Source: a virus
Strand: one strand, 5' to 3'
Length of the DNA: 26,160 nucleotides
IMG/VR virus record: IMGVR_UViG_3300044729_004026
Coordinates: 1-26,160 of that record
Positions 1-26,160 of this stretch are shown here, in pieces. Under the pieces are notes generated by a model. The model was not told the origin of the DNA, made no database searches, and saw only the letters and a program-made list of their open reading frames with translations. A program made the position numbers and the translations under genes. Within the stretch, counting starts at the first letter, position 1, and each line of letters starts with the position of its first letter.

Positions 1-84
1 TGGTGGGCAGAGTGCGGGAGGTTGGTAGTGTGGGATTTAGCGCGGGGGTAAACTGGTTTAGCGGCTAAATGACTGATTTAACGG
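1..84. promoter_or_regulatory. Candidate terminase recognition region upstream of terS
   Basis: No gene is visible in bases 1-68, which are G/T-rich on the plus strand. A heptamer TTTAGCG begins at 36 and at 57, and a variant TTTAACG begins at 77, so three copies lie 21 and 20 bases apart, about two helical turns each. A small inverted repeat (TAAAC/GTTTA, 49-60) lies between the first two. In lambda, the cohesive-end site and the small-terminase binding sites lie just upstream of Nu1, so phased repeats here suit terminase binding. This is inference from position and spacing; no cos cleavage site can be read from the sequence. Confidence 0.3.
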
Positions 85-575
85 CGAAAATCTTGATGAC
101 GAACAGGCAGTACGCCGACCATCGAGGTGTGTCCGCCGGGCGGATCAGCCAGTTGAAGCCAAAACTGCAGGAAGCCGGCGCGATCATGCCGGACGGACGG
201 ATCGACGCAACGCTGGCGGATGAGGTTTTGGGCGGCTCCCGCCCGATCATCGTTCCGGCTGCAGCGCCTAGCGCGCGATCGGAAGAAGCCTCGCTCACGG
301 TGCAACGCACCAAGCTGACCGCCCTCCAGGTCGAAGAGCGCGAGCTATCGCTGGCGGAGTTGCGCGGCGAACTGATCCGCAAGAGCGACGTCGAGTCAGC
401 CGCTTTCGACACGCAGCGCGTGATCCGCGATCGGTTGCTGGCCATCCCGCAGGAAGAGGCCGGCCGCTTCGTCGGCATCACCGACGAAAGCCAAGCCGCC
501 GCGATCCTCACTAAAGTCTTGACTGACCGACTGCATAAGCTGGCGGACGCTGTCGCCCGTGACGGAAGCCCATAA
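69..575 (+). CDS. Terminase small subunit, Nu1-like
   Basis: The product has 168 residues. It is first in the packaging-head order and overlaps the large terminase gene by 17 bases. The N-terminal 35 residues contain a putative winged-helix/HTH segment (NRQYADHRGVSAGRISQL) of the type used by lambda Nu1 to bind cos DNA. The middle (residues about 75-115) is charged and helical, as expected of the oligomerisation region, and the C-terminus would contact the large subunit. The size is close to Nu1 (181 aa). The start is uncertain: ATG at 69 has only a weak ribosome site, and ATG at 96 (residue 10) would still keep the HTH. The family call rests on the HTH, the position and the neighbour; no alignment was run. 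Confidence 0.75.
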   Translation: MTDLTAKILMTNRQYADHRGVSAGRISQLKPKLQEAGAIMPDGRIDATLADEVLGGSRPIIVPAAAPSARSEEASLTVQRTKLTALQVEERELSLAELRGELIRKSDVESAAFDTQRVIRDRLLAIPQEEAGRFVGITDESQAAAILTKVLTDRLHKLADAVARDGSP

Positions 576-2475
576 GGTCTACGCCAAAGGCGCTTCTCTG
601 GGGTTACGCCCCGACCCCATTCTTCCGGTCAGTCAATGGGCCGACCAAGCGATCTACATGCCGTCGGAAGTGACCCCCTTCCCCGGCCCCTGGCGGACCG
701 ACAAGGTCCCCTTCATGCGCGAGATCCTCGACGCGCTCGGCCCCACCGACCCCTGCCAGGAAGTCGTTCTGCAAAAATCGTCGCAGGTCGCCAGCACGGC
801 AACCATGGTCACGGCAATCTGCCACGTCGCCACCCGCAGCCCGGGCCCGGCGATGGTGCTGCAGCCGACGGTCGATCTCGGCCGTGCTTTCAGCCTTACC
901 AAGCTTGCCCCGGTCGTGCGCGCCAGCCCCGCCTTGTCCAGCATCTTCGCCGAACAGAAATCGCGCGACGGTGCCGCGACCACCATGCACAAAAGCTTTC
1001 CCGGTGGCTTCCTGTTGATCTCCGGCGCGAACAGCGCGGCCAGCTTGCGCATGCATTCCATTCGCTGGCTGTTCCTGGATGAAGTGGACGCCTATCCCGA
1101 AGACGTGGACGGTGAAGGCGATCCGGTAGAGCTGGCGGTCAAGCGCACCACGGCGTTCCACAACAAGAAAATCTTCAAAGGCTCATCGCCAACCACGGAA
1201 GAATCCAGCCGCATCGCCCCGGCTTATCTGGCTGGCACGCGCGGGCGGTATCATGTGCCCTGCCCACATTGCGGCTTCAAGCAGCCGCTGGATTGGGACA
1301 ATCTCGATTTCACGCAGCGCGGCACAATTGATGGTCCAGTCTATCCTTGCGTCAAGTGCAACGGCGTCATGGAAAACCGCCACAAGGTCGAAATGTTGGC
1401 CGGCGGCCAATGGGTTCACGCCGTCGAATGGCGGCCCGGCCTTGCCAAAAGCTACCAGATCAGCGAACTCTATTCGCCCTTTACGAGCTGGGCAAAGATG
1501 GTTGCGGGCTTCCTGGCCGCGAAATCCAGCCAAGAAAAGCTGAAAGTCTGGATCAATACCAGCCTGGGCGAAGTCTGGCGCGAGCGCGGCGAAGCCCCGG
1601 ATCACGTCCGGCTGCATGAACGGCGCGAACGTTACCATGTCGGTCGCGCCCCCCGAGGCGTGCTGTTCGTCACTTGCGGCGTGGACGTGCAAGAGAACCG
1701 TCTCGAAGGCGAGATTGTCGGTCATGGCGAGGGCGACCGCACTTGGAGCCTGGATTACTTCGTCATCCCCGGCCGCCCGGCCGAAACCGAAGTCTGGGCG
1801 CAGCTTGATAAAATTCTGCGCCAGCCTATCCCGGCTGAACAAGGCGACGCCTTCACGATCGCGCAGACCTGCGTCGATTCCGGCTATCTGAGTTCGCAGG
1901 TCTATCAGTTTGCTCGCTCCCGCCGCGCGGTTTCCGCGACCAAAGGCACCGGCAACCCGGCTGCACCGATCATTGGCCGCCCGGCTGTGCTGGATTTCAC
2001 GCATCAAGGCCGCGTGGTCAAAGGCGGCGTACAGCTCTGGTCGATCGGCACGCATCAAGCCAAGCTTCTGGTTTATGAGCGGCTGCGCCTGGCCAAAGAC
2101 GACGCGGACGACACGCCCCCCGGCTATTGCCATTTCCCGGCGGATTACGATCAGCATTATTTCCAGATGTTGACTTCGGAAACCCTGATCACCCGCATGG
2201 TCAAAGGCTACACGCAACAGCGCTGGGAAAAAATCGGCCGCAACGAGGCCCTAGATTGTCGCGTCTTGGCCATTGCAGCCGCGCATATCCTGGGCGCGCA
2301 CCGCTTGCGCCCAGAGGACTGGCGCGCGATGGCTGCCAATCGCGGCTTAACGTCCGCTCGGCAAACCGACCTGATCAACCCGCCGCTGCCAGAACAAATC
2401 CGCGCCCCGCAACCGCAAGGCCGTCCGGCCGCGTCTGGCGGGTCGTTTATTCCTGAAACCGGGGATTGGTTCTGA
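559..2475 (+). CDS. Terminase large subunit, GpA family
   Basis: This 638-residue protein is the DNA-packaging motor ATPase plus nuclease that cuts the concatemer and fills the prohead. The ATPase comes first: a Walker A-like segment near residues 71-81 (QKSSQVAST), Walker B LFLDEVD (171-177) and a coupling motif KGSSPT (207-212). A zinc-ribbon insert follows, with C235/C238 and C264/C267. The nuclease part starts around CGVDVQ (D376), with a conserved tail NEALDCRVLAIAAA. The size matches lambda gpA (641 aa). The start is GTG at 559, inside terS, so translation is probably coupled. Its stop shares one base with the next start. A GpA-type terminase usually goes with cohesive-end packaging. 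Confidence 0.95.
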   Translation: MTEAHKVYAKGASLGLRPDPILPVSQWADQAIYMPSEVTPFPGPWRTDKVPFMREILDALGPTDPCQEVVLQKSSQVASTATMVTAICHVATRSPGPAMVLQPTVDLGRAFSLTKLAPVVRASPALSSIFAEQKSRDGAATTMHKSFPGGFLLISGANSAASLRMHSIRWLFLDEVDAYPEDVDGEGDPVELAVKRTTAFHNKKIFKGSSPTTEESSRIAPAYLAGTRGRYHVPCPHCGFKQPLDWDNLDFTQRGTIDGPVYPCVKCNGVMENRHKVEMLAGGQWVHAVEWRPGLAKSYQISELYSPFTSWAKMVAGFLAAKSSQEKLKVWINTSLGEVWRERGEAPDHVRLHERRERYHVGRAPRGVLFVTCGVDVQENRLEGEIVGHGEGDRTWSLDYFVIPGRPAETEVWAQLDKILRQPIPAEQGDAFTIAQTCVDSGYLSSQVYQFARSRRAVSATKGTGNPAAPIIGRPAVLDFTHQGRVVKGGVQLWSIGTHQAKLLVYERLRLAKDDADDTPPGYCHFPADYDQHYFQMLTSETLITRMVKGYTQQRWEKIGRNEALDCRVLAIAAAHILGAHRLRPEDWRAMAANRGLTSARQTDLINPPLPEQIRAPQPQGRPAASGGSFIPETGDWF

Positions 2476-2666
2476 TGGCCGTCACACAAGCAGATCTGGA
2501 TCGTCTGTTGGCTGCCAAGCATTCAGGCGTGATGAAGGTCGAACAGGACGGCAAAGCCGTGACCTATCGCTCGATGCGCGAATTGGACATGGCGATCACC
2601 TCAGTCCAACGCGCGCTTGGGCACACCGCCGCGCGGCAACGCACCTCCTACGCGGATTTTTCGTGA
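2475..2666 (+). CDS. gpW-like head-tail joining protein
   Basis: A 63-residue protein that matches lambda gpW in size (68 aa), place (between large terminase and portal) and pattern: MAVTQADLDRLLAAKHSG, then a short beta segment (KVEQDGKAVTYRS) and a helix (MRELDMAITSVQRAL). gpW enters the filled head and forms part of the connector that takes the tail. ATG at 2475 was preferred over the in-frame TTG at 2466 because it overlaps the terminase stop by one base (TGATG), giving translational coupling. Its own stop overlaps the GTG of the portal gene. Confidence 0.85.
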   Translation: MAVTQADLDRLLAAKHSGVMKVEQDGKAVTYRSMRELDMAITSVQRALGHTAARQRTSYADFS

Positions 2667-4165
2667 ACGCGCCACAAAAACCCTCGTTGCTGCAGCGCTT
2701 TGCGGCCTGGATCCTGCGTCGCGGCTATGCCGGCGGCACAGTGGGCCGGCTGTTGGGCGCGCGCGGTGCCAGCGGCAACGCCAACGCGGAAATCAGCGCC
2801 GAGGGTGCGACGCTGCGCTACCGCGCCCGCCAATTGCTGCGCGATAACCCCTACGCGATCTCCGGCGTCGAGAAGCTGGTCACTGCCCTGGTTGGTCACG
2901 GCGTTGTTGCGCAGCCGGCCAGCGGCTCCAAGAAACTTGACGAAAAAATCAAGGAAAACTGGGAAAAATGGCAGAAAACCGCCGATTTTGACGGAAAACA
3001 GACGCTTTCCGGCCTGATCGCCACCGTTCTGCGCGCCATGATTTCCGACGGCGAAGGCATCTTGCTGCGCCAGCGCATCAAAGGCGACGTCAAGCTGCGC
3101 GGGCTTGAGGCCGATCACCTGGATGATTCGCGCTATTTGTACGAGCGGATTGAGAACGGCAACCGGATTTATCAGGGTATCGAGTATGATTCGCGCGACC
3201 AGATCGCGGCTTATTGGCTCTATCCGGAACATCCCGGCTCGCTTGACCCGAACCGCCCCTATCGCGCGGTGTCTGTGCGCGTGCCCGCCGAAGATGTCAT
3301 TCATCTTTTCGCCCCAACCCGGCTTGGTCAAGCGCGCGGCGTGACTTGGCTGCATTCGGCGGTTTCCCGCTTGATGCATTTGGAGAATTATGACGAAGCC
3401 GAGCTGGTGCGTGCCCGCGTGCAAGCTTGCTTCTCGGTGTTCGTCACCAACCAGAACGAAGGCCCTCTGGTCGCTAATCTAAGCGGAACCGAAGCGGCGC
3501 AAGGCGCGGATGGCCGTATCGGCGAAAAAATGCGGCCGGGTGCCATTCACTACACGGCCCCCGGATCAGACGTGAAATTCGCCGCGCCGCAAAGCAGCGG
3601 GATCAGCGCAGAACATGCGAGAGGCGTGCTGCGCGCCGTCGCCGCCGGGCTGCATGTCACATACGAAGATCTGACCGGCGATCTAAGTCAGGTCAATTAC
3701 AGCTCGCTGCGCGCGGGCCGCTTGTCTTTCCACCGCTTCGTCACGCGCCTGTTTTGGGAAACCATCGCCCCCTTGGTCTATGACCGGGTTTGGCAGATGT
3801 TTCTGGAGCATGCCGTCGCCAAAGGCGATCTGCCCGCGCGCGCGTTGAACTGCCCGGTAATCTGGACCCCGCCGCGCTATGAGGCTGTTGATCCTCAGAA
3901 GGATTACGAAGCCGATCTGATGGCTGTTCGCTCTGGCTTCGTGACCTGGGAAGATATGGTTGCCGCGCGGGGCGAAGACCCGCAAGCGCAGATGGATCGC
4001 ATCCAGGCGATCAACGCCGAGTTCGATAAACGCGGGATCATCTTGGATATCGACCCGCGCCGCCGCCAGCGCTCGGGTGCGCCCGTCGATCAAGTGAATC
4101 CCAACGCAGCGCCCGCGTCGCCAAAGCCCGATCTTGAGCCCGCGCCCGATCAAGCCGCCGCTTAA
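2663..4165 (+). CDS. Portal protein, lambda family
   Basis: This 500-residue protein should form the ring at the unique head vertex through which DNA enters and leaves and to which joiner proteins bind. It has the lambda gpB-type layout: an arginine-rich N-terminus followed by RYRARQLLRDNPYAISGVEKL, a middle portion with the family signature AEDVIHLFAPTRLGQARGVTWL, then the segment VTYEDLTGDLSQVNYSSLRAG, which is highly conserved in these portals. The C-terminus is proline- and alanine-rich and probably disordered. The start is GTG at 2663 (GTGA overlap with gpW). The next gene lies 12 bases on, with a ribosome site GGAG. Confidence 0.93.
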   Translation: MNAPQKPSLLQRFAAWILRRGYAGGTVGRLLGARGASGNANAEISAEGATLRYRARQLLRDNPYAISGVEKLVTALVGHGVVAQPASGSKKLDEKIKENWEKWQKTADFDGKQTLSGLIATVLRAMISDGEGILLRQRIKGDVKLRGLEADHLDDSRYLYERIENGNRIYQGIEYDSRDQIAAYWLYPEHPGSLDPNRPYRAVSVRVPAEDVIHLFAPTRLGQARGVTWLHSAVSRLMHLENYDEAELVRARVQACFSVFVTNQNEGPLVANLSGTEAAQGADGRIGEKMRPGAIHYTAPGSDVKFAAPQSSGISAEHARGVLRAVAAGLHVTYEDLTGDLSQVNYSSLRAGRLSFHRFVTRLFWETIAPLVYDRVWQMFLEHAVAKGDLPARALNCPVIWTPPRYEAVDPQKDYEADLMAVRSGFVTWEDMVAARGEDPQAQMDRIQAINAEFDKRGIILDIDPRRRQRSGAPVDQVNPNAAPASPKPDLEPAPDQAAA

Positions 4166-4177
4166 CGGAGAAATCAA

Positions 4178-6211
4178 ATGTCAACGCCCCTTCCCAGCGC
4201 GGCAGTCCTGCCGGCGCAAACCCGGCTTGCGCGTTTTCAGCCGGCGACCTTCAAAGAAGACGCTCGCACGGTCGAAGTCGTCTGGTCAACCGGCGCGGAC
4301 GTGCCGCGCTTCGATCCCTGGGAAAACAAGCGCTATATCGAGCGACTCAACATGAGTCCCGAGGCGGTAAATCTTTCCCGGCTGAACAACGGCGCGCCCT
4401 TGCTGAACAGCCACGCGGCTTATCGGCTGGAAAACGTGCTGGGACGTGTCGAAAGCGCAGTCATCGACAGCGGCGAAGGCCGGGCGACAATCCGGTTTTC
4501 TGCGCGCGACGAAGTCGCTGCCATTCTGGCGGACGTGCGCGACGGGATTCTCTGCAACATCAGCGTCGGTTATTCGGTCGATGAAATCCGCGTGACGCAA
4601 AATCGCGACGGCCCGGACCTTTGGGAAGTGGTGCGGTGGACCCCGTTTGAACTGTCGCTGGTCGCCATCCCCGCCGATGCCGGGGCGCAAGTGCGTCAGG
4701 AAAACCGAAACTTCCCTGTCATTTTCATCCGAGCGTCCGATGACGCCGCAACCCAGGAGCAGACCATGACGACGACTCAGGCTGCGGTCGATCCGGCCGC
4801 CAACACCACCGCCAACACCCCTCACCCTGAGCTTGTCGAAGGGCGAAGCGGCGCTCAAACCTCAACCCCTTTTAGCAAAGACTACGCGGCGCAAATCCGC
4901 ACCGCAGCATTCGCTTGCGGTCTGACCATCGAAGACGCGATGGACGTCATGACCGAAACCCGCAGCTTGACAGAAGCGCGCGCGGCTTTGGTCGCTCGCG
5001 CGGAAGCCAAACAGCTTGCCAACCAAGGCGGTCGCCCGATCGGCAGCCCCGTGGCGCAATTGGTGGCGGATCATACCGACCCCGCCCAGGTTCGCAGCGC
5101 CATGGCAACCGCGCTGGCCACCCGCGCCAACCCCGATCTTGGCGATGCAGCGCGGCGCGACGCGGCTTCCCTCGGCCATGCCCGCAAATACATGACCATG
5201 GGCTTCGCGCAGATCTTCGCCGATCTCGCGCGGTCGCACGGCGAAGGCACCCTTGACCCGAGCAATAAGGGCGAATTCGCGCAAGCCCTGCAGGCCGGCC
5301 TGTTCTCCCGTGCGGGTTTCGCGCACACCACGTCTGATTTCAGCAATATCTTGTCATCGGCTCAAAACAAGATCTTGCTGCAGGTCTATCCGACCTTGCC
5401 AAAATCTTACACGGTCTGGGCGCAGCGGGTAGAGTTCAATGATTGGAAAGATCATAACTTCCTGCGTATGGGGGATTTCCCGTCCGCGATCGGGCGCGCG
5501 CCGGGCGAAGGCGGCGGCACGCAATACGGCACGATGGGCGAAAAGCTCGAAGTGATCCGGCCGGTCAATTACCTGCCGGGCATGTCGCTCACGCAGGAAG
5601 TGCTGGTCAATGATGATCTCGGCGCGTTCAACCAGCTCGGCGCGGCTATCGCGTCGCGCGCGGCAACCGATGAAAACACGCTTGTCTATAACGTGCTGCT
5701 GGGTGCGCCCGCCTTCACTGATGGCGACGGCCCGACTCTGCGCGAAGGATCGGCGCGCATGTTCACGACTGGGCGCGGCAACAAGGCCAGCACGGGAACT
5801 GCCATCACGCTGGCCGCCTTGCAACTCGCGCGGGGAGCCATTCGCAAACAAACCGGCTTGAACAACCAGCCGCTGAATTTGGATGCGAACATCATCATCT
5901 GCGGCGTGGATAAAGAATTGGAAGCGAATCAGCTGACCGTTCCTTTGACGCCCGCGCAGGCGACCAACGCCAACCCCTATTCGTCGCGCTTGACCGTAGT
6001 CAGTGACGTCAACGTCACGGGCAATGGCTGGTATCTCGGCTGCGCACCGGCCATGTCGCCCGTGGTTTACGGCTATGTGCGCGGGTTGAATGGTCCGATC
6101 ATCTCGACCGAAGTGGATTTCGACACCAAAGGCCTAAAACTGCAATTGCAGATGGCGTTTGGAGCCGGCGCGCGCGACTTCCGAGGCATGTACCGCAACC
6201 CCGGTGCTTAA
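4178..6211 (+). CDS. Prohead protease-scaffold-major capsid fusion
   Basis: The product has 677 residues in three parts. Residues about 18-178 are an HK97-type prohead serine protease, with candidate catalytic H79 (LLNSHAAYRL) and S129 (CNISVGYSV). Residues about 179-370 are a low-complexity then helical region suited to a scaffold or delta domain. Residues about 380-677 are the major capsid protein, with segments such as PVNYLPGMSLTQEVLVNDDLG and PALN-like FDTKGLKLQLQMAFGAGARD. Fused protease/capsid genes are a known phage architecture; the protease would cut itself and the scaffold out after prohead assembly. An internal ATG at 4766 with its own ribosome site may add a protease-free product. 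A host-type repeat sits in the linker at 4819-4850. Confidence 0.9.
   Translation: MSTPLPSAAVLPAQTRLARFQPATFKEDARTVEVVWSTGADVPRFDPWENKRYIERLNMSPEAVNLSRLNNGAPLLNSHAAYRLENVLGRVESAVIDSGEGRATIRFSARDEVAAILADVRDGILCNISVGYSVDEIRVTQNRDGPDLWEVVRWTPFELSLVAIPADAGAQVRQENRNFPVIFIRASDDAATQEQTMTTTQAAVDPAANTTANTPHPELVEGRSGAQTSTPFSKDYAAQIRTAAFACGLTIEDAMDVMTETRSLTEARAALVARAEAKQLANQGGRPIGSPVAQLVADHTDPAQVRSAMATALATRANPDLGDAARRDAASLGHARKYMTMGFAQIFADLARSHGEGTLDPSNKGEFAQALQAGLFSRAGFAHTTSDFSNILSSAQNKILLQVYPTLPKSYTVWAQRVEFNDWKDHNFLRMGDFPSAIGRAPGEGGGTQYGTMGEKLEVIRPVNYLPGMSLTQEVLVNDDLGAFNQLGAAIASRAATDENTLVYNVLLGAPAFTDGDGPTLREGSARMFTTGRGNKASTGTAITLAALQLARGAIRKQTGLNNQPLNLDANIIICGVDKELEANQLTVPLTPAQATNANPYSSRLTVVSDVNVTGNGWYLGCAPAMSPVVYGYVRGLNGPIISTEVDFDTKGLKLQLQMAFGAGARDFRGMYRNPGA
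4755..4768 (+). promoter_or_regulatory. Internal ribosome site and start (scaffold-capsid form)
   Basis: AGGAG at 4755-4759 lies six bases before an in-frame ATG at 4766, which is codon 197 of the fusion gene. This is a better ribosome site than that of the full-length start. Initiation here would give a 481-residue scaffold-plus-capsid protein without the protease, close in logic to lambda Nu3, which starts inside gene C in the same frame. The site falls in the linker after the protease fold, which is where such a start would be useful. That it is used is inference. Confidence 0.5.
4819..4850. repeat. Interspersed repeat inside the capsid-fusion linker
   Basis: The core CCCTGAGCTTGTCGAAGGG (4825-4843) matches a short imperfect palindrome that is widespread between genes in many proteobacterial chromosomes, especially Sphingomonadales and Caulobacterales. 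It reads as HPELVEG on this strand and FDKLR on the other. Here it is in frame and encodes PHPELVEGRS at residues 216-224, in a threonine/alanine-rich linker. The identification is from memory of the repeat, not from a search. Confidence 0.6.
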
Positions 6212-6310
6212 TCCAGCGGGGCTCGCTCCCAAGAGCGAACCCGCGCCAGCGCTCTAGCGCGGCTTGCTCGCAAGAGTAAACGCGCGCCCTAGCGCGGGTC
6301 TTTCACAAAA
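6212..6310. repeat. Imperfect tandem palindromic repeats between capsid and decoration genes
   Basis: Two diverged units sit end to end. Unit 1 runs from about 6217 (GGCTCGCTCCCAAGAGCGAA...CTAGCGCGG) and unit 2 from about 6262 (CTTGCTCGCAAGAGTAAACG...CCTAGCGCGG). Each can fold: TCGCTC/GAGCGA with loop CCAA, and CCGCGC/GCGCGG. A 13-base core, GCGCGCCCTAGCG (6282-6294), recurs in reverse complement at 14514-14526. This is one of only two real gaps in the late operon, and it follows the most abundantly needed protein. The hairpins could cause attenuation or mRNA stabilisation, but there is no T-run, so a simple terminator is not supported. Confidence 0.5.
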
Positions 6311-6348
6311 GCAGGCCCTCCCCTTCCCCCTTTTTCGAGGATCACTCC

Positions 6349-6693
6349 ATGAAAAACTTCACTGAAACCGGCGATAGCTTCGCCTTTACCGCCCCTTATC
6401 CGCTCACGTCAGGTCAAGGCGTCCTAGTCGGCGCGTTGTTCGGCGTCGCGTTTGCCAACTACGCGCTGAACGAGACCAACTGCCGCGCCGGCCGCGTCGG
6501 CACTGCCGATCTGACCAAAGAGCCTTCGTTGGTGATCGCGTTCGGTGTGCGCGTGTTCTGGGATAACACGAACCGACGCGTCACAACCACGACTACCGGC
6601 AATTTCTGCATCGGATGGGCAGCCGAAGCAGCGGCCGGGGCGGACACAACTGTCTCGGTGCTGCTGGGCAACCCCACCGCTGCCGGCGCGTAA
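6349..6693 (+). CDS. DUF2190-type head decoration protein
   Basis: A 114-residue protein directly downstream of the capsid gene. The pattern is that of DUF2190 phage proteins: an early aromatic/threonine segment (GDSFAFTAPYPLTSGQGVLVGALFGVA), alternating beta strands, and a C-terminal GWAAEAAAGADTTVSVLLGNP that closes on a short beta sheet. Members of this group are regarded as capsid-stabilising or decoration proteins. A ribosome site (GAGG, 6335-6338) lies 10 bases before the ATG. The gene is separated from the capsid gene by the folded repeat region, which could set their relative expression. Confidence 0.75.
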   Translation: MKNFTETGDSFAFTAPYPLTSGQGVLVGALFGVAFANYALNETNCRAGRVGTADLTKEPSLVIAFGVRVFWDNTNRRVTTTTTGNFCIGWAAEAAAGADTTVSVLLGNPTAAGA

Positions 6694-6705
6694 GGGAAAA
6701 GCGCG

Positions 6706-7026
6706 ATGACGACGGCGATCGACCTGATGCATGACGCCTTGTTTCATGACGTCAATTTCAGTGTTGACGCCGTTTATCGCGATCCGCCGACCGCGCCTGA
6801 TGGCGTGAGCGTGCCCGTGCTGTTTGTGAATCAGGCCGATAGCGAAGCGCCGCTTGGTCAAGCGCGGGGGCGCAAGCCTCAAGTCGTGGTAGAGCTGCGC
6901 GCAGCCGATATCGCAGAGCCGGCAATCGGCGCAACGCTTACCATCGGCACGCGGGTTCTGACCATCGCCGCCAGCGAGCGCGACCGCGACCGGCTGATTC
7001 ACCGTTTGACCTTGCGAGAAGCCTGA
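6706..7026 (+). CDS. Head-tail joining protein
   Basis: This 106-residue protein lies between the decoration protein and the tail terminator candidate, where lambda has FII and related stoppers. The sequence is mostly beta (VSVPVLFVNQ, KPQVVVELRAADI, ATLTIGTRVLTIAAS) and ends DRDRLIHRLTLREA, a pattern typical of short joining proteins that seal the head connector and receive the tail. A ribosome site (AGGGAAA) precedes the ATG. The stop overlaps the next ATG (TGATG). The function is assigned from size, fold pattern and order. Confidence 0.65.
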   Translation: MTTAIDLMHDALFHDVNFSVDAVYRDPPTAPDGVSVPVLFVNQADSEAPLGQARGRKPQVVVELRAADIAEPAIGATLTIGTRVLTIAASERDRDRLIHRLTLREA

Positions 7027-7466
7027 TGCCGGACACGATCCGTGAGCGCTGCGTGCAGGCGTTGATCGCTCGGCTCGAGGCGATCACGGGATTTCCGGGT
7101 TTAAGCGTGCTGCGCCAACCCGATCAGGAAATCGAGTCCTACCCGGCTTTGGCGCTGTTCGAGGGCGATCAAACCGAGGATGACAGTTTCAGCCAGGTCA
7201 TCATGAAAGACCTGGAAATAAAGCTTGAAGCCTGGGTTGAAACGGCCTCAACCACCCTGGCGCGCCAGACGCTGGAACAGATCGGCGCGGCGATCGAACA
7301 AAGCTTTGACGCCGATCCAACCCTCGGCGGGTTGGCCTTCGATCTTGTGCGCAGTGGCGAACAAACGGAAATGGCGGCGGACGGTTCGCGCGCCATCGGA
7401 ACTGCGCTGATTTCTTATGTTCTGCGCTACCAAACTCGGCGCGGCGACCCCTTCACAGCGGCGTGA
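7026..7466 (+). CDS. Tail terminator / minor tail protein U-like
   Basis: A 146-residue protein coupled to the joiner gene by a one-base stop/start overlap. It opens with a helix (TIRERCVQALIARLEAI), then strands (YPALALFEGDQTEDD, KDLEIKLEAWVET), a central helix (ARQTLEQIGAAIEQSF) and a final strand (ALISYVLRYQTRRGDPF). This alpha-beta order and length match tail terminator proteins of the lambda gpU kind, which cap the finished tail tube and bind the head. The position just before the tube gene agrees. No direct alignment was made. Confidence 0.65.
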   Translation: MPDTIRERCVQALIARLEAITGFPGLSVLRQPDQEIESYPALALFEGDQTEDDSFSQVIMKDLEIKLEAWVETASTTLARQTLEQIGAAIEQSFDADPTLGGLAFDLVRSGEQTEMAADGSRAIGTALISYVLRYQTRRGDPFTAA

Positions 7467-7490
7467 GCCGCCTTTTCTGGAGAAAAACCC

Positions 7491-7664
7491 ATGAGTGATA
7501 TCCCCAGCCATCGGCGGGCAGAGCCAGCCCCGGCCCCCGCCGATACCAACGATCCGGACGGCATCAATGTCGATCGCGACGGTGTTGCGCGGTCACCGGA
7601 ACCGGCCAGCGCCCCCGAAACCCCATCCGGCAAGCCTCGCAAGCCCGCTTCTTCGCAGGAGTAA
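7491..7664 (+). CDS. Small proline-rich protein, 57 residues
   Basis: ATG at 7491 opens a 57-codon frame ending TAA at 7662-7664, lying exactly between the terminator-like gene and the tail tube gene. GGAG at 7479-7482 is well spaced, eight bases upstream. The product (MSDIPSHRRAEPAPAPADTN...KPRKPASSQE) is rich in proline, alanine and charged residues and looks disordered. The next gene starts six bases after its stop, and the AGGAG that serves it lies inside the end of this frame. The spacing and ribosome site make it a credible gene. No function can be read; a small tail-assembly accessory role is only a guess. Confidence 0.6.
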   Translation: MSDIPSHRRAEPAPAPADTNDPDGINVDRDGVARSPEPASAPETPSGKPRKPASSQE

Positions 7665-7670
7665 CAGATC

Positions 7671-8837
7671 ATGGCCCTTCGCGCGCGTAACGCTTTGCTC
7701 ATGGCGAAGATCGAAACGACATCGGGAACTTTCGTCACGCTGGCCGCGTCAACCGACGCGATCCGCGTGCGCAATGTTTCTGTGTCGCCGCAGACTAACA
7801 ACCAGGCCAATGACAGCTTGACCAGCTCGCTGGATGCGCTTCCGGATTTGATCGGCGGCATGTCAATGGATGTCAATTTTGAGTTTTTTATCAAAGGCTC
7901 GGGGGTGGCCGGCACATCCCCGGAATGGGGCAAGATCATGCGCGCGTGCGGCTGGGCAGAAACCTTGACCGCAACCGCCGTGCCTGCCGCGCCGGAAGCA
8001 GTAACCGCTGGCTCTGTCACGTCCGCGACGCTCGGAACCACGGCTGTCGGGACCGCCCATCTCTATCGCGGCATGCCGATCGCCATCACTGGAACGCCGG
8101 CCGGGGCCAACGGCATCGGTTTGATCACCGATTACACTGCAGGCAAGCTGGCCACGCTGGCGGATACCCGCTCGGTCGCGATTGCCGCGACCAATTCCTA
8201 TCAGATCTTGCCAAACGTGCGCTATTCGCCGGCGTCGATCAACATCCCGAGCCTGTCGCTGGAATTCAACATTGATGGCGTGCGCTACCAGTTTTCCGGT
8301 GCGCGCGGCAATCTGTCGATGACCTGGTCGGCGGGGGCAGGCGCAAACATGCAGGTTCAAATGAAAGCGATGTATGTCGGCTCGAGCGATTCAGCCATGC
8401 CCAGCGCGGTTTTCGACGCCAGCAACCCCGGCTCTTGGCGCAATTCCAATTTCTGGGTCAATCGCCTGCCGGTCGCTTTGTCCAGCCTGTCGTTCAACAT
8501 GAACAATCAATTGGTTCTGGCGGATAACCCGAACAGTGCTGAAGGCTTTGATCCGGCCGAAATCGTCAGCCGCAAGTTTGGCGGCTCGATGGATCCGCAA
8601 TTGGTGCTGCGCGCAACGCGCGATCTGATGACGGATTTTCGCAATCGCACAGCGCGGCCGATCGGGGCAACCTTGCTGGGTGGTGCGGGTGCGACAGCCG
8701 GCAACCGGGTCGGTTTTGTCATGCCGTCCGCCGTGTTCACGGGCAACCGGCCGGGTGACAGCAACGGGATCGCGACCGAACAGATCGATTATCAGACCGA
8801 TGGTCAGGATTCCGGCGCGTTCCTCACTCTGTATTAA
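7671..8837 (+). CDS. Major tail tube protein
   Basis: A 388-residue protein between the terminator-like gene and the chaperone pair, the place of lambda V. The first 100 residues (RNALLMAKIETTSGTF, then DLIGGMSMDVNFEFFIKGSG, then EWGKIMRACGW) fit phage tube proteins, which polymerise into stacked hexameric rings. The rest is beta-rich with small residues (LGTTAVGTAHLYRGMPIAITG, NIPSLSLEFNIDGVRYQFSGARG) and ends in a strand (DSGAFLTLY). It is longer than lambda gpV (246 aa), so an extra surface domain is likely. A strong ribosome site (AGGAG, 7657-7661) precedes the ATG. Confidence 0.85.
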   Translation: MALRARNALLMAKIETTSGTFVTLAASTDAIRVRNVSVSPQTNNQANDSLTSSLDALPDLIGGMSMDVNFEFFIKGSGVAGTSPEWGKIMRACGWAETLTATAVPAAPEAVTAGSVTSATLGTTAVGTAHLYRGMPIAITGTPAGANGIGLITDYTAGKLATLADTRSVAIAATNSYQILPNVRYSPASINIPSLSLEFNIDGVRYQFSGARGNLSMTWSAGAGANMQVQMKAMYVGSSDSAMPSAVFDASNPGSWRNSNFWVNRLPVALSSLSFNMNNQLVLADNPNSAEGFDPAEIVSRKFGGSMDPQLVLRATRDLMTDFRNRTARPIGATLLGGAGATAGNRVGFVMPSAVFTGNRPGDSNGIATEQIDYQTDGQDSGAFLTLY

Positions 8838-8846
8838 GGCTTGACC

Positions 8847-9446
8847 ATGAATATTCCCTTGAGTGCCAGCGCGGTTATCGCCTGGAGTCCGGACGTGGAC
8901 GGAGGCGAGACCGTGCTGTTTCGCATCAAGCCCGCGTCGTTGATCGAACGCGCGGCGTTTCGCCGGGAAATCGCCGCGCAAGGCTGCCAGTTTCCGACCC
9001 AGGCCGCGCTTTTGGCGCTTCTGCGGGGTTTGCTAGAAGGCTATGGCGAGGCCGAAAGCGCCGAGTTTCTGGCGGCGATCGACCTGATCGAAGCGGTCGA
9101 AAAAAATCCCGTTGCACCGGATGACGCCGACGCCAGCCGCGCGCTGTCGGACGCGCTGGCAAAGCTGGATCTGCTCGAACAAACCTTGCGCCGCTTCGAA
9201 AACCCCTATGTGCGGGCGCTGGCCGATCGCGATCATTGGCTGGCCGTCGCGCCGCTGATCGCTGCCCAGCGTTTCTGTGTCGGGTGGGAAGGCAGTTTTC
9301 AGGGCGTCGAGTTGCCGCCGTTCCAACAGCGCAACGGGGCCATCCCGTTGGATCTGCTGGATCAGCTCGATGAGAATCTCCGCAAGCTGTTGGGATTCCG
9401 CTGTCTGGAAGTGGCCACTTTGTCGGGTCCCGCCCGAAAAAACTAG
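8847..9446 (+). CDS. Tail assembly chaperone, G-like frame
   Basis: This is the zero-frame product of the tail assembly chaperone pair, 199 residues from ATG 8847. That start was preferred to TTG 8841 because AAGG at 8836-8839 is correctly placed. It is acidic and helical (SLIERAAFRREIAAQG, AEFLAAIDLIEAVEKN, LSDALAKLDLLEQTLRRFENPYVRALADRDHW). It lies between the tube and tape-measure genes, like lambda G. The frame ends RKN-stop directly after the slippery heptamer AAAAAAC, so most ribosomes would stop here and a minority would make the longer fusion. In lambda both products coat the tape measure during tube polymerisation. Confidence 0.8.
   Translation: MNIPLSASAVIAWSPDVDGGETVLFRIKPASLIERAAFRREIAAQGCQFPTQAALLALLRGLLEGYGEAESAEFLAAIDLIEAVEKNPVAPDDADASRALSDALAKLDLLEQTLRRFENPYVRALADRDHWLAVAPLIAAQRFCVGWEGSFQGVELPPFQQRNGAIPLDLLDQLDENLRKLLGFRCLEVATLSGPARKN
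9437..9443 (+). promoter_or_regulatory. Programmed -1 frameshift site AAAAAAC
   Basis: The heptamer reads A AAA AAC in the zero frame (CGA AAA AAC TAG), the canonical X XXY YYZ -1 slippery form, with the zero-frame stop TAG immediately after it. After a -1 slip the frame continues CTA GCC GCC GCC CGC GAA and stays open to 9790. The downstream frame has no ribosome site of its own, which supports expression by frameshifting. A GC-rich stretch follows, but no clear stimulatory hairpin was identified. Confidence 0.88.
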
Positions 9447-9790
9447 CCGCCGCCCGCGAAATCCAGCGTGCGCCGTCCGCCTTCATGAATGAAGCGGACC
9501 AAGCGCATGTCATCCCGCCCGATCGCGGGCCGGGCTGGATCATCGACGGGCGGCTGGAAACCGAAAACCCGCTGTTGTCCGTGAAGCCGGCAGATTTGGA
9601 AGAGGCGAACGAAGTGTTGCGCCTCTGGTCCTGGTCGCGCGGGTCGATCCTGGTCCGGGGCTTGGCCCCCGGCAATTACGGGCCTTTGCCGGCTGCCGGC
9701 GGCATTGCTGATCAGGCAGCCGTTTTGATGGATGCGTTCGAGTTGCTGCGTCACTGGGATTTCCAAGCGGCGCAAGAAGGAGATTTGTGA
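9443..9790 (+). CDS. Tail assembly chaperone, T-like extension (by -1 frameshift)
   Basis: This is the second frame of the chaperone pair. Read through the slippery site it adds 115 codons, giving a fusion of about 314 residues. The distinctive part begins near MNEADQAHVIPPDRGPGWII (ATG at 9485) and includes LEEANEVLRLWSWSRGSILVRGLAPG and a helix ending LLRHWDFQAAQEG. No Shine-Dalgarno sequence precedes ATG 9485, and the frame is open without a stop from 9443, so it should be made only as the fusion. In lambda the T part recruits the tube protein to the tape measure. Its stop overlaps the next GTG (GTGA). Confidence 0.8.
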   Translation, partial: LAAAREIQRAPSAFMNEADQAHVIPPDRGPGWIIDGRLETENPLLSVKPADLEEANEVLRLWSWSRGSILVRGLAPGNYGPLPAAGGIADQAAVLMDAFELLRHWDFQAAQEGDL

Positions 9791-10491
9791 AATTCGGCAT
9801 GAAGCTCGGTCGCGGTCTTGAAGAGTATCTGAAAGATCGAGAAGGCAGGCTGGCCAAAGAGGTGACGCAAGCGGTCCGCTTGACCGCGACCGAGCTGCGC
9901 GATGGGTACCGGCAACAAATCGCCGCGAAATTCTCTGCCCCGTGGACGGCGGGAGCCAAGCCGGCCGGGGCGCGTTTCCAAAAAATCGTGCGCGGTGTGG
10001 ATTTCCCGCGCCGCCGCAACTCAACATCGCCGGCTTCGCTGGTCACCTTCAATGCGCCCTGGTTTGAAGCGCATGTCAAAGGGGCCACGATCCGCGCGAG
10101 CGGTGCGCGGTTTCTGGTGATTCCGCTGCCCGCAGCGGAAAGGCTGGGCTTCAACAAGCGAGAAGAAGATCGCGACTCGTCCGGCCGCTTTGTCGCGGGA
10201 TCCAAAGCCGGCGACGCCAACATCGCCAAGGCTGAGCGGCGCTTTGGTCCGCTGCAACGCGCGCGCGCCAAGGGCGGGCGTTTTTTGCTGTTGGCGCGGC
10301 CGAAGCAGCCTTTGAAGCGCAAGCGCAAAGCCAGCGCGACGCGCTTCACGGACGGATCCATTCCCCTGTTTCTGTTGGTGCCCGCTGTGAAGCTGCGCGC
10401 TCGCTTCGATCTGGATGGCCCGGCGCTGCGCGCGCATTCGACTTTGTATGACCGGCTGCAAAGCGCGATTTCGCGCGGGATGGAAATCTGA
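9787..10491 (+). CDS. DUF6441-like tail protein
   Basis: A basic 234-residue protein between the chaperone pair and the tape measure. It starts MKFGMKLGRGLEEYLKDREG, has a long N-terminal helix with VRLTATELRDGYRQQIAAKF, then FNAPWFEAHVKGATIRASGARFLVIPLP and a lysine/arginine-rich middle (PKQPLKRKRKASATRF). From memory this resembles the DUF6441 family seen in alphaproteobacterial phages. A tail-completion role in the manner of lambda Z is plausible but not shown. Its start GTG 9787 overlaps the previous stop. Its last base is the first base of the next ATG, in the overlap TGATG. Confidence 0.6.
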   Translation: MKFGMKLGRGLEEYLKDREGRLAKEVTQAVRLTATELRDGYRQQIAAKFSAPWTAGAKPAGARFQKIVRGVDFPRRRNSTSPASLVTFNAPWFEAHVKGATIRASGARFLVIPLPAAERLGFNKREEDRDSSGRFVAGSKAGDANIAKAERRFGPLQRARAKGGRFLLLARPKQPLKRKRKASATRFTDGSIPLFLLVPAVKLRARFDLDGPALRAHSTLYDRLQSAISRGMEI

Positions 10492-13400
10492 TGGCCACAG
10501 CAAAAAATCTGGCAATCCGCCTGTCGGTCGAAGAGGCCGAGCGCGTCAAGGCGGCCCTGCGCGATCTGGGCGAAGCCGCCAAACGCATGCGGGCGGACGT
10601 CGAAGGCGGTGGCGCATCCGGTGGCGGCGAAGGCTTCCGCAAGCTGTCGGAACAGATCGCGGAAGCCCGCCAGGAAATCGCTGGGTTTGCGGCGATGGCA
10701 GGAAAGCTGGGCGTTGTCGGTCTTGTTGCAAAACAGATTTTTGACGCTTTCGTGGGTGTTCCAAAAGCCATTGCGGCTGCTGGTGATGAGATTAACCAGC
10801 TCACAATCCGCGCCAATATAGCGACCGAAACCTTGACCGGCGGCGGCCAAAACTTCGCCGAGATCGCGCGCATCGCCCAAACCGTGAGTGCGCCATTGGA
10901 AATCACAGCCGGCTTGTTCGCCCGGATTGGTCGATCGGCAGAAGGCGCTGGCATTGCTTCAGTAAAGGAAGTCACGCGCGCGACTGAAATCATCCAAAAG
11001 CTTGGCGTGATTTCCGGTGCATCAACGCAGGAAGCCAGCGCGGCCGCGCTGCAGCTCGGTCAGGCGCTGTCGTCCGGCGTGCTGAACGGCGATGAGCTTC
11101 GTTCGATTATGGAAAGCATGCCGTTGTTGGCGACGGCAATCGCCAAAGAATTCGGCGTCAGTGTTGGCCAATTGCGCGACATGGGGGCTGCGGGCGAGCT
11201 GATTGCGACGCGCGTGCTAAAAGGCGTCATCGCCGCAGGCGGCGAAGCCGACGAAAAATTCAAGGCCATGGGCGATTCCCTTGGTCGTTCGTTCCAGGCG
11301 GCAACAACGTCAACAACGTTGTTTCTGGGGCAGCTTGATAAAACTCTGGGCGTGTCGAAAGACTTGATGGCCGCCTTTCGCGGCGTTTCTGGCGCAATCG
11401 ACGGAGCGACGCAGTTTCTAGCCGGGCCGTCGGCCGAGCAAAGGCTGGCCGCAGCGCAGACGCGCTTGGAAACCTTGGATGCAACGCGCCCAACGGGTAT
11501 TGCGTCAGAAGGCTTCGGGCGTAATCGCCAGCGCGCGGCAGATGACGAGCGTCGTGCTGTACTTTTAAAAGAAATCGCGGATCTGAAGCGCGACATCGCG
11601 CGGGTCGATGAGTTTGCTGACGCTGAAGAAGTGACGCGCGCAAAAGCGCAAAGCGCGCGTCTGGCTGAGCGGTTGACTGCGCTTGAAACCGAAAACCGCA
11701 AGATTCTAGAAAAAGCCGAGCAGCGGTCGCGCTTGTCAAAAAACGAGCTTGAAGAGCTTGAGGCGCGCGAAAAAGCGGAAAAAGATATCCGCGCCAAGTT
11801 GGCCGGTTTTTCGGATGCTGATCAAAAGCGGATGATCCAGCAAGCGGGAGATCGCGCCGTCGCTGAACAGCGGTTGAAAGCGGCGCAGGAAGATCGCTGG
11901 AAAGCGGAAGCCGATGGCGTGCGCGCGGCCGAAAAAGCCGCTACCGACGCCGCACGGCAAGCCGAGAAAAACGCCAAAGACAGCGCGCGCGCGGCAAAAG
12001 ACGAGCAGGAAGCGCGCAACAAAGCGCTTGAATCGGTCGATGAGCAGATCAATCGACTGAACTTGGAATCAGAAGCGATCAGCCTGGGGTCGCGCGAACG
12101 CGCGGTGTTGGCCGAACGGTTGAAGGCGGAAGCGGCGCTAAAAAAGGGCCTGATCGACATCGATCAAGAGCTGTACCAGTCGGAAATCAAGCGGGTCGAG
12201 CTGGCGGCTGGCCAGAAATTCGACAACGAGAAATCCGCGCGCGCCGTGGAAAAAGCCGCTGAAACCGCAAAGCGGATCGCCGAAAAACAGGCCGAAGAAT
12301 CCGAGCGCCCAATGCGCAATCTGTTCGACAATCTGCAACGCGGCACCGCGCAGATTTTTGAAGCTTTGCTGTCCGGCACGCTGAAAACCGGCGACGCGCT
12401 GAAGAAAGTGCTGCTGAACGCAGCGGCGGAATATATCAGCGCGATCGCCATCACGCCCGCGTTCCGCACAGCGGGGGCCGCGATCGGCCTCGGGTCCGGC
12501 CAAGGCGGTGGGGCAGGCGGCGGTTTTCCAATGCCCAGCTTCGGCGGCGGCGGTTTGTTGGACGGCATTACCGGCCGGATTGATAGCTTTGGCTATAACA
12601 CCCTCGGGATTGGCAGTTACGGCGCAAGCGGCCTCACGAACGCAGCGGGCAATGTGATCGCGGGTCCGGGCGCGCTCGGCAGTGTGCCTGACATGATCGC
12701 GGGCGGCGGAGTGTCCGGCGGCCTTACAGGCGGGTTGTCAAGCTACTTGCCATTCGCTGGAGTCGGTATCGGCGCACTCACGCAATTCGCACAAGGCAAC
12801 GTTGGTGGTGGGGCGGGAACGCTTGGTGGCGCTGGGATTGGCTTCGCTTTGGGCGGTCCGCTCGGCATGGGGATTGGATCTGCGCTTGGTGGGCTTGTCG
12901 GTGGCTCGCTGTTCGGCGGCAAAAAACCCTCCGTTGGGCCGGGCGGCGGCATCAGCTTCGGCGTCGGTGCCGATGGCAAGGTCCAAATCGGCGGGTCCAG
13001 CCAGGATAATGGTTACGATCCGATTGCCGCGAACAGCAGCGCCGCGCAGTCGGTTGCGGACGCAGCGGCAAAGATCATCGAACGCATGGGCGGTCGCTTG
13101 ACCGGCACCGTGAACGCCGATCGCGGGGCCGATCTCGGTTACGACGCCGGAGTTAAGATGTTCACGGGCGGCGGCGATACCAGCGAAGGGCGCGGGCGCT
13201 TCAAAACCCTTGAAGAAGCGATGGCCGCGTCCGTCACGTCGATCATCAAGAATGCGACGACTGAGGGGCTGTCGAAAGATCTGGCAGACCGGTTGAGTAA
13301 AGTGAACAGTCAACAAGATGTTGACGGTTTGCTGCAATATATCGAGGGGCTGAAAACCCTGCGTGACGGCTTTGTCAATTGGAAGGAACCAATGACCCAG

Positions 13401-14453
13401 GCCGAAACGGCGATGGCTGGCCTGAAAGCCTCGTTCGAGCAAGCAAAGGCCGCTGCGGAAAGCTTGTCGTCTTCAACGGAAGAAGTCGAAGCGTCCTTCA
13501 AGAAGCAACAGAAAGCCTTGGTCGAGGCGTTCAATGACGATCTGATCAATCGCGAGCTGCGCGCGTTGGGCCAAGCCGGCGCGGCAGACGAGCGCCAGCG
13601 CGCCAAGGCGGAAGCGGATTTGCGTAAACAAGCCGCCGCCCTCGGTGCGGAAGCGGTATTGCAGGTCGAGAAAACCTTGGCAGCCGAACGCGCCGCCAGC
13701 GTTGCCGCGACACAGCAAGCCCGAATTCAGCCGATCGTGGATTCCTACACGGGCATTTTGAACTCCATCGCCGCTGGAATGGAGCAAGGCATTCGCCAAT
13801 GGACCGAGCTGGCGAATTCGATCCAAGCCTTCAACGATAGCCTTGGCTTGTCCGCCCTTTCCCCGCTGTCCCCGCAAGACCGTCTGGCGATGGCGCAAAG
13901 CCAGTATTCCGGTCTGCTGGGCAAGGCCATGGGCGGCGACGCCACGGCCGCGCAAAGCGTGACCGCCGCTGCGGAAAAACTGTTGAGCGAGGGGCGCGGC
14001 TTCTATGCCTCGAGCCAGGGCTACGCCGATCTCTACAGTCTGGTTCGTTCCGACCTTGGAGAACTGTCCGGCTTTGCTGGCGCGACCATGCCTGCGCGGT
14101 TGCAGGAAGAGGCCCGGATGCGTGCGGAAATGATGCGCGAGATGATGAACGCGGAATTGCGCGGCGTGCGCGGCTTTGCGAGCGGCGGCGTCACCAATCC
14201 GGGCGAGATGGTCCGCGTCCACCCAGGCGAGCTGCTCTACACCGGACCGCAAACCCGCGTGTTCAACGCGCGAGAGACGACGGCGATCTTGAACGGCGGC
14301 GGCGATAAGGATTGGTCGCGCATCGAAGCGAAGCTGGATCAGCTCATCCGCGTCACTGCCGCGTCCGGCCGGATGAACGCAGAAACCCAAGCGCAAATGG
14401 CCGAAACCTTGGACGCGATCCGCCGCAAGGCATCGCTGGTGAGCGCTCAATGA
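10491..14453 (+). CDS. Tail tape measure protein
   Basis: At 1320 residues this is the largest gene in the window, as expected for the protein that sets tail length. A tape-measure domain is visible near residues 110-260 (SAAALQLGQALSSGVLNGDELRSI, then SMPLLATAIAKEFGVSVGQLRDMG). Residues about 360-620 are a long alanine/glutamate/lysine coiled coil. Residues about 650-820 are glycine-rich and hydrophobic (GVGIGALTQFAQGN...GFALGGPLGMGIG), suiting membrane insertion during DNA ejection. The C-terminus has the usual GFASGGVTNPGEMVRVHPGE segment. By the common rule of about 0.15 nm per residue the tail would be near 200 nm. The start overlaps the previous stop; the end overlaps a 37-codon ORF. 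Confidence 0.92.
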   Translation: MATAKNLAIRLSVEEAERVKAALRDLGEAAKRMRADVEGGGASGGGEGFRKLSEQIAEARQEIAGFAAMAGKLGVVGLVAKQIFDAFVGVPKAIAAAGDEINQLTIRANIATETLTGGGQNFAEIARIAQTVSAPLEITAGLFARIGRSAEGAGIASVKEVTRATEIIQKLGVISGASTQEASAAALQLGQALSSGVLNGDELRSIMESMPLLATAIAKEFGVSVGQLRDMGAAGELIATRVLKGVIAAGGEADEKFKAMGDSLGRSFQAATTSTTLFLGQLDKTLGVSKDLMAAFRGVSGAIDGATQFLAGPSAEQRLAAAQTRLETLDATRPTGIASEGFGRNRQRAADDERRAVLLKEIADLKRDIARVDEFADAEEVTRAKAQSARLAERLTALETENRKILEKAEQRSRLSKNELEELEAREKAEKDIRAKLAGFSDADQKRMIQQAGDRAVAEQRLKAAQEDRWKAEADGVRAAEKAATDAARQAEKNAKDSARAAKDEQEARNKALESVDEQINRLNLESEAISLGSRERAVLAERLKAEAALKKGLIDIDQELYQSEIKRVELAAGQKFDNEKSARAVEKAAETAKRIAEKQAEESERPMRNLFDNLQRGTAQIFEALLSGTLKTGDALKKVLLNAAAEYISAIAITPAFRTAGAAIGLGSGQGGGAGGGFPMPSFGGGGLLDGITGRIDSFGYNTLGIGSYGASGLTNAAGNVIAGPGALGSVPDMIAGGGVSGGLTGGLSSYLPFAGVGIGALTQFAQGNVGGGAGTLGGAGIGFALGGPLGMGIGSALGGLVGGSLFGGKKPSVGPGGGISFGVGADGKVQIGGSSQDNGYDPIAANSSAAQSVADAAAKIIERMGGRLTGTVNADRGADLGYDAGVKMFTGGGDTSEGRGRFKTLEEAMAASVTSIIKNATTEGLSKDLADRLSKVNSQQDVDGLLQYIEGLKTLRDGFVNWKEPMTQAETAMAGLKASFEQAKAAAESLSSSTEEVEASFKKQQKALVEAFNDDLINRELRALGQAGAADERQRAKAEADLRKQAAALGAEAVLQVEKTLAAERAASVAATQQARIQPIVDSYTGILNSIAAGMEQGIRQWTELANSIQAFNDSLGLSALSPLSPQDRLAMAQSQYSGLLGKAMGGDATAAQSVTAAAEKLLSEGRGFYASSQGYADLYSLVRSDLGELSGFAGATMPARLQEEARMRAEMMREMMNAELRGVRGFASGGVTNPGEMVRVHPGELLYTGPQTRVFNARETTAILNGGGDKDWSRIEAKLDQLIRVTAASGRMNAETQAQMAETLDAIRRKASLVSAQ

Positions 14454-14563
14454 TCTTTGTTCTTTTACACTGGGCGCGCCTGGCGCGTGTTTCGTCGCTG
14501 CGCGGCGAAGCCCCGCTAGGGCGCGCTGAATCACGTTTGCGCGCGGGGGCGCGCAAGCCGTGA
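14450..14563 (+). CDS. Possible 37-residue ORF coupled at both ends
   Basis: ATG 14450 overlaps the tape-measure stop (ATGA), and its own stop TGA 14561-14563 overlaps the GTG of the next gene (GTGA), so it bridges the gap with translational coupling on both sides. The product begins MIFVLLHWARLARVSSLRGE and is arginine-rich after a short hydrophobic start. The DNA carries an inverted copy of the repeat found at 6212-6310, so the frame may exist mainly to carry ribosomes across a repeat insertion rather than to make a useful protein. No family is recognised. Confidence 0.35.
   Translation: MIFVLLHWARLARVSSLRGEAPLGRAESRLRAGARKP
14483..14559. repeat. Inverted copy of the intergenic palindromic repeat
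   Basis: Read on the minus strand this stretch gives CGGCTTGC, then GCAAACG, then GCGCGCCCTAGCGGGG. The same ordered blocks occur in the second unit at 6260-6297. The 13-base core is at 14514-14526. An 8-bp stem (TTCGTCGC/GCGGCGAA, one G-U pair) with loop TGC lies at 14490-14508. It sits exactly between the tape-measure and tail-tip genes. This is a dispersed, foldable element; what mobilised it is unknown. Confidence 0.5.
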
Positions 14564-16122
14564 TTTTAGCCGAAATCGAAACCCGCGACGCCTTGGGCGC
14601 GGTCACGATGCTGTATCTGGCGACAGCCGATTACAATCACCCGACCGCACCCGGCTTCTATGAAGGCCGGTTGCGCGGCGATATCGCCTTCACGCGCTCG
14701 GCTTATGCCGGGGGCACGACGTCCGGCTCGGTTGCCGTGGGCTTTGGCGTGATCGCCGCCGCCAATCCCGATGGCGGGCTTGATGCGCTGCTGTCGGCCG
14801 GGCTTGAAGGCGGGCGCGTCACGCTGAAATGGCTGGAATCAGCCTCCGACGCCTATACCACCGCCGTCACGATCGCCGTGCTGTCGATGGAACAGCCGGA
14901 ATTCACTTTCAACGAAGTCCGCTTTCGCGTGAAGGACCGGCTTGCCGATCTCGAGGCCCGCAAGCTCCAGACCGCGCGCTATCTGGGAACCACCGTCACG
15001 ACAGGGATTGAAGGCGGGGCCGATCAGAAAGGCAAGGTCAAGCCAGACCTTTACGGCCTCAACCGCGATATTTCCCCCGTGCTGGTCAATCCGGCGCTGC
15101 TGATCTATCAGGCGCGATCGGGCGCGGTGAACGCGATCAGCGCCGTTTATGATCGTGGTGCGGCGCTTACGGTCGGCTCCGTTTACGCCGATTTGGCCGC
15201 GATGGAAGCGACCGCGCCCGCCATCGGCCAATTCCGCGCTTGCCCGTCCATCGGTTGTTTCCGCTTGGGCGGGGCGGCGGCTGGCACGATCACAGCCGAT
15301 GTCACGACCGGCGCTGCTGCCGCCAACCGCACGGCCGCGCAGATTTTGAACGCGATGGCGACCGGCCCCGGCGGGTTGACCGCTGGCGAGGTGTCAGCAG
15401 CGGACGTGACCGCGCTCGATAGCGCAAATTCGGCCGTGATCGGCTTGTTTGCGGGCGAAGAAATCTCGGTCCGGGCGGCGATGGAGCTGGTCAGCAATTC
15501 GATCGGCGCGTGGTTTGGTTTTGACCGGCTCGGCATTCTGCGCATGAACCGGCTGGCCGCGCCGACTGGCTCCCCGGTCATCAGCTTGCGGCGCATCCGC
15601 TCCGGCTATGGCGAAGAAGCGGCACCCGCCAACGCGGTTGATATCATCTCGATCGAGCGCAAGCCCCTGGAAGATCAAGGGCGCGGCGTGCCCGTGCAGA
15701 CCGCGACCTTGACCTATAGCCGCTGTTGGACCCCGCAGACATCGGACCTTGCCGGCGCGGTTCAGACCAATCAAGCCCGCCGCGAATTCCTGGCCGCCGA
15801 AACCCGCAAGGCCACCGCGACCGACGCCAGTGTCTTGCTGCAATTCCCCAACGCCGGCACCCGCGCCTTTGACAGCCTGATCGATGACGCGACCGCCGCG
15901 CAAACCGAGGTCGATCGCTTGCTGGCGCTGCATAAGGCCCGCCGTGATCGCTATCAGGTCATGGTCCGGCTGGATCTGGCGCTTCTGAGCCTCTTGGATT
16001 TGGGCGCGACTGTGGAAATCCGCTTGAACCGCTTCGGCCTCAATACCGGCAAGCTTTTTACCGTGATCGGCCTGACGCCCGATCTGACCGCCCTCACGAT
16101 TGAATTGGATCTCTGGGGATGA
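14560..16122 (+). CDS. Tail-tip / baseplate hub-like protein
   Basis: A 520-residue protein directly after the tape measure, where phages place distal-tail and hub proteins. The first 120 residues are beta-rich (MLYLATADYNHP, GGLDALLSAGLEGGRVTLKW, EQPEFTFNEVRFRVKDRLADLE). The middle carries a repeated pattern found in conserved siphophage tail proteins (KGKVKPDLYGLNRDISPVLVN, ALLIYQARSGAVNAISAVYDRG). The C-terminus has YQVMVRLDLALLSLLDLGATVEIRLNR, close in style to hub domains. No peptidase, hydrolase or NlpC motif was seen. The start is GTG 14560, overlapping the small ORF; the stop overlaps the next ATG. Confidence 0.6.
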   Translation: MILAEIETRDALGAVTMLYLATADYNHPTAPGFYEGRLRGDIAFTRSAYAGGTTSGSVAVGFGVIAAANPDGGLDALLSAGLEGGRVTLKWLESASDAYTTAVTIAVLSMEQPEFTFNEVRFRVKDRLADLEARKLQTARYLGTTVTTGIEGGADQKGKVKPDLYGLNRDISPVLVNPALLIYQARSGAVNAISAVYDRGAALTVGSVYADLAAMEATAPAIGQFRACPSIGCFRLGGAAAGTITADVTTGAAAANRTAAQILNAMATGPGGLTAGEVSAADVTALDSANSAVIGLFAGEEISVRAAMELVSNSIGAWFGFDRLGILRMNRLAAPTGSPVISLRRIRSGYGEEAAPANAVDIISIERKPLEDQGRGVPVQTATLTYSRCWTPQTSDLAGAVQTNQARREFLAAETRKATATDASVLLQFPNAGTRAFDSLIDDATAAQTEVDRLLALHKARRDRYQVMVRLDLALLSLLDLGATVEIRLNRFGLNTGKLFTVIGLTPDLTALTIELDLWG

Positions 16123-17003
16123 GCGAAAACGCGATCATCGGCTTCCCGACGCATACCGCGCTGTCAACGCCCGGCGCTTGGACTGGCGCATGGGCGGCGG
16201 CTTGGCCGATCGGCAATGTGAACGAATTGCCGCTCGGTCGGGTTGCGCGATCGGTTGATGTCGCCCCGGCTTCCACGAAATTCGAGATGCTGTTGCCCCG
16301 TGAACTGCCGGTTCAGATGGTCACGCTGATCAATCATAACGCCAGCAATGACGCGACCGTCCGCGTGCGGGTCTATGGCGATACTGGGGCAACCTTGCTG
16401 CTGTGGGATAGCGGTCCCGGCCTGTCGGGCACTGGATCGCCGTTCTGGCCAGCGGTCTACAATACCCTGGATCTGGAGTGGGAAGATCCGCGCTGGTGGG
16501 ATGGGAAGTACAGCGAAGACGAGAAAATCGGGAACATCCCGATCTTGCCCCTGATCGCGCCTGCCCCGGTTGCGGGTCGATTGATCCGGGTTGAAGTAAC
16601 CGACTCGTTAAACCCGGATGGTTACTTCCAAGTTGGCTATGTCGATGTAGCGGCGGTCTGGCAGCCGACAGTGAATTTCAGGTATGGCGCGCAATATGGC
16701 CTGATCGACCGCACGGCGGCGTTAGAGGCAGAAGGCGGCGCGCTGTATTTCAATGAGCGCGGCGACAAGAAAGTCTTCCGGGGAAGCATCGATTACTTAC
16801 CGAGATTGGAAGCGCGCGGGAAAGCGTTTGAGATGCAGCGGCAGATGAAAACATCCCGCCCGTTCGTTTGGGTGCCGTTCCCGAATCGATCGGAAACGCT
16901 GCTGACACAAAGCTTTCTGGCCTTCAACGCCGGGCTTGATCCGATCGAAATGGCATTTTTTGACCGGGATACCGTCCCGCTCAACTTCACGGAGGTTCGC
17001 TAA
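16119..17003 (+). CDS. Conserved tail-tip protein
   Basis: A 294-residue protein in the tail-tip block, coupled by ATGA to the gene before and by TAATG to the fibre gene after. It is beta-rich with many aromatic residues ([39 protein letters not shown]), and the middle [21 protein letters not shown] resembles a jelly-roll carbohydrate-binding pattern. The C-terminus ([20 protein letters not shown]) looks like a conserved partner-binding segment. It could bind sugar or connect hub and fibre. An interlocked pair of inverted repeats lies inside the coding sequence at 16584-16628. Confidence 0.55.
16584..16628. repeat. Interlocked double inverted repeat in coding sequence
   Basis: Four adjacent 9-base blocks occur in the order A, B, spacer, A', B'. 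A is ATCCGGGTT (16584-16592) and B is GAAGTAACC (16593-16601). After nine spacer bases come A' AACCCGGAT (16611-16619) and B' GGTTACTTC (16620-16628). A pairs perfectly with A', and B with B'. The two hairpins cannot both form easily because no linker separates A from B or A' from B', so they would be alternatives. The block encodes [16 protein letters not shown]. Confidence 0.7.
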
Positions 17004-18685
17004 TGGCGTCGGTAACCGCGAACGGAAACACCACTACAGACGATTCAGACCCGAACACGGGGCTTGGTGGCGGCGGTCATCGCCAACGGCTCATCCCCTT
17101 GTTCAGTGACAGCCTGCTCGAAATCGGCGCGCAAGTCGGCAATGTGCTGGGCTTCGGCACGCGGTTCCTGTTCAACACGGGATTAACAGCGGCTGATCCA
17201 GGGCCGGGCTTGCTGCGCTTCAACAATGCGGCAGCGGCGTCGGCAACGGCGGTTTACATCGACAATTTGAACACGGCGGGCGGGGATGTCTCTGGCTGGC
17301 TGGCCGTCATCGGGACCAATCGCGGGCAGATTCATATCCGCAATCCCGCTGGCAACAAGTGGCGGCTTTACAATGTGACCAGCGCGACCGCCAACGGTGG
17401 GTGGGCCACCATCAACGTGACCTATCAGGCTGGCCTTGGGGGTGAATTCACGGCGGACGAAACGCTGATTTTGTCCCTTGCGCCAGCCGGCCCGGCCGGA
17501 AGCGTTTCAGCCGCCGGTGATGGCAATATCAGCGCGCCGGGCATTGCGTTCAATAGTCAGCTTAATCTCGGTCTCTATCGTAAGTCCGCCAGCCTGATCG
17601 CGCTGGCGGCGGGTGGGGCGGACCTGCTGGAGCTGCGCCCGGCGACTCAGGCGGAAGCGCAAGCCGGCACGAATGCGCTGGCGGTGATGACGCCTCTTAT
17701 GGCGGCGCGCGCGCGGCTGGCAAACCGAGAAACGAGGACGGCGAACGCACTCCTTGTTGCGGGTGATTCTGGAAAATACATCGATATCACTGCCAATAGC
17801 TTCACGCAGACTTTTACCGCCGCCGCTACCCTTACATCAACATGGGCAGTAATGCTGGGAAATTCGGGAACGGGCGACATCACCCTTGACCCGAATGCCT
17901 CTGAAACAATTGACGGGCTTACCAGCTTCGTCATGTATCCAGGTGAAGTCAGGCTGATTTATTGCACCGGTACTGGCTTTGTTTCAAAAGTGTTGTCGCC
18001 GTTCTCTAAGGAATACACGGCGTCGGGAACCTTTGTGAAGCCACCGGGATATTCGCGGTTTCCCACCACGATTTGGTCGGGCGGCGCATCGGGTGAAAAA
18101 AACTCTGCCGGGGCGCGTGGTGGGCCGGGCGGCGGGTGTTTTTCGTCGGTGGTTCCCGCTGTAAGGCTTCCTGCCTCCATTACAATGACGGTCGGCGCGG
18201 GCGGCGCGGCAGTAACCGGAACAGCCGTTGGCAATCCAGGTGGGGCGTCCAGCATTGGCACGCTGCTGGAAGTGGCAGGCGCAACCGCTGATATCGGCGG
18301 TTCGGTTAACCAAGGGTCGGGCTATCCGGTTGATTCTGGAGCCTGGATTTATGAGGGGCTTCGGGTCGCGAGTGCTTTTGCCTTTGGTCCCGGCCAAAGG
18401 CAAAACAGCGCAGTCAACACACTGTACGGCGGCGCGTCTAACACCAGCGCGGGAAGCACTTCAAGAAATTCAGTGTTCGGCGGCGCGTCTGGTGGTTCGG
18501 TCGATAGCGGCGGCGTCATTCAAGCGCCGGGCACCTCGTCGTTTGCCGGAAACGGCGGCGCGGCGGGGAACTCGGTCAACGGCACCGATGGCGCGATTCC
18601 GGGCGGAGGTGGCGGCGCAACGCGAACGGGCGCTCAGTCTGGAGCGGGCGGGCGCGGTGAAATTCACATTTCGGGAGTGATCTAA
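17003..18685 (+). CDS. Tail fibre with glycine-rich tip
   Basis: A 560-residue protein. The N-terminal 100 residues ([22 protein letters not shown]) would attach to the tail tip. The middle has strand repeats of fibre type ([25 protein letters not shown]). From about residue 350 the protein turns glycine/serine/alanine-rich ([38 protein letters not shown]) and ends [12 protein letters not shown], a form seen in phage adhesin tips of the T-even gp38/S16 kind, where polyglycine loops display receptor-binding segments. It is the best candidate for host recognition. The start overlaps the previous stop (TAATG). A perfect 12-bp hairpin lies in its tip region at 18376-18405. Confidence 0.75.
18376..18405. 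repeat. Perfect 12-bp inverted repeat in the fibre tip
   Basis: TTTTGCCTTTGG (18376-18387) and CCAAAGGCAAAA (18394-18405) are exact reverse complements separated by TCCCGG. There is no T-run on the plus strand after the stem, so a terminator is unlikely. It lies where the glycine-rich adhesin part begins to vary in composition and encodes [10 protein letters not shown]. Confidence 0.75.
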
Positions 18686-19149
18686 TGGCCCGCTTTCATT
18701 TGGTCAAAGACGGCGTTGTGACGAACACCGTGGTGTGGGACAGCCCGCCGCCGCCGTCAGCTTATCCAGAATTCGACGTGGTTCAGGGTGAAAGCGGGGG
18801 CATCGGCTGGCTTTGGGACGGCGTGGCATTGCAGCCGCCCCCACCGGCCCCGCCGCCCGTGCCTGTACCAGCCTCGATCACGCGGCTTCAGCTCATTCTG
18901 GGCATGACGTTCGCCGGGTTGATCACGGCGGAAGAAGGCGAGAATGCTGCGAATGGAACGGCTATTCCCGCCGTGGTCAAGGCGGTGTTTGACAGCCTTC
19001 CCGTTGAAGCCGGGGTAGAAGCCCGCATTCGCTGGGCTGCGATGAAGGAGGCCGAGCGCGGCAATCCGCTGGTCGCCGCCGTGGCAAGTGCTGCCGGCAA
19101 GAGCGCGGCGGAGATGGATCAATACTTCCGGGATTGGAGTCAGCTATGA
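18685..19149 (+). CDS. Fibre-associated protein, chaperone-like
   Basis: A 154-residue protein that overlaps the fibre stop (TAATG). The N-terminus ([20 protein letters not shown], then PEFDVVQGESGGIGWLWDG) is a small beta domain common in proteins placed directly after phage fibre genes. A polyproline linker (residues about 52-62) joins it to a helical C-terminal domain (TRLQLILGMTFAGLITAEEGENAANG). Such two-part proteins often help fibre folding or attach to the fibre. The chaperone label rests on position and shape only. Confidence 0.5.
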   Translation: MARFHLVKDGVVTNTVVWDSPPPPSAYPEFDVVQGESGGIGWLWDGVALQPPPPAPPPVPVPASITRLQLILGMTFAGLITAEEGENAANGTAIPAVVKAVFDSLPVEAGVEARIRWAAMKEAERGNPLVAAVASAAGKSAAEMDQYFRDWSQL

Positions 19150-19385
19150 CCCTGCTTCTGAACTACCTTTACAACGTAATGGTTGCGCTCTCGCAACTCT
19201 TCAATGTCTTGGTTTTGCTTGGTGACCCGGATGAAACCACTTCCGGCCGGATCGGCAAGAGCCTCGCCTCGGGTGGCTGGGCTGCCCGCGTGCCGTGGCC
19301 GGGCTTTATGCGTCGGCACTTCCTCGCTTCAATCGAGCTGAACGAGGGCGCGGACAGCGCAGCCGGACGTAGGAGCCGGGCATGA
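19146..19385 (+). CDS. Small conserved phage protein, membrane-like N-terminus
   Basis: 79 residues from ATG 19146, which overlaps the previous stop (ATGA); GGAG at 19135-19138 serves it. The in-frame TTG at 19134 is less likely. The first 28 residues are hydrophobic (LLLNYLYNVMVALSQLFNVLVLLG), followed by GDPDETTSGRIGKS, a motif recalled from small proteins in phage lysis regions. The product may sit in the membrane. It is coupled by ATGA to the next gene. No biochemical role is known to me. Confidence 0.6.
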   Translation: MTLLLNYLYNVMVALSQLFNVLVLLGDPDETTSGRIGKSLASGGWAARVPWPGFMRRHFLASIELNEGADSAAGRRSRA

Positions 19386-19723
19386 GCGGGGGCGGGAATG
19401 GCGGCGATCGCCGCGCTTCACCCAATCAATTCAAAATGCTGATCCAATCCTGGCCGATCGTGGCCACGCTGGCCGGGTCGCTGATCGCGGGTCTGATGCA
19501 GTGGTCGGAAGTGCGCCGCGATTTGAGCGTCATCGAGCGGCGCTTGATCGACGCTGATCGCCGGGTCATCGCGCTTGAGGCGGCAGATGCCGCTCATGCC
19601 GCTGCGATGACGGATTTGAGGCTTGGCTTGGCCAGAATCGAAGGGCTGCTGAACGCGATCAAGATCGACATCGAAACCCAGCCACCGCCGCGCCCGCGTC
19701 GCCGGGCGAACTTAGAACAATGA
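19382..19723 (+). CDS. Membrane protein with coiled coil, lysis region
   Basis: A 113-residue protein with one membrane segment (SWPIVATLAGSLIAGLMQW, residues about 24-42) after a glycine-rich start. A coiled coil of heptad type follows (RDLSVIERRLIDADRRVIALE...MTDLRLGLARIEGLLNAIK), then a basic proline-rich tail. The layout recalls XhlA-like holin accessory proteins, though those place the membrane segment at the C-terminus. A holin helper or anti-holin is possible. It overlaps the gene before by ATGA. Confidence 0.45.
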   Translation: MSGGGNGGDRRASPNQFKMLIQSWPIVATLAGSLIAGLMQWSEVRRDLSVIERRLIDADRRVIALEAADAAHAAAMTDLRLGLARIEGLLNAIKIDIETQPPPRPRRRANLEQ

Positions 19724-19736
19724 CCGGGGTTGTTTG

Positions 19737-20015
19737 ATGGCAAATCCGTTTTATGAACCGCCGCCCCGCCTGCCCCGCCCGATACGCCCGGCCGGCCGGC
19801 TGAACGCGCAGACCTACGATCTGGCCAGCGAGGGGCAGATGATCGCGGTCACGATCGCGCGGGATGCCGAGACGGGGCAAGCTCTGGAAATCGTGCTGCA
19901 TGGGCCAAAGGTCGGCTCAACCCTGGATCTGCTGTTCCAGGATCTTGGGGCGGCGCTGTCGCGCCTGATCCAGAACCGCGACCCCGTGACCGGCGCGCCG
20001 TTTCGCACGGATTAA
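19737..20015 (+). CDS. Hypothetical protein, lysis region
   Basis: 92 residues from ATG 19737, chosen over TTG 19734. A proline-rich opening (FYEPPPRLPRPIRPAGRLNA) precedes a small alpha-beta domain (EGQMIAVTIARDAETGQALEIVLHG, then GSTLDLLFQDLGAALSRLIQNRD). It lies 13 bases after the previous stop with a GGGG ribosome site, and is followed by an AAAGGAG site for the next gene. No family recognised. The setting suggests a late-expressed accessory protein. Confidence 0.55.
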   Translation: MANPFYEPPPRLPRPIRPAGRLNAQTYDLASEGQMIAVTIARDAETGQALEIVLHGPKVGSTLDLLFQDLGAALSRLIQNRDPVTGAPFRTD

Positions 20016-20028
20016 AGGAGTAATCAAG

Positions 20029-20220
20029 ATGATCAACACTGGCTTCCCCGCCGTGAGCGGAGAAGGGGCGATGGGGGCGATCGACCAATTTGTTGAAACC
20101 AACAAATTGGTTCCGTTCCCGAAAAACTGGCCATTGCATCGGGTGCCGACGCCGGACGAAGCGGCGCGCATGCGAGAGGCGATGCAGCGGCGGGAACGGC
20201 TGATGGAGGGAGCACCATGA
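20029..20220 (+). CDS. Hypothetical protein, 63 residues, upstream of endolysin
   Basis: Begins MINTGFPAVSGEGAMGAIDQ with a strong ribosome site AAAGGAG (20014-20020). The C-terminal half is a charged helix (PDEAARMREAMQRRERLMEG). Its stop overlaps the endolysin start (ATGA), so it may set endolysin translation by coupling. A perfect 12-bp hairpin lies within it (20084-20111), about 105 bases before the endolysin ATG. No known family. Confidence 0.6.
   Translation: MINTGFPAVSGEGAMGAIDQFVETNKLVPFPKNWPLHRVPTPDEAARMREAMQRRERLMEGAP
20084..20111. repeat. Perfect 12-bp inverted repeat upstream of endolysin
   Basis: ACCAATTTGTTG (20084-20095) and CAACAAATTGGT (20100-20111) are exact reverse complements around loop AAAC. 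The stem is AT-rich compared with its surroundings and is read as DQFVETNKLVP. No T-run follows, so it is not a standard terminator. The position just before the lysis enzyme suggests an mRNA pause, RNase processing site or protein-binding site. Confidence 0.8.
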
Positions 20221-20762
20221 TCGACCGGGAACTTGACGCCGCTGACAACGTGCTGCGCAAAGAAGGCGGGCATGTCTCGCACGCCGCCGACCCAGGCGGG
20301 GCGACCAATTGGGGCATGAGCCTGCGCTTTCTCTTGAGTGAGAAGCCTGAGTTTTTCGCGGGAATCACTTTGGATCAAGATAAAGACGGCGACATCGACG
20401 CCGAAGATGTCCGCGCGATGCCGCGCGAAGCGGCCGTGGAAATCCTTCGCCGTTGGTGGCGGCGCTATGGCTATGCCCGGCTTGCGGTAGGCGTCGGCGA
20501 AAAAACCTTCGATATGAGCGTCAACATGGGGCCGGGCCAAGCTCACCGCTTGCTTCAAAGGGCGATCAATGATTGCAGCGGCAGCGTCGTGGTTGATGGC
20601 GTGCTGGGCCCGCGCACCGTCGCCGCGGCGAACGCAATCAACCCGCAAAGGCTGCTGTCGCAAATCTGCACGCGACAGGCTGATTTCTACCAAGCCCTGG
20701 TGAAGCAAAACCCGCAATTACGCGTGTTTCTGCGCGGCTGGCTGAACCGGGCGGCGGCTTGA
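20217..20762 (+). CDS. Endolysin, GH108 muramidase with peptidoglycan-binding domain
   Basis: A 181-residue protein. The GH108 catalytic part has the N-terminal KEGGHVSHAADPGGATNWGM signature, with E16 as the likely catalytic acid. A loop DQDKDGDIDAED (53-64) fits the EF-hand calcium-binding spacing. Residues about 100-180 (DMSVNMGPGQAHRLLQRAIN, VVDGVLGPRTVAAANAI) match the PG-binding-3 domain that follows GH108. It cleaves the MurNAc-GlcNAc bond of the cell wall. No signal peptide or SAR segment is seen, so it needs a holin to reach the periplasm, and a holin candidate lies 12 bases downstream. Translation is coupled to the gene before by ATGA. Confidence 0.92.
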   Translation: MIDRELDAADNVLRKEGGHVSHAADPGGATNWGMSLRFLLSEKPEFFAGITLDQDKDGDIDAEDVRAMPREAAVEILRRWWRRYGYARLAVGVGEKTFDMSVNMGPGQAHRLLQRAINDCSGSVVVDGVLGPRTVAAANAINPQRLLSQICTRQADFYQALVKQNPQLRVFLRGWLNRAAA

Positions 20763-20774
20763 GGAGGTAATGAC

Positions 20775-20996
20775 ATGACCGAACGACTCCAACTGCAATG
20801 GGCGCGGCTGCTGGCCTATCTGGTCGCCCGCGCGAATGAAGCCAGCACTTGGGCCGGCTTGCTGTTCTTTCTGGGTGGCTGCGGTGTGACCGTCGGGGAG
20901 CGCTGGTCGATCATCATCGGCGGGCTTGGCGTCGCGATTGGTGGTTTGCTGCGTGCCGTGCTGCCTGATCATCTCGGCGGAAAGGACAATTCATGA
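20775..20996 (+). CDS. Class II holin candidate
   Basis: A 73-residue protein with two membrane segments: STWAGLLFFLGGCGVTVG (residues about 24-41) and WSIIIGGLGVAIGGLLRAVL (44-63). The ends are polar and charged, the usual form of class II holins that open the inner membrane at the programmed time. It has the strongest ribosome site in the lysis block (AGGAGGT, 20762-20768, six bases before ATG). It lies between endolysin and spanins, and its stop overlaps the Rz start (ATGA). Function is inferred from shape and place. Confidence 0.75.
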   Translation: MTERLQLQWARLLAYLVARANEASTWAGLLFFLGGCGVTVGERWSIIIGGLGVAIGGLLRAVLPDHLGGKDNS

Positions 20997-21466
20997 TCGG
21001 CCTGATTCCCGGCGCGGCCGGCTTGATCACGCGCAACATTGGTTTGCTGAAATGGCTGATCCCGGCCGGACTGATGATCGCGGCGGCGCTTTATGTCTGG
21101 AGCCTGTTGAGCGCGCTGGACCGAGCGGAAGCGACGATCACGCTGCAACGCGCGCAGCTCACGCAGGCGGCCGAAGCGAATCAAAGCCTGGTGGCGTCGA
21201 TCGACCGGCTGAAACGCGACCATCAGCAACAATTGCAGGCTTTGCAGCGGCAGGCCGATTCCGCTGCCCGCGCGGCGGCAAAAGCAGAAAAAGTGAGGCA
21301 ATATGTCGAAAGCTCAAAAGCGGCGGGCGGTGACGGGGTTGCTGCTCCTGTCTTGGATGGCGCTGTCAAGCGGTTGCGCCGCGCCAGAACCGACCCTGCT
21401 GATCAAAACCCAGATCGAACGCCCGTCCCTACCGGAAGCACTGCTGACCTGCCAGGACAGCCCTGA
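20993..21466 (+). CDS. Inner-membrane spanin, Rz-like
   Basis: A 157-residue protein with one N-terminal membrane anchor (LLKWLIPAGLMIAAALYVWSLL, residues about 18-39) and a long periplasmic coiled coil (residues about 42-105, rich in Q/A/L/R). This is the Rz plan: it joins the outer-membrane spanin across the periplasm and fuses inner and outer membranes in the last step of lysis. Its gene contains the start of the o-spanin gene in another frame, the usual Rz/Rz1 arrangement. The end is proline/aspartate-rich and appears dominated by the needs of the overlapping frame. Confidence 0.85.
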   Translation: MIGLIPGAAGLITRNIGLLKWLIPAGLMIAAALYVWSLLSALDRAEATITLQRAQLTQAAEANQSLVASIDRLKRDHQQQLQALQRQADSAARAAAKAEKVRQYVESSKAAGGDGVAAPVLDGAVKRLRRARTDPADQNPDRTPVPTGSTADLPGQP

Positions 21467-21608
21467 TCCACCGGAAAGCGCGGACGCGCTGTTTCAGTCG
21501 GACATCGCGGAATTCATGATCCAGCTCTGGCAAGCCGGCGAAGATTGCCGGTCAAAGCTGGCGGCCATCCGCGCGCTCATGCCCCCTTCTGTTCTCGAAA
21601 AAAGGTGA
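21303..21608 (+). CDS. Outer-membrane spanin lipoprotein, Rz1-like, overlapping Rz
   Basis: 101 residues in the +1 frame relative to Rz; it starts inside Rz and runs 142 bases past its end. The N-terminus has basic residues, a hydrophobic stretch (VTGLLLLSWMALSS) and Cys25 in LSSGC, so it should be lipidated by the Lgt/Lsp pathway. The serine at -3 makes the lipobox imperfect. The mature part is proline-rich (PEPTLL...RPSLPEALL...DSPDPPESADAL), as in other Rz1 proteins. Two later cysteines (CQDSP, GEDCRS) may form disulphides. Confidence 0.85.
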   Translation: MSKAQKRRAVTGLLLLSWMALSSGCAAPEPTLLIKTQIERPSLPEALLTCQDSPDPPESADALFQSDIAEFMIQLWQAGEDCRSKLAAIRALMPPSVLEKR

Positions 21609-21614
21609 TCTTTC

Positions 21615-23099
21615 ATGCCCGCGACTTCATTCACGGATCCAGGCTCGCGTCTCTATGGCGAGCAGTTGATCAAAATCGCCGCCCAATCTCCCGATGGCCG
21701 GCTCGCCGATGGCGTCATGTTGGTTGATCAGGATGGGAAACCCGCCTTGAGCGAGTCTGGTGCGGTTCTGATCGGGTCGGCGCAAGACAAATTCTACACG
21801 CAGTTTTTCAATTTCGACACCGTGATCGATTGGGAAGTGATCAGCGCAGCGTCGCTGTCCGGCACGGGCGCGTTCAGTCCGGGCCCGGCAGCGGGCATGA
21901 CGATCACCGGGCCTTTGGGCGGCGCTGCGGCGGCGTCAACGCCTTACATCAATGTGGCGACAGGATTGAATTCTGGCGCAGCAACGTTGATCCTCTGTCG
22001 CGATCAAGACAGCGGTGCGCCCTTGATCGTGCGTCCGCCGCTGCAAATTCGCGTGGCGCTCACCATGTCGCAGCGCTTGGCCGCGTCGGAAGTGCTGGTC
22101 GGGTTTTTTGAATGCGACCCGGTCACGGGAGAGCTGCGGCGCGGCAGCACTTATTCAACGGTAGACAGCCTGTTGAACATTCGCAATGTCGCCGCGCTGC
22201 GCCTTGATGGTGCGACTGCCACCCAGGCCAACCCGGTTTATCGCGCTGCCGAAAGCGGATTGTTTGCAGCCGGCGCAACGTCCTTCACGGGATTTACGAC
22301 AACCGCAACCGGCACCGGCCCAAACTTCTCGGCTCCGGACGAAATCATCATCGATTTCGAGCGAGACGCCCTGGTGTTCCGGACTGTCGATCTGAACAGC
22401 CCGACTGCGACATCGACCATCATTCGCCGGTCGGACGCCGTGCCGGACCCGTTGGCCTATTATCGCGCGGGCGTAATCATCTTGAATAACGCCGTGCCGG
22501 CCTCCAGCACGGACGTTCGGCTGCATATGTTCAATCTGTTGGACAGTACGCGCGTCGATGTCTCTCCGCGTCGCACGGCGGCCGATCTGCAAACCGCGCA
22601 GCCTGTAGCGCAGGTAGGCGCGATCAACGCTGTGGGCGCAGCGGCGCATGACGCTGCGGTTTCCGGCAATCCTCTTCTGTTGGCGGCGGAAGCGCGCGCG
22701 TCGAATCCGGCGGCGGTTTCAGCGGGTGGAGACACAGTGCGCTTGATCGCGACCATGATCGGCGCGTTGGTCGTTAAACAGCACGCGCTGCAAGAGGCGA
22801 CCTGGAATAACAGTGTTTCAGTGACCAGCACGACGGACGTCCCGTTGCAATCGGCGGCGGGTGCTGGGCTGCGCCGGCATCTGGTTGGGTTGTACGCGAT
22901 CAACACCGGGGCGGCGGCTGTGACGCTGAACTTGCGAGACGGCACGACTACGCGGTTGCCGCTGCTTTTGCCGCCGAACATTCCCGTACCTCTCGATTTA
23001 GCGGGGCTGATGACGGTTTCAGCGAACACGGTGCTGAACCTGAATCTGTCTGCAACTGGCACCGTGACCGTCACGGCCTGGGGCTACACGGCCCCGTAA
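21615..23099 (+). CDS. Virion-like structural protein after the lysis genes
   Basis: A 494-residue, beta-rich protein with few charged residues, of the type found in virion parts. The N-terminus (MPATSFTDPGSRLYGEQLIK, then DGVMLVDQDGKPALSESGAV) is probably an attachment segment. The middle is unassigned. The last 85 residues (LVGLYAINTGAAAVTLNLRDG...NTVLNLNLSATGTVTVTAWG) look like a small beta-sandwich recalled from the ends of phage decoration and tail accessory proteins. It may be a receptor-binding or decorating protein carried as a late accessory. No enzymatic motif seen. Confidence 0.55.
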   Translation: MPATSFTDPGSRLYGEQLIKIAAQSPDGRLADGVMLVDQDGKPALSESGAVLIGSAQDKFYTQFFNFDTVIDWEVISAASLSGTGAFSPGPAAGMTITGPLGGAAAASTPYINVATGLNSGAATLILCRDQDSGAPLIVRPPLQIRVALTMSQRLAASEVLVGFFECDPVTGELRRGSTYSTVDSLLNIRNVAALRLDGATATQANPVYRAAESGLFAAGATSFTGFTTTATGTGPNFSAPDEIIIDFERDALVFRTVDLNSPTATSTIIRRSDAVPDPLAYYRAGVIILNNAVPASSTDVRLHMFNLLDSTRVDVSPRRTAADLQTAQPVAQVGAINAVGAAAHDAAVSGNPLLLAAEARASNPAAVSAGGDTVRLIATMIGALVVKQHALQEATWNNSVSVTSTTDVPLQSAAGAGLRRHLVGLYAINTGAAAVTLNLRDGTTTRLPLLLPPNIPVPLDLAGLMTVSANTVLNLNLSATGTVTVTAWGYTAP

Positions 23100-23101
23100 C
23101 C

Positions 23102-23122
23102 TGTTTTCTCGAAAGGAAAACA
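23102..23122 (+). promoter_or_regulatory. Hairpin overlapping the ribosome site of the 23125 gene
   Basis: TGTTTTC (23102-23108) and GAAAACA (23116-23122) pair perfectly around loop TCGAAAG. The ribosome site AAAGGA (23112-23117) lies across the loop and the start of the 3' arm, and the ATG is three bases beyond the stem. Folding would limit ribosome access, so the gene may be weakly or conditionally translated. Confidence 0.4.
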
Positions 23123-23124
23123 AT

Positions 23125-23532
23125 ATGCCTCCAGTCTATCATACAATTCTGTCGATCGCGGACGCGATCTTTGTGGCTGTCGAAATGGTCGAGCGGGCGC
23201 GCTCGCAAACCAACAGTCAAATGTACGGCTTCCTCATGGAGTCGGAAGAGGAGACGCCGCCCACCAATGAAGAAATCTTGGCGGAAGCACGCCGGCTTAA
23301 CTATTTCGATGAAATCCCGACTGAATTCATTGAATATGGATTCAACCACACAGAAGCGCTCGGTGAAAACGGACCTTACCGGCATAGCGTTTTTGTCAAT
23401 CTCTATGATATGACGGACTACCAGGATCGCAACGTCGAGTTCAAAATTCCTCGGGGCGATCTGCCAACCCCCTTCACGAATGACGACGTAATTGCCTGGG
23501 GTGTCGCGAACGGGTTGTTGAACCCGTCGTAA
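23125..23532 (+). CDS. Hypothetical acidic protein, last late gene
   Basis: A 135-residue acidic protein (MESEEETPPTNEEILAEARRLNYFDEIPTEF in its middle). It shows no membrane segment and no family I recognise. Its DNA is visibly richer in A and T than the neighbouring genes, with codons such as ata, aat and tta uncommon elsewhere in the window, which hints at a separate origin. It is the last rightward gene before the terminator and starts 26 bases after the virion-like gene. Its position fits an accessory (moron) gene. Confidence 0.6.
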   Translation: MPPVYHTILSIADAIFVAVEMVERARSQTNSQMYGFLMESEEETPPTNEEILAEARRLNYFDEIPTEFIEYGFNHTEALGENGPYRHSVFVNLYDMTDYQDRNVEFKIPRGDLPTPFTNDDVIAWGVANGLLNPS

Positions 23533-23541
23533 TCTGTTTCC

Positions 23542-23600
23542 CTGCCAGGGCTGAACGCCCCGGCTTCGCAGCGGCTTTTCATGTAGGCCCTGGTGGGGGA
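23542..23600 (+). other. Structured 3' untranslated region
   Basis: GCCAGGGC (23544-23551) can pair with GCCCTGGT (23587-23594), enclosing smaller hairpins such as GGGC/GCCC and GGCT-TCGC-AGC. It lies between the last late gene and the terminator. It could protect or process the mRNA end, or be part of a small RNA ending at the terminator. This is seen only as base-pairing potential. Confidence 0.3.
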
Positions 23601-23641
23601 TTGTCATCAAGAAGTTCGTCAATTTTTCCGCTGAAATTGGT

Positions 23642-23681
23642 AGCGCCCCGGTCTCTCTTCGGAGGGGTCGGGGCGCTTTTT
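23642..23681 (+). terminator. Rho-independent terminator with UUCG loop
   Basis: AGCGCCCCG (23642-23650) pairs perfectly with CGGGGCGCT (23669-23677), followed by five T residues (23677-23681). The inner part closes with C-TTCG-G, an exceptionally stable tetraloop. It ends the rightward late transcript. It is also placed where leftward transcripts from the minus-strand genes would meet it, about 20 bases after the HTH gene stop. Confidence 0.9.
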
Positions 23682-23701
23682 GCGTTTTACGGGCGTCGTG
23701 A

Positions 23702-24211
23702 TCAGGTGTCAGGGGTCGCTTTCATAGCCCAGCCTCGAATCACGAACGCGCGTTCTGGCGCAATCGCGTTGCGTCCGGACAGCCAGTGACGCACGGTGCG
23801 GGGCTCAACCCCGAGGCGGCGCGCTAAGGGGGTTTGCCAGTTTGCCCCGAAGATCAGTTCTCCGCAGGCGCGCAGTTCCACCGCTTCCATCGGTTGCAGC
23901 GACAGTTCGTAAGCCGCTTGATCTGAGGCGTCATCGGCGATCGCCATAGCAGCGGCCGCGTCCCGCAACAGAGCGTCAATGCGCTCGTCAGCCGGGGGTG
24001 GGTCATCCCAACGCAAAACGCAGATTGTGGCTGCATCGCCGTCTTGATTGACAATATCAAGCGATTGGCCTGCATTGCCGCCGCGATCATCGTCGCACAC
24101 CATCAATTCGTCTTCGTCGAGATAAATCCGGGCAATGAAGCGAGGATATGCAGTGTGGACGATGTATTCGCGTTCGCCGTCGGGGTCTGCGCCAATGATC
24201 CAGGGAGACAT
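23702..24211 (-). CDS. HTH DNA-binding regulator
   Basis: 169 residues from ATG 24211; the TTG three bases further up is unlikely because AGGAG (24220-24224, minus strand) fits the ATG. The N-terminal 70 residues are acidic and strand-rich (EREYIVHTAYPRFIARIYLDEDELMV), a possible sensor or partner-binding part. The C-terminus has an HTH of phage-repressor type (ANWQTPLARRLGVEPRTVRH, then WLSGRNAIAPERAF). Its ribosome site overlaps the stop of the upstream gene, so the two form an operon. It may control the leftward accessory genes or phage development. Targets cannot be read. Confidence 0.65.
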   Translation of the reverse strand: MSPWIIGADPDGEREYIVHTAYPRFIARIYLDEDELMVCDDDRGGNAGQSLDIVNQDGDAATICVLRWDDPPPADERIDALLRDAAAAMAIADDASDQAAYELSLQPMEAVELRACGELIFGANWQTPLARRLGVEPRTVRHWLSGRNAIAPERAFVIRGWAMKATPDT

Positions 24212-24222
24212 CAAAAAAACTC

Positions 24223-24852
24223 CTAGCGGCTAAGGACGCTGCGGCCATTGGCCAGCAGCGTAATCGCACGACGCAGCCAGACGTACCGGCGCGGCTGGTC
24301 AAGCACTAATTCCGGGCCGCGAAACCCGTCATAAAACGAGCCGCTGCGGTCGTATGCAGCAAGATCGCGGGCGGCGGTTGCGGGAATGAAATGGTCAGAG
24401 ATGCGGATCTTGGTTTCGCCGGCCGTCACATAGTAAGAGGAAACGCGACCGCTCCGGCTGGTCGATGAGCGCACCGAGTAGCCGAAGCTGCGGGCCGCAC
24501 GGGCAGCGAGAATCAGGCTGGCGCGCACTTCAGCCCGCTTTGCTTCGCGGGCGATGCGGTCCGCCTCAATCTGCGCTTCGATCTGAGACCGCTTTAGATC
24601 TGCGGCTTCACGCTTTTCCCGCTCCAAACGCTGCGACTCAACCACGCTTGCACAGCGTTGAGCGCGGGTGCTGGCTGCACGGACAAGCGGATCAATTTTC
24701 AGCCGGTTGCGCTCGCGTGCCACCCGCCGCGCATAAATCTCCCGCACTGCGTTCTTAGTGATTTCCAGGCCGGCTTCGCGAGCAAGCCGAACCGCAATTT
24801 TCGGGGACCAGCTATTTTGAGCGACGATCTGCATAATGTGCTGGGCGGTCAT
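24223..24852 (-). CDS. Hypothetical DNA-binding-like protein with coiled coil
   Basis: 209 residues from ATG 24852, chosen over an upstream start because AGGAGGG (24857-24863, minus strand) lies five bases before it. The N-terminus (MTAQHIMQIVAQNSWSPKIAVRLAREAGLEITKNAVREIY, in two adjoining parts) looks like a helix-turn-helix. The middle (residues about 60-115) is a strongly charged helix, probably a coiled coil. The C-terminal domain contains SYYVTAGETKIRISDHFIPA and RGPELVLD and is not recognised. It overlaps the control signals of the HTH gene, so the pair is co-translated. Confidence 0.6.
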   Translation of the reverse strand: MTAQHIMQIVAQNSWSPKIAVRLAREAGLEITKNAVREIYARRVARERNRLKIDPLVRAASTRAQRCASVVESQRLEREKREAADLKRSQIEAQIEADRIAREAKRAEVRASLILAARAARSFGYSVRSSTSRSGRVSSYYVTAGETKIRISDHFIPATAARDLAAYDRSGSFYDGFRGPELVLDQPRRYVWLRRAITLLANGRSVLSR

Positions 24853-24902
24853 GTGACCCTCCTGATTAGTTTTGGCCGGCGACATCGCCTTGCCTGAAAA
24901 TC

Positions 24903-24931
24903 ACTGTAGGAACAGCCATTCCTTCTTGCAA
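24903..24931 (-). promoter_or_regulatory. Candidate promoter and operator for the leftward pair
   Basis: On the minus strand TTGCAA (24931-24926) and TACAGT (24908-24903) are 17 bases apart, each matching four of six sigma70 consensus bases. An inverted repeat AGGAA/TTCCT (24908-24923) fills the spacer, which is a typical operator place. It lies 51 bases before the start of the first gene of the regulator operon, so the HTH protein could repress itself here. Confidence 0.4.
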
Positions 24932-24948
24932 CAGAAAAAATCAGCCGG

Positions 24949-25353
24949 TCAGCACCAGGATCGTCTTTTTTCGCCGCGATAAAGCCGGCCGTGACCGGCG
25001 GCGATCAGCATTTCTGCCAGATCGCGCCCGTCGATCAGCACGATCGCGAGTGTCCGGCGATAACGGTCCGTGCCCTTTTCTTGCAGCTCGATCCGCTGCG
25101 CGCCGGCCAACGCGCTGGCCGTGAAAGCCCGCGCCGCAACCGCCGCCATCGCTTCAGCCGCGCATTGCGCATGGCCCGGCATTTCGGGCGTATCAACGCC
25201 GATCACTCGAATGCTGCGCCCGGCCGCATCTATGATCGTGTCGCCGTCGATCGCGCGCCAGCCTGCACTAACGCCCGGCGCAACCGTCTCGGCGATCGGC
25301 GTCGGCGTGCTGCACCCTGTCAACACCAATAGAAGAAAAAGAGTCCGAATCAT
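24949..25353 (-). CDS. Lipoprotein thermonuclease (SNase-like)
   Basis: A 134-residue secreted nuclease from ATG 25353. Longer upstream readings lack a signal peptide in the right place and were not used. The N-terminus MIRTLFLLLVLTGC is a lipoprotein signal with lipid-bearing Cys14. The SNase fold follows with all three catalytic residues: R49 (IRVIGVD), E57 (DTPE) and R100 (DRYRRTLAIV), plus D36 and D54 for calcium. It would cut DNA or RNA outside the cytoplasm. No strong ribosome site was seen. It lies beside the attachment site, in the position of lysogenic-conversion genes. Confidence 0.88.
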   Translation of the reverse strand: MIRTLFLLLVLTGCSTPTPIAETVAPGVSAGWRAIDGDTIIDAAGRSIRVIGVDTPEMPGHAQCAAEAMAAVAARAFTASALAGAQRIELQEKGTDRYRRTLAIVLIDGRDLAEMLIAAGHGRLYRGEKRRSWC

Positions 25354-25453
25354 CACGCAAAGCGATAACCCACCGCGCCTGCATGATGCAAGAACAAAGG
25401 CTGATCGAAGTGTGCCATCAGTGCGCCAGTGTTTTGATCTTGTTCCGCCTCCT

Positions 25454-25517
25454 TTGACCGAATTTGGCGCGATTTCAGAAATCGCCGCTTGCGCAAAACA
25501 GCGCAAAAGCTTAGGAA
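25454..25517 (+). promoter_or_regulatory. Possible promoter for the tRNA 5' half
   Basis: Two weak arrangements exist: TTGACC (25454-25459) followed 17 bases on by AGAAAT, and TTGCGC (25489-25494) followed 17 bases on by TAGGAA (25512-25517). The second would start transcription about six bases before the tRNA-like sequence. A phage that supplies the 5' half of a tRNA on integration must also supply a promoter, so one is expected here. The matches are too weak to prove it. Confidence 0.25.
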
Positions 25518-25587
25518 TTCCCTCGCCTCGCGGGTGTAGCTCAATGGTAGAGCAGAAGCTTCCCAAGTTTTTGGTGTGGCGCGATTT
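25465..25587. repeat. Direct repeats flanking the attachment core
   Basis: TGGCGCGATTT occurs at 25465-25475 and 25577-25587 in the same orientation, on either side of the tRNA-like core. The left copy is also part of a perfect 8-bp inverted repeat (GCGATTTC-A-GAAATCGC, 25469-25485). Two GCGCAAAA copies lie at 25491-25498 and 25501-25508. These are candidates for integrase arm sites or excisionase sites. Confidence 0.4.
25530..25567 (+). other. attP core: 5' half of tRNA-Gly(CCC)
   Basis: Bases 25530-25567 read as tRNA-Gly positions 1 to 39: acceptor strand GCGGGTG, D-arm GCTC/GAGC with loop AATGGTA, anticodon arm GAAGC and loop TTCCCAA with anticodon CCC (25562-25564). After G at 25567 the tRNA match ends, and no T-arm, acceptor 3' strand or CCA follows. 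The integrase gene ends 40 bases further on. The likely reading is the integration core of the phage, identical to the 5' half of a host tRNA gene. Crossover would be at or near the anticodon loop. It is not a functional tRNA by itself. Confidence 0.8.
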
Positions 25588-25606
25588 TCTTAAATAAATC
25601 ATTGAG

Positions 25607-26160
25607 TTAGCCGGTTTTGCGGCGGGAGTGCGCCAATTGTGCGCCATGTTCGCGGGCTGTCATGGCGTCGGTTTTTTCCATGGCGTCCAGCACTCCGGCA
25701 GTATCGACGTGAGCATAGCGCATCGTCGATGTAGCGGACTGGTGGCCGAGCAGTTGCTGCGCCGCCAGCAGGCTGCCAGTTGCGCGGTGGACGCGGGTGG
25801 CGGCGGTGTGACGGAGATCGTGAAATCTGAGGTTCTGGATTCCGGCGTCTGCCAGGGCTTGCCGCCAGCGGCGGGCCCATCCGCCTGAGACGCTGAACGG
25901 GACCCAATCGCCGATTTTCACGCCCGCGCGGTTGCGGCCGGACTGATAGCACCAGACGCGGGTTTCGTGCCGGCCTTGCTGGCGGCGCAGCACTTGCAAC
26001 AGCCGATTGGTGATCGGTACGACGTGCGGTGCGCCGCCCGGTCGTTTGCTTTTCAAGCGGATATGGATTTGTCGCGCGGCGAAATCGACCTGGCTCCAGG
26101 TGAGGCCGATCGCGGCCGTCTCTCGCATTCCTGTTGCGGCGCAGAACGTGACCAGATCTT
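25607..26160 (-). CDS. int: Tyrosine integrase, C-terminal part (cut by the window edge)
   Basis: The frame is open from the right edge to the stop at 25607-25609, giving about 184 residues of the catalytic domain; the N-terminal arm- and core-binding domains lie outside. The ATG at 26128 is internal, because the frame continues upstream with DLVTFCAATG directly before MRETAAIGL. Catalytic residues are present in order: Arg in ATGMRE, a likely Lys in RLKSKRPGG, His and Arg in HDLRHT, His in LLGHQ, and the nucleophile Tyr in TMRYAHVD. It joins attP to the host tRNA site. Its 3' end faces attP, as in lambda. Confidence 0.93.
   Translation of the reverse strand, partial: DLVTFCAATGMRETAAIGLTWSQVDFAARQIHIRLKSKRPGGAPHVVPITNRLLQVLRRQQGRHETRVWCYQSGRNRAGVKIGDWVPFSVSGGWARRWRQALADAGIQNLRFHDLRHTAATRVHRATGSLLAAQQLLGHQSATSTMRYAHVDTAGVLDAMEKTDAMTAREHGAQLAHSRRKTG

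Follow-up and report, generated by a model that had tools for sequence, protein, structure and literature searches.

A probable phage attachment site with the 5′ half of tRNA-Gly(CCC) and a promoter-like sequence, and related integrases sampled with tRNA 5′ halves

Genes for tRNAs are favourite docking sites of phages, and the usual reason for the phage to carry the 3′ half of such a gene is that the host promoter then stays in charge. The locus analyzed here, in which the opposite half lies next to an integrase gene, raises the question of whether the tRNA is rebuilt upon integration and, if so, which promoter would drive it. The window, i.e. the entire stretch of DNA analyzed, is a complete virus record of 26,160 bp that is linear. 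Its region 25410–25646 is, with high probability, the complete attP of a temperate phage that rebuilds a host tRNA-Gly(CCC) with its own 5′ half and its own promoter. The features of this region are as follows.

25410–25428, plus strand: P-arm pair, putative arm-type integrase sites, GTGTGCCA-TCA-GTGCGCCA, 11-bp spacing (repeat search)
25489–25517, plus strand: promoter-like TTGCGC-N17-TAGGAA, 12 bp upstream of the first tRNA base, from which the phage is predicted to drive the rebuilt gene (motif count)
25530–25567, plus strand: 5′ part of tRNA-Gly(CCC), positions 1–39, the restoring half of attP (exact 38-mer, junction mapping)
25560–25566, plus strand: anticodon loop TTCCCAA, likely the 7-bp overlap (strand-exchange) region (sequence; identity ends 1 nt later)
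25607–26160, minus strand: tyrosine integrase, C-terminal 183 aa (Pfam PF00589, E = 1.1e-23)
25628–25646, plus strand: P′-arm pair, putative arm-type sites, GTGCGCCA-ATT-GTGCGCCA, inside the 3′ end of the integrase gene (repeat search)

Positions 25530–25567 (GCGGGTGTAGCTCAATGGTAGAGCAGAAGCTTCCCAAG) are identical, in 38 of 38 nucleotides, to the 5′ part (positions 1–39) of alphaproteobacterial tRNA-Gly(CCC), and the exact 38-mer was found in 50 of the 385 alphaproteobacterial genomes sampled. Compared with 30 sampled host genes, the identity always begins at tRNA position 1 (with at most one more nucleotide upstream) and ends after 38 nt, at standard position 39, i.e. one base beyond the anticodon loop; after G39, the window reads TTTTTGG as opposed to CTTACGACGAGGG in the host genes. 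The attP-attB identity reaches the 5′ end of the tRNA gene, and the tRNA 3′ half is absent from attP, given that the identity stops at position 39. These results confirm the first-pass annotation, which had proposed that attP carries the 5′ rather than the 3′ half and that the identity ends just past the anticodon loop. An intact tRNA-Gly gene across the site, which had been named as a finding that could speak against this proposal, is absent from the window: ARAGORN detected no complete tRNA in the 26,160 bp, and the match of the Rfam tRNA model at 25530–25592 scored 21.5 bits, under the cut-off of 29. On sequence grounds, an exact 38-nt match that ends at the first base of the gene is not a chance occurrence. 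From tyrosine-integrase practice (PMC8371274), we infer that the anticodon loop is likely the 7-bp overlap region and the flanking stem arms the core sites; the exact cut positions are predicted likewise. Two of the sampled genomes, G223 (contigs C16 and C31) and G149 (C196 and C224), each contain two exact copies of the 38-mer, which may represent either duplicated att sites or ordinary copies of the gene.

The integrase gene is directed toward the tRNA half; its stop, at 25607, is separated by 39 bp from the last identical tRNA base, so that the half adjoins the integrase as in lambda-type attP, and the N-terminus of the protein lies beyond the contig end. Putative arm-site pairs, also as in lambda-type attP, occur on either side of the core as 8-nt direct repeats 11 bp apart, at −120 and +98 relative to the first tRNA base. 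This arm-pair pattern occurs twice in 26,160 bp, both times at attP, and 0 times in 100 shuffles. Pairs of the CGGGACT type, likewise spaced 11 bp, occur in several relatives, located around −116 to −119 and around +100 to +107 relative to the first base of the tRNA; by the same test, both pairs are visible in some relatives and not in all. Because the paired arm sites flank the core at the spacing of the relatives, 25410–25646 is, judged by its sequence, a complete lambda-type attP with both arms and not a prophage end. An 11-bp direct repeat, TGGCGCGATTT, flanks the tRNA half (25465–25475 and 25577–25587) and may serve as an additional protein-binding site in attP. Among the other genes of the window, 24949–25347 (minus strand), just left of the P arm, encodes a protein resembling staphylococcal nuclease (PF00565, E = 4e-8) whose N-terminus is lipoprotein-like, 23702–24214 (minus strand) has a weak YdaS match (PF15943, below cut-off) and is a possible Cro-like regulator, and a single 677-aa frame at 4178–6211 (plus strand) fuses the prohead protease (PF04586) and the major capsid protein (PF25209).

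With such an attP, the integrase and the paired arm sites on both sides would bring about strand exchange in the anticodon loop of the host tRNA-Gly(CCC). Integration would join the phage P arm, promoter and 5′ half to the host 3′ half, yielding an intact tRNA gene that would be read from the phage side because attP carries positions 1–39 rather than the 3′ half, and a stump consisting of the host promoter and 5′ half would end up beside the integrase. Searches of viral contigs and IMG/VR with the attP junction and the Gly(CCC) 5′ half revealed neither a lysogen nor a host genome nor a close relative of the window phage: the exact junction was present in no other viral contig, and no Gly(CCC) 5′ half cut after position 39 was detected in IMG/VR besides that of the window. 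A search with the major capsid protein yielded no relatives, the arm-site pattern matched one contig in IMG/VR (L267, 6 kb), and a comparison with phage records at the DNA level matched only a complete tRNA-Gly(CCC) gene on a fecal scaffold; by eye, a frame resembling an integrase lies 3′ of this gene. The window integrase as the only query retrieved distant matches alone, and alignments were needed to gather relatives.

The attL and attR of related prophages, the check suggested in the first-pass annotation, were sought, and both junctions were identified for two related prophages, at tRNA-Pro in G017 and at tRNA-Arg in G405. On contig C2 of G017, an intact tRNA-Pro(TGG) gene is located at about 55.11–55.19 kb on the minus strand, its upstream side facing the prophage, and at about 103.8–104.9 kb there is an integrase with a tRNA 5′ half only, the upstream side of which faces host genes. 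Between the two copies, 40 nt of the tRNA and 26 nt upstream of it are identical, and the 49.8-kb prophage contains terminase, portal, capsid and tail genes between the junctions. Similarly, the left end of record G405 (39.9 kb) has a tRNA-Arg(CCT) 5′ half adjoining the integrase, at the right end phage DNA precedes an intact tRNA-Arg(CCT), and 42 nt are identical between the ends. A third case, G387, provides one junction (attR only), an intact tRNA-Pro(TGG) at the end far from the integrase. In two further contigs (L055 and L056), the end of a similar regulator-like protein is encoded upstream of the half (by eye), consistent with a host gene beside the stump. Thus, the joining of a host 3′ half to a phage 5′ half that had been predicted for the window phage holds in G017 and G405, with the host 5′ stump beside the integrase at the other end; for the window phage in its own host, the same behaviour is expected from these relatives.

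The tRNA-Pro(TGG)-type pattern has two matches in G017, the phage-fed intact gene and the stump, so the cell seems to depend on the gene fed by the phage, although a tRNA with an atypical sequence could have escaped the pattern. No empty site for this prophage was found in the family of G017, whose genus is represented by G017 alone. Inside the same prophage, near the rebuilt tRNA-Pro (L152, about 1390–1600), a stretch looks by eye like what remains of the C-terminus of another, dissimilar integrase; an earlier element inserted at this tRNA may have left it behind.

These junctions and the arm sites bear on the other possible readings of the window. The contig could end within an integrated prophage, at attL, with 25530–25567 as the leftover 5′ half of the host and the sequence to its left as host DNA, and indeed the record is linear and the nuclease-like gene just left of the site is of a kind common in cells too. 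However, head and tail genes of a phage occupy 25 kb on the left side, where terminase, portal, capsid, tape-measure and lysis genes were identified, and the P-arm pair at 25410–25428 matches the P′-arm pair within the integrase at the spacing of the relatives' attP; we consider this reading very unlikely and rejected it given the presence of the P-arm sites. Even less probable is tRNA-dependent lysogeny, known in mycobacteriophages (PMC10865867), whereby the tRNA would not be rebuilt and a complete phage tRNA-Gly would be located elsewhere, for which the unsequenced part of the window phage could have room. That system combines a short core, a tRNA that is not rebuilt and a phage tRNA of the same isotype, whereas here the core is 38 bp compared to about 8–17 bp and reaches the first base of the gene, the junctions of the relatives rebuild the tRNA, and the 26 kb sequenced of this incomplete genome contain no tRNA. 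Phages do acquire tRNA fragments, and the half tRNA might be a captured relic with no role in integration, but it adjoins the integrase between paired arm sites, has its ends precisely at base 1 and immediately beyond the anticodon loop, and is matched by the same layout for other tRNAs in the relatives, which makes this the least probable of the readings considered.

Under the preferred reading, a complete attP that rebuilds the tRNA, the phage would have to supply a promoter, as the first-pass annotation had pointed out. We counted motifs of the form TTGNNN, 16–18 nt, TANNNN that end 5–21 nt before tRNA position 1. The motif was present in 11 of 17 phage-side upstream sequences compared to 0.43 expected (maximum of 3 in 1000 dinucleotide shuffles), an excess that is somewhat flattered because the motif was defined after viewing these sequences; among the host tRNA-Gly genes that served as the control, and that had been seen beforehand only in part, it was present at a comparable rate, in 16 of 30 (1.06 expected). 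For comparison, 1.4% of random phage 90-mers contain the motif, and the chance rate for the window alone is 1.6%. The candidate promoter of the window is weak against the E. coli consensus, and 6 of the 17 relatives lack the motif as defined. In G017, the host −10 region is retained on the phage side within the identity block, with the phage's own −35 at a 17-bp spacing. A promoter-like sequence upstream of the half, at a frequency far above chance, argues for a phage-supplied promoter, whose function in the window is predicted.

The same arrangement recurs among the nearest named integrases. Sphingopyxis phage VSN-002 has a tRNA-Pro(TGG) 5′ half in its attP, and a plasmid prophage of Sphingomonas parapaucimobilis and Synechococcus phage Ssp-JY40 each have a tRNA-Val(TAC) 5′ half, in all three cases with no 3′ half; the half has its first base about 45–80 bp beyond the end of the integrase gene and is oriented as in the window. 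The VSN-002 integrase (L044, 2443–3561; MZ127829 gene_22) is annotated 'telomere resolvase', although its sequence and attP context identify it as a tyrosine integrase. The integrase and attP of Ssp-JY40 (L046) group with those of sphingomonad-type phages, and its cyanobacterial host label deserves a check. Many further 5′ halves, for Pro(TGG), Val(TAC) and Arg(CCT), were found in IMG/VR contigs.

Of 42 integrases compared in a tree of their catalytic domains, 22, that of the window included, are of the 5′-half-only type (Pro-TGG, Val-TAC, Arg-CCT and Gly-CCC), a proportion that says nothing on the overall frequency of the trait, the sample having been chosen by similarity to 5′-half integrases. 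The tree requires 3 label changes compared to a shuffle mean of 14.2, and none of 500 shuffles was as low. The integrases nearest to that of the window are at most 48% identical to it; its branch is long and its placement unsure, the nearest row of the tree being L067, with a 5′-half tRNA-Pro attP (43% identity). A separate clade (L063, L064 and L184) has tRNA-Gly(CCC) 3′ halves. Two contigs, L052 and L167, have a tRNA-Pro(TGG) 3′ half just after the integrase, reversed relative to it, and are nested among 5′-half relatives with strong support; therefore, the core orientation changed inside the group. The near-palindromic anticodon stem-loop would ease such a reversal.

Taken at the group level, we think it reasonably probable that a mostly alphaproteobacterial group of integrases is largely committed to tRNA 5′ halves and phage promoters, taking over likely essential tRNAs (Pro-TGG and Val-TAC), with at least one reversal of the core with respect to the arm sites (in L052 and L167). 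This group breaks the 3′-half rule, and lysogens are therefore predicted to run the tRNA from a virus promoter. A corollary, if this is true, is that the displaced tRNA promoter would fire antisense into the integrase in the lysogen. The wider value would lie in the group-level pattern and the predicted phage-borne promoters, which open to test the tuning of host tRNA levels by prophages, the cost of losing the prophage promoter (a form of addiction) and the manner in which an attP switches the half that it carries.

In the classical case, phages and ICEs that enter tRNA genes by means of a tyrosine integrase have the tRNA 3′ half in attP (PMC8371274). They share with the window type the tyrosine integrase, the crossover in the anticodon loop and the rebuilding of an intact tRNA at one junction, whereas the window attP has the opposite half, and the gene, once rebuilt, is separated from its original promoter and relies on upstream DNA of the element. 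Displacement of the 5′ side is an already known, minority type: in Sinorhizobium meliloti, 9 of 88 tRNA-borne elements match the tRNA 5′ end (PMC11476347), and integration of the archaeal plasmid pTN3 separates tRNA-Leu from its promoter (PMC5495485). As described in the available passages of these two accounts, the tRNA 5′ side is duplicated or displaced and the tRNA is left whole, as in the window type; the same passages contain no promoter analysis, no trait-defined integrase group and no attP arm anatomy. The first-pass annotation, which had called 5′ displacement described but uncommon, is thus upheld overall (PMC8371274; 9 of 88 elements in PMC11476347) but not for this integrase group, where it is the commonest arrangement sampled. 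A group of integrases largely committed to 5′ halves, with phage-borne promoters and a reversal of core orientation, looks unreported in the literature searched, a search that most subscription papers fell outside. In tRNA-dependent lysogeny, described for Fionnbharth and others (PMC10865867), the lysogen likewise depends on a phage-driven tRNA, but in that system the phage destroys the tRNA and makes up for it with a separate tRNA gene of its own, whereas the window type would rebuild the tRNA.
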